From Sphaerotilus sulfidivorans (GTDB lineage: Bacteria; Pseudomonadota; Gammaproteobacteria; Burkholderiales; Burkholderiaceae_C), in assembly GCF_013426975.1 (NCBI RefSeq), contig NZ_JACCPY010000005.1, positions 1-64,000 of the forward strand: a stretch of DNA of 64,000 nt, written 5' to 3'. The notes under the pieces were generated by a model that saw only the letters and a program-made list of their open reading frames with translations, made no database searches and was not told where the DNA came from. Below, in pieces: positions 1 to 64,000 of the stretch. Each line of letters starts with the position of its first letter. Positions within the stretch are counted from its first letter, which is position 1. The translations under genes were made by a program, and so were the position numbers.

Positions 1-64
1 GCACCGCCTCCTGCTTGAATTCCAATGTGTAGCGCGCCCTCGGCGCAGCCTTCGGCTTCGTCAT
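1..64 (-). CDS. IS3-family transposase OrfA, N-terminal fragment
   Basis: Only the first 21 codons are in the window. They start at an ATG at 64 preceded by AAGGAG and read MTKPKAAPRARYTLEFKQEA, which matches the start of IS3/IS911-type OrfA proteins, in which an (R)YT.EFK.EAV motif opens the helix-turn-helix DNA-binding domain. The fragment is intact as far as it goes. Family assignment is good but rests on few residues. Confidence 0.65.
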   Translation of the reverse strand, partial: MTKPKAAPRARYTLEFKQEAV

Positions 65-127
65 TTCCGCTCTCCTTGCTGACATTGCATCACTCAGCAT
101 GGGAGACGGTTTCTGGGGGCAAGGTCA
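1..127 (-). mobile_element. IS3-family insertion sequence, one end only (runs off the window)
   Basis: The minus strand from about position 127 downwards reads as the left end of an insertion sequence: a possible terminal repeat beginning TGACCTTGCCCCCAG, a 62-base leader with a clean AAGGAG ribosome site, and the first codons of an OrfA transposase. The exact boundary is inferred: the host TPR reading frame stops matching its own repeat consensus after the VY of its last repeat, so the junction lies near 122 to 127. The rest of the element lies left of the window, so the other end, the direct repeat and the IS name cannot be given. Confidence 0.7.
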
Positions 128-1503
128 TACACCGGCAACTCCTCTTCACGACGGATCCTCAGCGCCGCCTCCAGATCCCCTCGCGCCTGCAGAACGCTAG
201 CGATCTGACCCATCGTCACCGCCCGCTCGCGCACGTCACCCAGCTTCTCAAAAACCGGCAACGCCTCTTCCCGGAGGATCCTCAGCGCCTCCTCCAGATC
301 CCCTTGCGCCTGCAGAATGCCCGCGATCTGACCCATCGTCGCCGCCCGCGAGCGCACGTCACTCAGCTTCTCGAAAACCGGCAACGCCTCTTTGCGCAAG
401 ATGCTCTGCGCCTCCGCCAGATTCCCTCGCGCCTGCAACATGTCCGCGATCTTGCTCATCGCCACCGCCCGCGAGCGCACGTCGCCCAGCTTCTCGAAAA
501 CCGGCAGCGCATCTTCCCGCATGAGCCTCAGCGCCTCCTCCAGATCTCCCATCGCTTGCAAAACGTCAGCGATCCGTCCGTGGATCACCGCGACTTCACG
601 CTCATCCGCACGACGAACCTGGATCGGGAGGACCTTCTCGCGGTAAGTCAGCAAGGCCACATCCAGATCGCCCAGGGATTTCTTCGCATCCGCCCAGTGG
701 GTCCAGGCTTCGGCCATCAGCCGCAGGTCGGCCATTCGATCCGCCATGGGCAGGAGGTCTTTCTCCAGCAGATCAATGACGGCCTGCCTTTCCCCCAATG
801 AAGCCAGGAGGCGCGCCAGTTCCTCAAGCAGCGGTGCGCGCAAATCATCCGGAAGCGTCGTGGCACTGCCAAGCATCGAACGGATCTCGGCCACGCGTTG
901 ATACCGCTCCTTCATGCTGCGCGGATCGAAGGCCGACTGGACAAGACCTGCACTGGTCGTGGCATGTCGCTGGAGCTCCAGCAGGTCCGGCGTTTTTTCC
1001 TCGGCCGCGAAGCCATACACGCCGCCCCGCCATGCCCAGAGATCCGCTGCCTGCCGGGCAATGCGCGCAATGGCCTCTTCGTTCAGCCAGAACACCAGCC
1101 GTGCCCGCACCTGCACCGCCAGCCGCTCGCGCACCAGATTGAACGACTGCCACGCCGCGTCGTCCATCCAGACGCTGGCGCCGAGCAGGTGAATCACCTC
1201 ATGGTCGCGCGCTGCCTCGATCAGACGGCTTTCCAGCGCGGACACATCACCCGCCACCGGCTCATGCAGCACGACTTCGACGCCGCGCAAGCCGACGCGC
1301 TGCTGCAGTTCCCCAAGTGACGCCAGCACCCGCGCCCTCAGCCGTTCATCGCGGCAGTCGACCATCAGCAGCTGGAACGCGGGGCCATGGATCAGCGTCT
1401 TGGCCAGCCGCTGGAACTCGACGAACAGCTCGGGAGGCAGATGCGCCGCGGCCGCGAGCCGCGCCTGCTCGGCGTCGAAGATCGGCCGGGCCGGCGTGTT
1501 CAC
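94..1503 (-). pseudogene. TPR-repeat protein, partner of the upstream ATPase, C-terminus cut off by an IS element
   Basis: The frame starts at a GTG at 1503 that overlaps the stop of the ATPase gene by four bases (GTGA), so translation is probably coupled. About 150 N-terminal residues form a globular region containing LVFWLNEEAIARIARQ and a following LWAWRGGVYGF, a segment I know from bacterial STAND-like TPR proteins just before the repeats. From about residue 250 there are TPR-like units of about 40 residues with the signature EALPVFEKLGDVR. The last unit breaks after ELPVY and the final ten or so residues (DLAPRNRLPC) are encoded by insertion-sequence DNA. The protein therefore lost an unknown number of C-terminal repeats. 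Role inferred: sensor or effector arm of a two-gene NTPase system. It may or may not still function. Confidence 0.75.
128..640 (-). repeat. about 120-bp tandem repeats encoding TPR units
   Basis: Four copies of a roughly 120-base unit are visible, with matching CTCCAGAT..CCTGCA..ATC blocks near 165, 285, 408 and 532. They encode the units EALRILREEALPVFEKLGDV and relatives. The high DNA identity suggests recent duplication, so the repeat number could vary between strains. Confidence 0.75.
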
Positions 1504-2831
1504 GGCTTTCCCGGCGACGCGGTGGCTTGGCAGGCCTTCACATACCCGTCCAGCCGGCGCACCACCGGATGGCTGCGCCTCCAGCTGCCGTCGTTGTATT
1601 GCAGCAGCGCCAGCCGGTAGAGCAGTTGGCGCGTGCGCTCGTCGTTGCCGCCGTGGTTCTCGTCGTGGTCGAGCTGCACCAGCAGCGGGTAATCCTCGGG
1701 CTCCAGGAAATAGCGGTAGTCGGCCGCCAGCTGCGCCAGCGCCCGCTCGACGGTGGCGGCATCGATCCGATCGTCGGCATATTCGCAGCACAGCTTCAGC
1801 AGCCGCAGCAGCTCGCGCGGATGCCCGCCGCTGTGCTCGATCAGGCGGTGGATTTCAGCCTCGCTCGCAAACAGGCTCCGGTCGATGCGACGCAGCAGCA
1901 GCTCATGCAGCGCCGTCCAGCCCGCTTCGCACCGGCTGCCGTCGCGCTCCTGCAGCTTGATCATCGGCAGCACCAGATCGGCGTCGAGCTTGCCGGCGAG
2001 CTGGCCACCATACTTCAGGTGCAGCGGCGCGGTGTAGATGACAAATGCCTGGATCGACAGCAGCTGCTCGGCGTCCTGCACGAAGAAGCGCTGGGTGTCA
2101 TCGCCACGCAGTTTGTCGATGCCGTCGAGCAGAAACACCAGCCGCTCGGCCTCGCCAGCCTCTTTCAGGACGGCCTCGGCGCGCCGGATCAACCCGTTGA
2201 AGGCCGACGCCACCGCGGTGAAATGATTGGCGATCTCGCGGCGCCATTCGGTCTTGGTCGTGGCATTGGTCTTGGCCGCGGCGGTGAAGGTCGCCAGCAG
2301 CTTCAGCAAGCCCGGCAAACCGCCACCCGCCTCGGCCACCGTCTTGATCTCGGCGCTGAGCTCGCGTCCGTCGCTGCGCGTCGTCACGATGCGCGCCATC
2401 GCCTGCTGCAACGGTGCCAGGTCGGCCTCGCTCAGGCGACAGCCCTTCGCGTCCAGATGAGCCACCAGCGTCTCGGCCATCGCCATCAGCGCGTCGGTGT
2501 ACTGCAGGTTGTTCACGTCCAGCTTGTCCACCGCGTCGACCTCGATGACGCGGAAGCGCTTCGAGTCGTTCAGGCGCTGCGCGTACTGGCGCAGCTCGGT
2601 GGTCTTGCCGCTGCCGACATGGCCGAAGAACAGCACATGGCTCTGCCCTGGCGGAAAGAACTGGTTGGACGCCGGATCCCAGCCGATCTTGCGGGCCAGA
2701 CGGGAAAACGTGCGCTCGCTGCCGCGAGCCGTCTGCGTGTCCACATACCGCGGATCACCTGCAGGCAGCGCCTCTTCATATTGAATCTTCTGCAGGACCT
2801 CGAGCAGATGTTGTGGCGGCTGATAAGGCAT
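1500..2831 (-). CDS. P-loop ATPase (KAP/STAND-like) of a two-gene NTPase-TPR module
   Basis: A 443-residue protein. The start is set at 2831 by AGGAAAG six to seven bases upstream; an upstream in-frame start at 2873 would add 14 residues without support. Walker A is GHVGSGKTTE near residue 75 and Walker B is RLVFLLDGIDKL in the middle. An SGGHPRELLRLL segment near residue 330 looks like the AAA/KAP sensor helix, and the C-terminus (LLYRLALLQYNDGSW..) resembles a winged helix. It is coupled to the TPR gene by a 4-base overlap. Related ATPase plus TPR pairs are common in defence islands, but nothing here names a specific system; the role in defence is inferred. Confidence 0.75.
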   Translation of the reverse strand: MPYQPPQHLLEVLQKIQYEEALPAGDPRYVDTQTARGSERTFSRLARKIGWDPASNQFFPPGQSHVLFFGHVGSGKTTELRQYAQRLNDSKRFRVIEVDAVDKLDVNNLQYTDALMAMAETLVAHLDAKGCRLSEADLAPLQQAMARIVTTRSDGRELSAEIKTVAEAGGGLPGLLKLLATFTAAAKTNATTKTEWRREIANHFTAVASAFNGLIRRAEAVLKEAGEAERLVFLLDGIDKLRGDDTQRFFVQDAEQLLSIQAFVIYTAPLHLKYGGQLAGKLDADLVLPMIKLQERDGSRCEAGWTALHELLLRRIDRSLFASEAEIHRLIEHSGGHPRELLRLLKLCCEYADDRIDAATVERALAQLAADYRYFLEPEDYPLLVQLDHDENHGGNDERTRQLLYRLALLQYNDGSWRRSHPVVRRLDGYVKACQATASPGKP

Positions 2832-2918
2832 CGCGGGCTTTCCTGGGGCGAGGGCCCATTGTAGGAACAGCACCGTTTGCTTCGGCAGTTCACGCGCGCT
2901 TCGCGGCCCGCTGGGGAC

Positions 2919-3545
2919 CTACAAGCAGGCGTGCCGCGCCAGCTGCTCGGCCAGCAGCAGCACCGCCACCGCGATCATCGCCACGCCCGACAGGCGACTG
3001 ACCCGGCGTGCGGCCGCCGGCCGGGTGCGCAGCACCAGCCGCGAGGCCACCGCCACCAGCGAATAGACCACCGCGCAGTTGAGCATCTGCACCAGACCCA
3101 GCGCGCCGATCTGCAGCTCCACCGCCCAGGGCGCCTGCGCGCGGGTGAACTGCGGCAGCAGCGCCAGCATCAGCAGCAGCGCCTTCGGATTCATGCCGCT
3201 GACCAGAAAGCCGCGCCGCACCCAGTCCCGCGGACGATCCGCCGCCCCCTGCCCCGCTTCGGGCACCGCCGGATGGCGGATGACCTGCGCGCCCAGCCAC
3301 AGCAGATAGGCCGCGCCGGCCAGGCTCATCAGCGTCAGCAGTTCCGGGTGCCGGGTCACCAGCGCGCCGACCCCGGCCGCCACCACCAGCGTGATCGCCA
3401 GATAGCCCAGCAGCATGCCGGCGATCGCCGGCGCGATGGCCCGCTCGCGCAGACCGGCGGCGATCGCGTACGCCCAGTCGGCGCCGGGCACCAGCACCAG
3501 CGAGATCGACACGGCCCAGAACGCGAGCAGCAGAGCGGCAGACAT
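2919..3545 (-). CDS. LysE/RhtB-family amino-acid exporter
   Basis: A 208-residue inner-membrane protein with about six hydrophobic segments. It carries the family N-terminal pattern SISLVLVPGADWAYAIAAGL and SGMNPKALLLMLALLPQF in the middle, both typical of LysE/RhtB exporters of amino acids or homoserine lactones. I chose the ATG at 3545 because AAAGGA lies nine bases upstream; an ATG at 3563 has its purine run too close. It is divergent from an Lrp/AsnC regulator across about 105 bases that hold an inverted repeat, the classical layout of a substrate-sensing regulator controlling its exporter. The substrate is not determined. Confidence 0.9.
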   Translation of the reverse strand: MSAALLLAFWAVSISLVLVPGADWAYAIAAGLRERAIAPAIAGMLLGYLAITLVVAAGVGALVTRHPELLTLMSLAGAAYLLWLGAQVIRHPAVPEAGQGAADRPRDWVRRGFLVSGMNPKALLLMLALLPQFTRAQAPWAVELQIGALGLVQMLNCAVVYSLVAVASRLVLRTRPAAARRVSRLSGVAMIAVAVLLLAEQLARHACL

Positions 3546-3591
3546 CGTGGCTTTTCCTTTCATCCTTGCCAGGGATCGTAGGAATTCCGGC

Positions 3592-3617
3592 CGGGAAAGT
3601 GCTGCCGATCTTTCCCG
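3592..3617. promoter_or_regulatory. inverted repeat between lysE-like and lrp-like genes, candidate Lrp operator
   Basis: Perfect 8-base arms CGGGAAAG (3592-3599) and CTTTCCCG (3610-3617) are separated by 10 bases in the divergent promoter region. Position and symmetry suit the binding site of the adjacent Lrp/AsnC regulator. This is inferred; no second copy was found elsewhere in the window. Confidence 0.45.
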
Positions 3618-3649
3618 CCACGACGCGCATCCTGAGTAGAATTTTCTGC

Positions 3650-4102
3650 ATGGACGCGATTGACCGGAAGATTCTTGCCGAGCTGCAGCAGGACGGGCGC
3701 ATTTCCGTCACCGACCTGGCGCAGAAGGTGGGCCTGAGCCTGTCGCCCTGCCACCGCCGGCTGCGCGCGCTGGAGGCCGGCGGCGTGATCACCGGCTATG
3801 CGCCGAAGATCGACGCGGCGGCGGTCGGGCTGCAGTTCTCGGCGATCGTCTTCGTCTCGCTGCGCGACACCAGCGGCGAGAGCGTGCAGGCCTTCGAGGA
3901 GGCGGTGCTGGGCGTGCAGGCGGTGATCCGCGCCGAGCGCCTGTTCGGCGACCCGGACTTCATGCTCCATGTCGTGACCCGCGACCTCGGCGCCTTCCAG
4001 CTGCTGTACGACCGCGAGCTCTCCAGGCTGCCGGGCGTGCTGCGCCTGTCGTCCACCCTGGTGATGAAGAGCATCGTCGCGGACCGGCCGCTGCCGCTGT
4101 GA
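3650..4102 (+). CDS. Lrp/AsnC-family transcriptional regulator
   Basis: 150 residues from the ATG at 3650. The N-terminus MDAIDRKILAELQQDGRISV leads into the AsnC-type helix-turn-helix (VTDLAQKVGLSLSPCHRRLR). The C-terminal part is the RAM ligand-binding and oligomerisation domain (FGDPDFMLHVVTRDLGAF). The protein has the normal family length. It sits divergent from a LysE exporter, so it probably activates that exporter in response to an amino acid, as known for similar pairs. The ligand is unknown. Confidence 0.9.
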   Translation: MDAIDRKILAELQQDGRISVTDLAQKVGLSLSPCHRRLRALEAGGVITGYAPKIDAAAVGLQFSAIVFVSLRDTSGESVQAFEEAVLGVQAVIRAERLFGDPDFMLHVVTRDLGAFQLLYDRELSRLPGVLRLSSTLVMKSIVADRPLPL

Positions 4103-4106
4103 GCGG

Positions 4107-4146
4107 CTGACACGGCCGCTTCACCGCGCTGTCACCCCCGCTTTAC
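4107..4146 (+). promoter_or_regulatory. Pho box (PhoB-binding site) upstream of the glycerophosphodiesterase gene
   Basis: Four 7-base units stand exactly 11 bases apart: CTGACAC (4107), GCTTCAC (4118), CTGTCAC (4129), GCTTTAC (4140), each separated by 4 bases. PhoB binds two 7-mers resembling CTGTCAT with 4-base spacers, so this reads as two adjacent Pho boxes. It ends 39 bases before the ATG of the downstream gene, which fits activation under phosphate starvation. Confidence 0.7.
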
Positions 4147-4184
4147 AGAATCTCCGTCGACATCGACACACACGGAGACCCCTC

Positions 4185-5348
4185 ATGCGCATCCGCATAC
4201 GGATCCTGGTGGCCGCGGCCACGCTCTCGCTGCTGCAGGCCTGCGGCGGCGGCGACGACGACGCCACCCCGGCGCCCGCCGCCGCGCCCTACAAGACCCT
4301 GAGCGGCGCGGCCCCGCTGGTCATCGGCCACCGCGGCGCCAGCGGCGAGCTGCCCGAGCACACGCTGGCGGCCTACGAGCGCGCCATCGCACGCGGCGCC
4401 GACTTCATCGAGCCCGACCTGGTGCTGACCAAGGACGGCGTGATGATCGCCCGCCACGAGCCGATGCTCGACGACACCACCGACGTCGCGACCCAGTTCG
4501 ACGCCAGCCGCAAGACCACGAAGCTGGTCGACGGCGTCTCGACCACCGCCTACTTCGCCAGCGACTTCACGCTGGCCGAGATCAGGACGCTGCGCGCGAA
4601 GCAGGCGCGCGCCGGCCGCTCCACCGCCTTCGACGGCCTGTACGAGATCCCGACGCTGGCCGAGGTCATCAACCTGGCGCAGACCGAGGGCGCCAAGGCC
4701 GGCCGCAGCGTCGGCATCTATCCGGAGATCAAGCACTCGACCTTCCACAAGGGCCTGTTCGGCGCCAATGTCTTCGAGGACAAGCTGCTCGCCACGCTGC
4801 ACCCGATCTACGGCAACAGCGCGAGCGCGCCGGTCTTCATCCAGTCCTTCGAGGTCTCGAACCTGCAGTACCTGCGCACGAAGACGAAGATCCGCCTGGT
4901 GCAGCTGATCGACGCCGACGATGTCAAGGACGACGGCTCGATGTCGCTGGTGGCGCCCTACCGCCAGCCCTACGACTTCGTGGTGTCGGGCGACACCCGC
5001 CAGTTCTCCGACCTGCTGACCAGCTCGGGCCTGGACTTCGTCAAGACCTACGCCGACGCGATCGGCCCGTGGAAGCCCTATCTGGTCAAGACGGTCAACG
5101 ATCAGGTCGACCGCAATGGCGACGGCAGGATCACGATCAACGACCGCCGCGTCGACGGCAGCACCGGCGTGATCGAGATGGCGCATGCCAAGGGCCTGAT
5201 GGTGCACACCTGGACCTTCCGCGACGACGCCAGCGGCTACGGCTTCGCCGACCCGAAGGCCGAGATGCAGTACTACATGAAGCTCGGCGTCGACGGCGTC
5301 TTCACCGATTTTCCCGCCACTGGCGTGGTGGCGCTGAAGGGGCTCTGA
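4185..5348 (+). CDS. glpQ: glycerophosphodiester phosphodiesterase, lipoprotein
   Basis: 387 residues. A lipoprotein signal (RIRILVAAATLSLLQAC) places it in the cell envelope. The GDPD domain shows LVIGHRGASGELPEHT near residue 45, then the metal-binding FIEPDLVLTKDGVMIARHEP, and a late TDFPATG motif. It hydrolyses glycerophosphodiesters to glycerol 3-phosphate and an alcohol, a phosphate-scavenging reaction; the Pho box upstream supports that role. Length and motifs fit periplasmic GlpQ-type enzymes. Its 3' end overlaps the convergent hydrolase gene by 76 bases. Confidence 0.92.
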   Translation: MRIRIRILVAAATLSLLQACGGGDDDATPAPAAAPYKTLSGAAPLVIGHRGASGELPEHTLAAYERAIARGADFIEPDLVLTKDGVMIARHEPMLDDTTDVATQFDASRKTTKLVDGVSTTAYFASDFTLAEIRTLRAKQARAGRSTAFDGLYEIPTLAEVINLAQTEGAKAGRSVGIYPEIKHSTFHKGLFGANVFEDKLLATLHPIYGNSASAPVFIQSFEVSNLQYLRTKTKIRLVQLIDADDVKDDGSMSLVAPYRQPYDFVVSGDTRQFSDLLTSSGLDFVKTYADAIGPWKPYLVKTVNDQVDRNGDGRITINDRRVDGSTGVIEMAHAKGLMVHTWTFRDDASGYGFADPKAEMQYYMKLGVDGVFTDFPATGVVALKGL

Positions 5349-6229
5349 GCACAGGCGGGCGAGGCGCTCGCCTGCTGGGCCAGGAAGCCGCCTGCCTCGG
5401 CGGCCACCCAGTCCGGGTCGTCCAGCGGCAGGTCATGCCCAGCTTGAGGATGCTCGAGCAGCGGTACCTGCCAGGCACGGGCCAGCCGACGACTGCAGGC
5501 GGGATCGACCAGCCGGTCGCCAGCGCCGGCCAGCAGCAGCAGCGGCACCGGCGGCGCCTGCTCCGGCGCATGAAAGCGCGCGGCGGCCAGCAGCTGGCGC
5601 AGCGCATTGCTGTGGCGCACCGGCCAGGCCTGCTGCCAGCCGACCCAGTCGTCCAGCAGCGCCTTCACCCCGGGCGAGTCGGCCGCAATGCGGCTGGTCA
5701 GCGCCAGGATGGCCGCTTCGCGCTCGGGCAGGGACATCAGGCCGAGCTGGCTGCGCAGCAGCACCGGCCAGGCGCGCGGCCGCAGGCGCTGCCAGAAGGG
5801 ATTGAGCGGCCGCACACTGGTGTTGATCAGCACCATGCCGGCCAGCTCGCCGGGATGGCGCTGCGCCCAGGCGATGGCCACCATCGCGCCCAGCGACATC
5901 GCCAGCAGATGCAGCGGTCGACCGCCCAGGCCTGCCGCGCCCAGCTGCGCGCGGACCTGCTCGCGCAGCGGCTCGACCATGTCCTCGACCCGGCTGGCGC
6001 AGGTCTGCAGATGCGCGCGGCCGTTGCCCGGCAGATCGGGCTTCAGCAGCAGAGGCCGCTCGCCCGACCAGGCCCGCGACAGCCGCGCCGGGAAATCGCC
6101 CCAGTGGCGCGCATCGCGGCCCAGCCCGCGCAGCAGCACGCAGACCGGCGCCGTGCCTGATACCGCCACCGAGGCACCCGCCGAAACCCGCTCAGGCCAG
6201 CGTGACGCCATCTCGCTCAGATCCATCAT
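5273..6229 (-). CDS. alpha/beta-hydrolase
   Basis: About 318 residues. The nucleophile elbow is AMSLGAM (serine flanked as A-x-S-x-G) near residue 115, the acid is in AGAGDRLVDP and the histidine in AGHDLPLDDPDW, so a full Ser-Asp-His triad is present. I chose the start at 6229, where GAGG lies six bases upstream; an in-frame ATG at 6241 is possible. The last 76 bases overlap glpQ on the other strand. It lies downstream of and close to the M14 peptidase gene and is probably cotranscribed with it. The substrate is unknown. Confidence 0.8.
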   Translation of the reverse strand: MMDLSEMASRWPERVSAGASVAVSGTAPVCVLLRGLGRDARHWGDFPARLSRAWSGERPLLLKPDLPGNGRAHLQTCASRVEDMVEPLREQVRAQLGAAGLGGRPLHLLAMSLGAMVAIAWAQRHPGELAGMVLINTSVRPLNPFWQRLRPRAWPVLLRSQLGLMSLPEREAAILALTSRIAADSPGVKALLDDWVGWQQAWPVRHSNALRQLLAAARFHAPEQAPPVPLLLLAGAGDRLVDPACSRRLARAWQVPLLEHPQAGHDLPLDDPDWVAAEAGGFLAQQASASPACAQSPFSATTPVAGKSVKTPSTPSFM

Positions 6230-6250
6230 CGATCGCCTCATGATCGGGAT

Positions 6251-7315
6251 TCACGTTCGGGATTCATGCTCGGGATACCAGTGGGCCAGCGCCGCGCGGC
6301 GACAGCGTTCGCGCTCGGCGCCCTGCGGCAGCCACAGCGCATGGCCGCTGGCCGCCCGGGTCAGGAAATCCAGCCAGCCGATGTGGCGGCGCAGCACGCG
6401 CTGCTGCCGGTGCGCGATCAGCGGGTTGAACAGGCCGTCGCGCGAGAAGAGCTGGCGCGGGTTCTTGCGCACCCACAGCCAGGAGCCCATCTCCAGCGTC
6501 AGCGACAGGAAGACCGCGCGGGCGTCGCGCGCCTGCGCGCCCAGGCTCAGGTGATCCCACAGGTCGCCGTGCGCGAGGTAGAGCCGGCTCTGCGGCTCGA
6601 AGACATAGGGGTGATGCACCTGGCTGGCATCGAGCAGCGCCTTCAGCGCATGCAGCTCCGGCAGCCACTCGATCGGCTCGCGCCGGCAGGCGTACGGAAA
6701 CCAGATCCGGTCATGCAGCCCGAAGCCGGAGTGGCAGTCCACCGCCAGGCTGAAGGGCCGGCCGAGCAGTTCCTGCTCGACCACCTCGCACAGCGCCTGG
6801 CTCTCGGCCTGCATCGGCGCACCGGCCGGGCCGCGGTACCAGGGCAGGGCCGCACTCAGGCGCTGGCCGCCGACCAGGAAGGGCACCCGGCCGACGGCAT
6901 CCTGCGGCGCGTTGCGCATCAGGTCGACGCCCTGCGGATTGGCGCGCGTGCCCAGCCACAGCCCGCCCGGATTGACCAGCGGCATGAAGACCAGCCTGAG
7001 CGACTCGAGCTGGCGCTGCTGCACCCGGTCCCAGGGCAGGCGGCTGACCAGTGTGCGCAGATAGGCCAGCACCACCTCGGCGCCAATGCGCTCCAGGCCG
7101 TGCACGCCGCCGAACAGGCCGACCGCCGGCGCCTGCGGATCCTCGCTGCCCATCGTCACCACCGGCACCGGAAAACGGCGGCCCGCCACCTCGACCTCGC
7201 AGGCGGTGCGCACCCGAACCCAGGGGCCGGCCTCGGCAATCAGCCGCTCCAGCTCGACCAGCGCAGCCAGCTCCAGCCGCGCTGCCTGCCGATGGACCTG
7301 ATCTGCTGCCGTCAC
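6251..7315 (-). CDS. M14-family zinc carboxypeptidase
   Basis: 354 residues from a GTG at 7315 with AAAGGG just upstream. The zinc ligands of the M14 fold are visible as H and E in GGVHGLERIG near residue 70 and H in VDCHSGFG near residue 190; the glutamate in FLSLTLEMGSW fits the general base. There is no signal peptide, so it is probably cytoplasmic. It reads toward the alpha/beta-hydrolase gene, 20 bases away, suggesting an operon. The peptide or amide substrate cannot be inferred. Confidence 0.85.
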   Translation of the reverse strand: MTAADQVHRQAARLELAALVELERLIAEAGPWVRVRTACEVEVAGRRFPVPVVTMGSEDPQAPAVGLFGGVHGLERIGAEVVLAYLRTLVSRLPWDRVQQRQLESLRLVFMPLVNPGGLWLGTRANPQGVDLMRNAPQDAVGRVPFLVGGQRLSAALPWYRGPAGAPMQAESQALCEVVEQELLGRPFSLAVDCHSGFGLHDRIWFPYACRREPIEWLPELHALKALLDASQVHHPYVFEPQSRLYLAHGDLWDHLSLGAQARDARAVFLSLTLEMGSWLWVRKNPRQLFSRDGLFNPLIAHRQQRVLRRHIGWLDFLTRAASGHALWLPQGAERERCRRAALAHWYPEHESRT

Positions 7316-7479
7316 TCCGCCCTTTCCGTGCTGCTCGTTCGCGCAGCTTCTTCTGTCGTCTTCGGGTCGGACAGGCTAGCAACCGGAAATGACAGAACCG
7401 CGACAGCTCGAACACGTCACGGCGCTGACACCGGCGCCCGCCACGATCGCGCCTTTCCCCACCCGCCCAGGAGCCCGCC

Positions 7480-7611
7480 ATGACCCGCGCCCGCCTGCCT
7501 CTCACGATGCGCGTGCTGACCCATCCGCTGCTGATCCTCGGCGCAGCGGCGCTGGCCGGCGCCGTGGAGATCTTCGCCCTGTGGAAATGTCGCCGCCAGC
7601 GCCAGCGCTGA
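7480..7611 (+). CDS. small single-pass membrane protein, unknown function
   Basis: A 43-codon frame from the ATG at 7480, preceded by CAGGAG at a spacing of six bases. It has a basic N-terminus, one hydrophobic segment (PLLILGAAALAGAVEIFALW) and a strongly basic tail (KCRRQRQR). It ends three bases before the first DnaA-box-like 9-mer of the candidate origin. I do not recognise the family. Good ribosome site and membrane-protein composition support it, but it is short. Confidence 0.5.
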   Translation: MTRARLPLTMRVLTHPLLILGAAALAGAVEIFALWKCRRQRQR

Positions 7612-7613
7612 GC

Positions 7614-8004
7614 TGTGGACAAGTCGAAAAATGCAGCAGGCTGCGCGGCCGTTCTTGCGATCGAGTCCTGTGGACAAGTCTGTGTATAACTCTGATGATC
7701 GTGTGCACAAGCATGATATTTCCTGTGGACAAGTTGATCTCCTGAATCGAGTCCTCAGATTTTTTATCCAATTTAATCAATGACTTGCCATCAAGTCCCC
7801 GGTTTTTCTGGACAAGTCTGTGCATGACCTGAAGAGAAGCTGTGCACAGCTTCGATGATCTGACGGTTTCTGGCTCACCTCCTTGTGATGGCCTGTGGAT
7901 AAATCTGTGGACAAGATTGTGGAGAACTGAGCCTCGCCGCTGATCTTCATGCGCAGAACGCCGCACGGCGGCCCGCTGACGACAGGCCGCCGTGCTGTGG
8001 ATAA
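7614..8004. other. candidate chromosomal replication origin (oriC): DnaA-box cluster with AT-rich core
   Basis: About eleven 9-mers equal or close to the DnaA box, all in one orientation. TGTGGATAA is at 7894 and 7996, and TGTGTATAA at 7681 (exact matches to the reverse of TTATNCACA). TGTGGACAA is at 7614, 7669, 7724 and 7906, and TGTGCACAA at 7702. Weaker forms are at 7807, 7819, 7841 and 7918. An AT-rich block at 7756-7783, with TTTTTATCCAATTTAATCAA, could be the unwinding element. The region is noncoding, 3.6 kb from mnmG-rsmG-parA, genes that flank oriC in many bacteria. Confidence 0.72.
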
Positions 8005-8053
8005 GATGCCGTCGCCCCCCTGCCTTTCCGACTTTTCGACCAGGAGCGACGAC

Positions 8054-8569
8054 ATGGCGACCCCTCTGCCTTCCCTGTTCTGGACCGAGCTGGATACCCC
8101 GCTCGGCACGATGATCCTGGCGGCCCGCGGCCGGGATGAGCTGGCCGCACTGGCCGGCGCCTGGTTCGTCGGCCAGCGCCATTTCGACGGACCGCAGACC
8201 GGCTGGCAGCGCGACGATGAACACCCGCTGCTGCGCGAGGCGGCCACCCAGCTGCACGACTGGCATGCCGGCCGGCGAATCGACTTCGACCTGCCGCTGG
8301 CGCCCGAAGGCAGCACTTTCCAGCAGAGCATCTGGCAGGCCCTGAGCCGCATTCCACATGGCCGCACCTGCAGCTACGGCGAGCTGGCCGCCGCGGTCGG
8401 ACGCCCGGGTGCAGCCCGGGCGGTGGGGGCGGCCACCGGACGCAATCCGCTGTCCATCCTGGTGCCCTGCCACCGGCTGGTCGGGCGTGACGGCGCCTTG
8501 ACCGGCTATGCCGGCGGCCTCGCGCGCAAGCGCCAGCTGCTCGCCTTCGAGGCCGCCACAGGGCGCTGA
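8054..8569 (+). CDS. ogt: methylated-DNA--protein-cysteine methyltransferase
   Basis: 171 residues from the ATG at 8054 with CAGGAG seven bases upstream. The active-site motif VPCHRLVGRDG near residue 140 contains the acceptor cysteine, and FQQSIWQALSRIPHGRTCSYGELA is the DNA-binding helix-turn-helix region. It removes O6-alkyl groups from guanine in a one-turn reaction. Length fits stand-alone Ogt rather than the fused Ada regulator. The neighbouring AraC-type gene is a separate protein without the Ada zinc domain. Confidence 0.93.
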   Translation: MATPLPSLFWTELDTPLGTMILAARGRDELAALAGAWFVGQRHFDGPQTGWQRDDEHPLLREAATQLHDWHAGRRIDFDLPLAPEGSTFQQSIWQALSRIPHGRTCSYGELAAAVGRPGAARAVGAATGRNPLSILVPCHRLVGRDGALTGYAGGLARKRQLLAFEAATGR

Positions 8570-8653
8570 TTCCTCCTCGGAGCCCCATGGGGACGATTGA
8601 TCAATAATTCAGCCATTTTCTTGATTCCTGTTCTGGCTTCAACCCCAGGAAAA

Positions 8654-9523
8654 ATGGCTCTGAACGATCGTCTGGCAGCGCTTCTGCCCTGTTTTCCGCT
8701 GCGCGCCGGGCCGCTGTCCGCCCTGGATCTGTCCCAAGGGTCGCGGGTGCTGGCCGATTCGGGCCGTCTGCACCTGCTGCTGCGCGGCCCGGTGCAGATC
8801 GAGGGCGATGGCGAGGATGCCGAGCGCCTGCCGCGCGAGCAGTGGCTGCAGCCGGTGCTGGTCTGGCTGCCCGCCCCCGCCCGCCACCGGCTGATGCCGA
8901 TGAGCGACCAGCCGATGCAGGTCTTCGATGTGCCTGTGGATTTCGGCGAATCCGGGCTGAATCCGCTGCTCGACGCACTGCCGCACCGGCTGGTTCTGGC
9001 GCGGCGCGATCTGCCGGCCGCGATGAGCGCCACGCTGGCCCTCATCGTCGAAGAAGCCGAAGGCCAGGGCTGCGCGCACGTGGCGATGCTGTCGCGGCTG
9101 GTGGAGGTGCTGCTGCTGCAATGGCTGCGCCACCAGCTCGACCGCATGCGCGGCGGCAGCGGCAGCCTGCTGGCCGGCCTGAGCGATCCTGCGCTGCGCC
9201 CGGTGCTCGATGCGATCCACCGCCAGCCGGAGCATGCCTGGTCCCTGGCGGAACTGGCCCGGCTGGCCGGCCTGTCGCGCACCGCGCTGGCCGAGCGCTT
9301 TGCCCGTGTCGTCGGCCAGCCGCCGGGCGACTATCTGCTGGACTGGCGCCTGCGCCGCGCCCGGCTGCTGCTGCGCGAGGGCCTGGGCGTGGCCGAGGTG
9401 GCCACGGCCGTCGGCTATGGCTCGGCCGCGGCACTGACCCGCCTCTTCAGCCAGCGCCTGGGGCAGGCTCCGGCGCGCTGGCGGCGGGAGCAGGCCGTCC
9501 GCTCCAGGGTGTCAGCACAGTGA
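8654..9523 (+). CDS. AraC-family regulator with N-terminal cupin domain
   Basis: 289 residues. The ATG at 8654 has AGGA upstream and matches the usual start of this subfamily; a TTG at 8597 would extend it by 19 residues. The N-terminal half is the cupin-6 type sensor region (PLSALDLSQGSRVL). The C-terminus has both AraC helix-turn-helix motifs: HAWSLAELARLAGLSRTALA and LGVAEVATAVGYGSAAALTR. The target is unknown; no inducible neighbour gene marks a regulon. Confidence 0.88.
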   Translation: MALNDRLAALLPCFPLRAGPLSALDLSQGSRVLADSGRLHLLLRGPVQIEGDGEDAERLPREQWLQPVLVWLPAPARHRLMPMSDQPMQVFDVPVDFGESGLNPLLDALPHRLVLARRDLPAAMSATLALIVEEAEGQGCAHVAMLSRLVEVLLLQWLRHQLDRMRGGSGSLLAGLSDPALRPVLDAIHRQPEHAWSLAELARLAGLSRTALAERFARVVGQPPGDYLLDWRLRRARLLLREGLGVAEVATAVGYGSAAALTRLFSQRLGQAPARWRREQAVRSRVSAQ

Positions 9524-9556
9524 CGCGCAACAACTGAGATCGCGCCTCACGCGCGC

Positions 9557-10180
9557 TCACATCCCGGCCTTCGCGCTCGGCCGGGCGGCGACGCGGTCCC
9601 GCCAGGCCTGAAGGTTGGGCAGACCCTGCTCGCCGGGCTGCCAGCGCATCAGCCCGCGCACGAACTCGATCGCGCAGAAGGCGGTGATGTCGGCGATGCT
9701 GAAACGATCGCCGGCCCACCACGGGCGCGTCGCCAGTTCGGCATCGAAGACCTGGGCGAACTCGCGCAGCTTGCCGGCCTGCGCCGTAGCGAAGTCCGGA
9801 AACTGCGGCTGCTCCAGCGGCGCCAGGCCCGGATGGCCGTGGCGGATCCAGTTCGCGATCGGCAGCAGCAGGTGGAACTCGGCGCGGCGGTCGTGCATCT
9901 CGATGAAGGCCCGCTCGTCGACATCCGAGCCCATCAGGTTCGGCTCGGGGTGATGGCCCTCGATCCAGGCACAGATCGCGCGGGTCTCGCCAAGACAGCG
10001 GCCGTCGTCGAATTCCAGCACCGGCACCCGGCCGAAGGGGCTGCGCGCCAGCAGCTCGCCCGAGCGGTTGGCAACGCCATCCAGAGCGACCTCGACCGTC
10101 TCGATCTCCAGGCCTTTCTCGGCCAGGAACATGTGGACGCGGCGCGGGTTGGGCGCGCGGCGGGTGGTGTGCAGTCTCAT
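9557..10180 (-). CDS. glutathione S-transferase
   Basis: 207 residues from the ATG at 10180 with GAGGAGA five bases upstream. The N-terminal thioredoxin-like domain carries RAPNPRRVHMFLAEKGLEIE and the glutathione-contacting FGRVPVLEFDDGRCLGETRA; the C-terminal helical domain has WWAGDRFSIADITAF. It conjugates or transfers glutathione in the cytoplasm; the substrate is unknown. The YkgJ-like gene lies 53 bases upstream on the same strand and may be cotranscribed. Confidence 0.88.
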   Translation of the reverse strand: MRLHTTRRAPNPRRVHMFLAEKGLEIETVEVALDGVANRSGELLARSPFGRVPVLEFDDGRCLGETRAICAWIEGHHPEPNLMGSDVDERAFIEMHDRRAEFHLLLPIANWIRHGHPGLAPLEQPQFPDFATAQAGKLREFAQVFDAELATRPWWAGDRFSIADITAFCAIEFVRGLMRWQPGEQGLPNLQAWRDRVAARPSAKAGM

Positions 10181-10233
10181 CGCGGGTCTCCTCGGTTCGG
10201 AACTCACAAGCATGAGGGCGACCTCAGCCCGCG

Positions 10234-10539
10234 TCAGTCCGCTGCGCGACGCCCCGGCAGCTCATGAGCCGGAGCCGGGTTCGTCTGCGGACAGGTCTGA
10301 TCCTCCAGATGCCCGAGCCAGCGCAGCGCCTGCTCGCGGCTGCTGCCGCACATGTCCTCGTCCGGCTGCAGGCCGCCGCAGACCGCCGGGCGCTCCGGTC
10401 GGCCGAAGAGGCGGCAGCGCAGTTCCTCGTCGAGCTGCACGCAGGGCACGCCCGCCGGCTTGCCGTCCGGCATGCCGGGAATCGGGCTGGAGATCGAGGG
10501 CGCGATGCAGCAGGCAGCGCAGCGAGGACGACATTGCAT
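10234..10539 (-). CDS. YkgJ-family cysteine-cluster protein
   Basis: 101 residues, starting at the ATG at 10539. Nine cysteines stand in the pattern of the family: CRPRCAACC near the N-terminus, then [22 protein letters not shown], and CGSS..TCPQ. Such proteins are thought to bind zinc or an iron-sulfur cluster; the biochemical role is not established. The protein is complete and of normal length for the short members. It lies divergent from the UPF0149 gene. Confidence 0.82.
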
Positions 10540-10582
10540 GATGACCTGATCGTGCCACACTGCGGCCTCCCCTTCAGCGAGG

Positions 10583-10598
10583 CCCTTCACGTGAAATT
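10583..10598. promoter_or_regulatory. weak parS-like palindrome at the UPF0149 start codon
   Basis: TTCACGTGAA at 10586-10595 forms a 10-base palindrome and the 16-base window matches the parS consensus at about 11 positions. The GTG inside it is the start codon of the UPF0149 gene. It could be a degenerate ParB site or chance. Confidence 0.25.
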
Positions 10599-11226
10599 GC
10601 CCCAGTACAACCCTGCCGTCGACAACCCGCCGCTGACCGAGCAGGAGATGGACGAGCTCGACGAGCTGCTGTCCTTCATCGAGGCCGAGGATGCGGTCGC
10701 CGACATGGAAAGCCTCGACGGCTACCTGACCGCACTGCTGCTGTCGCCCGCGCTGCCCGAGGCCGATGTCTGGGTCACGCGCGTCTGGGGCGGCCAGGAT
10801 CCGGCGAAGGCACCCTTCGGCAGCGGCAAGCAGACCAAGAAGGTCGCCCAGCTGGTGCTGCGTCATCTGGCCTCGATCGACCGCCAGCTGCGCGCCGATC
10901 CGGAGACGCTGGAGCCGCTGTTCGGCATCGCCGAAGTCGAGGCCGAGGACAGCGACGAGGTGCAGGAGATCGTCGATGCCGAGCTGTGGTGCATCGGCTT
11001 CCTGCAGGGCACGGCCATGACGCCGGAGCACTGGAACCGCATCTTCGATGACGCCGAGCTGGCCGACGCGCTGACCCCGATCGTGCTGCTCGGCAGCGAT
11101 CCCGAGACCCTGACGCCGCAGCAGCAGGAGCTGGTCGGTTCGCCGGAAGGCCGTGACACGCTGAGCCGCCAGGTGCCGGACGCGATCGCCGAGCTGGCGC
11201 GCCACCCGCTCTGCGCCAAGGCTTGA
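10591..11226 (+). CDS. UPF0149 (YgfB/YecA-like) family protein
   Basis: 211 residues from a GTG at 10591, the only start that excludes a GC-rich artefact extension. The family features are [15 protein letters not shown] near the N-terminus and [19 protein letters not shown] in the middle. The function of the family is poorly known; no SEC-C metal-binding tail is present. The GTG start lies inside a weak parS-like palindrome. The gene runs toward mnmG. Confidence 0.85.
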
Positions 11227-11332
11227 GCATATCTATCGCAGCCATTTGATAGTCTCATCCAATGATGCAGGTCGGCATGGGAAGATGCCTCCATCGCCAT
11301 CCCGCCCGCATCACCAGGACAAGGAGACCCTC

Positions 11333-11524
11333 ATGGCCAAGTCAGCGACCTTCGGCGTCATGCACATCGGCATCGCCTTCGGTGTCAGCTACTCGCTGAC
11401 CGGCAGCTGGACCATCGCCGGCGCAATCACCTTCGTCGAACCGGTGGTCAACACCGTCGCGCACTACTTCTTCGACCGCTGGTGGAACCGGCGCGAGGAC
11501 AGCGGCGAGATCGTCGCCGCCTGA
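11333..11524 (+). CDS. DUF2061 small membrane protein
   Basis: 63 residues from the ATG at 11333 with AAGGAG seven bases upstream. The sequence MAKSATFGVMHIGIAFGVSY and the later FVEPVVNTVAHYFFDRWW are characteristic of DUF2061: two hydrophobic segments and a conserved histidine-tyrosine pair. Function unknown, inner membrane. It has its own upstream space of about 100 bases. Confidence 0.88.
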   Translation: MAKSATFGVMHIGIAFGVSYSLTGSWTIAGAITFVEPVVNTVAHYFFDRWWNRREDSGEIVAA

Positions 11525-11616
11525 GGCCACCCCGATGCTGACGCGGAACGCGGTCAAACCTAGAATAGAAGGTTTGTCCGCGCGCCCCGCGCGGGCCCCA
11601 TTTCAGGGAGCCCGTG

Positions 11617-13614
11617 ATGCTCTACCCCCAGGAATTTGACGTCATCGTCGTCGGCGGCGGCCACGCCGGCACCGAGGCCGCACTGGCCGCTGCCCGCATG
11701 GGCTGCGCCACGCTGCTGCTGACCCACAACATCGAGACCCTCGGCCAGATGAGCTGCAACCCGTCGATCGGCGGGATCGGCAAGGGCCATCTGGTCAAGG
11801 AAGTCGACGCCCTCGGCGGCGCGATGGCGCTGGCCACCGACGAGGGCGGCATCCAGTTCCGCATCCTCAACTCGAGCAAGGGCCCGGCCGTGCGCGCCAC
11901 CCGCGCGCAGGCCGACCGCATCCTCTACAAGGCCGCGATCCGCCGCCGCCTGGAGAACCAGCCCAACCTGTCGATCTTCCAGCAGGCGGTCGACGACCTG
12001 ATGGTCGAGGGCGATGGCGAGGGCGCGCGCGTGGTCGGCGCGGTCACGCAGATCGGCATCCGCTTCAAGGCGCGGGCGGTCGTGCTGACCGCCGGCACCT
12101 TCCTGGACGGCAAGGTCCATGTCGGCCTGCAGAACCACCCGGCCGGCCGCGCGGGCGACCCGCCCGCGGTGAGCCTCTCAAGCCGGCTGAAGGAGCTGAA
12201 GCTGCCGCAGGGGCGCCTGAAGACCGGCACGCCGCCGCGCATCGACGGCCGCTCGATCGACTTCTCGAAGTGCGAGGAACAGCCCGGCGATCTCGACCCG
12301 GTGCCGGTGTTCAGCTTCCTCGGCTCGGCCGACCAGCATCCGCGCCAGGTGCCGTGCTGGATCACGCACACCAATCTGCGCACGCACGAGATCCTGCGCA
12401 GCGGCTTCGACCGCAGCCCGATGTTCACCGGCGTGATCGAAGGCGTGGGCCCGCGCTACTGCCCGTCGATCGAGGACAAGATCAACCGCTTCGCCGACAA
12501 GGACTCGCACCAGATCTTCCTGGAGCCCGAGAGCCTGACGACGACCGAGTTCTATCCGAACGGCGTCTCGACCTCGCTGCCCTTCGACGTGCAGCTGGCG
12601 GCCATCCGCTCGATGGCGGGCCTGGAGAACGCCTACATCACCCGCCCCGGCTACGCGATCGAGTACGACTACTTCGACCCGCGCGAGCTGCAGTCGAGCT
12701 TCGAGACCAAGGCGATCCGCGGCCTCTATTTCGCCGGCCAGATCAACGGCACGACCGGCTACGAGGAAGCCGCCGCGCAGGGCCTGTTCGCCGGCATCAA
12801 TGCCGCGCTGCAGGTGCGCGAGCAGGGCCCCTTCACGCTGCGCCGCGACCAGGCCTATCTGGGCGTGATGGTCGACGACCTGATCACCAAGGGCGTGACC
12901 GAGCCCTATCGCATGTTCACCAGCCGCGCCGAGTTCCGGCTGCAGCTGCGCGAGGACAACGCCGACCTGCGCCTGACCGAGCTGGGCCGCGCCATCGGGC
13001 TGATCGACGACGCCCGCTGGGACGCCTTCAACCGCAAGCGCGACGCCATCGCGCGCGAGAGCGAGCGGCTGAAGTCGACCTGGGTCTTCCCGGCCATCCT
13101 GCCGGCCGAGGCGGCCGAGCCGCTGCTGGGCAAGGCGATCGAGCGCGAATACAGCCTGGCCGACCTGTTGCGCCGCCCCGACATCACGCACGACACACTG
13201 ACCCAGGTGATGCAGACCGCCGACCGGTACCGCCCGAACCCGGCCCCGGAACTGATCATTTCACGTGAAACGCTTCGGACCCAGCTCGGCGCGACGCTGG
13301 CCGACGCGGTGATCGAGCAGGTCGAGATCGCCACCAAGTACGCCGGCTACATCGACAAGCAGAACGACGAGGTGCAGCGTGCCAGCCAGTACGAGCACCT
13401 GAAGCTGCCGCCCGAGCTGGACTACGCCCAGGTCACCGCACTGTCCTTCGAGGTCAGGCAGAAGCTCGACCGCCACCGCCCGGAAACGCTGGGCCAGGCC
13501 TCGCGCATCTCCGGTGTCACGCCGGCGGCCATCTCGCTGCTGCTGGTCCATCTGAAGAAGAACCGCTTCCGCGGCTTCACCCCCCAAGGAGACGTCGATG
13601 TCGATGCGGCCTGA
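11617..13614 (+). CDS. mnmG: tRNA uridine-5-carboxymethylaminomethyl(34) synthesis enzyme MnmG (GidA)
   Basis: 665 residues. The FAD-binding [19 protein letters not shown] lies at the N-terminus, followed by the MnmG signatures [17 protein letters not shown] and the later [21 protein letters not shown]. With MnmE it modifies wobble uridine 34 in tRNAs. ATG at 11617; a GTG one codon upstream is an alternative. The end overlaps rsmG by 17 bases, as is usual for this pair. Codons around 13255-13275 (TCA CGT GAA ACG CTT) are AT-rich for this gene because they carry a parS-like site. Confidence 0.97.
13257..13272. promoter_or_regulatory. parS: parS-like ParB-binding site inside mnmG
   Basis: The 16-mer CATTTCACGTGAAACG matches the consensus TGTTTCACGTGAAACA at 13 of 16 positions and contains the full 12-base palindrome TTTCACGTGAAA. 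It is encoded as I-S-R-E-T in MnmG using codons that are rare around it, which suggests selection at the DNA level. parS sites cluster near oriC, and this one is 5.3 kb from the candidate origin and 1.6 kb from parA. Confidence 0.68.
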
Positions 13615-14242
13615 ACTTCTGCGCGGCGCCGAGGCGCTCGGCTGCGCGCTCGACGAGGCCCAGGCCGATCGCCTGCTCGGCTACCTGGACCTGATGGCGC
13701 GCTGGAACAAGGTCTACAACCTGACCGCGCTGCGCGACCCGGCGCAGATGCTGACCCACCATCTGCTCGACAGCCTGGCGGTGGTCGCACCGCTGCGGCG
13801 CCACCGTGCGCAGGCGCCCGGCGCGGACACGCTGCTGGACGTCGGCAGCGGCGGCGGCCTGCCCGGCGTGGTGCTGGCCGCCACCGATGCGGCGCTGAAG
13901 GTGACCTGCGTCGACGCGGTGCAGAAGAAGGCGACCTTCGTGCGCCAGGTCGCCGCCGAGCTGCGTCTGCCCAATCTGCAGGCGCTGCACGCCCGCGTCG
14001 AGACGATCACGACGCAGCGCTGGCCGGTGGTCACCGCACGCGCCTTCGCCTCGCTGCCCGACATCGTCGCGCTCACCCGGCCGCTGCTGGCCGAGGGCGG
14101 CGTCTGGATGGCCATGAAGGGCCAGCATCCGGCCGACGAGATCGCCGCGCTGCCGGCGGACATCGAGGTCTTCGCGATCGAGCCGCTGACGGTGCCGGGC
14201 CTCGGCGCCGAGCGCTGCATCGTCTGGATGCGGCCGCGCTGA
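13598..14242 (+). CDS. rsmG: 16S rRNA (guanine(527)-N(7))-methyltransferase RsmG (GidB)
   Basis: 214 residues. Family motifs are [17 protein letters not shown] and the SAM-binding [20 protein letters not shown], followed by [15 protein letters not shown]. It methylates N7 of G527 in 16S rRNA. It overlaps the end of mnmG by 17 bases, so translation is probably coupled. ATGs at 13598 and 13604 are both possible. Confidence 0.95.
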
Positions 14243-14258
14243 GCGGCCGAGCCTCGCC

Positions 14259-14873
14259 ATGCACGGCATCGCCGACTTCTGGGCCTTCTGCGCCGCCATC
14301 GTCGTCTTCCTGGCGCTGCCGGGGCCGGGCACCTTCGCGCTGCTGGGCGCGACCTCGAAAGGCGGCTTCAGGGCGGGCGCGGCGGCCACCCTGGGCCTGA
14401 TCCTGGGCGACCAGATCCTGCTGTGGCTGGCGGTGGCCGGCGTGGCGGCAGTGCTGGCGGCGCATCCGGCCTGGTTCGAGGCGATCCGCTGGGCTGGCGC
14501 TGGCTACCTGGGCTGGATCGGCTGGAAGCTGCTGCGGGCCCGCGCGGGCGAAGCCGCCAGCCCGGTCGAGATCACGCCTGGCCGCTACCTGCGCCAGGCG
14601 CTGCTGATCACCGTGCTGAACCCGAAGGCCATCGTGTTCTACATGGCCTTCTTCCCGCTCTTCATCGATCCGGCTCGTCACCAGGGCCTGCCGACCTACG
14701 CAGCGATGGCGCTGACGATCGCGCTGATCACCGCGCTCTGGTGCCTGACGCTGTGTGCCTTCGCCGAGCGCATCGCTGCGCGGGTGCGTGCGCATGCGCG
14801 CATCGGACTGGCCTTGCAGCGCCTCGCCGGCCTGTGCATGATCGGCTTCGGCCTGCGCCTGCTGCGCAGCTGA
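14259..14873 (+). CDS. LysE-family transporter in the mnmG-parA cluster
   Basis: 204 residues with about six membrane segments. FLALPGPGTFALLGA carries the PGP signature of LysE exporters, and LLITVLNPKAIVFYMAFFPLFI is the second conserved block. It lies 16 bases after rsmG and 36 bases before parA on the same strand, so it is probably part of the operon. A LysE-type gene between rsmG and parA is common in this bacterial group. Its substrate is unknown. Confidence 0.9.
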   Translation: MHGIADFWAFCAAIVVFLALPGPGTFALLGATSKGGFRAGAAATLGLILGDQILLWLAVAGVAAVLAAHPAWFEAIRWAGAGYLGWIGWKLLRARAGEAASPVEITPGRYLRQALLITVLNPKAIVFYMAFFPLFIDPARHQGLPTYAAMALTIALITALWCLTLCAFAERIAARVRAHARIGLALQRLAGLCMIGFGLRLLRS

Positions 14874-14909
14874 GGCCGCCACAAGAACCCCATCCTCTCT
14901 CCACGACCC

Positions 14910-15734
14910 ATGGCACGCATCTTCTGCATCGCGAACCAGAAAGGTGGCGTCGGCAAGACGACCACCACCGTCAATCTGGCCGCCGGTCTGGTCCGCATCG
15001 GCCAGCGCGTGCTGGTGGTCGACCTCGACCCGCAGGGCAACACCACGATGGGCTCGGGCCTGGACAAGCGTGCGCTCGAGGCGACCGTCTATGACGTGCT
15101 GATCGGCGCGGCGCCGGCCGCCGACGCGATCCAGCATGTCGAACGGGTCGGCTACGACGTGCTCGGCGCCAACCGCGAGCTGGCGGGCGCCGAGGTCGAG
15201 CTGGTCGAGATCGATCAGCGCGACCGCCGGCTCAAGCTCGCGCTGGCCGAGGTGCAGGACGACTACGACTTCATCCTGATCGACTGCCCGCCCTCGCTGA
15301 GCCTGCTGACCCTCAACGGCCTGACCTGTGCGCACGGCGTGATCGTGCCGATGCAGTGCGAGTACTTCGCGCTGGAGGGCCTGTCGGACCTGGTCAACTC
15401 GATCAAGCAGGTGCACGCCAACCTGAACCGCGAGCTGCACCTGATCGGCCTGCTGCGGGTGATGTTCGACCCGCGCATGACGCTGCAGCAGCAGGTCAGC
15501 GACCAGCTGCAGGCGCACTTCGGCGACAAGGTCTTCAAGACCATCATCCCGCGCAATGTGCGCCTGGCCGAGGCGCCCAGCTACGGCCTGCCCGGCGTGA
15601 TCTTCGATCCGACCGCCAAGGGCTCGCTGGCCTTCATCGAGTTCGCGCGCGAGATGGTCGAGCGGGTCGGCCTGCACGGCGGCCGGGGCAGCGCTGCGCC
15701 AGCGCCCGCACCGACCGCGAAGCGCAAGGCCTGA
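14910..15734 (+). CDS. parA: chromosome-partitioning ATPase ParA (Soj)
   Basis: 274 residues. The deviant Walker A motif is NQKGGVGKTTTTVNLAAGL at the N-terminus, followed by VDLDPQGNTTMGSG and FILIDCPPSLSLLTLN, as in chromosomal ParA/Soj. It drives origin segregation by ATP-dependent binding to nucleoid DNA, released by ParB. A short proline-alanine tail ends the protein. The usual next gene, parB, is missing; a convergent metallo-hydrolase starts at once instead. Confidence 0.95.
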   Translation: MARIFCIANQKGGVGKTTTTVNLAAGLVRIGQRVLVVDLDPQGNTTMGSGLDKRALEATVYDVLIGAAPAADAIQHVERVGYDVLGANRELAGAEVELVEIDQRDRRLKLALAEVQDDYDFILIDCPPSLSLLTLNGLTCAHGVIVPMQCEYFALEGLSDLVNSIKQVHANLNRELHLIGLLRVMFDPRMTLQQQVSDQLQAHFGDKVFKTIIPRNVRLAEAPSYGLPGVIFDPTAKGSLAFIEFAREMVERVGLHGGRGSAAPAPAPTAKRKA

Positions 15735-15740
15735 GCGCGC

Positions 15741-16823
15741 TCAGGCCGGCGCGAAGCGCCAGACGCCGTCGGCGCCGCGCAGCCGGCGCAGATCGCCCGA
15801 CAGCCACAGCGCATGCAGATGCGCGATCGCCTCGCCCATCGCAAAGGTGGTCTGATGCAGGTCGAGCGCACGCCGGAACAGCACCGGCAGGATGTCCGAG
15901 GCCGAGCACGGCGCCTGCGCGCAGGCGCGCAGCACATCGGCCAGCCGCTCCTCATGGTGCTGCTGCAGCTGCGCGATGCGCTCGTGCAGGCCGCGGAAGG
16001 GCTTGCCGTGCGAAGGCAGCACCAGCGTCGTCGCCGGCAGCCGGCGCATGCGCTCCAGCGAGGCCAGGTAGAGCGGCAACGGATCGGCCTCGGGCTCCAG
16101 GTCGATCACGCTGACATTGGTCGAGATGCGCGGCAGCACCATGTCGCCGGAGATCAGCAGGCCCAGCGCCTCGCAGTGCAGGCTGATGTGCTCGGGCGAG
16201 TGGCCGTGGCCGGCATGGCAGGTCCAGACATGCTCGCCGATGCGCAGCGCCTGGCCGTCCATCAGCCGGCGGAACTGGCCCGGCACCTCCGGCACCATGC
16301 TGCCGTAGTAGTTGCCGCGCTCGCGCACCTTCTGCTGCGCGACCGGATCGACCAGGCCGTGGCTGCCGAAGAAGGCCGCCGCCGCCTCGCCGCCGAAGCC
16401 GGTGGTCTGGCGCGAGGCGGTGCGCGCGGCGTTCCAGTCGGTGGCGCTGATCCACAGCCGGCAGGGCTGCTCGGGGGTGCTCCAGCGCTGGGTGATCCAG
16501 TGCGCCAGACCGATGTGGTCCGGGTGCATGTGGGTGACGATGACCCGCAGCACCGGCAGACCGTCGAGCCCCTCGGCGAAGATCTGCTCCCAGGCCTGGC
16601 GGGTGACATCGCTGGTGATGCCGCAGTCGACCACCGCCCAGCCCTCGCGGCCGTCGGGACCGACCTCGCGGTCGCGCAGCAGCCACAGGTTGATGTGGTC
16701 CAGCGCGAAGGGCAGTCCCATGCGCACCCAGCGCACGCCCGGCGCGATCTCCAGCGTCGTGCCGGTGGCCGGCAGCTGGTCGCCGAAGGGATAGGAGAGC
16801 TGATGTTCCAGCGGATTGGCCAT
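15741..16823 (-). CDS. metallo-beta-lactamase-fold hydrolase
   Basis: 360 residues. The zinc motif THMHPDHIG near residue 103 and later ligands in CHAGHGHSPEHIS, LLISGDMVLP and VLPSHGKPF make a complete MBL active site. The C-terminal part is a winged-helix-like region as in LACTB2-type enzymes. It is divergent from a MerR regulator of the LiuR kind across a palindrome, which suggests shared control with branched-chain amino acid or acyl-CoA breakdown (inferred). Its stop lies six bases from the parA stop. Confidence 0.88.
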   Translation of the reverse strand: MANPLEHQLSYPFGDQLPATGTTLEIAPGVRWVRMGLPFALDHINLWLLRDREVGPDGREGWAVVDCGITSDVTRQAWEQIFAEGLDGLPVLRVIVTHMHPDHIGLAHWITQRWSTPEQPCRLWISATDWNAARTASRQTTGFGGEAAAAFFGSHGLVDPVAQQKVRERGNYYGSMVPEVPGQFRRLMDGQALRIGEHVWTCHAGHGHSPEHISLHCEALGLLISGDMVLPRISTNVSVIDLEPEADPLPLYLASLERMRRLPATTLVLPSHGKPFRGLHERIAQLQQHHEERLADVLRACAQAPCSASDILPVLFRRALDLHQTTFAMGEAIAHLHALWLSGDLRRLRGADGVWRFAPA

Positions 16824-16847
16824 GGAGAACTCCGGGCTAGACTATGA

Positions 16848-16863
16848 CTTACGTTAACGTCAA
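16848..16863. promoter_or_regulatory. palindromic operator for the adjacent MerR-type regulator
   Basis: TTACGTTAACGTCAA contains the perfect 10-base palindrome ACGTTAACGT (16851-16860). It lies between the divergent MBL and MerR genes, where a MerR regulator normally binds. The shape resembles the ACGTNAACGT sites I recall for LiuR-type regulators; that match is from memory. Confidence 0.5.
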
Positions 16864-16876
16864 CGGCAGTGTATCC

Positions 16877-17296
16877 ATGACCTCCCCCGCCCGAGATGTC
16901 GCGCCGGCGACTTACACCATCAGCGAGCTGGCCGCCGAGTTCGACATCACCCCGCGCGCGATCCGCTTCTACGAGGACATGGGCCTGCTGGACCCGGCGC
17001 GCGACGGCCGCAACCGCGTCTACTCGGTGCGCGACCGCACCCGGCTGAAGCTGACGCTGCGCGGCAAGCGCCTGGGCCTGAGCCTGCAGGAGATCCGCCA
17101 GCTGGTGGACATGTACGAATCGCCCTCGGACACGGTGCAGCAGCTCACCGCCTTTCTCGCGATCCTGCAGACGCACCGCGACCAGCTCACGCAGCAGCTC
17201 GAGGACATCCGGGTCACGCTCGAGGAGATCGAGCAGCACGAGGACCGCGCGCGTGCACTGCTGGCCGAAGCCGGCCACGGCGACGCGGCGCCATGA
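16877..17296 (+). CDS. MerR-family regulator (LiuR-like)
   Basis: 139 residues from the ATG at 16877. An upstream in-frame ATG at 16844 would read through the operator and is rejected. The N-terminal winged helix is YTISELAAEFDITPRAIRFYED followed by GLLDPARDGRNRVYS; the C-terminal coiled coil (TAFLAILQTHRDQLTQQLED) dimerises it. No metal-binding cysteines are seen. Relatives control leucine and isovaleryl-CoA degradation, a function I infer only from similarity and the MBL neighbour. Confidence 0.85.
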   Translation: MTSPARDVAPATYTISELAAEFDITPRAIRFYEDMGLLDPARDGRNRVYSVRDRTRLKLTLRGKRLGLSLQEIRQLVDMYESPSDTVQQLTAFLAILQTHRDQLTQQLEDIRVTLEEIEQHEDRARALLAEAGHGDAAP

Positions 17297-18168
17297 AGCC
17301 GCGCGATCTGCTCGACCTGACGCTGCTGGCCGCGCTCTGGGGCGGCTCCTTCCTGTTCATGCGCTATGCGGTGCCGGACTTCGGCGTGGTGCCGCTGATC
17401 TGGCTGCGCGTCGCGCTGGCCAGCATCTGCCTGCTGCCGCTGCTGCTGATGAAGGGTCAGCTCGGCGCGCTGCGCGAACGCGCCGGCGCGGTGGCGGTGA
17501 TGGGCCTGTTCAACTCCGGCCTGCCCTTCCTGCTGATCGCCTGGGCCACGCTGTCGATCACCGCCGGACTGGCCTCGATCATGAACGCGATGACACCGGT
17601 CTGCACCGCGGTGATCGGCGCGATCTGGCTCGGCGACCGGCTGGACGGGCGCCGGAGTCTGGGGCTGCTGCTCGGGCTGGCCGGCGTGGCGCTGCTGGCG
17701 GCCGACAAGGCGGATTTCCGTCCCGGCGGCTCGGGCTGGGCGATCGTGGCGATGCTGCTGGCCACCGCCTGCTACGGCTTCGCGGCCAATCACACCCGCC
17801 GCTACCTGCAGGGCGTGCCGGCGCTGGTCAATGCCACCGGCACGCAGCTGGTGTCGGCGCTGGTGCTGCTGCCGCCGGCACTGTGGAGCTGGCCGGAACG
17901 CATGCCCGGCCTGGGCCCGTGGCTGGCCGCGCTGGTGCTGGGCGTGGCCTGCTCGGCGCTGGCCTATCTGCTGTTCTTCCGGCTGATCGCGCGGGTCGGC
18001 GCCAGCCGGGCGGTCACGGTGACCTTCCTGGTGCCGGTGTTCGGCACGCTGTGGGGCGCCCTGTTCCTGGGCGAGCCGGTCACCGCGTCGATGCTGGCGG
18101 GCGGCGCCGTGGTGCTGCTGGGCACCGGGCTGGCCACCGGCGTGATCGGCGGCCAGCGCAGCCCCTGA
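17293..18168 (+). CDS. EamA/DMT-family transporter
   Basis: 291 residues with ten hydrophobic segments in two EamA repeats. The start is LDLTLLAALWGGSFLFMRYA, with the family W-G-x-x-F pattern, and repeat two has ATACYGFAANHTRRYL. Substrate unknown; members export metabolites or drugs across the inner membrane. It overlaps the MerR gene by four bases (ATGA), so it is translationally coupled and probably shares its regulation. It ends immediately beside the convergent dctP stop. Confidence 0.9.
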   Translation: MKPRDLLDLTLLAALWGGSFLFMRYAVPDFGVVPLIWLRVALASICLLPLLLMKGQLGALRERAGAVAVMGLFNSGLPFLLIAWATLSITAGLASIMNAMTPVCTAVIGAIWLGDRLDGRRSLGLLLGLAGVALLAADKADFRPGGSGWAIVAMLLATACYGFAANHTRRYLQGVPALVNATGTQLVSALVLLPPALWSWPERMPGLGPWLAALVLGVACSALAYLLFFRLIARVGASRAVTVTFLVPVFGTLWGALFLGEPVTASMLAGGAVVLLGTGLATGVIGGQRSP

Positions 18169-19188
18169 TCACTTCGCCGCGCGCAGCTTCGTCAGCGCCG
18201 ACTGAGTCTCGTTCCACAGGTCCATGCCGACATTGACGCCAATGCTGGCGTTGACCCGCGTCAGGCGGTCGCGCATGCGCGCGGCCTCGGCCGGCGAGAG
18301 TTCGTTGATCTGCATGCCCTTGGCCTTGAGTTCGGCCAGCGCACGGCCGGCCTCCTCGCGGGTGTCCCTGCGCTCGAAGTCGCGGCTGGCGCGTGCGGCG
18401 TCCTGCAGCACCTTCTGCTCGGCCGGGCTCAGGCCGTCCCACCACTTCTTGCTGACGGTGATGATCCACGGGCTGTAGACATGGTTGGTCACCGTCAGGT
18501 ACTTCTGCACCTCATGGAACTTGCTCGACAGGATGGTGTTGTACGGGTTCTCCTGGCCGTCGACCGCCCGGGTCTCCAGCGCCGAGAACAGCTCCGAGAA
18601 GGGCATCGGCACCGCGTTGGCGCCCAGGCTGCGGAAGCTCTCGAGGAAGACGTTGTTCTGCATCACCCGCAGCTTCACGCCGTCCAGGTCTTCCAGCTTC
18701 GTGACCGGGCGCTTGCTGTTGGTCAGGTTGCGGAAACCGTTCTCCCAGTAGACGAGGCCGACCAGGCCCTTGTCCTGCAGTTTGGCCTTGACCTTCTCGC
18801 CGATCGGGCCGTCGAGAATGATGTCGGCCTCCTTCGCGCTGTTGAACAGGAAGGGCGTGTCCCACAGCGCCATCTCCTTGGTGATGCCCACCAGCGTGGC
18901 GGTGGAGCCCACCATCATCTCCTGCGCACCGCCGATCAGCGCCTGCTGCATCTGCGTGTCCGGGCCGAGCGCGGCCGAGCCGATCGCACGCACCCGCATC
19001 TTGCCGCCGGAGGCCTTCTCGACCTGCTCGGCGAAGAACTTCACCGCACGGCCCTGGTTGCTGTTCTCGTTGAGGCCGTAGCCGAAGCGGATCAGGCGCG
19101 GCTTGATGTCCTGCGCGCTGGCCAGCAGCGGAGCGGCAAGGGCAGCCACCGCAGCAGCGGCGACGACGGCACGACGGATCGGATTCAT
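18169..19188 (-). CDS. TRAP transporter solute-binding protein (DctP family)
   Basis: 339 residues from the ATG at 19188. A Sec signal (AVVAAAAVAALAAPLLASAQ) exports it to the periplasm. The DctP features are RFGYGLNENSNQGRAVKFFAE and KLRVMQNNVFLESFRSLGAN, the latter holding the carboxylate-binding arginine. It binds a sugar acid or other carboxylate for the DctQM membrane pair upstream. The order dctQ-dctM-dctP with gntK suggests gluconate or a related aldonate. Confidence 0.92.
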   Translation of the reverse strand: MNPIRRAVVAAAAVAALAAPLLASAQDIKPRLIRFGYGLNENSNQGRAVKFFAEQVEKASGGKMRVRAIGSAALGPDTQMQQALIGGAQEMMVGSTATLVGITKEMALWDTPFLFNSAKEADIILDGPIGEKVKAKLQDKGLVGLVYWENGFRNLTNSKRPVTKLEDLDGVKLRVMQNNVFLESFRSLGANAVPMPFSELFSALETRAVDGQENPYNTILSSKFHEVQKYLTVTNHVYSPWIITVSKKWWDGLSPAEQKVLQDAARASRDFERRDTREEAGRALAELKAKGMQINELSPAEAARMRDRLTRVNASIGVNVGMDLWNETQSALTKLRAAK

Positions 19189-19241
19189 CAGGTTCTCCTT
19201 CGGGACAAGGTCAGGGACAGGATCAGGGGGGGCAGAAGCGA

Positions 19242-20549
19242 TCAGCGCATCCACACCAGCGGCGCGGTGACGATCTGCGGGAAGACCACGAACAGGGCCA
19301 GGATCAGCGCATAGGTGATCAGGAAGGGATTGACGCCCCGGATCACCTGCGCCAGCGGCATGCGCCCCACCCCGGCCACGACATTGAGCACCGTGCCCAC
19401 CGGCGGCGTGATCAGGCCGATGGCGCCGTTGAGCACGAACATCAGGCCGAAGTAGACCGGGTCGATGCCGGCCTTGACCGCGATCGGCAGCATCACCGGC
19501 GCGAAGATCAGGATGGTGGGCGTCAGATCCAGCGCGGTGCCGATCAGCACCAGGACGATCATCATCACCGCCATCAGCAGCCGCGGACTCTCGACCAGGC
19601 CACCCAGCCAGCCGGTCAGCACGCCCGGCAGATCGGCCAGCGTGATCATGTAGCTGGCCACCTGCGCGCCGGCGCACAGGAACATCACCACCGCAGTGGT
19701 GCGCCCGGCGTTGACCAGCACCGGCAGCAGCTCGGCCAGACGCATCTCGCGGTGGATGAACAGCGCCACCACCAGCGCGTACATCGCCGCCACCACCGCC
19801 GCCTCGGTCGGCGTGAACACGCCGCTCTTCATGCCGCCGATGATGATCAGCGGCATCAGCAGCGCCCAGAAGGCGCGGCCGGTGATCTTCAGGCGCTCGG
19901 CCAGCGGCACCTTCGGGTCGGCCGGCAGCTCGATGCCGCGCAGCACCCAGCGCCAGGCCAGGATCAGGCCCGCACCCATGATCAGTCCCGGCACGATGCC
20001 CGACAGGAACAACGCCGAGATCGAGGTGTTGGTGGTCACGCCGTAGATCACGAAGGGCATCGACGGCGGAATGATCGGCGCGATGATGCCGCCGGAGGCC
20101 AGCAGACCGCCCGAGGTGGGCAGCGGATAGCCGCGGTCACGCATCATCGGCAGCAGGATGGTGGCCAGGGCCGCGGTGTCGGCCAGCGCCGAGCCGCTCA
20201 TCGAAGCCATCAGCACCGCCGCGCCGATCGCCACATAGCCCAGGCCACCGCGCACATGCCCGACCCAGGCCTGCGCCATGTCGATGATGCGACGGCTGAT
20301 GCCGCCGGCATTCATCAGCTCGCCGGCCAGCACGAAGAAGGGCACCGCCAGCAGCGCGAAGCTGTCGACGCCGCCCACCAGGTTCTGCGCCAGCAGCTGC
20401 GCGTCCCAGAAGCCCAGCACCCAGGCCATGCCGGCGCCGGTCAGCACCAGCGCCAGGCCCATGTTCATGCCGATGCCCATCAGCACCAGCATGCCGACGC
20501 AGAAGACGACGAAGGCCTGCGCCTCCGGCGTGAGTCCGAGAAAGTCCAT
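19242..20549 (-). CDS. TRAP transporter large permease (DctM family)
   Basis: 435 residues with about twelve hydrophobic segments. Recognisable DctM blocks are AVPFFVLAGELMNAGGI, GSALADTAALATILLPMM and the GGIIAPIIPPSMPFVIYG stretch. It is the ion-coupled translocating subunit. The start at 20549 (MDFLGLTPEAQAF) is 25 bases after the dctQ stop; a longer frame from 20639 overlaps dctQ and is not credible. Confidence 0.93.
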   Translation of the reverse strand: MDFLGLTPEAQAFVVFCVGMLVLMGIGMNMGLALVLTGAGMAWVLGFWDAQLLAQNLVGGVDSFALLAVPFFVLAGELMNAGGISRRIIDMAQAWVGHVRGGLGYVAIGAAVLMASMSGSALADTAALATILLPMMRDRGYPLPTSGGLLASGGIIAPIIPPSMPFVIYGVTTNTSISALFLSGIVPGLIMGAGLILAWRWVLRGIELPADPKVPLAERLKITGRAFWALLMPLIIIGGMKSGVFTPTEAAVVAAMYALVVALFIHREMRLAELLPVLVNAGRTTAVVMFLCAGAQVASYMITLADLPGVLTGWLGGLVESPRLLMAVMMIVLVLIGTALDLTPTILIFAPVMLPIAVKAGIDPVYFGLMFVLNGAIGLITPPVGTVLNVVAGVGRMPLAQVIRGVNPFLITYALILALFVVFPQIVTAPLVWMR

Positions 20550-20574
20550 CACGTGATCCTTGACGCGCGGGCGC

Positions 20575-21093
20575 TCATTCGATGTCGGCCGCGTGGCCGA
20601 GGTGCAGCGGCGTGCCGCGCAGCAGCTCGACCAGCGCACAGACGCCGATCACCGCCGAGCACAGCAGCGCCGGCAGCGGCAGCAGCGCCAGCGGATAACC
20701 CATCACCGCCGAATGGCTGCCCCAGCCCACCGCCACCTGCTGCCACGCGCCCCAGCCCAGCAGCACGGCGGCCAGCAGCACCAGCAGCCGGATCAGCGCG
20801 GTGGCCAGGCGCAGGGCCAGCGGCCGCCCGGCCAGCATCGCCACCAGGCTGGTGAAGGCCATGTGCTCGCCACGCGGATAGGCCGCCGCCGCCCCGATGA
20901 AGACCATCCAGACGAAGAGCAGCCGCGAGAGTTCCTCGCTGGCCGCGATGCCGCTGCCGAAGCCGTAGCGCAGCACCACGTTCAGGAAGACCGCCAGCGA
21001 CATCACCGCCAGGCAGGCCGCCACCGCCCACTGCGCCAGACGCAGCGGCAGCGGCAGCGGGGAAGACGTGTTCGAGGTCGGAGACAGGCTCAT
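20575..21093 (-). CDS. TRAP transporter small permease (DctQ family)
   Basis: 172 residues with four membrane segments. FLNVVLRYGFGSGIAASEELSR is the DctQ signature, followed by FVWMVFIGAAAAYPRGEHMA. It pairs with DctM in the inner membrane. The start at 21093 overlaps the gluconokinase stop by four bases, so both are coupled and expressed from one promoter. Confidence 0.9.
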   Translation of the reverse strand: MSLSPTSNTSSPLPLPLRLAQWAVAACLAVMSLAVFLNVVLRYGFGSGIAASEELSRLLFVWMVFIGAAAAYPRGEHMAFTSLVAMLAGRPLALRLATALIRLLVLLAAVLLGWGAWQQVAVGWGSHSAVMGYPLALLPLPALLCSAVIGVCALVELLRGTPLHLGHAADIE

Positions 21094-21626
21094 GGGCAGA
21101 CTCCATCGGCAGAAATCGGGGCCGCGACGACTGCCGCGCACAGCTCATCGAGCGGCTGCGTGGCCGACAGCCTCAGCACGTCGGGCTCCAGCGCGGGGTC
21201 GGGCCGCTCCAGCGTGGCGAACTGGCTGTCGACCAGGCTGCTGGAGAAGAAATGCGTCGCACGCGACGCCACCCGGCGCAGCGCCTCGTCGCGGTCCAGC
21301 TCGAGAAAGACGAAGCGCAGGCCCGGACAGGCCGCACGCAGCCGGTCGCGGTAGGCGCGCTTCAGCGCCGAGCAGCTCAGCACCGCGCCACCCTCCTGCG
21401 CCGCATGGCGTCCCAGTTCGGCCCCGAGCCGGTCGAGCCAGCCGGCGCGGTCGGCGTCATCCAGCGCGATGCCCCGGCTCATCTTGGCGCGGCTCTCGAC
21501 GCTGTGGTGGTCGTCGCCCTCGATCAGCGGCAGCGCCAGCGCCGCGGCCAGCGCCGCGCCCAGGCTGGACTTGCCGCAGCCGGCCACGCCCATGACGACA
21601 AAGGTGCGATGTCGGGAATCGGTCAT
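21090..21626 (-). CDS. gntK: gluconokinase
   Basis: 178 residues, the usual length for GntK. The Walker A motif is VVMGVAGCGKSSLGAALA near residue 11, then EGDDHHSVESRAKMSRGIAL and the LSCSALKRAYRDRLR segment that is diagnostic of gluconokinases. It phosphorylates gluconate to 6-phosphogluconate. First gene of the operon gntK-dctQ-dctM-dctP, read from a promoter region with two palindromic operators, and divergent from a LacI-type regulator. Confidence 0.93.
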   Translation of the reverse strand: MTDSRHRTFVVMGVAGCGKSSLGAALAAALALPLIEGDDHHSVESRAKMSRGIALDDADRAGWLDRLGAELGRHAAQEGGAVLSCSALKRAYRDRLRAACPGLRFVFLELDRDEALRRVASRATHFFSSSLVDSQFATLERPDPALEPDVLRLSATQPLDELCAAVVAAPISADGVCP

Positions 21627-21678
21627 CGGGAAGGAACCGTTCGAATCTCGTGTTTCGGGTCACAGTCCGGATCGCATC

Positions 21679-21694
21679 TTGGACAGCGCTATCC
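21679..21694. promoter_or_regulatory. operator 1 of the gluconate regulon
   Basis: TTGGACAGCGCTATCC, centred on the palindrome AGCGCT with GGA/TCC arms, as expected for a LacI-family repressor. It is identical to operator 2, 66 bases away centre to centre. It lies nearer gntK and probably controls that operon. Confidence 0.7.
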
Positions 21695-21744
21695 GAACTG
21701 GAAAAACAAAAAGGCGCTCAGGGAGAACCCGTCTGCCGCCTTTA

Positions 21745-21760
21745 TTGGACAGCGCTATCC
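21745..21760. promoter_or_regulatory. operator 2 of the gluconate regulon
   Basis: A second exact copy of TTGGACAGCGCTATCC, 55 bases before the start of the LacI-type regulator gene. Two identical sites at about six helical turns suggest joint repression of both divergent units, possibly by DNA looping. Confidence 0.7.
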
Positions 21761-21814
21761 TAGAAACGCCATGCCACACTTCGCATCCGTGCTAACCCTG
21801 ATCCTGCCTGCCGC

Positions 21815-22849
21815 ATGAATTCCGATCCCCGCGCCTCCGCCCGCCGCCGCGCCACCGGGCGGGTCACGCTGGCCGATGTCGCCCAGGCCGCGGGCGTCAG
21901 CCCGATCACCGTCTCGCGCGCACTGCGCGGCGAGCGTGCGGTCGACCCGGAGCTGGTCGAGCGGGTGCGCGCGGCGGCCACCCGCCTGGGCTATGTGCCC
22001 GACCCGGCTGCACGCGCGCTGGCCTCGCAGCGCGGCACGCATGTCGCGGTGCTGATTCCGCTGCTGTCGAACACGCTCTTCGTCGACCTGATCGAGGCGC
22101 TGCAGCACACGCTGCGCCCGGCCGGCTACCAGGCGCTGATCGGCATCACCCACTACAACCCGTCCGAGGAGGAGCAGCTGCTGCGCGAGCAGCTGATGCA
22201 CCGCCCGGCCGGCCTGATCGTCACCGGCCGCAGTCACAGCCCGGCCGCGCAGGCGCTGATCGACGCCAGCGGCGTGCCCTGCGTGCATGTCATGGAGACG
22301 ATCGACGCGCCCGGCGTGCACAGCGTCGGCTTCTCGCAGAAGGCGGCCGGCGCGGCGGTGGTGCGCCACCTGATCGAGCGCGGGCGCCGGCGCATCGCCT
22401 TTGCCGGCGCGCAGCTCGACGCGCGCACGCTGCAGCGCCTGGAGGGCTGGCGCGAGGCGCTGGGCGAGGCCGGCCTGCATGACGCGCGGCTGGAGTGGCT
22501 CAATCCGGCGCCGTCATCGATGGCGCTGGGCGCCCGGCTGCTCGAGCAGATCCTGGCGATGAAGCCGGCGGTCGACGCGATCTTCTTCTGCAACGACGAC
22601 CTGGCGCAGGGCGCGCTGCTGGCGGCGCAGCGGCTGCGGCTGGCGGTGCCGAAGCGGCTGGCCATCGTCGGTTTCAACGACCTGACCGGCAGCGACCAGA
22701 TGGTGCCGGCGCTGACCACGGTGCGCACGCCGCGCGGCGAGATCGGCCAGCGCGCCGCGCAGATGCTGCTGACGCTGATGCGCGGCGGCACGCCCCCGGA
22801 GCGCTGCGTCGACGTCGGCTTCGAGCTGGTGGTGCGCGAGAGCAGCTGA
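21815..22849 (+). CDS. LacI-family repressor of the gluconate operon (GntR-type)
   Basis: 344 residues. The DNA-binding domain VTLADVAQAAGVSPITVSRA is followed by the hinge LGYVPDPAARALASQRG; the periplasmic-binding-like domain has IPLLSNTLFVDLIEAL and the late FNDLTGSDQMVPALTTVRTP. It resembles Gram-negative gluconate repressors and probably binds the two flanking TTGGACAGCGCTATCC operators, releasing on gluconate or 6-phosphogluconate. Ligand inferred from the neighbouring kinase. Confidence 0.9.
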   Translation: MNSDPRASARRRATGRVTLADVAQAAGVSPITVSRALRGERAVDPELVERVRAAATRLGYVPDPAARALASQRGTHVAVLIPLLSNTLFVDLIEALQHTLRPAGYQALIGITHYNPSEEEQLLREQLMHRPAGLIVTGRSHSPAAQALIDASGVPCVHVMETIDAPGVHSVGFSQKAAGAAVVRHLIERGRRRIAFAGAQLDARTLQRLEGWREALGEAGLHDARLEWLNPAPSSMALGARLLEQILAMKPAVDAIFFCNDDLAQGALLAAQRLRLAVPKRLAIVGFNDLTGSDQMVPALTTVRTPRGEIGQRAAQMLLTLMRGGTPPERCVDVGFELVVRESS

Positions 22850-22879
22850 GGCGCCCCGGCACTTGCACGCTTGCACGCT

Positions 22880-23374
22880 TCAGGCCGCCGGCACCGCCAC
22901 CGGCAGCCGCGCCTGCGCCTTGATCTCGCGCAGCACCACGCTCGAGCGCACATGGGTCACGCCGGGCAGGCGGAACATGGTGTCGTGCAGGAAGCGCTCG
23001 TAGGTCTTGATGTCCGACACCAGCACCCGCAGCACATAGTCGCTCTGGCCGGTGGTGCTGTAGCCGCTGACGATCTGCGGGCAGGCGGCCACCGCACGCT
23101 CGAAGCGCTGCACCGTCTCCTCGGTGTGCGGCGCCAGATTGACCTCGGCGATCACGCACAGCGACAGCCCCGCCTTCTCGCGGTCGACGGTGACGGTGTA
23201 GCCGGTGACCACGCCGCGCGCCTCCAGCTCGCGCAGCCGCTTCCAGCACGAGGTCGAGGACATGCCGACCCGCTCGGCGATCTGCGCCACCGACTGGCGC
23301 GAGTCGCGCTGCAGCTCGTTGAGGATCAGCGCGTCGCGCCGATCCAGCCTGTCGGGCTGATCCGGACTGTCCAT
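22880..23374 (-). CDS. Lrp/AsnC-family regulator, divergent from indolepyruvate oxidoreductase
   Basis: 164 residues; ATG at 23374 with GGAGAG upstream. The helix-turn-helix is QSVAQIAERVGMSSTSCWKR, followed by the RAM domain (TGQSDYVLRVLVSDIKTYER). It is divergent from the 1220-residue oxidoreductase gene across 127 bases. It probably senses an aromatic or branched amino acid and controls that enzyme; this is inferred from position. Confidence 0.9.
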   Translation of the reverse strand: MDSPDQPDRLDRRDALILNELQRDSRQSVAQIAERVGMSSTSCWKRLRELEARGVVTGYTVTVDREKAGLSLCVIAEVNLAPHTEETVQRFERAVAACPQIVSGYSTTGQSDYVLRVLVSDIKTYERFLHDTMFRLPGVTHVRSSVVLREIKAQARLPVAVPAA

Positions 23375-23501
23375 TCATCGCTCTCCGCAGCAATCGGAAT
23401 GCCTGTTCTCGAATCGGCGATCCTGCGCGAAACGAAAGAACGACGCTACCGGCATCGATCCCTAGAGTCATCCGGCATCAGGACAAGAACCGGAGACACA
23501 G

Positions 23502-26500
23502 ATGAACGCCCCTTTGCCCGCACACACGCTGCTGCGCCCCGAGGTCAGGCTGGAGGACGCGCTGCTGGCGCGCGGCGGCACGGTGCTGCTCAGCGGCACG
23601 CAGGCGCTGGTGCGGCTGCCGCTGATGCAGCGCGCCGCGGACGCCGCACGCGGCCTGGACAGCGCCGGCTTCGTCAGCGGCTACCGCGGCTCGCCGCTCG
23701 GCCAGGTCGACCAGCAGGTCTGGAAGGCGAAGGCCGCCTATGAGGCGGCCGGCGTGCGCTTCCTGCCGGCGATCAACGAGGAGCTGGCCGCCACCGCGGT
23801 GCTGGGCACGCAGCGCGTCGAAGCCGATCCGCAGCGCGAGGTCGAAGGCGTGTTCGCGCTCTGGTACGGCAAGGGGCCCGGCGTGGACCGCGCCGGCGAC
23901 GCGCTGCACCACGGCAACGCCTACGGCGCCTCGCCGCACGGCGGCGTGCTGGTGGTGGCCGGCGACGACCACGGCTGCGTGTCCTCATCGATGCCGCACC
24001 AGAGCGACCGCGTCTTCCAGGCCTGGAAGATGCCGGTGCTGTCGCCGTCCAGCATCGCCGAGCTGATCGAGTTCGGCCTGCACGGCTGGGCGCTGTCGCG
24101 CTTCTCGGGCGCCTGGGTCGGCATGACCGCGCTCTCGGAGGTGATCGAGAGCAGCGCCACCGTCGACCTGGACGCGATCGCCCGCGCGGCGGCGCGCTGG
24201 CATGACGCCGACACGGTGCGAGCGCGAACCGGCTTCGCGCCGCCGGCCGACGGCCTGCACTACCGCTGGCCCGACCTGCCCTCGCTGGCGATCGAGCAGC
24301 GCCTGCACGCCAAGCTCGACGCGGTGCGCGCCTTCGCGCGCGTCAATCCGGTCGACCGGATGGTGATCGAGTCGGCGCAGGCCACGGTCGGCATCGTCAC
24401 CGTCGGCAAGGCCCATGCGGACCTGATGGAGGTGCTGCGCCGACTCGAGCTGTCGCCGGTGCAGCTCGCCGCAGCCGGCGTGCGGCTCTACAAGGTCGGC
24501 CTGAGCTGGCCGGTCGAGCCCACGCGGCTGCGCGCCTTCGCGCACGGCCTGCGCGAAATCCTGGTCATCGAGGAGAAGGCGCCGATCGTCGAGGAACAGC
24601 TGCGCGAGCTGCTCTACGCCGCGCCCGCCGACGCCCGGCCGGCGCTGCTCGGCAAGCACGACCGCAGCGGCACGCCGCTGCTGAGCGAGCTGGGCGAGCT
24701 GCGCCCCTCCCGGCTGATCGAGCCGGTCGCGGCCTGGCTGGCGGCGCATGACGCGCGGCTGGACCGCCGCACCCTCGTCGTCGATTTCACCATGCCGCGC
24801 CTGCCCGCCGGCGCCCCCGAGGCGCCGCGGCGCGCGCCCTGGTTCTGCGCCGGCTGCCCGCACAACCTCTCGACGAAGGTGCCCGAGGGCTCGCGCGCGC
24901 AGGCCGGCATCGGCTGCCATTTCATGGCGAGCTGGATGGACCGCGACACCGAGGGCCTGATCCAGATGGGCGGCGAGGGCGTCGACTGGGTCTCGCACGC
25001 GATGTTCACCCGCGAGCCGCATGTCTTCCAGAACCTCGGCGACGGCACCTACTACCACTCCGGCTACCTCGCTATCCGGCAGGCGGTGGCGGCGAAAGCG
25101 ACGCTCACCTACAAGATCCTGTTCAACGACGCGGTGGCGATGACCGGCGGCCAGCCGGTCGACGGCGTGACCAGCCCGGACCGCATCGCCCGCCAGGTCG
25201 AGGCCGAGGGCGTGGTGCGCATCGCGCTGCTCAGCGACGACATCGGCCGGTACGACGGCCAGCGCGAGCGCTTTCCCGCCGGCACCACCTTCCACGACCG
25301 CGACGCGCTCGACGCGGTGCAGCGCGAGCTGCGCGCCACGAAAGGCGTGACGGTGCTGATCTACGAGCAGACCTGCGCCGCCGAGAAGCGCCGCCGGCGC
25401 CGCAAGGGCGAACTGGCGACGCCGCCGCGCCGGCTGCACATCCACCCCGGCGTCTGCGAGGGCTGCGGCGACTGCAGCGCGCAGTCCAACTGCGTCGCGG
25501 TGCAGCCGATCGACACGCCGATGGGCCGCAAGCGCCGCATCGACGCCTCGGCCTGCAACCTCGACGAGTCCTGCGCCCAGGGCTTCTGCCCGAGCTTCGT
25601 CGGCCTGGTGGGCGCCACGCCCCGGCGGCGGCGCGGCGCGCTGGGCGACGCGACCGGCGCCGGCAGCGACTTCCGCCGCCGGGTCGACGCGCTGCCCGCA
25701 CCGGCCATGCCCGACACGCTCGGCGACGCGCCCTGGGACCTGCTGGTCACCGGGGTCGGCGGCACCGGCGTCATCACCGTCGGCATGCTGATCGCGATGG
25801 CCGCGCATCTGGAGGGACGTGCGGCCAGCGTGCTCGACTTCATGGGCTTCGCGCAGAAGGGCGGCGCGGTGCTGAGCTTCGTGCGCCTGGCCGACCGTCC
25901 GGAGGTGCTGCATCAGGTGCGCATCGACGCGCAGCAGGCCGACGCGCTGCTGGCCTGCGATCTGGTGGTCGGCGCCTCGCCCGAGGCGCTGCAGACGCTG
26001 CGCCATGGCCGCACCCGGGTGGTGGCCAATCTGCACGAGGCGCCGGTGGCCTCGACGATGCAGCAGCCCGACGCACGCGTGCCGGTCGACGACCTGCGCC
26101 GCCGGCTGACGCTGGCCGCAGGCGACGACCGGGTCGACACGCTCGACGCGCAGCAGCTCGCCGAAGGCTTTCTCGGCGACGCGATCGTCTCCAACATCGT
26201 CGCACTCGGCTTTGCCTGGCAGCGCGGGCTGGTGCCCGTCGGCCGCGCCGCGCTGGAACGCGCGATCGAACTCAACGGCGTGGCGGTCGAGGCCAACCGG
26301 GCCGCCTTCGCGCTCGGCCGGCTGGCCGCAGGCGACGCCGAGGGCTGCCGCGCGCTGCTCGGCACCGCCGCCGACGCGCCCGCCCCGGCCGAGACGCTCG
26401 ACGCGCTGATCGCCCGCGGCACCGCGCACCTGCGCGCCTACCAGAACGCCGCCTGGGCCGCACGCTGGCGCGAACGCGTCGAGCAGGTGCGCGCCTTCGA

Positions 26501-27164
26501 GGCCGCGCTGCCCCCGCTGTCGTCGCCGCCAAACCCTCCGGACGACCCGCTCCGTCATTCCCGCGAAGGCGGGAACCCACCCGCCGCCGCCCTGCCCTTG
26601 CCCCTCACCCGCACCATCGCCACCCAGCTGCTGCGCCTGATGAGCGTGAAGGACGAATACGAGGTCGCGCGGCTGCTGAGCGACCCGGCCTTCGTCGACA
26701 GCCTGAAGGCGCAGTACGAGGGCGACTGGCGGCTGGAATTCCACCTCGCGCCGCCGTGGCTGGGCACGAGGAAGCGCCGCTTCGACGCGCGCTGGATGCA
26801 GCCGCTGCTGCGGCTGCTGGCGCACGGCCGCATCTTGCGCGGCCGCTGGCTCGATCCCTTCGGCCACAGCGCCGAGCGCCGCGGCGAGCGTGCGCTGCTC
26901 GCCGCCTACGAGGCGCGGGTGGACGCGCTGATCGAGGCGCTGCGCCAGGACGCCGCGCCGGCACGGCGCCGGCTGGCGCAGCAGATCGCCGCGGTGCCGG
27001 CGACGATCCGCGGCTACGGCCATGTGCGCCAGCGCCACCAGGCCATCGCCCAGGCGCAGGAGGCCGAGCTGCTGCACCGGCTCGACCCGGCGCGCCATCC
27101 GAAGCCGGCGGGCAGCGCGCAGGCCGGGCAGTTCCGGGGCATCGCGATCAGCGCGGCCCGCTGA
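23502..27164 (+). CDS. indolepyruvate ferredoxin oxidoreductase, fused single-chain form
   Basis: 1220 residues. The N-terminal part has GFVSGYRGSPLGQVDQQVWK. The thiamine-diphosphate part has HNLSTKVPEGSRAQAGIGCH and FMASWMDRDTEGLIQMGGEG. A ferredoxin-like segment CEGCGDCSAQSNC lies near residue 650, and the gamma domain starts at LLVTGVGGTGVITVGMLIA near residue 748. The enzyme oxidatively decarboxylates aryl pyruvates to aryl-acetyl-CoA. A linker near residue 1020 is encoded by a dispersed palindromic repeat (RHSREGGNP), showing insertion into a tolerant spot. It is controlled by the divergent Lrp gene (inferred). Confidence 0.92.
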   Translation: MNAPLPAHTLLRPEVRLEDALLARGGTVLLSGTQALVRLPLMQRAADAARGLDSAGFVSGYRGSPLGQVDQQVWKAKAAYEAAGVRFLPAINEELAATAVLGTQRVEADPQREVEGVFALWYGKGPGVDRAGDALHHGNAYGASPHGGVLVVAGDDHGCVSSSMPHQSDRVFQAWKMPVLSPSSIAELIEFGLHGWALSRFSGAWVGMTALSEVIESSATVDLDAIARAAARWHDADTVRARTGFAPPADGLHYRWPDLPSLAIEQRLHAKLDAVRAFARVNPVDRMVIESAQATVGIVTVGKAHADLMEVLRRLELSPVQLAAAGVRLYKVGLSWPVEPTRLRAFAHGLREILVIEEKAPIVEEQLRELLYAAPADARPALLGKHDRSGTPLLSELGELRPSRLIEPVAAWLAAHDARLDRRTLVVDFTMPRLPAGAPEAPRRAPWFCAGCPHNLSTKVPEGSRAQAGIGCHFMASWMDRDTEGLIQMGGEGVDWVSHAMFTREPHVFQNLGDGTYYHSGYLAIRQAVAAKATLTYKILFNDAVAMTGGQPVDGVTSPDRIARQVEAEGVVRIALLSDDIGRYDGQRERFPAGTTFHDRDALDAVQRELRATKGVTVLIYEQTCAAEKRRRRRKGELATPPRRLHIHPGVCEGCGDCSAQSNCVAVQPIDTPMGRKRRIDASACNLDESCAQGFCPSFVGLVGATPRRRRGALGDATGAGSDFRRRVDALPAPAMPDTLGDAPWDLLVTGVGGTGVITVGMLIAMAAHLEGRAASVLDFMGFAQKGGAVLSFVRLADRPEVLHQVRIDAQQADALLACDLVVGASPEALQTLRHGRTRVVANLHEAPVASTMQQPDARVPVDDLRRRLTLAAGDDRVDTLDAQQLAEGFLGDAIVSNIVALGFAWQRGLVPVGRAALERAIELNGVAVEANRAAFALGRLAAGDAEGCRALLGTAADAPAPAETLDALIARGTAHLRAYQNAAWAARWRERVEQVRAFEAALPPLSSPPNPPDDPLRHSREGGNPPAAALPLPLTRTIATQLLRLMSVKDEYEVARLLSDPAFVDSLKAQYEGDWRLEFHLAPPWLGTRKRRFDARWMQPLLRLLAHGRILRGRWLDPFGHSAERRGERALLAAYEARVDALIEALRQDAAPARRRLAQQIAAVPATIRGYGHVRQRHQAIAQAQEAELLHRLDPARHPKPAGSAQAGQFRGIAISAAR
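26555..26579. repeat. dispersed palindromic repeat inside the oxidoreductase gene
   Basis: The arms TTCCCGC (26559-26565) and GCGGGAA (26570-26576) enclose GAAG, preceded by GTCA and followed by CCC. This is a widespread type of proteobacterial intergenic palindrome; a related copy is at 55885-55909. Here it is read in frame as RHSREGGNP in an interdomain linker. Confidence 0.75.
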
Positions 27165-27190
27165 CCGAGTACACCGACCCGGCGCCGTCT

Positions 27191-27550
27191 TCAGCCGCGC
27201 GGCGAGCGCGCCAGCCGATAGCTCATGTAGTTGCCCTGCAGCAGCTGCGAGTACTGGCAGCTCTGCGCATGGCCGCGCGCGCAGTAGGTGTCGAAATAGG
27301 CCAGGCCGTTGTAGAAGGCGTCGCAGTCGCGCCAGTAGCTGTTGACCGCGCAGCCGTAGCCGGCGGTGTCGGTGCTGACGTAGTACTGGTAGAGCGCCAG
27401 GTCGGAGACCGGCGGCGCGCTGCCGCCACCCGAAGCCGGCGGCGGACTGCTGGCCGCGTCGTCCCCGCCGCCGCCCCCGCAGCCGGACAACGCCAGCGCA
27501 AGCAGCAGTACCAGAGGACGGATCAGGCGCCGGGGGTGGGGGGTGGACAT
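27191..27550 (-). CDS. putative lipoprotein, unknown function
   Basis: 119 residues from the ATG at 27550, which has GAGGAG eight bases upstream. The signal peptide ends in the lipobox LALALSGC; a glycine, serine and proline linker follows. The C-terminal half has five cysteines (YGCAVNSYWRDCDAFYNG, YCARGHAQSCQYS), suggesting disulfides. I do not recognise the family. It is convergent with the oxidoreductase gene, ending 27 bases from it. Confidence 0.7.
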   Translation of the reverse strand: MSTPHPRRLIRPLVLLLALALSGCGGGGGDDAASSPPPASGGGSAPPVSDLALYQYYVSTDTAGYGCAVNSYWRDCDAFYNGLAYFDTYCARGHAQSCQYSQLLQGNYMSYRLARSPRG

Positions 27551-27713
27551 GGCTGCGCTCCTCGTCAGGCCGATGGATCGGCTCATTTGAAAAATATCGA
27601 TGAATCAGAAAAATATCACGACGTTCTTCACATGGGAGCAATGATTCCTGACGTGGCGCCTGCAGCGATGTCCGGACACGACAGCGCAGCACCCGGCCGC
27701 GCACAATCTCGCC

Positions 27714-28829
27714 ATGAACACCCTCGACGATCCCCGCCACGACCGTGAAGCCGGCTCGCGCCGCAGCACCCACGACACCACCCGCATCGACGACACCCGC
27801 ATCGATGCGGTGCGACCCCTGATCACGCCGGCGCTGCTGCACGAGCGGCTGCCGGTCGGCGAGACCGCGCAGGCGCTGGTCGAGCAGGCACGCAGCGAGA
27901 TCGCCGACGTGCTGCACGGCCGCGATGACCGGCTGGTCGTCGTCGTCGGGCCCTGCTCGATCCACGACCATGCTCAGGCGATGGAATACGCCGCGCGCCT
28001 GAAGCCGCTGGCCGACGCGCTGCGCGGCGAGCTGCTGGTGGTGATGCGCGTCTACTTCGAGAAGCCGCGCACCACGGTGGGCTGGAAGGGCTACATCAAC
28101 GACCCGCACCTGGACGGCAGCTTCGCGATCAACGAGGGCCTGGAGCGCGCCCGCGCGCTGCTGCTCGACATCCTCGGCGCCGGCCTGCCGGCGGCCACCG
28201 AGTTCCTCGACCTGCTCAGCCCGCAGTACATCGCCGAGCTGATCTCCTGGGGCGCGATCGGCGCACGCACCACCGAGAGCCAGAGCCACCGCCAGCTCGC
28301 CTCCGGCCTGAGCTGCCCGGTCGGCTTCAAGAACGGCACCGACGGCAGCATCCGCATCGCCGCCGACGCCATCCTGGCCGCCAGCGCGCCGCACGCCTTC
28401 ATGGGCATGACCAAGATGGGCGTGGCCGCCGTCTTCGAGACCCGCGGCAACGAGGACTGCCATGTCATCCTGCGCGGCGGCTCGAAGGGCCCGAACCACG
28501 GCGCCGCCGACGTCGACGCCGCCTGCGCGATGCTGAAGGCCTCGGGCCTGCGCGAGCAGGTGATGATCGACCTGTCGCACGCCAACAGCAGCAAGCAGCA
28601 CCGCCGCCAGATCGAGGTCGCCGAAGACCTCGCCGCGCGCATCGCCGCCGGCGACCAGCGCATCACCGGCGTGATGATCGAGAGCCACCTGGAAGAAGGT
28701 CGGCAGGACCTGGTCGCCGGCCAGCCGCTGAAGCACGGCGTGTCGATCACCGACGCCTGCATCAGCTTCGAGCAGACCGCGCCGGTGCTGCGCAGGCTGG
28801 CCGAGGCGGTGCGCGCGCGCCGCGGCTGA
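27714..28829 (+). CDS. aroG: 3-deoxy-7-phosphoheptulonate synthase (DAHP synthase, class I)
   Basis: 371 residues. Signatures: VVVVGPCSIHDHAQAMEYAA, RVYFEKPRTTVGWKGYINDP, GIGARTTESQSHRQLASGLS with GWGAIGART-type context, and DLSHANSSKQHRRQ. It condenses phosphoenolpyruvate and erythrose 4-phosphate, the first step of the shikimate pathway. Which amino acid feeds back on it (AroF, G or H type) cannot be decided here. Confidence 0.95.
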   Translation: MNTLDDPRHDREAGSRRSTHDTTRIDDTRIDAVRPLITPALLHERLPVGETAQALVEQARSEIADVLHGRDDRLVVVVGPCSIHDHAQAMEYAARLKPLADALRGELLVVMRVYFEKPRTTVGWKGYINDPHLDGSFAINEGLERARALLLDILGAGLPAATEFLDLLSPQYIAELISWGAIGARTTESQSHRQLASGLSCPVGFKNGTDGSIRIAADAILAASAPHAFMGMTKMGVAAVFETRGNEDCHVILRGGSKGPNHGAADVDAACAMLKASGLREQVMIDLSHANSSKQHRRQIEVAEDLAARIAAGDQRITGVMIESHLEEGRQDLVAGQPLKHGVSITDACISFEQTAPVLRRLAEAVRARRG

Positions 28830-28849
28830 TCGGCCGCGACATCAGGACA

Positions 28850-31099
28850 TCAGCGGGCAGTGTCGAGCAGCGCACCCGCCAGGGCCTGGCCCAGCACCGC
28901 CGCGAAGGGCTCGGGGCGGTGCAGCAGATGGCCCTGGGCAAAGTCGATGCCCAGCTCGCGGAGCTGCTCGAGCACGCCAGGCGCCTCGACGAACTCGGCC
29001 ACCGTCGTCATCCCGACCACCTGCGCGATGTCGCGGAAGCACCGCACCGTCGCCAGGTCCAGCGCATCGCGGCCCAGCTCGCGGATGAACTGGCCGTCGA
29101 TCTTCAGCACATCCACCGGCAGCGTCTTCAGATAGCCGAAGGACGAGGCCCCGGCGCCGAAGTCGTCCAGCGCGATGCGGATGCCCAGCGCGCGCATCGC
29201 CGCCATGAAGCGCGCAGCATCATGCGGCCGGGTGATCGCCGCGGTCTCGGTGACCTCGAAGCACAGCACCTGCACATCGAAGCGGGCCTCGCGCACCAGG
29301 TCGGTCACATAGTCGCGAAAGCCCCCGTCGCTGAGCGACTGGCCCGACAGATTGACCGCGACGCGCTCGGGGTGCAGCCCGGCGACGGCCGCCCGGTCCA
29401 GCTGTGCAAACACCTGCCGCACCACCCAGCGATCGATGCGGGCGGCCAGCTGGAAGCGCTCCGCCGCCGGCAGGAAATGGCCGGGCAGCACCAGCGCGCC
29501 GTCGTCGTCGTCACGCAGCCGCAGCAGCACCTCGCAGTGCAGGCCGCCGTCCTGGCGGCCGATCGGCAGGATGCGCTGCGCGTGCAGCTCGAAGCGGTCC
29601 TCGTCGAGCGCCTGCTCGAGCCGGCGCGCCCAGTGCATCTGACCCTGGTGCCGGCGCAGCGTCTCGTCGGTGTCGAACCAGAGGTGGACCCGGTTGCGCC
29701 CGGCCTCCTTGGCGACATAGCAGGCCGAATCGGCGGCCTGCATCACCGCATCGGCCTGGCGCCAGCGGGCATCCAGCGGCACCAGGCCGATGCTCGCTCC
29801 CACCCGGAAGCGCCGGCCGTCATGCACGAAGCGGAATTCCTCCATGCGCTCGCAGATCAGCTGCGCGACACGCTGCGCCTGATGAATGCCGCAGCGCTCC
29901 AGCAGCACGCCGAACTCGTCACCGCCCAGACGCGCCAGCGTGTCGCCCGGGCGCACGCAGTCGCCCAGCAGCTGGCCGATCTGCAGCAGCAGCCGATCTC
30001 CGGTCGGGTGGCCGCAGGCATCGTTGATCAGCTTGAACTGGTCCAGATCGAGATAGAGCAGCGCATGGCGGGTGCCCTCCTCGCGCGAACGCTGCAGCAC
30101 CTGCTGCAGGCGCCGGTCGAACTCGCCGCGGTTGAGCAGACCGGTCAGCAGATCGTGACTGGCACGCCAGCGCATCTCGCGGTCGAGCCGGCGCTGCTCG
30201 GTCACATCATGAAAGACCAGCACCACGCCGGACAACCGCCCCTGCGCATCATGGATGGGCGCAGCCGAATCCTCGATGCCGCATTCGTCGCCGCTGCGGG
30301 AGATCAGCCGCATCGGCTGGCTGCCGCGCACCGCACGGCGCTCGGCCAGACAGCGGTGCAGGGGATGCAGGCAGAGCGGCAGGCCCTGCTCCTCGTCGAC
30401 CGGCTGGTAGACCGCCTCGACCGGCAGGCCCTGCGCGGCCCCATGACACCAGCCGGTCATGCGTTCGGCCGCCGGATTCATCCACAGCACATGGCCACCA
30501 GCATCGGTGGTGATGACCGCATCGGCGATCGAATGCAGCGTGACCTGCAGCAGTTCGCTGCGGTCATGCAAGGCATCGACGGTGCAGTGCACCTGCGCCC
30601 GCAGCTCGATCGTGCGCGCCGCCTGGGCGGCGATCTGCTCCAGGCAGGACAGCGCCTGCGCCCCGAGCAGGCCCGGCTGCGGATCACAGACGCAGAGGGC
30701 GCCGATGACCTGCCCGTCCGACAGCCGCAGCGGCACGCCGGCATAAGCCCGCATCGCCATCAGCGGACCGGGCACGCTCGCACCCGACGAGGGCTTGAGT
30801 TCCAGCGCGTGCACATCCTCGATCACCTTGGCACGACCGGCGCGGGCTGTCATCGCGCACAGCGACAGGTCGGCAGCCACCTGACTCAGCCCCGTCAACC
30901 CATGCACCGACTTGAACCAGATGCGATCCTGCTCAGGATCGAGCAGCCCCAGCAGCGCGACCGGTCGGCCGCAGACATCGGCCGCCAGGCAGGTCAGCGC
31001 ATCGAAATACGGCTCGGGCACCGTGTCGAGAATCCGAAGTGAGCGCAATGACAAGGGATGATCGTGCTGCACGACGGGCAGGGGAGCAGAACAAGACAT
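28850..31099 (-). CDS. GAF-PAS-GGDEF-EAL protein (cyclic-di-GMP turnover)
   Basis: 749 residues. A GAF sensor fills about residues 25-165. A PAS domain (SIADAVITTDAGGHVLWMNP) starts near 190. The GGDEF domain has an intact ARLGGDEFGVLL near residue 390. The EAL domain reads CEVLLRL, with later catalytic motifs CFEVTETAAI, ALDDFGAGASSFGYLKT and VDVLKIDGQF. Both active sites look intact, so it could make and degrade c-di-GMP. There is no signal peptide or membrane segment. It is a single gene with its own promoter, divergent from the LRR-kinase gene. Confidence 0.9.
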   Translation of the reverse strand: MSCSAPLPVVQHDHPLSLRSLRILDTVPEPYFDALTCLAADVCGRPVALLGLLDPEQDRIWFKSVHGLTGLSQVAADLSLCAMTARAGRAKVIEDVHALELKPSSGASVPGPLMAMRAYAGVPLRLSDGQVIGALCVCDPQPGLLGAQALSCLEQIAAQAARTIELRAQVHCTVDALHDRSELLQVTLHSIADAVITTDAGGHVLWMNPAAERMTGWCHGAAQGLPVEAVYQPVDEEQGLPLCLHPLHRCLAERRAVRGSQPMRLISRSGDECGIEDSAAPIHDAQGRLSGVVLVFHDVTEQRRLDREMRWRASHDLLTGLLNRGEFDRRLQQVLQRSREEGTRHALLYLDLDQFKLINDACGHPTGDRLLLQIGQLLGDCVRPGDTLARLGGDEFGVLLERCGIHQAQRVAQLICERMEEFRFVHDGRRFRVGASIGLVPLDARWRQADAVMQAADSACYVAKEAGRNRVHLWFDTDETLRRHQGQMHWARRLEQALDEDRFELHAQRILPIGRQDGGLHCEVLLRLRDDDDGALVLPGHFLPAAERFQLAARIDRWVVRQVFAQLDRAAVAGLHPERVAVNLSGQSLSDGGFRDYVTDLVREARFDVQVLCFEVTETAAITRPHDAARFMAAMRALGIRIALDDFGAGASSFGYLKTLPVDVLKIDGQFIRELGRDALDLATVRCFRDIAQVVGMTTVAEFVEAPGVLEQLRELGIDFAQGHLLHRPEPFAAVLGQALAGALLDTAR

Positions 31100-31263
31100 G
31101 AACAGTTCCGGGACTCAGGACGGCAAGGTTGATCGCGTCAGCCAGGTACAGCACTGATCCACGGGCCGAGTGTGTCCGCAAATGAAGAAATTCCCGTTTC
31201 CGCCATTGTTCCTGTTATGTGAACAAATTGCTAATAAATCAAAAAATGATCAATCCTTTGAAC

Positions 31264-32598
31264 ATGATCAAACCAGAATCCACGCTGGCGGCGCTGCGGC
31301 GCGGCGACCTGGCCGGCGCACGCCGGCTCGACCTGCGCGGCTGCGGTCTCGAGCAACTGCCCGAAGAGGTCTTCGCGCTGGCCGACACGCTCGAGGAACT
31401 CGATCTCGGCGACAACCGGCTGAGCGCGCTGCCCGCCGAGCTGCCGCGCCTGCACCGGCTGCGGGTGATCTTCGGCTCGGGCAACCCGTTCACCGCGCTA
31501 CCGGAAGTGCTCGGAGCCTGTGGACAACTTTCGATGGTCGGCTTCCGTGGCTGCCGGATCGACACCGTTTCCGGCGCAGCGCTGCCGCCGGCGCTGCGCT
31601 GGCTGATCCTGACCGACAACCGCATTGCACAGCTGCCGGACACGCTGGCTGAACGCCCATATCTGGAAAAACTGATGCTGGCCGGCAACCGCCTCGCGGC
31701 CCTGCCCGACCTGTCCGCCAGCCCGCATCTGGCGCTGCTGCGCCTGGCCGCGAACCGCTTTTCCACTGTCCCCGACTGGCTGGTCAGACACCCTGGTCTG
31801 GCCTGGCTGGCACTGTCCGGAAATCCATTTATCCACAGACTTGTCCACAGACCTTCATCGCCTGACATCGCCACGCTATCCCCTTGTCAGATCGAGGAAG
31901 ACCAGCTTCTTGGCGAAGGTGCTTCCGGACTTATCCACAGGGCATGGCTGCACGAGCATGCGACGATTCCGGCCCGCCCGGTCGCGCTCAAGCGCTTCAA
32001 GGCAGCGATGACCAGCGACGGCCTGCCCGACTGCGAACAGGCCGCCTGCCTGGCCGCTGCCGGCCATGCGTCGATCGTCGCCGCCGAGGCCCGGGTCGCC
32101 GATGCGCAGGGGCGCACCGAGGCGCTGGTGCTGCCGCTGCTCGGCCCGGAATTCCGCCCGCTGGCCGGCCCGCCGAGCCTCGCCTCCTGCAGTCGCGATG
32201 TCTATGTCGACGGTCTGGCCATGCCTGTGGACAAGCTGTGGATAATCCTGTCGTCGATCGCATCCGCAGTCGCCCATCTGCACCGCGTCGGCCTGATGCA
32301 TGGCGACCTCTACGCCCACAACATCCTGTGGAACGGCGAGGATCGTGCGCTGCTGAGCGACTTCGGCGCCGCCAGCTTCCTGCCCGAGGAGGCCGGACTG
32401 CGCGCCGGCCTGGAGCGGCTGGAGGTGCGCGCCTTCGGGCTGCTGGTCGAGGAGCTGCTGCAGCGCGCCGACGATCCGACCGATGCCCGCTGCACCCGCC
32501 TTGCCGCGCTGCGCGAGGACTGCCTGCAGCCGGAGGTGGCACGGCGGCCGGCGTTCGGCGAGATCAGCGCGCGGCTCGGGCCTGCCAGCGCGCGATGA
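31264..32598 (+). CDS. leucine-rich-repeat protein with protein-kinase-like domain
   Basis: About 444 residues. Seven or so LRRs fill the first 190 (LEELDLGDNRLSALPAEL, LRWLILTDNRIAQLP). A kinase fold follows: LGEGASGLIHRAWL as P-loop, VALKRFK with the ATP-binding lysine, HGDLYAHNIL as catalytic loop and LSDFGAASFL as the DFG motif. Such LRR-kinase proteins occur in Pseudomonas and Burkholderiales; the target is unknown. The start is uncertain (31219, 31246 or 31264), since none has a clear ribosome site. Five DnaA-box 9-mers lie inside the reading frame. The end overlaps the convergent DTW gene by 35 bases. Confidence 0.82.
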   Translation: MIKPESTLAALRRGDLAGARRLDLRGCGLEQLPEEVFALADTLEELDLGDNRLSALPAELPRLHRLRVIFGSGNPFTALPEVLGACGQLSMVGFRGCRIDTVSGAALPPALRWLILTDNRIAQLPDTLAERPYLEKLMLAGNRLAALPDLSASPHLALLRLAANRFSTVPDWLVRHPGLAWLALSGNPFIHRLVHRPSSPDIATLSPCQIEEDQLLGEGASGLIHRAWLHEHATIPARPVALKRFKAAMTSDGLPDCEQAACLAAAGHASIVAAEARVADAQGRTEALVLPLLGPEFRPLAGPPSLASCSRDVYVDGLAMPVDKLWIILSSIASAVAHLHRVGLMHGDLYAHNILWNGEDRALLSDFGAASFLPEEAGLRAGLERLEVRAFGLLVEELLQRADDPTDARCTRLAALREDCLQPEVARRPAFGEISARLGPASAR

Positions 32599-33229
32599 AG
32601 CGCTCGAAGCCCTCCAGCATCGGCCGGTAGCGCGCCGCATCCTGCTCCAGCTGCGCCAGCGCGGTGCAGACCGCCTCCAGCGTCGAGAGCTGGTCCGCCC
32701 GGCGGGCGCGGCGCATCGCACGGTAGCGCGGCGGCGGCAGATCCTGCAGGGCCAGCCGCGGCAGCGCCATCAGCAGCGGGTTGAGGTGCAGCATCTTCAG
32801 GCTCTTGCGCCAGGTGGCATCCAGCGCCACCAGCCGGGTCACCGCGCCAGCCTGCGCCCGACAAGGCTCTGCAGACGGCTCGGGAAGTAACCTGAATTTC
32901 GTGTTTTCCACAGCCTGCGGCGATGTCGGCGGCATCGGCGTCTGTGGATAAAGCAGCCAGGCGCCCGCACCAAGCCACTCCGACAGCGCCTGCGCATCGA
33001 AGCGCTCGCCGATCTCGAGCCGCACCCGTGCCAGACCGAGCGCCAGCAGCGCCACGCTGTTCTTCGCCTCGTGAGCCTCCAGCGGATGCTGCAGGATCAG
33101 CACCTCGATGCGGTTGTCCACAGGCGTCACCAGATCGCACAGGCAGGCGGACACCGGCCGGGCGCAGCACGGGCAGAGCGGGCGACGGGGCGTTGCTGTG
33201 AGTAACTTTGTTTCAGTCAAATCGGTCAT
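32564..33229 (-). CDS. DTW-domain tRNA-uridine aminocarboxypropyltransferase (TapT/YfiP type)
   Basis: 221 residues. The N-terminal cysteine motif is [15 protein letters not shown], followed by [17 protein letters not shown] and the family block [15 protein letters not shown], and a late [20 protein letters not shown]-domain enzymes transfer the aminocarboxypropyl group of SAM to uridine 47 of tRNA (acp3U). Its 3' end overlaps the LRR-kinase gene by 35 bases on the opposite strand. Confidence 0.9.
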
Positions 33230-33284
33230 GGGGACATGTCGCGGCCGCGCGGACGCCGGCGGCGATCCGGCGCAAGATGACGGG

Positions 33285-34295
33285 ATGATCCCAGCCTCCG
33301 AACCGATTCCGCTGTCCGTGCTCGATCTGGTGCCGATCGCCGAGGGCGGCGACGCCGCTACCGCGCTGAAGCAGGCGCTCGAGCTCGCCCGCCATGCCGA
33401 ACGCTGCGGCTACCGCCGCTACTGGCTCGCCGAGCACCACAACATGGACGGCCTGGCCTGCTCGGCCACCGCCGTGCTGATCGCGCACATCGCCGCGCAC
33501 ACCCGCACGATCCGGGTCGGCGCCGGCGGCATCATGCTGCCCAACCATGCGCCGCTGGTGGTGGCCGAGCAGTTCGGCACGCTGGCGACGCTGCATCCGG
33601 GCCGCATCGAGCTGGGCCTGGGCCGCGCGCCCGGCACCGACCGCGCGACGATGCGGGCGCTGCGGCGCTCGCTCGACAGCCGCGGCGAGGAGGCCTTTCC
33701 CGAGGATGTGGCCGAGCTGATCGGCTACCTGGACGAGGCCCGGCCCGGTGCCCCGGTGCGCGCACTGCCGGGCCAGGGCACGCAGGTGCCGGTCTGGCTG
33801 CTGGGCTCGAGCCTGTACGGCGCGCAGCTGGCGGCCTGGCTGGGCCGGCCCTACGCCTTCGCGGCGCATTTCGCGCCCGATCTGCTCGAGCAGGCAGCCG
33901 AGATCTACCGCCGCACCTTCCGCCCCTCGCCGGTCTGTCCGCACCCGCATCTGATGGTCGGCACGCAGGTGATCGTCGCCGACAGCGATGCGGCGGCGCA
34001 GCGCCTGTTCAGCTCGACGCAGCAGCGCTTTCTCGGCATGGTGCGCAACCAGCGCGGCCCGCTGCCGCCGCCGGTGGACGACTTCGACGCGCTGTGCAGC
34101 CCGCAGGAGCGCCGCCAGGTCGACCGGATGCTGGCCGAGGCCATCGTCGGCGCACCGCACACGGTGCGCTCCGGCCTGCGCGCGCTGGTCGAACGCACGC
34201 AGGCCGACGAGATCATCCTGACCGGCGCGACCTTCGATCCGGCTGCACGGCTGCGCTCGCTGGAGCTGGCCATCGGCTGTGCAGGGCCGAATTGA
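33285..34295 (+). CDS. luciferase-like flavin-dependent oxidoreductase (LLM class)
   Basis: 336 residues from the ATG at 33285. Family blocks are [20 protein letters not shown] near residue 47, [21 protein letters not shown] and [16 protein letters not shown], all typical of single-domain group-1 LLM proteins of the YhbW type. It uses reduced FMN in an oxidation of unknown substrate. It lies 55 bases after the divergent DTW gene start. Confidence 0.9.
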
Positions 34296-34318
34296 TCACA
34301 GCTTTTCAACAATCTTGA

Positions 34319-35083
34319 TCACACCTTGTCCACAGACTTATCCACAGGATTGACATCAGTTTCATCAGAAGCATCTCCCGGTTCTGCGCCATCCTTGTGC
34401 AATCGATCCGGGTCCAGAAGCTCGATGACGCGACGACGGCGACGGATCAGTCCATCCGCCTCCAGCCCGGCCAGCACCTCGTTGACCGTCTGGCGCGACA
34501 GCGACAGCATGCGCGCGAGCTGCTCCTGCGACAGCGTGAGTTCGCGGCGCAGCGTCGGCCGGTCGACCTGGTGATCGGCGGCCATCATCACCAGCCGACG
34601 GGCCACCCGGGCGCGCGGCGGCAGCATCTGCATCTGCTCGAAGGAAACGAAGACGCTGCGCATCTTGCCGGCCAGCATGCGGCCCAGATGTCGCCAGCCC
34701 TCGGGCTCGCGCTCGAGCACCGCCAGCATGACGATCTGCGGCAGGTGCAGCAGAACGACATCGGTCTCGGCATGCACATCGTGCGTGCGCGGCGAACCGT
34801 CGAACAGGCCGACCTCGCCGAACCAGTGCGGCGGCTGGACCATCGCCAGCAGCGCCTCGCCCCCATTGCCAGTGCTGCCGACACGCAGGATGCCGTCGGA
34901 CAGGCCGTAGAGCCCGTCGGGCGGATCGCCACGCGCGCACAGCCGCTCGCCGGCCTGCAGGAACAGCGGCCGGGCACGGCACGCCAGCTCGGCCTGCAGC
35001 GCGGCCGGCAGTGTCTGGAACCAGCTCCCGGGCGCGATCAGCGCGCGCCCGAACCTCGGCTCGCCGAATTCACGGTGCAGCAT
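34319..35083 (-). CDS. Crp/Fnr-family transcriptional regulator
   Basis: 254 residues from the ATG at 35083. The cyclic-nucleotide-binding-like domain has FLQAGERLCARGDPPDGLYG and HWFGEVGLFDGSPRTHDV. The C-terminal winged helix is LTLSQEQLARMLSLSRQTVN. No Fnr cysteine cluster is present. The last residues (NPVDKSVDKV) are encoded by a tandem pair of DnaA-box 9-mers, so the tail looks shaped by that DNA element. Regulon unknown. Confidence 0.9.
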   Translation of the reverse strand: MLHREFGEPRFGRALIAPGSWFQTLPAALQAELACRARPLFLQAGERLCARGDPPDGLYGLSDGILRVGSTGNGGEALLAMVQPPHWFGEVGLFDGSPRTHDVHAETDVVLLHLPQIVMLAVLEREPEGWRHLGRMLAGKMRSVFVSFEQMQMLPPRARVARRLVMMAADHQVDRPTLRRELTLSQEQLARMLSLSRQTVNEVLAGLEADGLIRRRRRVIELLDPDRLHKDGAEPGDASDETDVNPVDKSVDKV

Positions 35084-35141
35084 GTTCACGGTGCACCGCC
35101 TTCCAGGAATGATTCCGCATGGCCCCCCTCCATGCGGATCA

Positions 35142-36461
35142 TCACTCGGCGGCAGCGGCGCGCAGCGCGTCCAGCGCCTGCGCCAGCTCCTCGGCCGCCC
35201 CCCCCTCGACCGGCACGACCGGCGCACCGGCCAGCGCGGCCGAGCCTTCGGTCTTCAGCCGCTTGACCCACTCGCCGGCCTCGCGCCCGCCGGCGAAGGC
35301 GGCGCTCTGCAGCAGCACGCGGCCATCCGCAGCGGCGAGCTTGAAGTAGAACCGGCCGTCGGCCTCGCGGTACTGCTTGAAGACCGGCAGCGCGGCCTTC
35401 TCGGTCTTGGCCTTCGGGGCGGCCGCGACCGGCGCGGCGACCATGCGGCGCAGACCGACCGCGTCGCGCAGTGCGGCCAGCAGCGGCGCGGCCGTCGCGC
35501 GCGCCTTCGCGGCGCCGGCCATCAGCAGCGCCTCCAGCTCGGCCGGCTGCGCGATCAGCGCCTCGTAGCGCGCGCGCATCGGCGCGATCTCGGCGTCGAT
35601 CAGCTCGAACAGGCGCTGCTTGGCCTCGCCCCAGCCCAGGCCGGCGACCAGCTCGGCGCGGAAGGCGGCAGCCTGCTCCGGCGTCGCGAAGGCCTCGAAC
35701 AGCGTCACCAGCGCGCTGCTGTCCGGATCCTTGGGCTCGCCCGGCAGCTTCGAGTCGGTGACGATGCGCGCGATCGCCTCCTTCAGCGCCTTGGCACCGC
35801 CCGCGAACAGCGGCACCGTGTTGTCGTAGCTCTTGCTCATCTTGCGGCCGTCGAGGCCGGGCAGCACCGCCACCTGCTCCTCGATCACCGCCTCGGGCAG
35901 CACGAAGAACTCGCGGCCGCTCGCCGCGCCGAACAGGTGGTTGAAGCGCTGCGCGACATCGCGCGCCATCTCGATGTGCTGGATCTGGTCGCGCCCGACC
36001 GGCACCTGGTGGGCGTTGAACATCAGGATGTCGGCCGCCATCAGGATCGGGTAGCAGTACAGCCCCATCGTCACGCCGGCGTCGGTGTCCTCGCCGGCGG
36101 CCGTGTTGGCGTCCGCCGCGGCCTTGTAGGCATGCGCGCGGTTCATCTGGCCCTTGGCGGTCACGCAGGTCAGCAGCCAGGTCAGCTCCGGGATCTCGGG
36201 AATGTCGCTCTGGCGGTAGAAGGTGACGCGCGCGGGGTCGAGCCCGGCGGCCAGCCAGGTGGCGGCCAGCTCCATGCGCGAGCGCTCGATGCGCGCCGGG
36301 TCGTCGCACTTGATCAGCGCGTGGTAGTCGGCGAGGAAGAAGAAGCTCTCGACGCCGTCGCGACGGCTCGCGGCGATGGCCGGGCGGATCGCGCCGACAT
36401 AGTTGCCGAGATGGGGAGTGCCGGTGGTGGTGATGCCGGTCAGGACGCGGGTGATGGCCAT
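35142..36461 (-). CDS. trpS: tryptophanyl-tRNA synthetase with an extra C-terminal domain
   Basis: 439 residues. Class I motifs: [13 protein letters not shown] near residue 12 (HIGH type) and KMSKSYDN near residue 215. Bacterial TrpRS is usually about 330 to 350 residues. Here a linker after residue 350 leads to about 65 residues ([20 protein letters not shown], then a [12 protein letters not shown] helix) that resemble the DUF1508/YegP beta-alpha fold. The start at 36461 ([18 protein letters not shown]) is well placed; the upstream frame to 36536 is an artefact. Confidence 0.93.
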
Positions 36462-36655
36462 GGGTCGGAAGTGGATCGAGGAATCGTCGGTCGGGCGATT
36501 GTCGCGGGATCGAGGCAGGACGACAGGACTTCGCATGCGCCCGGGGAAACCCGAATCCTGTGCATATCCGGCTACTACCGCCGAACCGCCGCCGGGCTCA
36601 ACAATGCAGTCGATCCCGCCCGCACCGGGCGGACACCCCTGGAGGCCCCCGCGAC

Positions 36656-37231
36656 ATGAGCCGGATCCTGATGCTGTGCGGCGACTACGCCGAGGACTAC
36701 GAGACGATGGTGCCCTTCCAGACGCTGCAGGCGGTCGGGCACACGGTGCATGCGGTCTGCCCGGGCAAGGCCGCCGGCGACTTCGTGATGACCGCGATCC
36801 ACGACTTCGAGGGCCAGCAGACCTACAGCGAGAAGCCGGGCCACCGCTTCACGCTGAACTTCTCCTTCTCCGACGTGCGCGCCGAGCGCTACGACGCGCT
36901 GGTCATTCCGGGCGGGCGCGCGCCGGAGTACCTGCGCATGAACGCCGAGGTGATCGCGATCACCCGCCACTTTCTCGACGCGGCCAAGCCGGTGGCCGCC
37001 GTCTGCCACGGCGCGCAGCTGCTGGCGGCCACCGGGCGCATCCGCGGCCGGCGCCTGTCGGCCTACCCGGCCTGCCAGGTCGAGGTCGAGCTGGCCGGCG
37101 CCGAGTACGCCAGCATTCCCGTCGACCAGGCCATCACCGACGGCAACCTGGTCACCGCGCCGGCCTGGCCGGCACATCCGGCCTGGCTGGCGCAGTTCCT
37201 GGCGGTGCTGGGCACGCGCATCGCGCTCTGA
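36656..37231 (+). CDS. DJ-1/PfpI-family protein
   Basis: 191 residues from the ATG at 36656. The core is [16 protein letters not shown] and the nucleophile elbow [16 protein letters not shown], with the reactive cysteine in AVCHG. Members include glyoxalase III, proteases and stress chaperones; this one is closest in style to the YhbO/PfpI branch. Cytoplasmic. The RHH gene follows after 16 bases on the same strand. Confidence 0.9.
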
Positions 37232-37247
37232 GCGGAGCGGCCGCGCG

Positions 37248-37685
37248 ATGTGCCGCATCTTCGTCAGCGCCGATCCGGACAGCTACGACAGCCGCACCCG
37301 CTCGGTGCGCCTGCACGGCGTCGTCACCAGCCTGCGGCTGGAGAACCTCTACTGGCAGGTGCTCGAGGAAATCGCCCGGCGCGACGGTCTGGGCGTGGTG
37401 CAGCTGATCGAGCGGCTCTACGACGAGCTGGTGGCCGAGCGCGGCGCGGTGGGCAACTTCAGCTCCTTCCTGCGGGTCAGCGCGCTGCGCTACGAGAGCC
37501 TGATCGCGCAGGGGCGGCTGCCGCGCGACGCGTCGATCCCGATCGGCTCGCTCGATGCCGACGAGGTGCTGCGCGGGCTGCCGGAGAGCGGCCCGGTGCG
37601 GACGAATGTTTCCGCCAGCTTGTCCCCGACTCCGGCACGGCGCCCGCGACGGTCGGCGCGGGGCATCATCCCGCCGTTGAGATGA
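37248..37685 (+). CDS. ribbon-helix-helix domain protein
   Basis: 145 residues from the ATG at 37248. The segment TRSVRLHGVVTSLRLENLYW then EIARRDGLGVVQLIERLYDE matches the RHH_4 domain, a strand-helix-helix DNA-binding fold. The last 40 residues are low-complexity and rich in arginine and proline. Function unknown. It probably shares the transcript of the DJ-1 gene; a GC hairpin follows directly. Confidence 0.8.
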   Translation: MCRIFVSADPDSYDSRTRSVRLHGVVTSLRLENLYWQVLEEIARRDGLGVVQLIERLYDELVAERGAVGNFSSFLRVSALRYESLIAQGRLPRDASIPIGSLDADEVLRGLPESGPVRTNVSASLSPTPARRPRRSARGIIPPLR

Positions 37686-37686
37686 G

Positions 37687-37708
37687 GAACCCGCGCTCCG
37701 GCGGGTTC
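37687..37708 (+). terminator. GC hairpin after the RHH gene
   Basis: GAACCCGC (37687-37694) pairs perfectly with GCGGGTTC (37701-37708) across a 6-base loop, starting one base after the stop codon. No T-run follows, so it may stabilise the 3' end or work with Rho rather than be an intrinsic terminator. Confidence 0.45.
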
Positions 37709-37740
37709 TGCCGAAGAACCGCTGCTGGAGGAATGCCGCG

Positions 37741-38469
37741 ATGTCCCGCTCCCCGTCGTCCGTCGACCTGATGATCTCCCCGGCCCGTCTGCCCCGCCGC
37801 GGGCTGCTGGCGCTGGGCCTGCTCGGCCTGGCGCCCTTCGCGCTGCGCCCTGCCCATGCGCTGGGCGAAGGCGAGGCCGCCCAGGGCCTGCGCGCCGCGC
37901 TCGAGCGCGGCGCGGGCGTGGCGGTCGACACGCTCGGCCGCGACGGCGGCTACCTGAACAACCCGCTGGTGCGCATCGCGCTGCCCGAGGGGCTGCAGCA
38001 GGCCGCGCAGCTGATGCGCACGCTCGGCCAGGGCGCGCGCGTCGACGCGCTCGAGACCGCGATGAACCGCGCCGCCGAGCAGGCGGTGCCGCAGGCGAAG
38101 TCGCTGCTGGTCGGCGCGGTCAAGTCGATGTCCGTCAAGGACGCGCTGCAGGTGCTGCAGGGCGGCGAGACCGCCGCGACCGAGTTCTTCCGCGAGCGCA
38201 CCCGCACGCCGATGGGCGAGAAGTTCCTGCCGATCGTCACCGCCGCGACGCAGCAGGTCTCGCTGGCGCAGAAGTACAACGCCATCGCTGGCCAGGCGCA
38301 GAAGCTCGGCCTGCTCGGCGAGCAGCAGGCCAGCATCGAGCGCTATGTCACCGAGCGCGCGCTCGACGGCGTCTACACGATGATCGCCGAGGAGGAGAAG
38401 AAGATCCGCCAGGATCCGATCGGCACCGGCAGCAGGATTCTCAGGTCGGTGTTCGGCGCGCTGAAGTGA
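37741..38469 (+). CDS. DUF4197 exported protein
   Basis: 242 residues. The N-terminus RLPRRGLLALGLLGLAPFAL followed by RPAHA is a signal peptide with a twin-arginine-like or Sec cleavage pattern. The body has GAGVAVDTLGRDGGYLNNPL and FFRERTRTPMGEKFLPIVT, which mark DUF4197. The function is not known; most members are periplasmic. A GGAGG ribosome site is six to seven bases before the ATG at 37741. Confidence 0.88.
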   Translation: MSRSPSSVDLMISPARLPRRGLLALGLLGLAPFALRPAHALGEGEAAQGLRAALERGAGVAVDTLGRDGGYLNNPLVRIALPEGLQQAAQLMRTLGQGARVDALETAMNRAAEQAVPQAKSLLVGAVKSMSVKDALQVLQGGETAATEFFRERTRTPMGEKFLPIVTAATQQVSLAQKYNAIAGQAQKLGLLGEQQASIERYVTERALDGVYTMIAEEEKKIRQDPIGTGSRILRSVFGALK

Positions 38470-38479
38470 CCAGGCGCGC

Positions 38480-39403
38480 TCAGGGCGCCGTGAGCCGCTG
38501 CCCCCAGTCGGCCACCACCTCCCTGACGGCCTGCGCGACTGCCCGCCCGGCCGGCGTGAGCTTGCCCTGGCGGGGCAGCGCGAGCGTCACATGGCGCTTC
38601 AGGTCGGGATGCACCAGCCGGGTGGCCTGCAGCCGGCCGTCGCGCAGCTCCTCGGCGATGGTGTAGGGCCCGAGAATGGAATAGACGCCCGGATGGGCGG
38701 CCACCAGCGCCTTCTGCACCGTCAGCGAATCGGCCTGCGCCACCGCGTCGAGCCGGAAGCCCAGGCTGCGCGCCGTCTCGTCGAGCGCCTGGCGCCAGTG
38801 GCTGGGCCGGCGCGGCAGGACCAGCGGCAGGCCGGCCAGCCGCGCGAAGTCGAGCGTCGGCGCCGCCGTCAGCGCATCGCCCGGCGCCGAGACCAGATAG
38901 GTGTCGGCATCGCACAGCAGCGTCTCCAGCGCCGACTCGTCCGCGCTCGGCCGGCGGAAGCGGAACAGGATCGCCAGATCGACCGCGCCGGCGTCGAGCA
39001 TCGCGTCGAGCTCCGCGCCCTGCGCCTCGGCGATGTCGAGCCGGATGCCCGGATGGCTCGCCCGCAGCCGGGCGAAGAGGTGCGTGGCCAGCGGATGCGC
39101 CGCCGACGGGATCAGGCCCAGCCGCACGTCGCCCGCCGGCTCGCCGGCCGCGGCGTTCAGCTCCTGCGCCAGCGACTCCGTCTCGTGCAGCCAGGCACGC
39201 AGCCGCGGCACCGCGCGCCGACCCAGCTCGGTCAGCTCGACGCCGCGACCGGTGCGCCGGAACAGCCGTCCGCCGCACTGCTGCTCGAACTCGGTGATCT
39301 GGCGGCTGACATGCGACTGCACCACCTGACGGCGGGCTGCCACCTTGCTCAGGCTGCCTGCATCGGCCACTTCGAGGAACAGCCTGACGGTTGGAAGATG
39401 CAT
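38480..39403 (-). CDS. LysR-family transcriptional regulator
   Basis: 307 residues from the ATG at 39403. The helix-turn-helix is TVRLFLEVADAGSLSKVAAR followed by QVVQSHVSRQITEFEQQCGG; the C-terminal part is a LysR substrate-binding domain of the NAC/Cbl-like type (VRLGLIPSAAHPLATHLFA). It lies downstream of xylA on the same strand, 116 bases away. Its target is unknown; no divergent gene is adjacent, so it may act elsewhere. Confidence 0.88.
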   Translation of the reverse strand: MHLPTVRLFLEVADAGSLSKVAARRQVVQSHVSRQITEFEQQCGGRLFRRTGRGVELTELGRRAVPRLRAWLHETESLAQELNAAAGEPAGDVRLGLIPSAAHPLATHLFARLRASHPGIRLDIAEAQGAELDAMLDAGAVDLAILFRFRRPSADESALETLLCDADTYLVSAPGDALTAAPTLDFARLAGLPLVLPRRPSHWRQALDETARSLGFRLDAVAQADSLTVQKALVAAHPGVYSILGPYTIAEELRDGRLQATRLVHPDLKRHVTLALPRQGKLTPAGRAVAQAVREVVADWGQRLTAP

Positions 39404-39519
39404 CGGTCGGTCTCGGCCTGGGAGAGGATTGCCATTCTTGACTCTGTTGAGTCCACAGGATTCTGGATCAACGCAGATCACCAGGTCCGACCAGGCCCAG
39501 TCAACCGCCCGAGACCGAC

Positions 39520-40839
39520 TCAGACCCAGCGGTTGACGACGTTCTCCAGCTGCTCCTGGGCACCGGAGCGCGGACGCGGAGACAGGCCCTGCTCGTGCAC
39601 GCGACGGGCCAGTTCGTCCAGGCTGGCTCCGGCCAGGATGTCGTGGCCCAGCGGGCTGTTCCAACCGGCATAGCGCTCGGCCAGCGGTCGATCCAGTTCG
39701 CCGGATTCGTGCAGCGCGGCGGCGCACAGGAAGGCGCGGGCCAGCGTGTCCAGGCCGCCGACATGGCCGGCCAGCTGGTCGACCGGATCGATGCTCTGGC
39801 GGCGCACCTTGGCGTCGAAGTTCATGCCGCCAGTGCCCAGACCTCCGTGGCGGATGATCTCCAGCATCGCCGGCACCAGCTGCACATGGTTGTTGGGGAA
39901 CTGGTCGGTATCCCAGCCCAGCTGCTCATCACCCCGGTTGGCGTCGATCGAGCCCAGGATGCCCAGCGCCGCGGCGGTGGCCACCTCGTGCTCGAAGCTG
40001 TGGCCGGCCAGCGTGGCGTGGTTGACCTCCAGGTTGACCTTCACCTCGTTCTCCAGGCCGTAGCGCTTCAGGAAGCCATAGACGGTGGCGCTGTCGTAGT
40101 CGTACTGGTGCTTGGTCGGCTCCTGCGGCTTGGGCTCGATCAGCAGCGTGCCGGTGAAGCCGATCTTGTGCTTGTGCTCGACCACGGCGGCGAGGAAGCG
40201 GCCGTACTGGTCCAGCTCGCGGCGCAGGTTGGTGTTGAGCAGGGTCTCGTAGCCCTCGCGGCCACCCCACAGCACGTAGTTGGCGCCGTCCAGGCGCTGC
40301 GTCCATTCCAGCGCATGCTTGACCTGGGCCGCCGCATGGGCGAACACCTCGGGATCGGGGTTGGTGGCCGCACCGCTCATGTAGCGCGGATGGCTGAACA
40401 GGTTGGCCGTGCCCCACAGCAGCCGGATGCCGGAAGCCTGCATGCGCTCGCCCGCACGTTCGAGCAGGGTGTCGAGCTGGCGGTTGGACTCGGCCAGCGT
40501 GGTGCCTTCCGGGCCGACATCGCGGTCATGGAAGCACCAGAACGGCAGACCCAGGCGCTCGAAGAAGTCGAAGGCGGCCTCCAGCTTCAGCCGCGCGGCG
40601 ACCATCGGATCGCCGCTGAACCAGGGGCGCTGGAACAGGTTGTCGCCGAGGGCGAACGGGTCCTGGCCGCCCCAGCAGAAGGTGTGCCAATAGCAGACGG
40701 CCGGCCTCAGGTGCTCGGCCAGGGTCTTGCCCAGCACGACGCGCTCGGGGTCGTACCAGCGATAGGCCAGCGGGTTGCGGGTGTCGGGCCCTTCGTAGCG
40801 GACATAGGGCAGTTCGGCGTAGACGGAAGCTTGGCTCAT
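39520..40839 (-). CDS. xylA: xylose isomerase
   Basis: 439 residues, normal for the class II enzyme. Conserved stretches: [30 protein letters not shown] with the catalytic histidine, [19 protein letters not shown] with metal ligands, and [19 protein letters not shown]. It converts D-xylose to D-xylulose using Mg or Mn. Last gene of the operon xylFHGBA. It begins 76 bases after xylB with its own TTCCGATCC leader and no strong ribosome site visible. Confidence 0.96.
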
Positions 40840-40915
40840 GGTGTCGGGTCGAGGATCGGAAGGGTTGGTATCTCCGTGCGCAAGCGCAGGACGGAGCGGA
40901 TTCGTTGATGCCAGG

Positions 40916-42436
40916 TCAGCCCTGCCAGTCGCGCAGCGGCTGCCAGGCGGCGCGGAAGCGGGCCCAGCGGGCCTGCAGGCGCTCGGTGCGGGCCGCGTCG
41001 GGCTCGAAGCAGCGTTGGGTGGCCGGCATGCGCAGCACGTCGGCCAGCGGGTGGCCGGCCGCCAGCAGGGCCAGGCGGGCCGCGCCCAGCGCCGGACCCA
41101 CCTCGGCCGCCGCGCCGCGGCTGACGGGCAGGTCCAGCAGGTCGGCCAGCAGCTGCAGCCACACGTCGGAGCGCGCGCCGCCGCCCACGGCCAGCAGCCG
41201 TCGGGGCGCGGCTCCGGCCGCGCGCAGTGCGGCCAGTCCGTCGGCCAGGCCCATGGCCACGCCCTCGATGACGGCGCGGGTCAGCACATCGCGCGCCTGC
41301 CCCTGACGCAGGCCGAGGAAGGCGCCGCAGGCCTGGGGATCGGCGTGCGGCGTGCGCTCGCCGGCCAGATAGGGCAGGAACAGCGGCGCATCGGCGGCCG
41401 CGCCGCCCGGCTCGGGCGTCAGCTCGGCCAGCAGCTCGGCCGGGCCACGGCCGCAGATGTCGGCCCACCAGCCCAGGGCCGAGGCGGCCGACAGCATCAC
41501 CGACATGCGGTGCCACAGGCCGGGCAGCGCATGGCAGAAGGTGTGCACGCCCTGATCCGGATTGCCGCGCGCATCGCCACAGGGCACGAAGATCACGCCC
41601 GAGGTGCCCAGCGACAGCAGGCCGTCGGACGGGTCGACCACGCCCACGCCCAGCGCCCCTGCGGCGTTGTCTCCGGCGCCGGCGGCCACCCTCACGTCGG
41701 GCGGCAGGCCCCAGGCCGCGGCCCAGCCCGGGCGCAGCGTGCCGACGACGTCGGGGGATTCGTGCAGCGTCGGCAGGGCTCCCTCGCCGAGCCCGCTGGC
41801 CTGCAGCATCGGCGCGCTCCAGCGGCGTGCGGCGACGTCCAGCCACAGCGTGCCGGCGGCATCGCTGCAGTCGCTGCTGAGCGCACCGCACAAGCGCCAG
41901 ACCAGCCAGTCCTTGGGCAGCAGCACCGTGGCCACGCGGGCGTGCAGCTCCGGCTCGTGCTCGGCCATCCACATCAGCTTGGGTGCGGTGAAGCCGGCCA
42001 TCGCCCGGTTGGCGGTGATGGCGCGGGTGCGCGGCTCCAGCGCCTCCAGCCGGGCGCACTGGGCCTGGGCGCGGCCGTCGTTCCACAGGATGGCCGGGCG
42101 CAGCACCTGGCCGTCGGCATCGAGCGTCACGGCGCCGTGCATCTGGCCGGCCACGGCCAGCGCGCGCACGCGCCGCCAACGCGCCGGGTCGGCGTCCTGG
42201 CGCAGGCGGGCGATCACGCGCTCCAGCGCCGACCACCAGTCCTGCGGCCGCTGCTCGCTCCAGCCCGGCTGCGGGCGCTGCACGGTCAGCGGCGCCGTGG
42301 CCTCGGCCAGCAGCGTGCCGTCGGCGGCCAGCAGCACGGCCTTCAGGCCCGAGGTGCCCAGGTCCAGCCCCAGCACGTGGTCCTGCGCCAGCGGGCAGGC
42401 CGCGGCGGCGGCCGCGAGGTCCGACGGCGCGCTCAT
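40916..42436 (-). CDS. xylB: xylulokinase
   Basis: 506 residues. The FGGY-kinase ATPase motifs are [20 protein letters not shown] at the N-terminus, [20 protein letters not shown], and [20 protein letters not shown] near the C-terminus. It phosphorylates D-xylulose to feed the pentose phosphate pathway. The ATG at 42436 overlaps the xylG stop by four bases. Confidence 0.94.
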
Positions 42437-43218
42437 GCCACCCCCTCGGGCAGGCGGGCGCAGTCGGCCACGCCGGCCGGTGCACGGCCGGCGATGATCA
42501 TGCCCAGCACCGCGTCCTCGTCGACATCGGCGGTGCGGTGGGTGCCGACGGTGCGGCCGTTCTTCATCACGCACAGCCGGTCGCTGAGCGCGAAGACGTC
42601 GGGCATGTCGTGCGAGATCAGGATGATGCCCACGCCCTGGGCCTTCAACGTGCGCACCAGGTCGTGCACCATGCGGGTCTCCTCCGGGCCCAGCGCGGCG
42701 CAGGGCTCGTCCATGATCAGCACCCGGGCGTTGAAGTGCAGCGCACGCGAGATGGCCACCACCTGGCGCTGGCCGCCCGACAGCATGCGCACCGGCACCC
42801 GGATGTTGCGGAAGTTGGGGTTCAGGCGCTGGAAGACGCCGCGGGCGGCGGTCTCCATCGCGTAGTCGTCGAGCAGGCCGAAGCGATTGCGCAGTTCGCG
42901 GCCGAGGAACAGGTTGGCCACCGCGTCCAGGTTGTCGGCCAGGGCCAGCGTCTGGTGGATGGTCTCGATGCCCAGCGCCTGCGAGGCCACCGGACTGTCG
43001 ATGACGACCGGGCGGCCGCCGACGCGGACCTCGCCGCCGTCGATCGGATAGGCGCCGGCCAGCATCTTCATCAGCGTGGACTTGCCGGCGCCGTTGTGGC
43101 CCAGCAGGGCCAGCACCTCACCCGGATGCACGGCCAGGCTGACGTCGTCGACCGCCTGCACGCCGCCGAAGGACTTGCGGATGCCGTGCAGCGAGACCAG
43201 AGGGGGGGCGGCGTTCAC
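42433..43218 (-). CDS. xylG: xylose ABC transporter ATP-binding protein, single-domain form
   Basis: 261 residues with one complete ABC domain: Walker [15 protein letters not shown], signature [15 protein letters not shown] and Walker [17 protein letters not shown]. coli XylG has two ABC domains in about 510 residues; this is half that, as in FrcA-type sugar importers, so it probably works as a homodimer. It overlaps both neighbours by four bases. Confidence 0.88.
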
Positions 43219-44393
43219 AGGCGTTCTCCAGTGGCACGACGGAACAGCACGTCGAAGACGACGGCCACGATCAGCACCTGGCCGACGATGACCATGCGCC
43301 AGCCAATCGCCACGTCCAGCAGCAGCAGGCCGCTCTCCAGGAACTGGATGACGAGTGCGCCCAGCACGGTGCCGATGACGGTGCCGCTGCCGCCCGACAG
43401 CGCGACCCCGCCGATGACGGCGGCCGCGATGACGTAGAGCTCCTGGTTCAGGCCGAGCGAGTTGGTGCCCGCGTTCAGCCGCGCCACCGCCACCACGGCG
43501 GCCACCGTGACCAGCACCGCCAGCAGCAGGAACAGCTGCAGCATGACCTTGCGCACCGGGATGCCGACGAGCAGCGCCGCCTCCGGATTGCCGCCGATGG
43601 CGTAGACATAACGGCCGAAGCGGGTCCGGTTGACGAGGAAGGACACGCCCGCCACGACCGCCGCCCAGATCAGCACCGGCACCGGCAGGCCCTGGCCGTC
43701 GGTGCGCTCACCGATGCGGTAGGCCGACATCGCCAGCGCGAAGCCGAGCGCCGCGGCACTGAAGAAGGCCGTCAGCATGACGTCGAACCACAGCGGACGC
43801 GGAGCCAGCCCATGGCGCCGCTGCAGGCGGCGGCGCTGCCAGGCGCGGTGCACCAGCCAGGCCACGCCGGCAGCGGCCAGCGCCAGGCTGGGCACCGGGC
43901 CGATGGCACCGTCCAGCCCGCCGCCCAACTGCAGGAAGAAGGCGTCGGTGACCGGCTGCGTCTTGCCGTCGGCCACCAGGAAGGCGGCGCCGCGCAGCGA
44001 CATCAGCCCACCCAGCGTGACGACGAAGGACGGCACGCCGAGCCCGGCCGTCAACCAGCCCTGGTAGAGCCCGACGACGAGCGAGACGGCCAGGCCGGCC
44101 AGGCTGGCCGGCACCCAGTGCCAGCCCTTGGTGTACATCAGCCAGGCGATCAGCACGCCGACCAGTCCGAGCGCCGAGCCCACCGACAGATCGATCTGGC
44201 GGGCGACGATGACCAGCGCCATGGCGGCGGCGATGATGCCCACGACGGCCGTCTGCTGGGCGATGTTGTAGAGGTTCTCGGGCGTCAGGAACTGCCCGGT
44301 CAACAGGTGGAAGAACAGGCCGAGCGCCAGCAGCACGGCGGCCATGATGGACAGCCTCAGGTCCAGCGGACTGATCTGCAGGTGGTGGAACAT
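43215..44393 (-). CDS. xylH: xylose ABC transporter permease
   Basis: 392 residues with about ten membrane segments. [20 protein letters not shown] and [20 protein letters not shown] are typical of RbsC/XylH-type permeases, and [20 protein letters not shown] is the coupling loop to the ATPase. The start at 44393 ([15 protein letters not shown]) is chosen because the longer frame overlaps nothing but GC-rich leader sequence. Coupled to xylG by a four-base overlap. Confidence 0.92.
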
Positions 44394-44476
44394 GGAACAG
44401 GCTTCATCAGGACGGCGCGCCCACGGCGCGCCCGGGCTGGCCGAGCCCGGCTCTGCAGGCACGGCCAGGGACACGC

Positions 44477-45505
44477 TCAGCGGCAGGCGGCCGGGGCCTG
44501 GGCCCCGCTGACGCCGCGGCACAGCTCGTCCTTGCCGATGTGGCCGGCCTTGACCACCACGTCGAGGTTGGCGCGGGTGATCGGCACGGCCTTGAGGAAC
44601 ATCGCGTCCATCGTCAGCTTCTTCTCGCCGTCGCTCCACTTGACGGCGCCGGGCACCGCCTTGCCCTCGCTCATCGCCAGCGCGGCCTTGGCGGCCTCGC
44701 GGCCGAGGTCGCGGGCGTCCTTCCAGACCGACACCGTCTGCGTGCCGAGCGCCACGCGGTTGAGCGCCGCATGGTCACCGTCCTGACCCGACACCGGCAC
44801 GCCCTTGAGGCCGCGCGCGCCCAGCGCGGCGATCACGCCGCCGGCCGTGCCGTCGTTGGAGGCCACCACCGCGTCGACCTTGCCACCGGCGCGCGTCAGG
44901 ATCTGCTCCATGTTGCGCTGGGCGACCTCGGGCTTCCAGCCCTCGGTGTATTCCTCGCCGACGATCCTGATGTCGCCGCTCTTGATCGCGGCGTCGATCA
45001 CCTCCTGCTGGCCGGCGCGCAGGAAATCCGCATTGGGGTCGGTCGGCGAGCCCTTGATCATCACGTAGTTGCCCTTGGGCCGGGCGGCGAACACGCCGCG
45101 CGCCTGCATGCGGCCGACCTCCTTGTTGTCGAAGGTGATGTAGAACACGCCCGGCGCCTCGATCAGGCGGTCGTAGGCGACGACCGGGATGTTGCGGGCC
45201 TTGGCCTTGGCGATGGCTGGCTGGATCGCGTCCTTGTCCATGGCCAGCACGATCAGCGCCTTGGCGCCCTTGGCCAGCAGGCTGTCGATGTCCGACAGCT
45301 GCTTCTCGGGCGAGCCGCCGGCATCGGCGCTGACATAGCTGGCGCCGGCCTTGGCGAGCTGCTCCTTGATCGCCTTCTCGTCGGTCTTCCAGCGCTCCTC
45401 CTGGAAGTTCGACCAGCTGACGCCGACCACGGTCTGGGCCTGCGCCAGCGCGCAGCCGAGGCCGAAACAGGCGGCAGCCGCCATCTTGATTGCGGTGGAT
45501 TTCAT
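44477..45505 (-). CDS. xylF: xylose-binding periplasmic protein
   Basis: 342 residues with a Sec signal ([15 protein letters not shown]). The mature protein opens with [20 protein letters not shown], the XylF-type sugar-binding loop, and has [20 protein letters not shown] and [20 protein letters not shown]. It captures xylose for XylGH. First structural gene after the LacI regulator on the same strand; 84 bases separate it from xylH. Confidence 0.93.
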
Positions 45506-45678
45506 GGTGTCTCCTGTATGACCGACGCCTTCGGGCGGTGCGTCGGATCGTGATGTCGCCCAGACCGTCGCTGGGATCTTCAGGACGTGTCGAACCCTCA
45601 GGCCCTTGGCAGCCTGATGCTCTGTCGCAGGATGTTCTTGTGCCGACCGGCGACCCCGAACGGTCGCCGACGGAAATC

Positions 45679-46728
45679 TCAGGGCAGGTTGTCCCGCATG
45701 TAGATGTCGATGCGGATGCGTTCCTGATCAGGCACGATGGGCTCGCGAGTGAATGCGGCCAGCGCAAGCCGCAACGCCGAACGAATCTCGTGCGCGGCAT
45801 CCTGGTTGATGACGGCATCCAGCGTGCAGTCGAGCAGATCGGCACGCGCCCCCGTGGTCAGCTCATGGCAGACCCAGCGCACCGAACGCGCACGACCCGA
45901 CTGACGCAGCGCGGCGCTGATGCCTTCATTGCCAGCCCCCAGGCTGTAGATCGCGTCGAGCGCCGGCTGCTCGTCCAGCAGTCGAGCGACCAGTTCCTGA
46001 TTGCGCCGCGCATCGTCGCGCCCCTCCAGCGGCGCCAGCAGGCGCACCGCGCCATGCTCGGCCTCCATCACCTGCTTGAAGCCCAGCCAGCGCTCGGCAT
46101 GGTCACGGAGCGACAGGCTGCCGGCGATCACGCCCACCACCGCCTCGGGCCGCGGCAAAAAGCGGCCGAGCAGGCCGGCGGCCGTGCGACCGGCGGCCAC
46201 ATTGTCGATGCCGACGAAATGCGCGCGCCGCGAGGTCGGCACGTCCGAGACCAGCGTGATCACCGTCACGCCCTGATCGACCAGGTCATCGAGGGCCGCG
46301 CGCACCAGCGGGTGATCGACGCCCATCACGATCAGCGCCTCGCAATGCGCCGGCTGCTGACGCAGGCAGGTGGCCAGCGCCTCGGGCGAGAAAGTGTCGG
46401 CCTGGACCACTTCACAGACCGCACGACGGTCGGTCAGCCAGGGCTGGCTGGCCTCGATGCGGGTCCGCAGCAGGGCGACAAACGGATTGGTGCCACCCGG
46501 CAGCACGATGCGCACCCGGTGCACACGCTGGCGAGCCAGCCGGGCTGCGGCCGGATCCGGTCGATAGCCCAGCCGCCGCGCGGCCTGCTCCACCCGCTCG
46601 ACGGTGCGCGCATGCACTCCCGGACGCTTGTTCAGCACCCGATCCACCGTGGCAATGCCGACCTGGGCCTCACGCGCCACGTCCTGCAGGGTGGCTCGGG
46701 CGCACAGCAATTCTTCTTTCGTGTCCAT
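45679..46728 (-). CDS. LacI-family regulator of the xylose cluster
   Basis: 349 residues from the ATG at 46728. The helix-turn-helix is [20 protein letters not shown] followed by [20 protein letters not shown]. The effector domain resembles sugar-binding periplasmic proteins ([17 protein letters not shown]). It reads in the same direction as xylFHGBA, 173 bases upstream of xylF, and is divergent from a DapA-family gene. Two TGATGT-N4-ACATCA sites lie in the divergent region, so autoregulation is likely. It is not a XylR of the AraC or ROK type. Confidence 0.88.
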
Positions 46729-46735
46729 GGCACCA

Positions 46736-46757
46736 TTTTGATGTACGCACATCAAAA
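46736..46757. promoter_or_regulatory. LacI-type operator 1, beside the regulator start
   Basis: Perfect 9-base arms TTTTGATGT and ACATCAAAA around ACGC, eight bases upstream of the regulator ATG. It shares TGATGT-N4-ACATCA with operator 2. Confidence 0.75.
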
Positions 46758-46853
46758 GATACGACTAGGGAAAATGCGAATAAGCGCCAAATTTCAAGGG
46801 GAAAAAGCTGCCAGTCGCACTGACGCGCCAGGCAGCCCTAAGAGAAACACATC

Positions 46854-46877
46854 AAAATGATGTGTTGACATCATTTT
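46854..46877. promoter_or_regulatory. LacI-type operator 2, upstream of the DapA-family gene
   Basis: Perfect 10-base arms AAAATGATGT and ACATCATTTT around GTTG. An overlapping second palindrome, ACATCA-AAA-TGATGT, begins at 46849. Centre-to-centre distance to operator 1 is about 119 bases. It is placed to control the DapA-Bug-porin unit. Confidence 0.75.
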
Positions 46878-47015
46878 TTCCTCTGCCAGCGAAGAAGATC
46901 GATCAACGAAAAGACTTGCCATTAAAGGAAACTCTGAATCCAGAGAATTCCATCTTCCAGCAAAGGTTCAGGCTTTCTACAGTGCAGCCATTCCTTCACT
47001 GCACGGAGACAGTCC

Positions 47016-47951
47016 ATGAGCCAGATCGGTTTCGACATGCGCGGCCTCAACCCGGCCCCGGTCACCCCCTTCACCCCGGACGGCGCGGTCGACTACGCCG
47101 CCATCCAGCGCCTGGGCCGCTGGCTGGCCAGCGTGCCCGGCGTCAAGAGCCTGACCGTGCTGGGCCATGCCGGTGAAGGCACCTTCCTGGAGCGCGACGA
47201 GCAGATGCGCGTGATCGAGGCCTTCCGCGAGGCGGTGGGCGATGCCATCCCCATCATCGCCGGCATCACGCTGGAAGGCACCCAGGTGGCGGCCGAGGAG
47301 GCGAAGCGCGCCGTCAAGGCCGGCGCCAAGGCCGGCCTGATCTACCCCTCGCACGGCTGGCTGCGCTTCGGCTACCAGAAGGGCGCGCCGCAGGACAAGT
47401 ACAAGGCGATCTGGGAGGCCAGCGGCCTGCCGATGATCCTGTTCCAGTACCCGGACGCCACCAAGTGCACCTACGACCTGGAGACCCAGCTCGACATCGC
47501 CGCGCAGCCCGGCGTCTTCGCGATGAAGAACGGCGTGCGCAACATGAAGCGCTGGGACCGCGAGATTCCGGTCATCCGCGCCGAGCGCCCGGATCTGCAG
47601 ATCCTGACCTGCCATGACGAGTACCTGCTGCACACGATGTTCGACGTCGACGGCGCGCTGGTGGGCTATGGCTGCATCGCGCCCGAGCTGCTGGTGCAGA
47701 TGATCGAGGCCGGCAAGGCCAAGGACTACGCGAAGGCCCGCGCGCTGCACGACCGCCTGCTGCCGGTGACCGCCAACGTCTACCACCGCGGCTCGCACAT
47801 GGAAGGCACGGTGGCGCTGAAGTGGGCGCTGGTGGCCCGCGGCATCCTCGACCACGCCACCGTGCGCAGCCCGCTGCTGCCGCTGGCGGCCGGCGCCGAA
47901 GACGAGATCGCCGCAGCGATGGCCTCGGCCGGGCTGGGCAAGGTGGTCTGA
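47016..47951 (+). CDS. DapA-superfamily aldolase or dehydratase, unknown substrate
   Basis: 311 residues. The family start is LNPAPVTPFTPDGAVDYAAI with VLGHAGEGTFLERDEQMRVI, and FAMKNGVRNMKRWD carries the probable Schiff-base lysine. Substrate is unknown; relatives act on 2-keto-3-deoxy sugar acids or are dihydrodipicolinate synthases. The next two genes encode a Bug receptor and a porin, and the operator upstream is shared with the xylose regulator. A role in breakdown of a sugar-derived keto acid is inferred. Confidence 0.8.
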   Translation: MSQIGFDMRGLNPAPVTPFTPDGAVDYAAIQRLGRWLASVPGVKSLTVLGHAGEGTFLERDEQMRVIEAFREAVGDAIPIIAGITLEGTQVAAEEAKRAVKAGAKAGLIYPSHGWLRFGYQKGAPQDKYKAIWEASGLPMILFQYPDATKCTYDLETQLDIAAQPGVFAMKNGVRNMKRWDREIPVIRAERPDLQILTCHDEYLLHTMFDVDGALVGYGCIAPELLVQMIEAGKAKDYAKARALHDRLLPVTANVYHRGSHMEGTVALKWALVARGILDHATVRSPLLPLAAGAEDEIAAAMASAGLGKVV

Positions 47952-48028
47952 GCGGGCACCATCCCGCCGAACCCCAGGGCCGGCACCGCCGGCCCGCGCC
48001 GATTCCAGAACGACGAGGAGACAAGACC

Positions 48029-49024
48029 GTGAACCGCCAACGCTTCCTGCACCTGCTGACGCGGCTCGGCGCGAGCGCCGCACTGGCCGCGATCGCCCCG
48101 GGCCTCGCGGCCCAGCCGGCGCGCTTTCCCGAGCCCGGCAAGACGCTCAGGCTGATCGTGCCCTTCGCGCCCGGCGGCGGCGTCGATCAGGCCGCCCGAC
48201 TGCTGGCCGAGCAGTTGCGCAAGCAGCACGGCCTGACGGTGATCGTCGACAACCGTGCCGGTGCCAGCGGCACGCTGGGCGGCAAGGCGGTGCAGACCGC
48301 GCCGGCGGACGGCTACACGCTGCTGTTCTCCGCGTCGACCCATGTGATGGCGCGGCAGGTGCTGGCCTCGCCGCCCTATGACCCGCAGACCGACTTCGCG
48401 CCGGTCGCGCGGGTCGGCGAGGCGGCGCTGATGCTGGTGGTTCCCGCCAGCGCCGAGACGAAGCGGCTGGCGGATCTGCTGGCGGCCGCTCGCCAGCAGC
48501 CCGAGCGGCTGATGGCCGCGATCCCGGCGGCCGGCGCGGCCAGCCATCTGGGCACGCTGCTGCTGGCCCGGCAGTCCGGCATCAAGCTCGGCTATGTGCC
48601 TTACAAGGGCACGCAGCCCGCGCTCACCGATGTCGCCGGTGGCCATGCGCACCTGCTGATGGACTCGATGGTCTCGCTGCTGCCGATGGCCAAGGCCGGC
48701 CGGGTGCGGGCGCTGGCCATCTCCTCGGCCCGGCGCAGCACGCTGGCACCGGACATTCCGACGGTGCAGGAGGCCGGTGTGCCCGGCTTCGCCTTCGAGT
48801 CCTGGTACGGCGTCTGGGCACCGAAGGACACGCCGGCCGAGCGGGTCGCGGCGATCAACGCGATGGTCAACGGCGCCGTCGCCGAGCTGGGCCGCAGCGG
48901 CGTCTACCCGGCCCTGGGCATCGAGCCGGTCAGCGAGACGCCGGAGCAGTTCCGCCGCTACATCGAACAGGACGTGCAGCAGGGCAGCGACCTGCTGCGC
49001 ATGGCCGGCTTCCGGCCGGAATGA
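48029..49024 (+). CDS. Bug/TctC-family extracytoplasmic solute-binding protein
   Basis: 331 residues from a GTG at 48029 with GAGGAG nine to ten bases upstream. The signal peptide ends in GLAAQPA; mature motifs LRLIVPFAPGGGVDQAARLL, VIVDNRAGASGTLGGKAV and YVPYKGTQPALTDVAGGHAH are typical of the Bug family so abundant in Burkholderiales. It binds a carboxylate in the periplasm. No TctA or TctB membrane genes are next to it, as is often the case. Confidence 0.92.
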   Translation: MNRQRFLHLLTRLGASAALAAIAPGLAAQPARFPEPGKTLRLIVPFAPGGGVDQAARLLAEQLRKQHGLTVIVDNRAGASGTLGGKAVQTAPADGYTLLFSASTHVMARQVLASPPYDPQTDFAPVARVGEAALMLVVPASAETKRLADLLAAARQQPERLMAAIPAAGAASHLGTLLLARQSGIKLGYVPYKGTQPALTDVAGGHAHLLMDSMVSLLPMAKAGRVRALAISSARRSTLAPDIPTVQEAGVPGFAFESWYGVWAPKDTPAERVAAINAMVNGAVAELGRSGVYPALGIEPVSETPEQFRRYIEQDVQQGSDLLRMAGFRPE

Positions 49025-49046
49025 CGGCACCCGTCAGGAGACAAGC

Positions 49047-50183
49047 ATGTCCATCAGACAGATGAAGGGCGTGGCCCTGGCCTGCCTGCTGCTGCCCGCG
49101 GCCGCCTGCGCACAGTCCGCACCGCCGTCCGCGTCAGCGATCACGCTGTCCGGCGTGCTGGACCTGGGTCTGCGCCAGGTCCGCAACGCCGGTCTCGGCA
49201 CCGATCGATCGGTCGTGCACGGCGCCAGCTCGACCAGCCGGCTGGTGATCCGAGGCCAGGAGGATCTGGGCAGCGGCCGCAGCGCCAGCTTCTTTCTCGA
49301 CAGCACGATCGTCGCCGACACCGGCGGCGCAGGCGCCAGTGCGCCCTCAGGCCAGTTCTGGGATCGTCGCGCGACCGTGAGCCTGACCGACCGCAGCCTC
49401 GGCGAACTGCGCCTGGGGCGCGACTGGGTGCCGACCCAGCTGGTCTGGAGCGGGTTCGATCCGTTCTCGACCCTCGGCGTGGTCAGCGCCAACACCTTCC
49501 GGTCGACAGCCGCCTCGCGGGTGCTCGGCCAGGCCTTCGGCACGGCGCCGGAGACCCAGGCGGCCAACCCGACGCTGCGCGTCAGCAACGCGGTCGAATA
49601 TTTCCTGCCTTCAGGTCTGGGCGGCCTGCATGGCGGCCTGATCGCCACCGCCGGCGAGCGTGGCACGACGGCGGCTGGCCAGACGAGCGGGCGCGGCCTG
49701 CGCCTGGGCTGGAGCGCGGGCCGGTTCATGGTCTCCGCCGCGCAGTTCACCACCCGCAACACCCGCTCGGGCCAGGATTTCGTCGACCGCAGCCTGGGCG
49801 CGTCCTGGAACTTCGGCGACGCGAAGCTGAGCCTGGCCCAGCGCCGCTGGCGCCATGGCGACGACCGTCAGGTCAACACGCTGCTCGGCCTGACGGTTGC
49901 GGCCGGAGCCGGCCAGATCCGGCTGAGCTGGGTGCATGCCGACCAGAGCGGCACGAGCGCAGCCACGAACGGCAGCGACGCCACCTTGCTGGGGGCCGGC
50001 TATGTGCACCCGCTGTCGAAGCGCACCACGCTCTACGGTCAGGTCGCACGGGTCTCGAACCAGGGCGGCGCGAGCTTCGCGATTCCAGGCGGTCCGGCGG
50101 TCAGCGCCAGCCCGACTGCGGCCAACCACTTTGGCGGGCGCCGCTCGACCGCCTGGGAGATCGGCCTGAGGCATGATTTCTGA
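49047..50183 (+). CDS. porin (Gram-negative, Burkholderiales type)
   Basis: 378 residues with a Sec signal (GVALACLLLPAAACAQ). ITLSGVLDLGLRQVRN is the usual first strand, LVIRGQEDLGSGRSASFFLD follows, and the C-terminus GRRSTAWEIGLRHDF ends in the phenylalanine typical of outer-membrane beta-barrels. It lies 22 bases after the Bug gene and probably lets the same substrate through the outer membrane. Confidence 0.9.
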   Translation: MSIRQMKGVALACLLLPAAACAQSAPPSASAITLSGVLDLGLRQVRNAGLGTDRSVVHGASSTSRLVIRGQEDLGSGRSASFFLDSTIVADTGGAGASAPSGQFWDRRATVSLTDRSLGELRLGRDWVPTQLVWSGFDPFSTLGVVSANTFRSTAASRVLGQAFGTAPETQAANPTLRVSNAVEYFLPSGLGGLHGGLIATAGERGTTAAGQTSGRGLRLGWSAGRFMVSAAQFTTRNTRSGQDFVDRSLGASWNFGDAKLSLAQRRWRHGDDRQVNTLLGLTVAAGAGQIRLSWVHADQSGTSAATNGSDATLLGAGYVHPLSKRTTLYGQVARVSNQGGASFAIPGGPAVSASPTAANHFGGRRSTAWEIGLRHDF

Positions 50184-50217
50184 GCCTGTGCGGCGATGCG
50201 ACTGCCGGTCGACAGGC

Positions 50218-51042
50218 TCAACCCGCCAGCGCCGGCGTCTCGCCTGCCGGCCAGCCGAAGGCGGTGTAGGCCTTGACGAACGGGCCCTTGAGCGCCGCGC
50301 CGGCCTGCAGCAGCGCCGACTCGGGCGCACCGGCGGCCAGTGCCTGAGACAGCCGGGCCAGCGCACGGTCCTCGTCGGCCAGGCCCTGGCGAAGCTGCGC
50401 CTGCCGTGCCGGCGACAGGCCCCAGCGCGCCGGGTCGAGCTCCAGCCGCTCGATGCGGCGCCACAGCGCCCGCGCGCGGGCATAGTCGCGCTCGAGCGCC
50501 TCGCGCTGCGCCGGCGGCACCACGCTGCGGTTGGCGATCGCCTCCATCGCGCCGTGGAAGGCGGTGAAGTCGTCGAGCGCGTAGTCGATGCCGAGCGCGC
50601 GCCGGGCCTCGAACAGCGTCTCGCGCACCCGCTCGAGCGTCTCGTGCGAGGCTTCCCAGCGGCGCTGGCCGACCTCGGCGGTCGCCCGGGCCAGATGACG
50701 GTCCACCGCCGCCAGCGCCTCGCGCCACGGGCGCGCCGACGGCGCCAGCGCCTGCAGCGCGAGGCGCTGCTGCGGCCACGCCTGCTGCAGGCGCTGCATC
50801 GCCGCGCCCGCGCGGGCCGGGCCCTCGTCGGACTTCGGCGCGGCGCCGGTCAGGAACAGCGCCGGAATGTAGAGCCCGTCGAACGCGACCATCGCCGCAT
50901 GCGATCCCTGCGGCAGGGCCGCGCGCGCCGGGCGGGCGGTCGACAGCGCCAGGGCCGGCAGCGACAGCAGCGCGAGCGCCTGCGTCAGGCGGCGGCGCGA
51001 GACCGGCAGGGCAAGAGAGCGCGGAAAAGACGAGGCAGGCAT
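50218..51042 (-). CDS. conserved exported protein, unknown function
   Basis: 274 residues from the ATG at 51042. The N-terminus VSRRRLTQALALLSLPALAL followed by ARPARA is a signal peptide with a twin-arginine flavour. The mature part is helical with charged repeats (RRWEASHETLERVRETLFEA) and a conserved-looking DDFTAFHGAMEAIANRSVV. I do not recognise the family; an imelysin-like or periplasmic helical bundle protein is possible. Confidence 0.7.
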   Translation of the reverse strand: MPASSFPRSLALPVSRRRLTQALALLSLPALALSTARPARAALPQGSHAAMVAFDGLYIPALFLTGAAPKSDEGPARAGAAMQRLQQAWPQQRLALQALAPSARPWREALAAVDRHLARATAEVGQRRWEASHETLERVRETLFEARRALGIDYALDDFTAFHGAMEAIANRSVVPPAQREALERDYARARALWRRIERLELDPARWGLSPARQAQLRQGLADEDRALARLSQALAAGAPESALLQAGAALKGPFVKAYTAFGWPAGETPALAG

Positions 51043-51108
51043 GACGGACTCCGGCAGGACGGCCGCCGCCGGTGCGGCAGCCACTTCGTCAATATGCCCC
51101 ATCGGGTA

Positions 51109-52407
51109 TCAGGCGTCTTGATCGGCGTCACGCACCGGTGCGCCCTCGGCGGGCCGGCCGGCGCGGTTCGAGCCGGCGACCAGGTCGAAGCGCAGCAGCC
51201 GGCACTCGATCGGGCCGTTCCACATCGGCACGCGCCGGCTCTCCTTCAGGCGCATCGCCTGGCCGAGCTTCGCGTCCGGCGTCAGCACCCAGGCGGTCCA
51301 GCCGGCGTGGTGGCGCTTCCAGTGCGCCGCCAGCGACGAGAAGAAGGCCTGCGAGGTGCCGCCGCCCTCGAAGTCCTCGCGCACCAGGCGCGCGGCCTGG
51401 CCGGCCGAGCCGGTGCCCTTGGCGTCGATGCGCTCGCCGTAGGGCGGGTTGAGCACCAGCACGCCGCGCTCGGCCGGGCAGGGGCGCTGCAGCGCATCCA
51501 TCGTCTTGAACTCGATCGCGTGCGCGACGCCGGCCCGCTCGGCATTGCGGGTGGCGAAGTCGGTCATCCGGAAGGACACATCGCCGGCGAAGACCGGCAC
51601 CGCCGGCGCATGCACCCGCGCGCGCGCCTCGGCCTTCATCGCCTGCCAGGCCGGGGCCTCGAGGCGGAAGGGCTGCAGCCGCTCGAAGGCGAAGCTGCGC
51701 TGCAGGCCCGGCGCGATGCCGCAGGCGATCTGCGCCGCCTCGATCGCGATGGTGCCGGCGCCGCAGCAGGGGTCGAGCAGCGCGCCGTCCTCGGGCCGGC
51801 CGTGCCAGCCGGCGGCGGCCAGCATCGCCGCGGCCAGCGTCTCCTTCAGCGGCGCCTCGCCCTTGGCCTCGCGCCAGCCGCGCTTGAACAGCGCCTCGCC
51901 GCTGAGGTCGACCGAGATCGTCGCGTGGTCCTCGTGCAGGTGCAGCACCAGCGACAGGTCGGGGCGGTGCGGATCGACATTGGGGCGCTCGCCGCTGTCC
52001 TCGCGCATCACGTCGCAGACGGCGTCCTTGATGCGCAGCGAGGCGAAGTGCAGGCTCTGCAGCGGCGAGCGCACCGCGGTGGTGTCCACCCGCAGCGTCT
52101 GGCGCGGCGTGATCCAGTCGGACCAGCGCACGCTGCAGGCCAGCTCGTAGAGATCGCGCTCGTCGCGGTAGCCGCCCTCGGCGACCTGCCACAGCACGCG
52201 CTGCGCCAGCCGGCTCTCGAGGTTGAGCCGCATCGCGGTGGCGGCGCTGCCGATCAGCGAGACGCCGCCCCGCTCGGCGCGCACCGACTCGGCCGCACGC
52301 GGCGCGCCGGCGGCCGTCAGGATGGCGCGCACCTCGTCGGCCAGCAGCGGCTCGACGCCAGCGGCGCAGGGAAGAAACAGGGGCGAGGGGTTCAGGACGG
52401 CAGGCAT
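51109..52407 (-). CDS. THUMP-domain class I SAM-dependent rRNA methyltransferase (RlmL-like)
   Basis: 432 residues. An N-terminal THUMP region (LNLESRLAQRVLWQVAEGGY) binds RNA. The methyltransferase domain has LLDPCCGAGTIAIEAAQIAC and the catalytic LVLNPPYGER. It corresponds to the N-terminal half of E. coli RlmKL (m2G2445 of 23S rRNA) without the RlmK half. ATG at 52407 (MPAVLNPSPLFLP). Confidence 0.88.
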   Translation of the reverse strand: MPAVLNPSPLFLPCAAGVEPLLADEVRAILTAAGAPRAAESVRAERGGVSLIGSAATAMRLNLESRLAQRVLWQVAEGGYRDERDLYELACSVRWSDWITPRQTLRVDTTAVRSPLQSLHFASLRIKDAVCDVMREDSGERPNVDPHRPDLSLVLHLHEDHATISVDLSGEALFKRGWREAKGEAPLKETLAAAMLAAAGWHGRPEDGALLDPCCGAGTIAIEAAQIACGIAPGLQRSFAFERLQPFRLEAPAWQAMKAEARARVHAPAVPVFAGDVSFRMTDFATRNAERAGVAHAIEFKTMDALQRPCPAERGVLVLNPPYGERIDAKGTGSAGQAARLVREDFEGGGTSQAFFSSLAAHWKRHHAGWTAWVLTPDAKLGQAMRLKESRRVPMWNGPIECRLLRFDLVAGSNRAGRPAEGAPVRDADQDA

Positions 52408-52626
52408 GGCGCGATTGTCGCCGCCCCAGGCCGCCGCCATGCGGCCAGACGCGACGCAAGGAACAGATACAGCCGTTGCAGTGCGCCAGCGCCCTTCTTA
52501 AGCCAGCCGGAATCGAAGTCCGGTCAACCGCGACAGACTCTGCCGCGTCATAGAGACACCGGTGCGTCCTGCCTCTGCACCCGTCGCATCTGCAGCGCGC
52601 CGGCCCACCTTGCCTGGAGAACACGC

Positions 52627-53295
52627 ATGAACAAGACTTTCCTCCGTCCCGCCTCGCCCGCTCTCGTCGCCACCGTCGCTGCCGCGCTGCTGCTGGGCGG
52701 CTGCGCAAACATGAGCGAGCGCCAGAAGGGCACCGCGGTCGGCGCGGGCATCGGCGCCGGCGTCGGCGCGGTGATCGGCAAGACCACCGGCGGCAAGGCC
52801 GGCACCGGTGCGGTGGTCGGCGGCGCCATCGGCGCGGTCGCCGGCAACCTGTGGTCCAAGCGCATGGAGGACAAGCGCCGCGAGATGGAGCAGGCCACCG
52901 CCGGCACCGGCGTGACGGTCGCCCGCACCGACGACAACCAGCTGCGCGTCAACCTGCCCGGCGACATCTCCTTCGACACCGGCCGCTCCAACATCCGCCC
53001 CGACATGGCGCCGATCCTGAGCAAGTTCGCGCAGGGGCTGGACGGCTCGATGAATGTGCAGATCACCGGCCACACCGACAGCCAGGGCAGCGACGCGATC
53101 AACAACCCGCTGTCGAAGGACCGCGCCGATGCGGTGCGCGACTATCTGGTCGCCCAGGGCGTGCCGGCCACCCGCATCAGCACCGTCGGCCGCGGCGAGC
53201 ATCAGCCGATCGCCGACAACGCCACCGCCGAAGGCCGCGCGAAGAACCGCCGCGTCGAGATCTTCCTGCGCGAGCCGGCCAAGACCGGCGGCTGA
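52627..53295 (+). CDS. OmpA-family lipoprotein with glycine-zipper region
   Basis: 222 residues. The lipobox is AALLLGGC. Residues 35-75 form a glycine zipper (GAGIGAGVGAVIGKTTGG). The C-terminal OmpA domain, with ITGHTDSQGSDAINNPLSKD and GRAKNRRVEIFL, binds peptidoglycan. It resembles YiaD-type outer-membrane lipoproteins. It is probably part of an envelope-stress group with the CsbD and DUF1328 genes downstream. Confidence 0.9.
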   Translation: MNKTFLRPASPALVATVAAALLLGGCANMSERQKGTAVGAGIGAGVGAVIGKTTGGKAGTGAVVGGAIGAVAGNLWSKRMEDKRREMEQATAGTGVTVARTDDNQLRVNLPGDISFDTGRSNIRPDMAPILSKFAQGLDGSMNVQITGHTDSQGSDAINNPLSKDRADAVRDYLVAQGVPATRISTVGRGEHQPIADNATAEGRAKNRRVEIFLREPAKTGG

Positions 53296-53323
53296 AACCG
53301 GCTGAGGCCGGCTCAGTGCCGCC

Positions 53324-53620
53324 TCAGTCCCACATCAGCAGTTCGGCCAGACGGCGCGTCACCCAGCGCGCCTCGTCCTCGGAGAAGCCGGACTCGGGCT
53401 GGGCCAGGCCCTGCTCGATGCGCACCAGCACCTCGTCCTCCGACACGCCCAGGTCGAAGTGGATGTGCTGCGCCTGCGCCACCAGCTGCTGCGACAGGTC
53501 CTCGCACAGCTCGTAGCGCTCGCGCACCTGCGCCACCGGCGTGCGCAGCCGGGTGCGGCTGCGGTCGCGGTGCAGGTCGAGGAAGGATTCGGGAATGAGG
53601 ATCTGGTTCTCGTCGGACAT
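53324..53620 (-). CDS. small conserved protein, unknown function
   Basis: 98 residues from the ATG at 53620. MSDENQILIPESFLDLHRDR and YELCEDLSQQLVAQAQ match a small Burkholderiales family sometimes labelled ATPase with chaperone activity; there is no visible ATPase motif, so I treat that label as unsupported. The protein is acidic and helical and probably cytoplasmic. It lies between the OmpA lipoprotein and CsbD genes on the opposite strand. Confidence 0.7.
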   Translation of the reverse strand: MSDENQILIPESFLDLHRDRSRTRLRTPVAQVRERYELCEDLSQQLVAQAQHIHFDLGVSEDEVLVRIEQGLAQPESGFSEDEARWVTRRLAELLMWD

Positions 53621-53758
53621 GGTGGCGCCAGTGTAGGCGCGCCGTCCTACAGCCTGCCGCGCCCACCGCCGATGCAGCCCGGCCCGCCCCGCAGCGACCA
53701 TGACTCCCATGGAACGGCACTTCGCCGCACCAGCCAACCCACCCCAAGGAGTCATGCC

Positions 53759-53944
53759 ATGAACAAGGATCAAGTCGAAGGCCGTCTGGAAACCGTCAAG
53801 GGCCACATCAAGGAAGCCGCCGGCAAGGTGGTCGGCAACAAGAAGCTGGAGGCCGAAGGCCGCATCGACCAGGTCGCCGGCAAGACCCAGTCGAACTACG
53901 GCGACGCCAAGGAAAAGGCCGCCGACGCGGTCAAGAAGATCTGA
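53759..53944 (+). CDS. CsbD-family stress protein
   Basis: 61 residues from the ATG at 53759 with AGGAG upstream. MNKDQVEGRLETVKGHIKEA and EAEGRIDQVAGKTQSNYGDA are the CsbD repeat pattern: hydrophilic, lysine-rich, helical. Members are induced by general stress; the biochemical role is not known. A diverged second copy follows. Confidence 0.92.
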   Translation: MNKDQVEGRLETVKGHIKEAAGKVVGNKKLEAEGRIDQVAGKTQSNYGDAKEKAADAVKKI

Positions 53945-54005
53945 CCGGCCTGACGCCGGGCGCCTGACCCCTCGCCACCACGCCACGCTCGCCGGGAGAG
54001 CTTCC

Positions 54006-54218
54006 ATGCTGCTGATCAATCGGGACCAGATCCAGGGCCGCCTCATGACAGCCCGCGGACTGATGAAGCGGGCCCTCGGCTGGGCCAGCCTGAACACGCT
54101 GATGCAGGCCGACGGCGAGCTCGACCGCATGGCGGGACTGCAGCAGGCACGCTTCGGCGATGCCTGCTGGCGGGTGGCGCGGCGCTCGGAGCAGGAACGC
54201 CTGCAGCGGATGTGGTGA
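54006..54218 (+). CDS. diverged CsbD-like paralogue
   Basis: 70 residues. DQIQGRLMTARGLMKRALGW then DGELDRMAGLQQARFGDA aligns residue by residue with the preceding CsbD protein (DQVEGRLETVKGHIKEAAGK, EGRIDQVAGKTQSNYGDA), but most lysines and glutamates are replaced by hydrophobic or arginine residues. It looks like a tandem duplication that has taken another role, perhaps membrane association. The GGGAGAG ribosome site is good. Confidence 0.75.
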   Translation: MLLINRDQIQGRLMTARGLMKRALGWASLNTLMQADGELDRMAGLQQARFGDACWRVARRSEQERLQRMW

Positions 54219-54219
54219 C

Positions 54220-54396
54220 ATGGGCGCGATGACCGTGCCCGCACCGCAGCCGGTGGAGCCGATGCCGGTTCCGCCGCAGGAGATGCCGCCGCCGGCGGCG
54301 CCCGATCCGGTCGCTCCGCCGATCACGGATCCCCAGCCGCCGGGCATCGGCGAGCCGGTGCGCGAGCCCGGACACGCCCCGGCACCGACGGGCTGA
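54220..54396 (+). CDS. short proline-rich protein, unknown function
   Basis: 58 residues starting two bases after the preceding stop. The frame is dominated by proline, glutamate and alanine ([34 protein letters not shown]). No signal or domain is visible. It fits the spacing of an operon of small stress genes, but a low-complexity frame in GC-rich DNA could arise by chance. Confidence 0.45.
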
Positions 54397-54440
54397 CGCC
54401 CTTTCCGACTCATTCGACTCATTCGACCAGGAGACCGATC

Positions 54441-54617
54441 ATGCTCAAGTGGGCTCTGATCTTCGCCGTGATTTCGCTGGTGGCCGGCCTGTTCGGCTTC
54501 ACCGGCATGGCCGCCGGCGCGGCGGGCATCGCCAAGGTGCTGTTCGTGCTGTTCCTGCTGGTGGCCGTCGTGTTCCTGGTGCTCGGCTACAAGGGCGTGC
54601 GCGCCATCAGCCGATAG
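54441..54617 (+). CDS. DUF1328 (YtjA-type) small membrane protein
   Basis: 58 residues from the ATG at 54441 with CAGGAG upstream. [20 protein letters not shown], then a second hydrophobic segment ([16 protein letters not shown]), is the DUF1328 pattern. Two-helix inner-membrane protein, often found with CsbD genes. Its last 11 bases overlap the convergent exporter gene. Confidence 0.9.
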
Positions 54618-55818
54618 CGCCCGGCGTGGCCGCGGCCGACGACAGCGCGGGCCGGCCGACCAGGCTGGCCAGCAGCGCGCAGCCGGCCACGCCCGCCACC
54701 ATCGGCAGCGCGCCATGCGCATGGCCGCCCAGCGCCGACACCAGCGCCATCACCAGCGCGCCGCAGACCATCTGCACCGTGCCGATCAGCGCCGAGGCGG
54801 TGCCGGCGATCGCGCCGTGGCGGTCCAGCGCCAGCACCGGCACCGTCGGCGCCACCAGCCCGAGGCCGCCGTAGGCGACGAAGAGCAGCGCCACCAGCAC
54901 CTCGAGCCGGTCGACGCCGGCGAGCGTCAGCGCCAGCAGCAGCGCGCTGGCCGCCAGATAGCCCGCGAGACCGCGCCGGATCACCCACGGCAGACCGTGG
55001 CGCTGGCACAGCCGCACATTGAGCTGCGCCGCGCCGATGAAGGCCACCGCGTTCAGCCCGAACAGCAGGCCGTACTGCGTCGGCGTCACGCCGTGGTGCT
55101 CGATCATCACGAAGGACGAATGGCCCAGATAGGCCATGAAGCCCGACATCGCGAAGGCGCCGGTCAGCGCCAGCGCACGGAAATGGCCGTCGCGCAGCAG
55201 CTCGGCCACCGCCGCGAGCGTGCCCGCCAGCGTGGTGCCGCGACGCGCCTCGACTGGGCGGCTCTCCTGCAGCTGCGTCAGCACCAGCGTCAGCGCCAGC
55301 AGCCCCAGCACGACGATGCAGCCGAAGATCCAGCGCCATCCTGCCAGCGCCACCACCAGGCTGCCGGCCAGCGGCGCCAGGATCGGCGAGACGCTGAACA
55401 CCAGCATCAGCATCGCGCCCAGCCGCGCGGCCTCGACGCCGGTGTGCAGATCGCGCACGACCGCGCGCGGAATGACCATGCCGGCGCAGGCACCCACGCC
55501 AGCGATGAAGCGCATCGCGATCAGCGTGCGCGCATCCGGCGCCAGCGCGCAGCCCAGGCTGCCCAGCACGAACAGCCCCAGCCCGACCATCAGCGGCAAG
55601 CGCCGCCCGAAGCGATCCGACAGCGGCCCGTAGAGCATCTGGCACAGCCCGAGCGCGACGAAGAAGGCCGTCAGGCTCATCTGCACCTCGCCCGCGCTCG
55701 CGCCCAGCGCCTGCGCCATCTGCGGCATCGCCGGCAGGTACATGTCGATCGCGAACGGCCCGATCGCGGAGATCAGGCCCAGGATCAGGGCATGGCGGAG
55801 CAGGGCGGCATCGAGCAT
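54607..55818 (-). CDS. Bcr/CflA-family drug exporter (MFS)
   Basis: 403 residues with twelve membrane segments. [40 protein letters not shown] and [18 protein letters not shown] are the hallmark blocks of Bcr/CflA proton-driven exporters. The start at 55818 ([14 protein letters not shown]) is chosen; the upstream extension reads through a palindromic repeat. Substrate unknown, possibly chloramphenicol or sulfonamide-like drugs. Confidence 0.92.
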
Positions 55819-55884
55819 CGGGCGGCAGCGGCGGGCAAAGAGGGCATTGCACCATCTTCCGCGCGGCCGCGCCGGCTCACACAC

Positions 55885-55955
55885 GTCATGCCCGCGAAGG
55901 CGGGCACCCACGCAGGGCACGGCGGCCCCCATCGTGGGCCCTCGCCTGCGCGAGG
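55885..55955. repeat. two dispersed GC palindromes between exporter and malate synthase genes
   Basis: GCCCGCGAAGGCGGGC (about 55890-55905), within a GTCA..ACCC frame, is the same type as the copy at 26555. A second hairpin, CCTCGCCTGCGCGAGG with a GTGACGG tail, follows at about 55940-55955. The GTCA..GTGA ends facing each other look like a paired element. Confidence 0.65.
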
Positions 55956-55980
55956 GTGACGGGGCGATCAGCGGGGGGCG

Positions 55981-56030
55981 GACCGGACCGGACCGGACCG
56001 GACCGGACCGGACCGGGACGGGACGGGACG
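55981..56030. repeat. pentanucleotide tandem repeat
   Basis: Seven copies of GACCG (55981-56015) followed by three of GGACG (56016-56030), ending 12 bases before the malate synthase stop. A smaller repeat of the same length, TCAGG three times, is at 58291-58309 around the stop of the HAD gene. Both lie at gene 3' ends. Confidence 0.85.
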
Positions 56031-56041
56031 GGCGTGCAGGC

Positions 56042-58249
56042 TCAGGCCTGACCGGCCTTCACCTTCAGACGCCACGCGTGCAGCAGCGGCTCGGTGTAGC
56101 CGCTCGGCTGTTCCTTGCCCTTGAAGACCAGATCCAGCGCGGCCTGGAAGGCGGCGCCCTGCGGGTTGGCCACCAGCGACTTGTAGGCGGCGTCGCCGGC
56201 GTTCTGCGCATCGACCTTGGCGGCCATGCGGCTGAAGGACTCGCGCACCTGCGCCTCGGTCACCACGCCGTGGTGCAGCCAGTTGGCGACATGCTGGCTG
56301 GAGATGCGCAGCGTCGCGCGGTCTTCCATCAGGCCGATGTCGTTGATGTCGGGCACCTTCGAGCAGCCCACGCCCTGGTCGACCCAGCGCACCACGTAGC
56401 CCAGGATGCCCTGGATGTTGTTGTCGATCTCCTGCTGCTTCTCGGCCTCGGACCACTTGGCTTCGGCGACCACGGGAATGGTCAGCAGATCGGTCAGCAG
56501 CTTGGTGGTGACCTCGGCGTTGTCGGCGTCGCCGCTGGCCTCGATCGCCTTCTGCACGTCCGACACCAGCACCTGGTGGTAGTGCAGCGCGTGCAGCGTG
56601 GCGGCGGTCGGGCTCGGGGTCCAGGCGGTGTTGGCGCCGGCCTTCGGGTGGCCGATCTTCTGCTTGAGCATCTCGGCCATCAGGTCCGGCATGGCCCACA
56701 TGCCCTTGCCGATCTGGGCGCGGCCGCGCAGGCCGCAGGCCAGGCCGATCAGCACGTTGCGGCGCTCGTAGGCGGCGATCCAGCTGCTCGTCTTGATGTC
56801 GCCCTTGCGCATCATCGGGCCGGCCAGCATGGCGGTGTGCATCTCGTCGCCGGTGCGGTCGAGGAAGCCGGTGTTGATGAAGGCCACCCGCGACGAGGCG
56901 GCGGCGATGCAGGCCTTCAGGTTCACCGAGGTGCGGCGCTCCTCGTCCATGATGCCCAGCTTGACGGTGCTGTCGGCCAGGCCCAGCAGCTGCTCGACGC
57001 GGCTGAACAGTTCGCAGGCGAAGGCGACTTCGGCCGGGCCATGCATCTTCGGCTTGACGATGTAGACCGAGCCCTTGCGCGAGTTGCGCAGGCCCGGCGT
57101 GCCCAGGCCCTTGAGGTCATGCAGCGCGATGGTCGTGGTGATGACCGCGTCCATGATGCCTTCGGGGATCTCGCGGCTGTCGGCGCCCCACAGGATGGCC
57201 GGATTGGTCATCAGGTGGCCGACGTTGCGCACGAACAGCAGGCTGCGGCCGTGCAGCACCACTTCGCCCTGACCGCTGGCGGCGGTGTAGACGCGGTCGG
57301 CGTTCAGGCCGCGCGTCATCTCCTTGCCGCCCTTCGAGAAGGTTTCGGTCAGCGTGCCGCGCAGGATGCCCAGCCAGTTGCGGTAGCCGACCAGCTTGTC
57401 CTCGGCGTCCACCGCGGCGACCGAGTCTTCCAGGTCGAGAATGGTCGACAGCGCGGCTTCCACCACCACGTCGGACACGCCGGCGGCGTCGCTGGCGCCG
57501 ATGACGGTCGAGCGGTCGATGCGGATGTCGATGTGCAGGCCGTTGTGCGCCAGCAGGATGCTGGTCGGGCTGGCGGCCTCGCCCTGGTAGCCGACCAGTT
57601 GGGCCGGGACTTCCAGGCCGGTGAGGGCGCCGCCGGTGGTCTTGACCACCAGCTGGCCGGCCTCGACCGCGTAGCCTGCGGCGGCCTTGTGGCTGGCGTT
57701 GACCAGCGGCGCGGCCTGGTCGAGGAAGTCGCGGGCGAAGGCGATGACCTTGGCGCCGCGCGCCGGGTTGTAGCCGCGGCCCTTCTCGGCGCCGCCCTCT
57801 TCGGAGATGGCGTCGGTGCCGTACAGCGCGTCATAGAGCGAGCCCCAGCGCGCGTTGGCGGCGTTCAGCGCATAGCGGGCGTTCAGGATCGGCACCACCA
57901 GCTGCGGGCCGGCCTGGATGGCCAGCTCGTCGTCGACGTTGGCGGTCGTGGTCTGCACCTCGGCCGGCACCGGCACGATGTAGCCGATCTTCTCCAGGAA
58001 GGCGCGGTAGGCGGCCATGTCGGCGACCGGACCCGGGTTGGCCTGGTGCCAGCCGTCCATCTCGGTCTGGATGCGGTCGCGCTCAGCCAGCAGCGCGGCG
58101 TTCTTCGGCGCCAGGTCGCGCACGATCGCATCGAAGCCGGCCCAGAAGGCGGCCGAGTCGACGCCCGTGCCCGGCAGGACCTGGTCCTCGACGAAGCGGA
58201 ACAGCTCGGTGGCCACTTGCAGGCCGTGGATGGAGGTGCGGTCGGTCAT
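56042..58249 (-). CDS. glcB: malate synthase G
   Basis: 735 residues, the size of isoform G. Typical blocks: [19 protein letters not shown] near residue 137, [40 protein letters not shown], and [20 protein letters not shown]. It condenses glyoxylate with acetyl-CoA to malate, in the glyoxylate shunt or glycolate use. It probably shares its transcript with no other gene; the HAD gene upstream ends 57 bases away and reads in the same direction. Confidence 0.96.
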
Positions 58250-58305
58250 GGTGTCAGCCTCGGATGAACGGTGAAGAAAGGTGGAACGGATCAGGTCAGG
58301 TCAGG

Positions 58306-59004
58306 TCAGAAGAAGCCGAGCACGTCGCGCAGGCTGGTGCCGGTGCGGGTGGGCTCGGTGCCGAGCGGGTCCAGCGGCAGGCCGGCGCGGTTGACCCACA
58401 GCGTGGTGTAGCCGAACCAGGTGGCGCCGATGGCGTCCCAGCCGTTGCTGGAGACGAAGAGGATCTGGCGCGCATTCAGGCCCAGCGTCTTCGGGCCGAG
58501 CGCGTAGGCGCGCGGGTCGGTCTTGAAGGCCCGCGCCGGCTCGACGCTGATGACATGGTCGAGCAGCGGCCCCAGGCCGGCGCTGCGCACCGCGATGCCG
58601 AGCATGCCGGGATCGCCGTTGCTCAGGATGCCGGCCGGAATGCCGCGCGCCTTCAGGCCTTCGAGCACCTCGCGCACCTCGGGGAAGGCGCTCAGGTGCC
58701 GGTACTGGTTCATCAGCGCCAGTTCGGCGTCGGTGTCGAGCACCTGGCCGAGCCGCGCGCAGGCGAAGCGCAGCGCATCGCGCGTCAGCTCCCAGAACGG
58801 GCGGTAGCGCGAGCCGTCGGGCGCGCTCATCGTCACCAGCCGGGTGTATTCGATCTGCTTGTCGCGCCACAGCAGCGCCAGCGCCTCACCGCGGCCGGGA
58901 AAGCGCTGCTCGGCCACCAGCGCCACGCTGTAGACATCGAACAGCGTGCCGTAGGCGTCGAACAGGACGGCCTGGGGGGCGGTGGCGGCGGACAGCTTGT
59001 GCAT
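58306..59004 (-). CDS. haloacid dehalogenase, type II (HAD superfamily)
   Basis: 232 residues from the ATG at 59004. Motif I is AVLFDAYGTLFDVYSVALVA, with the nucleophile aspartate; motif II is ILSNGDPGML; motif III has AFKTDPRAYA; and VSSNGWDAIGATWFGYTTLW is diagnostic of L-2-haloacid dehalogenases. It hydrolyses 2-haloalkanoates to hydroxy acids such as glycolate, which could then feed malate synthase next door (inferred). Confidence 0.9.
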   Translation of the reverse strand: MHKLSAATAPQAVLFDAYGTLFDVYSVALVAEQRFPGRGEALALLWRDKQIEYTRLVTMSAPDGSRYRPFWELTRDALRFACARLGQVLDTDAELALMNQYRHLSAFPEVREVLEGLKARGIPAGILSNGDPGMLGIAVRSAGLGPLLDHVISVEPARAFKTDPRAYALGPKTLGLNARQILFVSSNGWDAIGATWFGYTTLWVNRAGLPLDPLGTEPTRTGTSLRDVLGFF

Positions 59005-60042
59005 GGTGGACGCCACTTTATTGCAACCTTGCAAGATCATTGATGGCTTGAAAATCGAATGATTTGTGACTGAAATGCGTGTAATTCCTGAACTGAGGAC
59101 TTGTCGCCCGCGCGCTCCAAGAGACCGGAGAGAGGGAAGGAGGGAGCGAAGGGGCAAGCCTCGACCCTGCACGCCGCGGCGGTGAAGCCGCGCAGGCGTG
59201 TCGGGCTGGCCCCTGGGCGTGGACGGCGTGACGCGGACCATCGGTCGGTCAGTCGGTCGCATTCGGGGGTCGCGGGCGGTTTCGACGCGCGCGACAGGCT
59301 GCCTTCAGGGCTCGAACGCCCCACCACACCCGTGACAGCTTGCGCCTCTGGGTCGCCGGTGTCGTGGTTCCCGCTCTACCGGCGTGACGAGTCCGCGCGC
59401 CGAGCCGGGACGCGCACAGGGGGCGACAAGTCCGTGGAAGAGAACCCCTGTGGCGTGACGTGCAGACGCGCGAACGCCGACGGGCGCCCCGAGAAAGTCA
59501 GGGGGCGCGCGGAGTCGGTCGGTCCGTGGTGGGCGGAGTCAGCGCAGGCGTGGCGGGCGGCGCAGCCAGCAGGGGATCAGACGAGCGGGGAAATGGAGGG
59601 CGTCAGCCATGAATGGCTCCAAGCGACAGGGTTTGAACCTGCTGCTCCTCCCTGCCAAGAGAGGGGCGGCAGACCGTGCAGGTTGGCAGACCGGGCTTGG
59701 ACCGGCAGGGGTTGCCCCCTCCCACACGGCCCGCCATAGACGAAGCCATGCGCGCAGCTCACTCCCCATCGGGACGTGAAAAAGCCGCGTCGGGCGCGGC
59801 TGCTGCGCCAAGCTACCGGGCTGCCAAGCCCGTGCCCGCAGTGGGTGCGAGCGGGGCGAATGCTACACCGACGCCAAGGGGCAGTGGTCTGCTCAGCATG
59901 TTGTTACATGTGAGGGGCTGGCGAACGGGGGGGCCGCAGTGGACGAGCGGATCCGGGCGCGGGTATGCTTTTCCGCATTTCGGGGCGTAACGGGTTGCGC
60001 CAGCAGTGCAGGCTTTGGGGTCGTTTTTACGAGGAGCAAACC
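59005..60042. other. noncoding region left of the AT-rich island, with possible structured RNA on the minus strand
   Basis: About one kilobase with no convincing gene. 59005-59100 is moderately AT-rich and must hold the HAD promoter. 59100-59560 is very GC-rich and shows nothing clear. 59590-59900 has hairpins, including GCCAT-GA-ATGGC, a T-arm-like GCAGG-TTCAAAC-CCTGT on the minus strand, a repeated GGCAGACCG (59668, 59686), and a terminator at 59779-59801. Frames here have unnatural composition and I do not call them. Confidence 0.5.
59779..59801 (-). terminator. intrinsic terminator, minus strand
   Basis: Stem AGCCGCG (59783-59789) and CGCGGCT (59795-59801) with a 5-base loop, followed on the minus strand by five T residues. 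It would end a leftward transcript from within 59.8 to 60.0 kb, where no protein gene is seen, hinting at a short RNA. A TAGCAT-like -10 lies about 65 bases upstream. Confidence 0.6.
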
Positions 60043-60141
60043 ATGCAAGACAGAGAAAAACTTCAATCCCGGCACGGACTTACGTTCCGCAGTCCGAAAG
60101 CTGATATGCAGCATCTTGGTTGTTACGCCAAAAAGGCGTAA
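60043..60141 (+). CDS. possible 32-residue small protein or leader at the island edge
   Basis: ATG at 60043 with GAGGAG seven bases upstream, an unusually good ribosome site. The peptide begins MQDREKLQSRHGLTFRSPKA, is basic and uses AT-rich codons like the island genes. The stop TAA lies inside a perfect hairpin (60122-60142). It could be a regulatory leader of the two-gene system, a small partner, or a fragment of a lost gene. Confidence 0.4.
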   Translation: MQDREKLQSRHGLTFRSPKADMQHLGCYAKKA

Positions 60142-60142
60142 C
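60122..60142. promoter_or_regulatory. perfect hairpin upstream of the two-gene island operon
   Basis: GTTACGCC (60122-60129) and GGCGTAAC (60135-60142) enclose AAAAA, 44 bases before the start of the first island gene. GGCGTAAC also occurs at 59985-59992. It may be an attenuator, an operator, or a recombination-site remnant. Confidence 0.5.
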
Positions 60143-60185
60143 TTTGATATTACACCACACATACTCGTAATTATTAAGGACTTTT

Positions 60186-61130
60186 ATGGGTGAACGATCC
60201 AAGAAAATTGGAGAAATCGGCGAGAATATCGTCGAAAATTTTTTTAGTTTAATAGGATGGGAATCTGTTATCCCAAATCAATCATTAAAATGCCGAAAAC
60301 CACAAAAACATGCAAGAAGCGGAACCAAAGGAAACAGAGAAACACATGGAATTGATTTCTCTTTTTGCTACAAAAGCCCCCTTGAAAGCTCCACCATTGA
60401 AACCATTATTATTTCGGTAAAGCATACAGGCGAGCCCTATGAAGCAAGCCCAAAACATACTTTCAAAAAACATGCAGAAGACCTTGTCTACACTCTGGAG
60501 TGCTATAAAAACTCAGAGCTAAAAAAGTCACAAATAGAATCTTTTGGTCGGGTCATTAAAACCAAAGACACCGGCGTATTATTCTGGATATCCAGCAGCA
60601 ACAACACCTATGACGACGTTGTATCAAAATTATCAAACACTCGATTGGATCCGGAATGGATTTTCGAGTCATTCCATATTGTTGACAATAAACGGATAAG
60701 ATTTATATACGAAACAATAAAATTTCTCCACACTTCAATTGATCGTGAAAACATCAACTTCTACTATCCAGAAACAGCACTAAGCTACGTTGATAATACA
60801 ATTTCAAGATTTGGCAAAGTTTGTCCAGTTGAATTTTTAACATCACCCATTCTTCCATTAATTATAAAACCATCGAATCCCACAGAACAGGATATATTTT
60901 GCCTCTCCTCTATTGACCAATTTGACTGCGATGGCTTAAAAAGATTAATTCGAGCCGCAAGAGAATACACGCAAGACATCAGCTGTCAATACCTATTAAT
61001 TTTTCCAAATTATACTAAACTCGAACATCTTGAAGCAGTCAAAAGTGCATTCATTGGGTTAGATCCATCATTCACATCTAGAATTTCGATTCAATCGTAT
61101 CGGCCAGACTTCAGGAGTCTTGATAAATGA
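60186..61130 (+). CDS. PD-(D/E)XK-like nuclease of a two-gene defence pair (GapS4a-like)
   Basis: 314 residues from the ATG at 60186 with AAGGA six bases upstream. The N-terminus MGERSKKIGEIGENIVENFF, then THGIDFSFCYKSP, then ETIIISVKHTGEP fits a PD-(D/E)XK nuclease: helix glutamate E13, D57 and S77-x-K79. The opening and spacing match what I remember of GAPS4a proteins, part of a two-gene antiphage system first seen in Vibrio elements; this is from memory, not a search. The rest is helical without known motifs. Base composition is far more AT-rich than the flanks. It overlaps the next gene by four bases. Confidence 0.7.
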   Translation: MGERSKKIGEIGENIVENFFSLIGWESVIPNQSLKCRKPQKHARSGTKGNRETHGIDFSFCYKSPLESSTIETIIISVKHTGEPYEASPKHTFKKHAEDLVYTLECYKNSELKKSQIESFGRVIKTKDTGVLFWISSSNNTYDDVVSKLSNTRLDPEWIFESFHIVDNKRIRFIYETIKFLHTSIDRENINFYYPETALSYVDNTISRFGKVCPVEFLTSPILPLIIKPSNPTEQDIFCLSSIDQFDCDGLKRLIRAAREYTQDISCQYLLIFPNYTKLEHLEAVKSAFIGLDPSFTSRISIQSYRPDFRSLDK

Positions 61131-62251
61131 ATTACGAAAATCATGAGGAAGTACTGCTTCCAACACGGGACTTTCTTCGCCAATTAATTGGTCAACCCAA
61201 AGTAAAAAATACTGATTTAAAATCTATTTTAAGATCTAGGGGCGTTTTCACCGGAAGTGATGAAAAAGAAATAGTTGGGCCAATCCTTATCAAAACAGGC
61301 CTTTCTCCTGTAGAGTACATCGATTTACGAGAAAATTATAAAAGCAAAGAAGAATCACCGAAACTAAAAACACGAACAATTGCATGGAGCACCGCCACCC
61401 CGTTAATTGAAGCAATTCCGGAAAATATTAATTACGATACCATATTAAATGATAAATTTGGCGTTATATCAATCAGAAAATTAACAGGATTTACCGCACT
61501 CGAAGACAATTCGGACCATATTTATATGGATTTTGAACTATCGAGAAGCGATGCAATTAAAAATATTGGTGAAAATATTTCCAGCCACCAAGGCAGAGTT
61601 GAAATCCGGCGAGACCCGTCAGATAATTTATTAAATATTTCAATAATGCACACGGCATCCGAAACACGAGACTTTAGCCACAAAATCACAAATCACTTGA
61701 TAAAGCACTTTAAAGATGAAGGCCATATTGATAAACATGAGCAAGTAAAAGTAATTCGCTTTAATGATTTTGACAACACTGGCAGAATATTATTTTTAAG
61801 TGAGTTAACGCAACGAGTCCAAGCAACTGCACTCACATTTGTAGACACAAAAGATATTCACTTTTCCCCAGACAATTCAATAAAAGATCCTCCCCCCAAC
61901 ATAGCTTGGATGAAAGATAAAATTGAAGACATGAAGATTAAAGGCACTGATCTTCATTCAACATTTTTTGTAAAGGATGCAGAATCCCATCCATTTATTC
62001 AACTATTTGGACTGCAGTGTGATTATAACTTTTCACTCGACAAATCAGAAGGAACTTGCCGTATACTTTTTGAGTTTTCAGAAACCGACGAATACAATAA
62101 TGTAGAACTCGTCCTAAATCTTTCTTTACTAAAAATGGAAGCAAATGACTCTGGCATCTCGAGAAACATAATAAAAAGAAAATTGCTAGAATCGCTTGAA
62201 AATTTTAAATTGGAAACCTATGAAAAATATAGAACAAAACAAGTTGCATAA
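61127..62251 (+). CDS. partner protein of the defence pair (GapS4b-like)
   Basis: 374 residues, starting in the four-base overlap ATGA. The N-terminus PTRDFLRQLIGQPKVKNTDL followed by LRSRGVFTGSDEKEIVGPIL suggests a small helical, SAP- or winged-helix-like domain. The rest is beta-rich with no catalytic motif I can see. It resembles my memory of GAPS4b proteins. It would act as a sensor or targeting subunit for the nuclease; this is inferred from the pairing. Confidence 0.65.
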   Translation: MNYENHEEVLLPTRDFLRQLIGQPKVKNTDLKSILRSRGVFTGSDEKEIVGPILIKTGLSPVEYIDLRENYKSKEESPKLKTRTIAWSTATPLIEAIPENINYDTILNDKFGVISIRKLTGFTALEDNSDHIYMDFELSRSDAIKNIGENISSHQGRVEIRRDPSDNLLNISIMHTASETRDFSHKITNHLIKHFKDEGHIDKHEQVKVIRFNDFDNTGRILFLSELTQRVQATALTFVDTKDIHFSPDNSIKDPPPNIAWMKDKIEDMKIKGTDLHSTFFVKDAESHPFIQLFGLQCDYNFSLDKSEGTCRILFEFSETDEYNNVELVLNLSLLKMEANDSGISRNIIKRKLLESLENFKLETYEKYRTKQVA

Positions 62252-62266
62252 ATAACCATTGCGTCT

Positions 62267-62367
62267 ATTAAACCGGCAACTATCTCTATGACATAAATTC
62301 GACGTTTTCCTTGCAAATCAAGGACTTGCAAATTTTTCAATATAATGCTTTTGATTGCCGGTTTAAT
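62267..62367. repeat. long inverted repeat after the defence pair
   Basis: ATTAAACCGGCAA (62267-62279) and TTGCCGGTTTAAT (62355-62367) are perfect 13-base arms 75 bases apart; with one bulge the pairing continues through GACG on the outside. The interval contains a tandem CTTGCAAATCAAGGACTTGCAAAT. It could be a structured 3' end, a small mobile relic, or an island border. Confidence 0.65.
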
Positions 62368-62374
62368 GACGTCA

Positions 62375-62402
62375 CCCAAACCACTTCGCGCATCGGTTTG
62401 GG
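62375..62402. repeat. hairpin CCCAAACC...GGTTTGGG
   Basis: Perfect 8-base arms at 62375-62382 and 62395-62402 with a 12-base loop. No T-run follows in either direction, so terminator function is uncertain. It sits at the point where composition returns to the GC-rich host pattern. Confidence 0.5.
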
Positions 62403-62419
62403 CGCCGCAGGTAAACTTT

Positions 62420-62629
62420 ATGTTAAAAATCATTAGCTGGTTTTCATCGAAATCACGCCCCGGCAAGGCCGTGGATGCAGGGCTGAACCTGCTGGACACG
62501 GCGATCGGCTTTGGCCTGGTGTCCGTGGCAGCCGTGGCGGCGGTGTTTGGAAAATTCCTGCTCGGCGGGTTGCTGGCCGCATTGGCGCTTGGCGTATTTG
62601 TTCGTCTGAAGCGCCGCACAAAGTCCTGA
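62420..62629 (+). CDS. small membrane protein, unknown function
   Basis: 69 residues from the ATG at 62420 with AGG eight bases upstream; earlier starts at 62345 or 62366 would run through the hairpins. It opens AT-rich (MLKIISWFSSKSRPGKAVDA) and becomes GC-rich. One or two hydrophobic segments (AIGFGLVSVAAVAAVFGKFL and LLGGLLAALALGVFV) end in a basic tail RLKRRTKS. Family not recognised. Confidence 0.55.
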   Translation: MLKIISWFSSKSRPGKAVDAGLNLLDTAIGFGLVSVAAVAAVFGKFLLGGLLAALALGVFVRLKRRTKS

Positions 62630-62768
62630 GCGTCCGCACGGACACGTTGTTCTCGATGTCGAACGGCGGGACTCGAGGCCGCGCAAGCAACTCCGCCTCG
62701 TGCAAGCGCATCGGCCGCTCGTCCCGCCACCCACCCCTTCCGCCGCTCTTGCCCATCCCCCACCCCGC

Positions 62769-63683
62769 ATGGACCGTCTCAAGCAGCTCGAAACCTTCGC
62801 CGCCGTGGTGCAGCGTGGCAGCCTGAGCGCCGCCGCGCAGGCCGAGGGCGTGGCGCCCGCCGTGATCGGCCGGCGCATCGACGCGCTGGAAGAGCGCCTC
62901 GGCGTGAAGCTGATGGTGCGCACCACCCGCCGGCTCTCTCTCACCCACGAGGGCAGCGCCTTCCTGGAGGACTGCACCCGCATCCTGGCCGACATCGCCA
63001 GCGCCGAGGCCAGCGTCAGCGCCGGCGGCGTCAAGGCCAGCGGCCATGTGCGCATCACCGCGCCCGGCGGCTTCGGCCGGCGCCATGTCGCGCCGCTGGT
63101 GCCGGGCTTCCTGGCGCAGCACCCGGAGGTGTCGATCTCGCTGAACCTCTCCGACCGGGTGATCGATCTGGTCAACGAGGGCTACGACTGCGCGGTGCGC
63201 GTCGGCGACCTGCCCGACTCCAGCCTGATCTCGGTGCGGCTGGCCGACAACCGGCGGCTGTGCGTGGCGGCGCCCGCCTATCTGGCGCGCGCCGGCGTGC
63301 CGCAGCATCCGCTGGAGCTGATGCGCGGCGGCCATGAATGCCTGACGCTGAGCTCCGAGGCCAGCCAGTCGCGCGGCTGGGCCTTCACGATCGACGGCGA
63401 GGTGCAGCACCTGCGCCCGCCCGGCCGGCTCGACTGCACCGATGGCCAGGTGCTGCACGCCTGGTGCCTGGCCGGCCTGGGCCTGGCCTGGCGCAGCACC
63501 TGGGAGGTCGAGGCCGATCTGGCCGCCGGGCGGCTGGCGAGCGTGCTCGACGCACACGCCGCGCCGCCCAACGGCATCTACGCGGTGCTGCCGCATGTGC
63601 GCCACCTGCCGCTGCGGGTGCGGCTGTGGATCGATTTCCTGAAGCACTCCTACGCGACACCGGGCTACTGGACTGCAGGATGA
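62769..63683 (+). CDS. LysR-family transcriptional regulator
   Basis: 304 residues from the ATG at 62769. MDRLKQLETFAAVVQRGSLS then AAAQAEGVAPAVIGRRIDAL is the helix-turn-helix. The effector domain belongs to the CrgA/DsdC-like branch: HVRITAPGGFGRRHVAPLVP and ISLNLSDRVIDLVNEGYDCA. Regulon unknown; the neighbouring small gene is upstream on the same strand and is not an obvious target. Confidence 0.9.
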   Translation: MDRLKQLETFAAVVQRGSLSAAAQAEGVAPAVIGRRIDALEERLGVKLMVRTTRRLSLTHEGSAFLEDCTRILADIASAEASVSAGGVKASGHVRITAPGGFGRRHVAPLVPGFLAQHPEVSISLNLSDRVIDLVNEGYDCAVRVGDLPDSSLISVRLADNRRLCVAAPAYLARAGVPQHPLELMRGGHECLTLSSEASQSRGWAFTIDGEVQHLRPPGRLDCTDGQVLHAWCLAGLGLAWRSTWEVEADLAAGRLASVLDAHAAPPNGIYAVLPHVRHLPLRVRLWIDFLKHSYATPGYWTAG

Positions 63684-63771
63684 GGCGCAGCCGCACGCTT
63701 CATGGCAGCATGATCTCCGGCAACAATTCACGAACCCCAAAGTACCAGGGGCCGGACCGAGGAGAGCGACG

Positions 63772-64000
63772 ATGAAGTGGGATGGACAGCGCGAAAGCAG
63801 CCAGATCGAGGACCGCCGGGGCAGTGGCGGCGGCGGTCGGGGTGGCGGCGGCATCCGGGTGGGTGGCGGGCGAGGGGTCGGCCTGGGCACGATCGCGGTC
63901 GCGCTGGTGGCTGGCTGGATCTTCGGCATCAACCCCGGCACGATCATCGGCGTGCTCGGCGGCCTGGAGGGCGCGGCCCCCGGCGCCACGCAGCAGGCCC
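63772..64000 (+). CDS. YpfJ/KPN_02809-type neutral zinc metallopeptidase, N-terminal part
   Basis: Starts at the ATG at 63772 with GGAGAG upstream. The 76 residues in the window begin MKWDGQRESSQIEDRRG, continue with a glycine-rich linker, and then a membrane anchor (GTIAVALVAGWIFGINPGT). This opening is characteristic of YpfJ-type membrane-anchored metallopeptidases; the HEXXH catalytic part lies beyond the window end. Confidence 0.88.
   Translation, partial: MKWDGQRESSQIEDRRGSGGGGRGGGGIRVGGGRGVGLGTIAVALVAGWIFGINPGTIIGVLGGLEGAAPGATQQA

Follow-up and report, generated by a model that had tools for sequence, protein, structure and literature searches.

A conserved cluster of putative DnaA boxes upstream of ogt in the origin region of a Sphaerotilus-group genome is very probably not the replication origin

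This locus raises the question of whether a 391-bp intergenic stretch crowded with DnaA-box-like sequences is the chromosomal replication origin, as the preliminary description proposed, or something else. The window analysed comprises bases 1 to 64,000 of contig C101 (235,398 bp) in the 126-contig, 4.39-Mb draft assembly of a betaproteobacterium of the Sphaerotilus/Leptothrix group, order Burkholderiales (G000); the comparison genomes are numbered in the same way. The closest relatives are G010 and G001 (97% MnmG identity), and the names taken for the relatives are Sphaerotilus natans ATCC 13338 (G010), Leptothrix sp. C29 (G001), and S. hippei DSM 566 (G003). The gene names mnmG, rsmG, and parA come from the ORF translations, and mnmG was confirmed via its relatives. 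Boxes are 9-mers with at most one mismatch to TGTGNATAA, strict boxes are TGTGGAYAA, and strict pairs are TGTGNAYAA-N3-TGTGNAYAA, with the reversed pattern as control. The consensus sequences with which DnaA boxes, trios, IHF sites, and parS were scored are those that we take to be the accepted ones; the trio idea alone was checked in the literature.

The array is located directly upstream of ogt and fills the DNA between this gene and a 43-aa ORF. The features of the locus are as follows.

6254 to 7315, minus strand: left neighbour, M14-type zinc carboxypeptidase-like protein (PF00246, 47 bits)
7480 to 7611, plus strand: 43-aa ORF directly upstream of the array, 98% identical in G010
7614 to 8004, minus strand: DnaA-box cluster of ten 9-mers with at most one mismatch to TTATNCACA (consensus scan, aligned with G010); starts in plus-strand numbering 7614, 7669, 7681, 7702, 7724, 7819, 7894, 7906, 7918, and 7996
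7669 to 7689, minus strand: head-to-tail box pair with 12-bp spacing (box scan and strict-pair search)
7756 to 7783, no strand: AT-rich block, 22 of 28 A/T (counted by eye)
7775 to 7787, plus strand: IHF-consensus site AATCAATGACTTG (presumed consensus WATCAANNNNTTR), between boxes 7724 and 7819
7894 to 7926, minus strand: box triple at 12-bp spacing (7894, 7906, and 7918), with 7894/7906 as strict pair; all three are also boxes in G010
8054 to 8569, plus strand: right neighbour ogt, 6-O-methylguanine-DNA methyltransferase-type protein (PF01035, 116 bits)

The 43-aa ORF is without a Pfam match and has one hydrophobic stretch (by eye), and ORFs resembling it are seen by eye in the intergenic DNA near the boxes of G001 and G008.

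Three of the ten boxes match TGTGNATAA exactly (7681, 7894, and 7996) and seven have one mismatch (7614, 7669, 7702, 7724, 7819, 7906, and 7918). The earlier tally of three exact and five one-mismatch forms is therefore right in its first figure and too low in its second. All ten boxes have a single orientation, as had been described; the eleven same-facing 9-mers counted then become ten, plus two-mismatch forms at 7807 and 7841 that face the same way. The 12-base pairs reported earlier, 7669/7681 and 7894/7906, are real, with 7906/7918 as a third such pair, and the AT-rich block described at 7756 to 7783 is also confirmed by the count given above; the lowest-GC 60-mer of the cluster starts at 7716 (35% GC). 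The enrichment is pronounced: the window holds 34 such 9-mers versus 6.3 ± 2.1 in 100 dinucleotide shuffles (largest 12), and ten of the 34 fall within the 391-bp stretch (binomial, about 1e-14), which is thus a cluster of DnaA boxes of the kind looked for in a chromosomal oriC. The strict pair occurs six times in the 4.39-Mb draft (reversed control 0), each time on C101 and between 7.6 and 72.3 kb. Exact IHF-consensus matches number two in 64 kb, versus 0.1 expected, and one of them is the site at 7775 to 7787, which is flanked by DnaA boxes on both sides, as is the IHF site of datA. The genome encodes DnaA (TIGR00362) and both IHF subunits, the latter as two PF00216 proteins, which a datA-like site would also call for; IHF alpha passes both equivalog models, and IHF beta passes NF001222 (141.6 versus 115) and is slightly below TIGR00988 (114.5 versus 119.95).

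All ten box positions are kept in G010, where 86 of the 90 box bases are identical, compared with 262 of the 351 other intergenic bases; randomly placed sets of ten 9-mers equal this box identity in 4 of 20,000 trials. The four changed bases either affect positions that vary among boxes or bring a box closer to the consensus. The spacing of the shared strong boxes is unchanged from 7614 to 7918, and the counterpart of 7996 is one base nearer. As judged from this alignment, constraint acts on the putative boxes of G000 and G010, which are not decaying. The IHF consensus is also largely preserved in G010 (AATCAATGGCTTG, 12 of 13 bases in the alignment) and has one mismatch in G001 (by eye), and no IHF site was seen by eye in the G008 counterpart of the cluster. 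The strong boxes flanked by the genes for the M14 peptidase and ogt number nine in G010, five in G001, and three in G008. Two scattered boxes are found in G002, and among the named genomes at least five boxes occur at 2 of the 75 M14 loci for which the upstream 1,500 bp were complete, both being G010 and G001 again. On the genomes compared, the array is lineage-restricted, and it is not kept across the genus as an oriC would be expected to be. Because only single strong boxes are found upstream of mnmG in G003, G011, and G012, a small group in G009, and five boxes in G007, in DNA where neither M14 nor ogt was matched, any role of the array in timing could not be essential genus-wide.

An origin is also expected at the minimum of the cumulative GC skew. 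On C101 the skew, which is contig-level only because the assembly is a draft, falls through 7614 to 8004 and reaches its lowest point where the 80 to 84 kb bin ends when 4-kb bins are used, and at 72 to 80 kb with 8-kb bins; the cluster is not at this minimum. In G001 the skew falls from 75 kb to its lowest value in the 156.5 to 161.5 kb bin, and the homologous cluster is at 85.1 to 85.7 kb. In the main contig of G008 (4.83 Mb), sampling gave a negative skew in all 11 stretches between 0 and 1.70 Mb and a positive skew in all nine between 1.80 and 4.20 Mb. The minimum is in the 1,775 to 1,780 kb bin, and the positions of dnaA and mnmG are 1.326 and 1.948 Mb, respectively. The skew is thus negative through the cluster in G000 and G001, the minimum is far from the cluster in G000, G001, and G008, and in these genomes it is also not at dnaA. 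The preliminary description had named a skew minimum and read-depth maximum far from the cluster, for example at dnaA, as the observation that would speak against its proposal; a distant skew minimum is what G000, G001, and G008 show, and in one relative, G009, the minimum is near dnaA.

A further feature looked for in an origin is the DnaA-trio module, a known origin-unwinding core; it is not displayed by all known origins. A first regular expression requiring five or more trios gave no match in nine sequence sets; it was then relaxed so that CTACTA following a box and preceding an AT-rich tail sufficed, and the whole-genome pattern (a DnaA box, exactly 14 nt, CTACTA, then an AT-rich tail) was derived from those matches. 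The matches in the seven genomes that supplied the pattern are therefore no independent test of it. Many bacterial origins have a DnaA box, a spacer (most commonly 13 bp), and DnaA-trios, according to the relevant excerpt of PMC8287927. The positions found here are listed below.

C101:82,789 to 82,817, minus strand: trio module of G000, the single match in the 4.39-Mb draft (reversed control 0)
C101:82836: IHF-consensus site AATCAACGACTTG beside the putative oriC
G008, 1,785,742: trio module
G001, 158,174: trio module
G010, C23:345,067: trio module
G003, 89,789: trio module
G019, 1,608,223: trio module
G009, 4,753,820 and 4,754,166: trio modules

The G000 module is 75 kb from the cluster and 18.8 kb beyond the end of the window, inside the 4-kb bin (80 to 84 kb) at the end of which the C101 skew is lowest, between a substrate-binding-protein-like gene (by eye) and a SET-domain gene, and further boxes are found at C101 83,037 and 83,051. 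No trio module was found on the whole dnaA contig C121, in the portion of G010 contig C35 holding the homologue of the cluster, or in 20 mononucleotide shuffles of C101. From this anatomy and the skew, oriC is likely to be at about C101:82.7 to 83.06 kb. The module is found in 10 of the 12 other genomes of the genus (all except G002 and G007; reversed control 0 in all 13), in 17 of 35 further family members, and in 1 of 32 genomes of other families; with G000 included, 28 of 48 family genomes match, and the reversed control matches in 2 of these 48 and in 10 of the 32, and single matches may be false because they are mostly placed without a skew comparison. Module and dnaA share a contig in 15 of the 28 matching family genomes, 27 to 460 kb apart in 13 (293 kb in G010) and 1.2 to 1.3 kb apart in two (G023 and G045). 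The module shares a contig with mnmG in 22 of the 28, at distances of 11 to 163 kb.

The distance from module to skew minimum is within about 20 kb in G000, G001, G008, and G019, and about 30 kb in G003. In G019 the minimum of the 1.48 to 1.68 Mb region is at 1,590 to 1,600 kb (10-kb bins), and 5-kb bins from 1.52 Mb give a lower value at 1,540 to 1,545 kb. In G003 the minimum is at 112 to 122 kb, 22 to 32 kb past the module (89.8 kb), with a local dip at 82 to 92 kb. The clearest result against an oriC at the module in every genus member is that of G009: when the skew is followed from 4.652 Mb via the contig end to 0.120 Mb, the minimum is at 20 to 30 kb, near dnaA (0.6 kb), about 180 kb from the module, where only a local dip is seen. 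Either G009 is rearranged or its origin is different; it is without the M14-ogt cluster, and its skew conflict is no help to the cluster as an origin.

The absence of dnaA from the window, reported earlier, is confirmed, the gene being on contig C121, and the idea of an origin detached from dnaA is probably right, as indicated by the module together with the skew minima in G000, G001, and G008. Its placement at 7614 to 8004 does not hold: the region was discarded as oriC because of the skew, the missing trio module, and the poor conservation, and it is very probably not the origin. An oriC at dnaA is not favoured in G000, where the skew in the 4-kb bins flanking dnaA is positive to its left and right (binned over the first 140 kb of C121) and the whole of this contig is without a trio module, and in G008 the skew is negative on both sides of dnaA. 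In Burkholderia cenocepacia chromosome 1 the exact origin is described as unclear, and a box cluster close to the skew minimum may be a better marker of it than the predicted origin, according to an excerpt of PMC4948915. No literature on a Sphaerotilus or Leptothrix replication origin was found among open-access papers.

The genes named earlier as pointing away from the cluster, mnmG (11614, plus strand), rsmG (13598, plus strand), and parA (14910, plus strand), do so in the ORF list, and the parS-like site said to be within 8 kb of it is present as a 16-mer at 13257 with three mismatches. Sites with at most one mismatch were found in or beside mnmG-rsmG in four of the seven genomes searched, 20 to 165 kb from the trio module, and none in G000, G001, or G010.

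G019, 1,628,826 to 1,629,976: parS
G009, 4,703,934 to 4,706,769: parS
G003, C1:63,028 to 63,265: parS
G008, 1,950,755: parS

The parA-like ORF (14910 to 15734) follows rsmG, and the best ParB_N match of the genome is at C121:46031, about 25 kb from dnaA, so that parA and this best-match parB are not adjacent. At the far end of the window, 60000 to 62300 is an AT-rich island (36 to 38% GC per kb versus about 70% for the contig) that looks acquired; its ORFs (314 and 374 aa) gave no Pfam or PADLOC match.

The cluster is one of several box groups on this side of the putative origin. The genome has 51 strict boxes (reversed control 9), and 31 of them are in C101 7.6 to 83.1 kb, a 76-kb region that ends at the putative origin and makes up 1.7% of the genome. 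The groups are at 7.6, 31 to 34, 72, 77, and 81 to 83.6 kb, so that, given the predicted oriC, several clusters are near it and outside it, as in B. subtilis. The second group of the window is the following.

31218 to 34346, no strand: box group of mixed orientation, syntenic with the 14-box cluster of G008 at 1,811.6 to 1,814.1 kb

Its boxes are distributed over an LRR-kinase-like gene, the ORF that follows, and the DNA on the far side of a luciferase-like monooxygenase gene. It was considered as oriC because the 14-box cluster of G008 is its homologue, and this was dropped once the trio module was found at 82.8 kb. The synteny with G008 is preserved despite rearrangement (31 to 34 kb corresponds to 1,811 to 1,814 kb, 72 kb to 1,759.7 kb, 77 kb to 1,779.7 kb, and 81 to 83 kb to 1,785 to 1,786 kb), and it extends to groups in G001 and G010. 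Strict boxes number 40 to 70 in G000, G001, G008, and G010 versus 16 to 29 in G003, G009, and G012, with 16 in G009 and 70 in G008 as the extremes. A separate DnaA-box-like array is found near dnaA, where there is no skew turn: C121:23147 to 23203 (L009:3147 to 3203) has five TGTGGATAA/TGTGGAAAA/TGTGGATGA boxes at 12-bp spacing just past an rpmH-like ORF, and the frame in which they lie also codes for the initial VDNSVEKSVDESVEKVVEN stretch of an RnpA-like ORF (both ORFs named by eye).

On these data, 7614 to 8004 is a conserved DnaA-box cluster in the origin region, consisting of putative binding sites. By analogy with known systems, the most economical reading would be a DnaA sink or a site of DnaA-ATP inactivation that doubles soon after initiation. 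That the cluster acts as such an origin-proximal satellite, titrating or inactivating DnaA, is in our judgement about evenly balanced. DnaA would bind the boxes head to tail, and IHF would bend the AT-rich middle, joining the two half-arrays. Because the locus would be copied soon after firing, its doubling, together with that of other clusters, might absorb or inactivate DnaA-ATP and so delay re-initiation at oriC. The mode of action would be like that of the oriC-proximal DnaA-box clusters (DBCs) of Bacillus subtilis, reportedly described by Okumura et al. in 2012, or of E. coli datA.

Several DBCs outside yet near oriC, as found here, are thought to lower free DnaA in B. subtilis, according to excerpts of PMC5295017 and PMC10950094. 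The present case differs in that the host is a betaproteobacterium with a putative origin away from dnaA, in that ten same-strand boxes are combined with an IHF-consensus site, and in the concentration of strict boxes on one side of that origin. The precedent itself is disputed: removal of all six Bacillus clusters causes early initiation, with a strong effect only when all six are gone, and the same review, PMC5295017, elsewhere denies the clusters a significant role in initiation. Clusters of Bacillus and Streptomyces are called analogous to datA in a passage of PMC10950094. The likeness to datA is in the array with an IHF site between boxes, in a genome encoding IHF; datA depends on its boxes 2 and 3 and on the IHF site (PMC4585315, in part). 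Different are the ten boxes instead of five and the gene neighbours, which for datA are glyV-X-Y and queG in the excerpt of PMC10950094. The distance of the cluster from the putative oriC, 75 kb, is also different. E. coli datA is much further from oriC than this. The sink reading is weakened because G008 keeps three strong boxes with no IHF site seen, because the array abuts ogt, and because of the G009 skew.

The leading alternative is that the ogt promoter is controlled by DnaA, which would repress or activate ogt or the 43-aa ORF and couple repair-gene expression to the replication cycle; we regard this as unlikely. It would agree with the location of the array, which occupies the DNA between these two ORFs, with the flanking of the boxes by M14 and ogt in G010, G001, and G008, and with one promoter-like match inside the array at 7671 to 7699. 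This match is weak (9 of 12, with 0.2 expected), ten boxes over 390 bp exceed in our judgement what a simple operator needs, and in G001 the boxes persist despite about 1.4 kb of other DNA, coding-looking by eye, between the last box and the ogt match.

It is improbable that the boxes have accumulated neutrally, being tolerated near the origin and avoided elsewhere. Many near-origin boxes are within ORFs, the strict-box totals vary strongly by species, and the denial of a significant role for the Bacillus clusters in part of PMC5295017 would be in line with this; against it are the better conservation of box bases than of their surroundings and the same-strand order shared by G000 and G010.

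Quite improbable is a relic or back-up origin, that is, an older oriC or a duplicate which has lost its unwinding module and retained DnaA binding. The IHF sites AATCAATGACTTG and AATCAACGACTTG, the latter beside the putative oriC, differ at one base, and the parS-like 16-mer at 13257 is closer to the cluster than to that oriC. The constraint on the boxes between G000 and G010 speaks against decay of this kind, as does the finding that other genus members have the module, yet only single boxes upstream of mnmG.

A DARS-like site, promoting ADP-to-ATP exchange on DnaA and thereby stimulating initiation, is hardly probable. E. coli DARS1 and DARS2 also have DnaA boxes outside oriC, joined in DARS2 with IHF sites (PMC4585315, in part), but the box arrangement is different from the three-box DARS core.

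An identification of the cluster as the chromosomal oriC, remote from dnaA, is very improbable: the cluster resembles bacterial origins as outlined in an excerpt of PMC8287927 in its intergenic position, same-strand boxes, AT-rich block, and IHF-like site, with mnmG, parA, and the parS-like site within 8 kb and parS at mnmG-rsmG in four of seven genomes, but the trio module and the skew turn are at or near C101:82.8 kb and not here, and the array is not retained across the genus. An integrated plasmid origin was set aside, as visual inspection of the ORFs around the cluster revealed no replication-initiator gene.

A wider proposal, which goes beyond the titrating or inactivating site and is possible though doubtful, is that initiation control in the S. 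natans lineage is spread over a one-sided array of roughly 75 kb, comprising the five box groups and ending at an oriC that hundreds of kb separate from dnaA. Under this proposal, a betaproteobacterium would have, in the 7.6-kb cluster with its IHF site, an inactivation site resembling datA, and the array would gauge the distance that the fork has travelled from the origin.

An origin finder guided by the densest box cluster of the window would be wrong by 75 kb, and one guided by dnaA might err by hundreds of kb. The oriC position derived from the trios, which the skew supports in four genomes and with less clarity in one more, is an immediate target for read-depth analysis. With 40 to 70 strict boxes per genome in some members versus 16 to 29 in others, the lineage provides a natural contrast on whether DnaA titration near oriC sets the timing of initiation.
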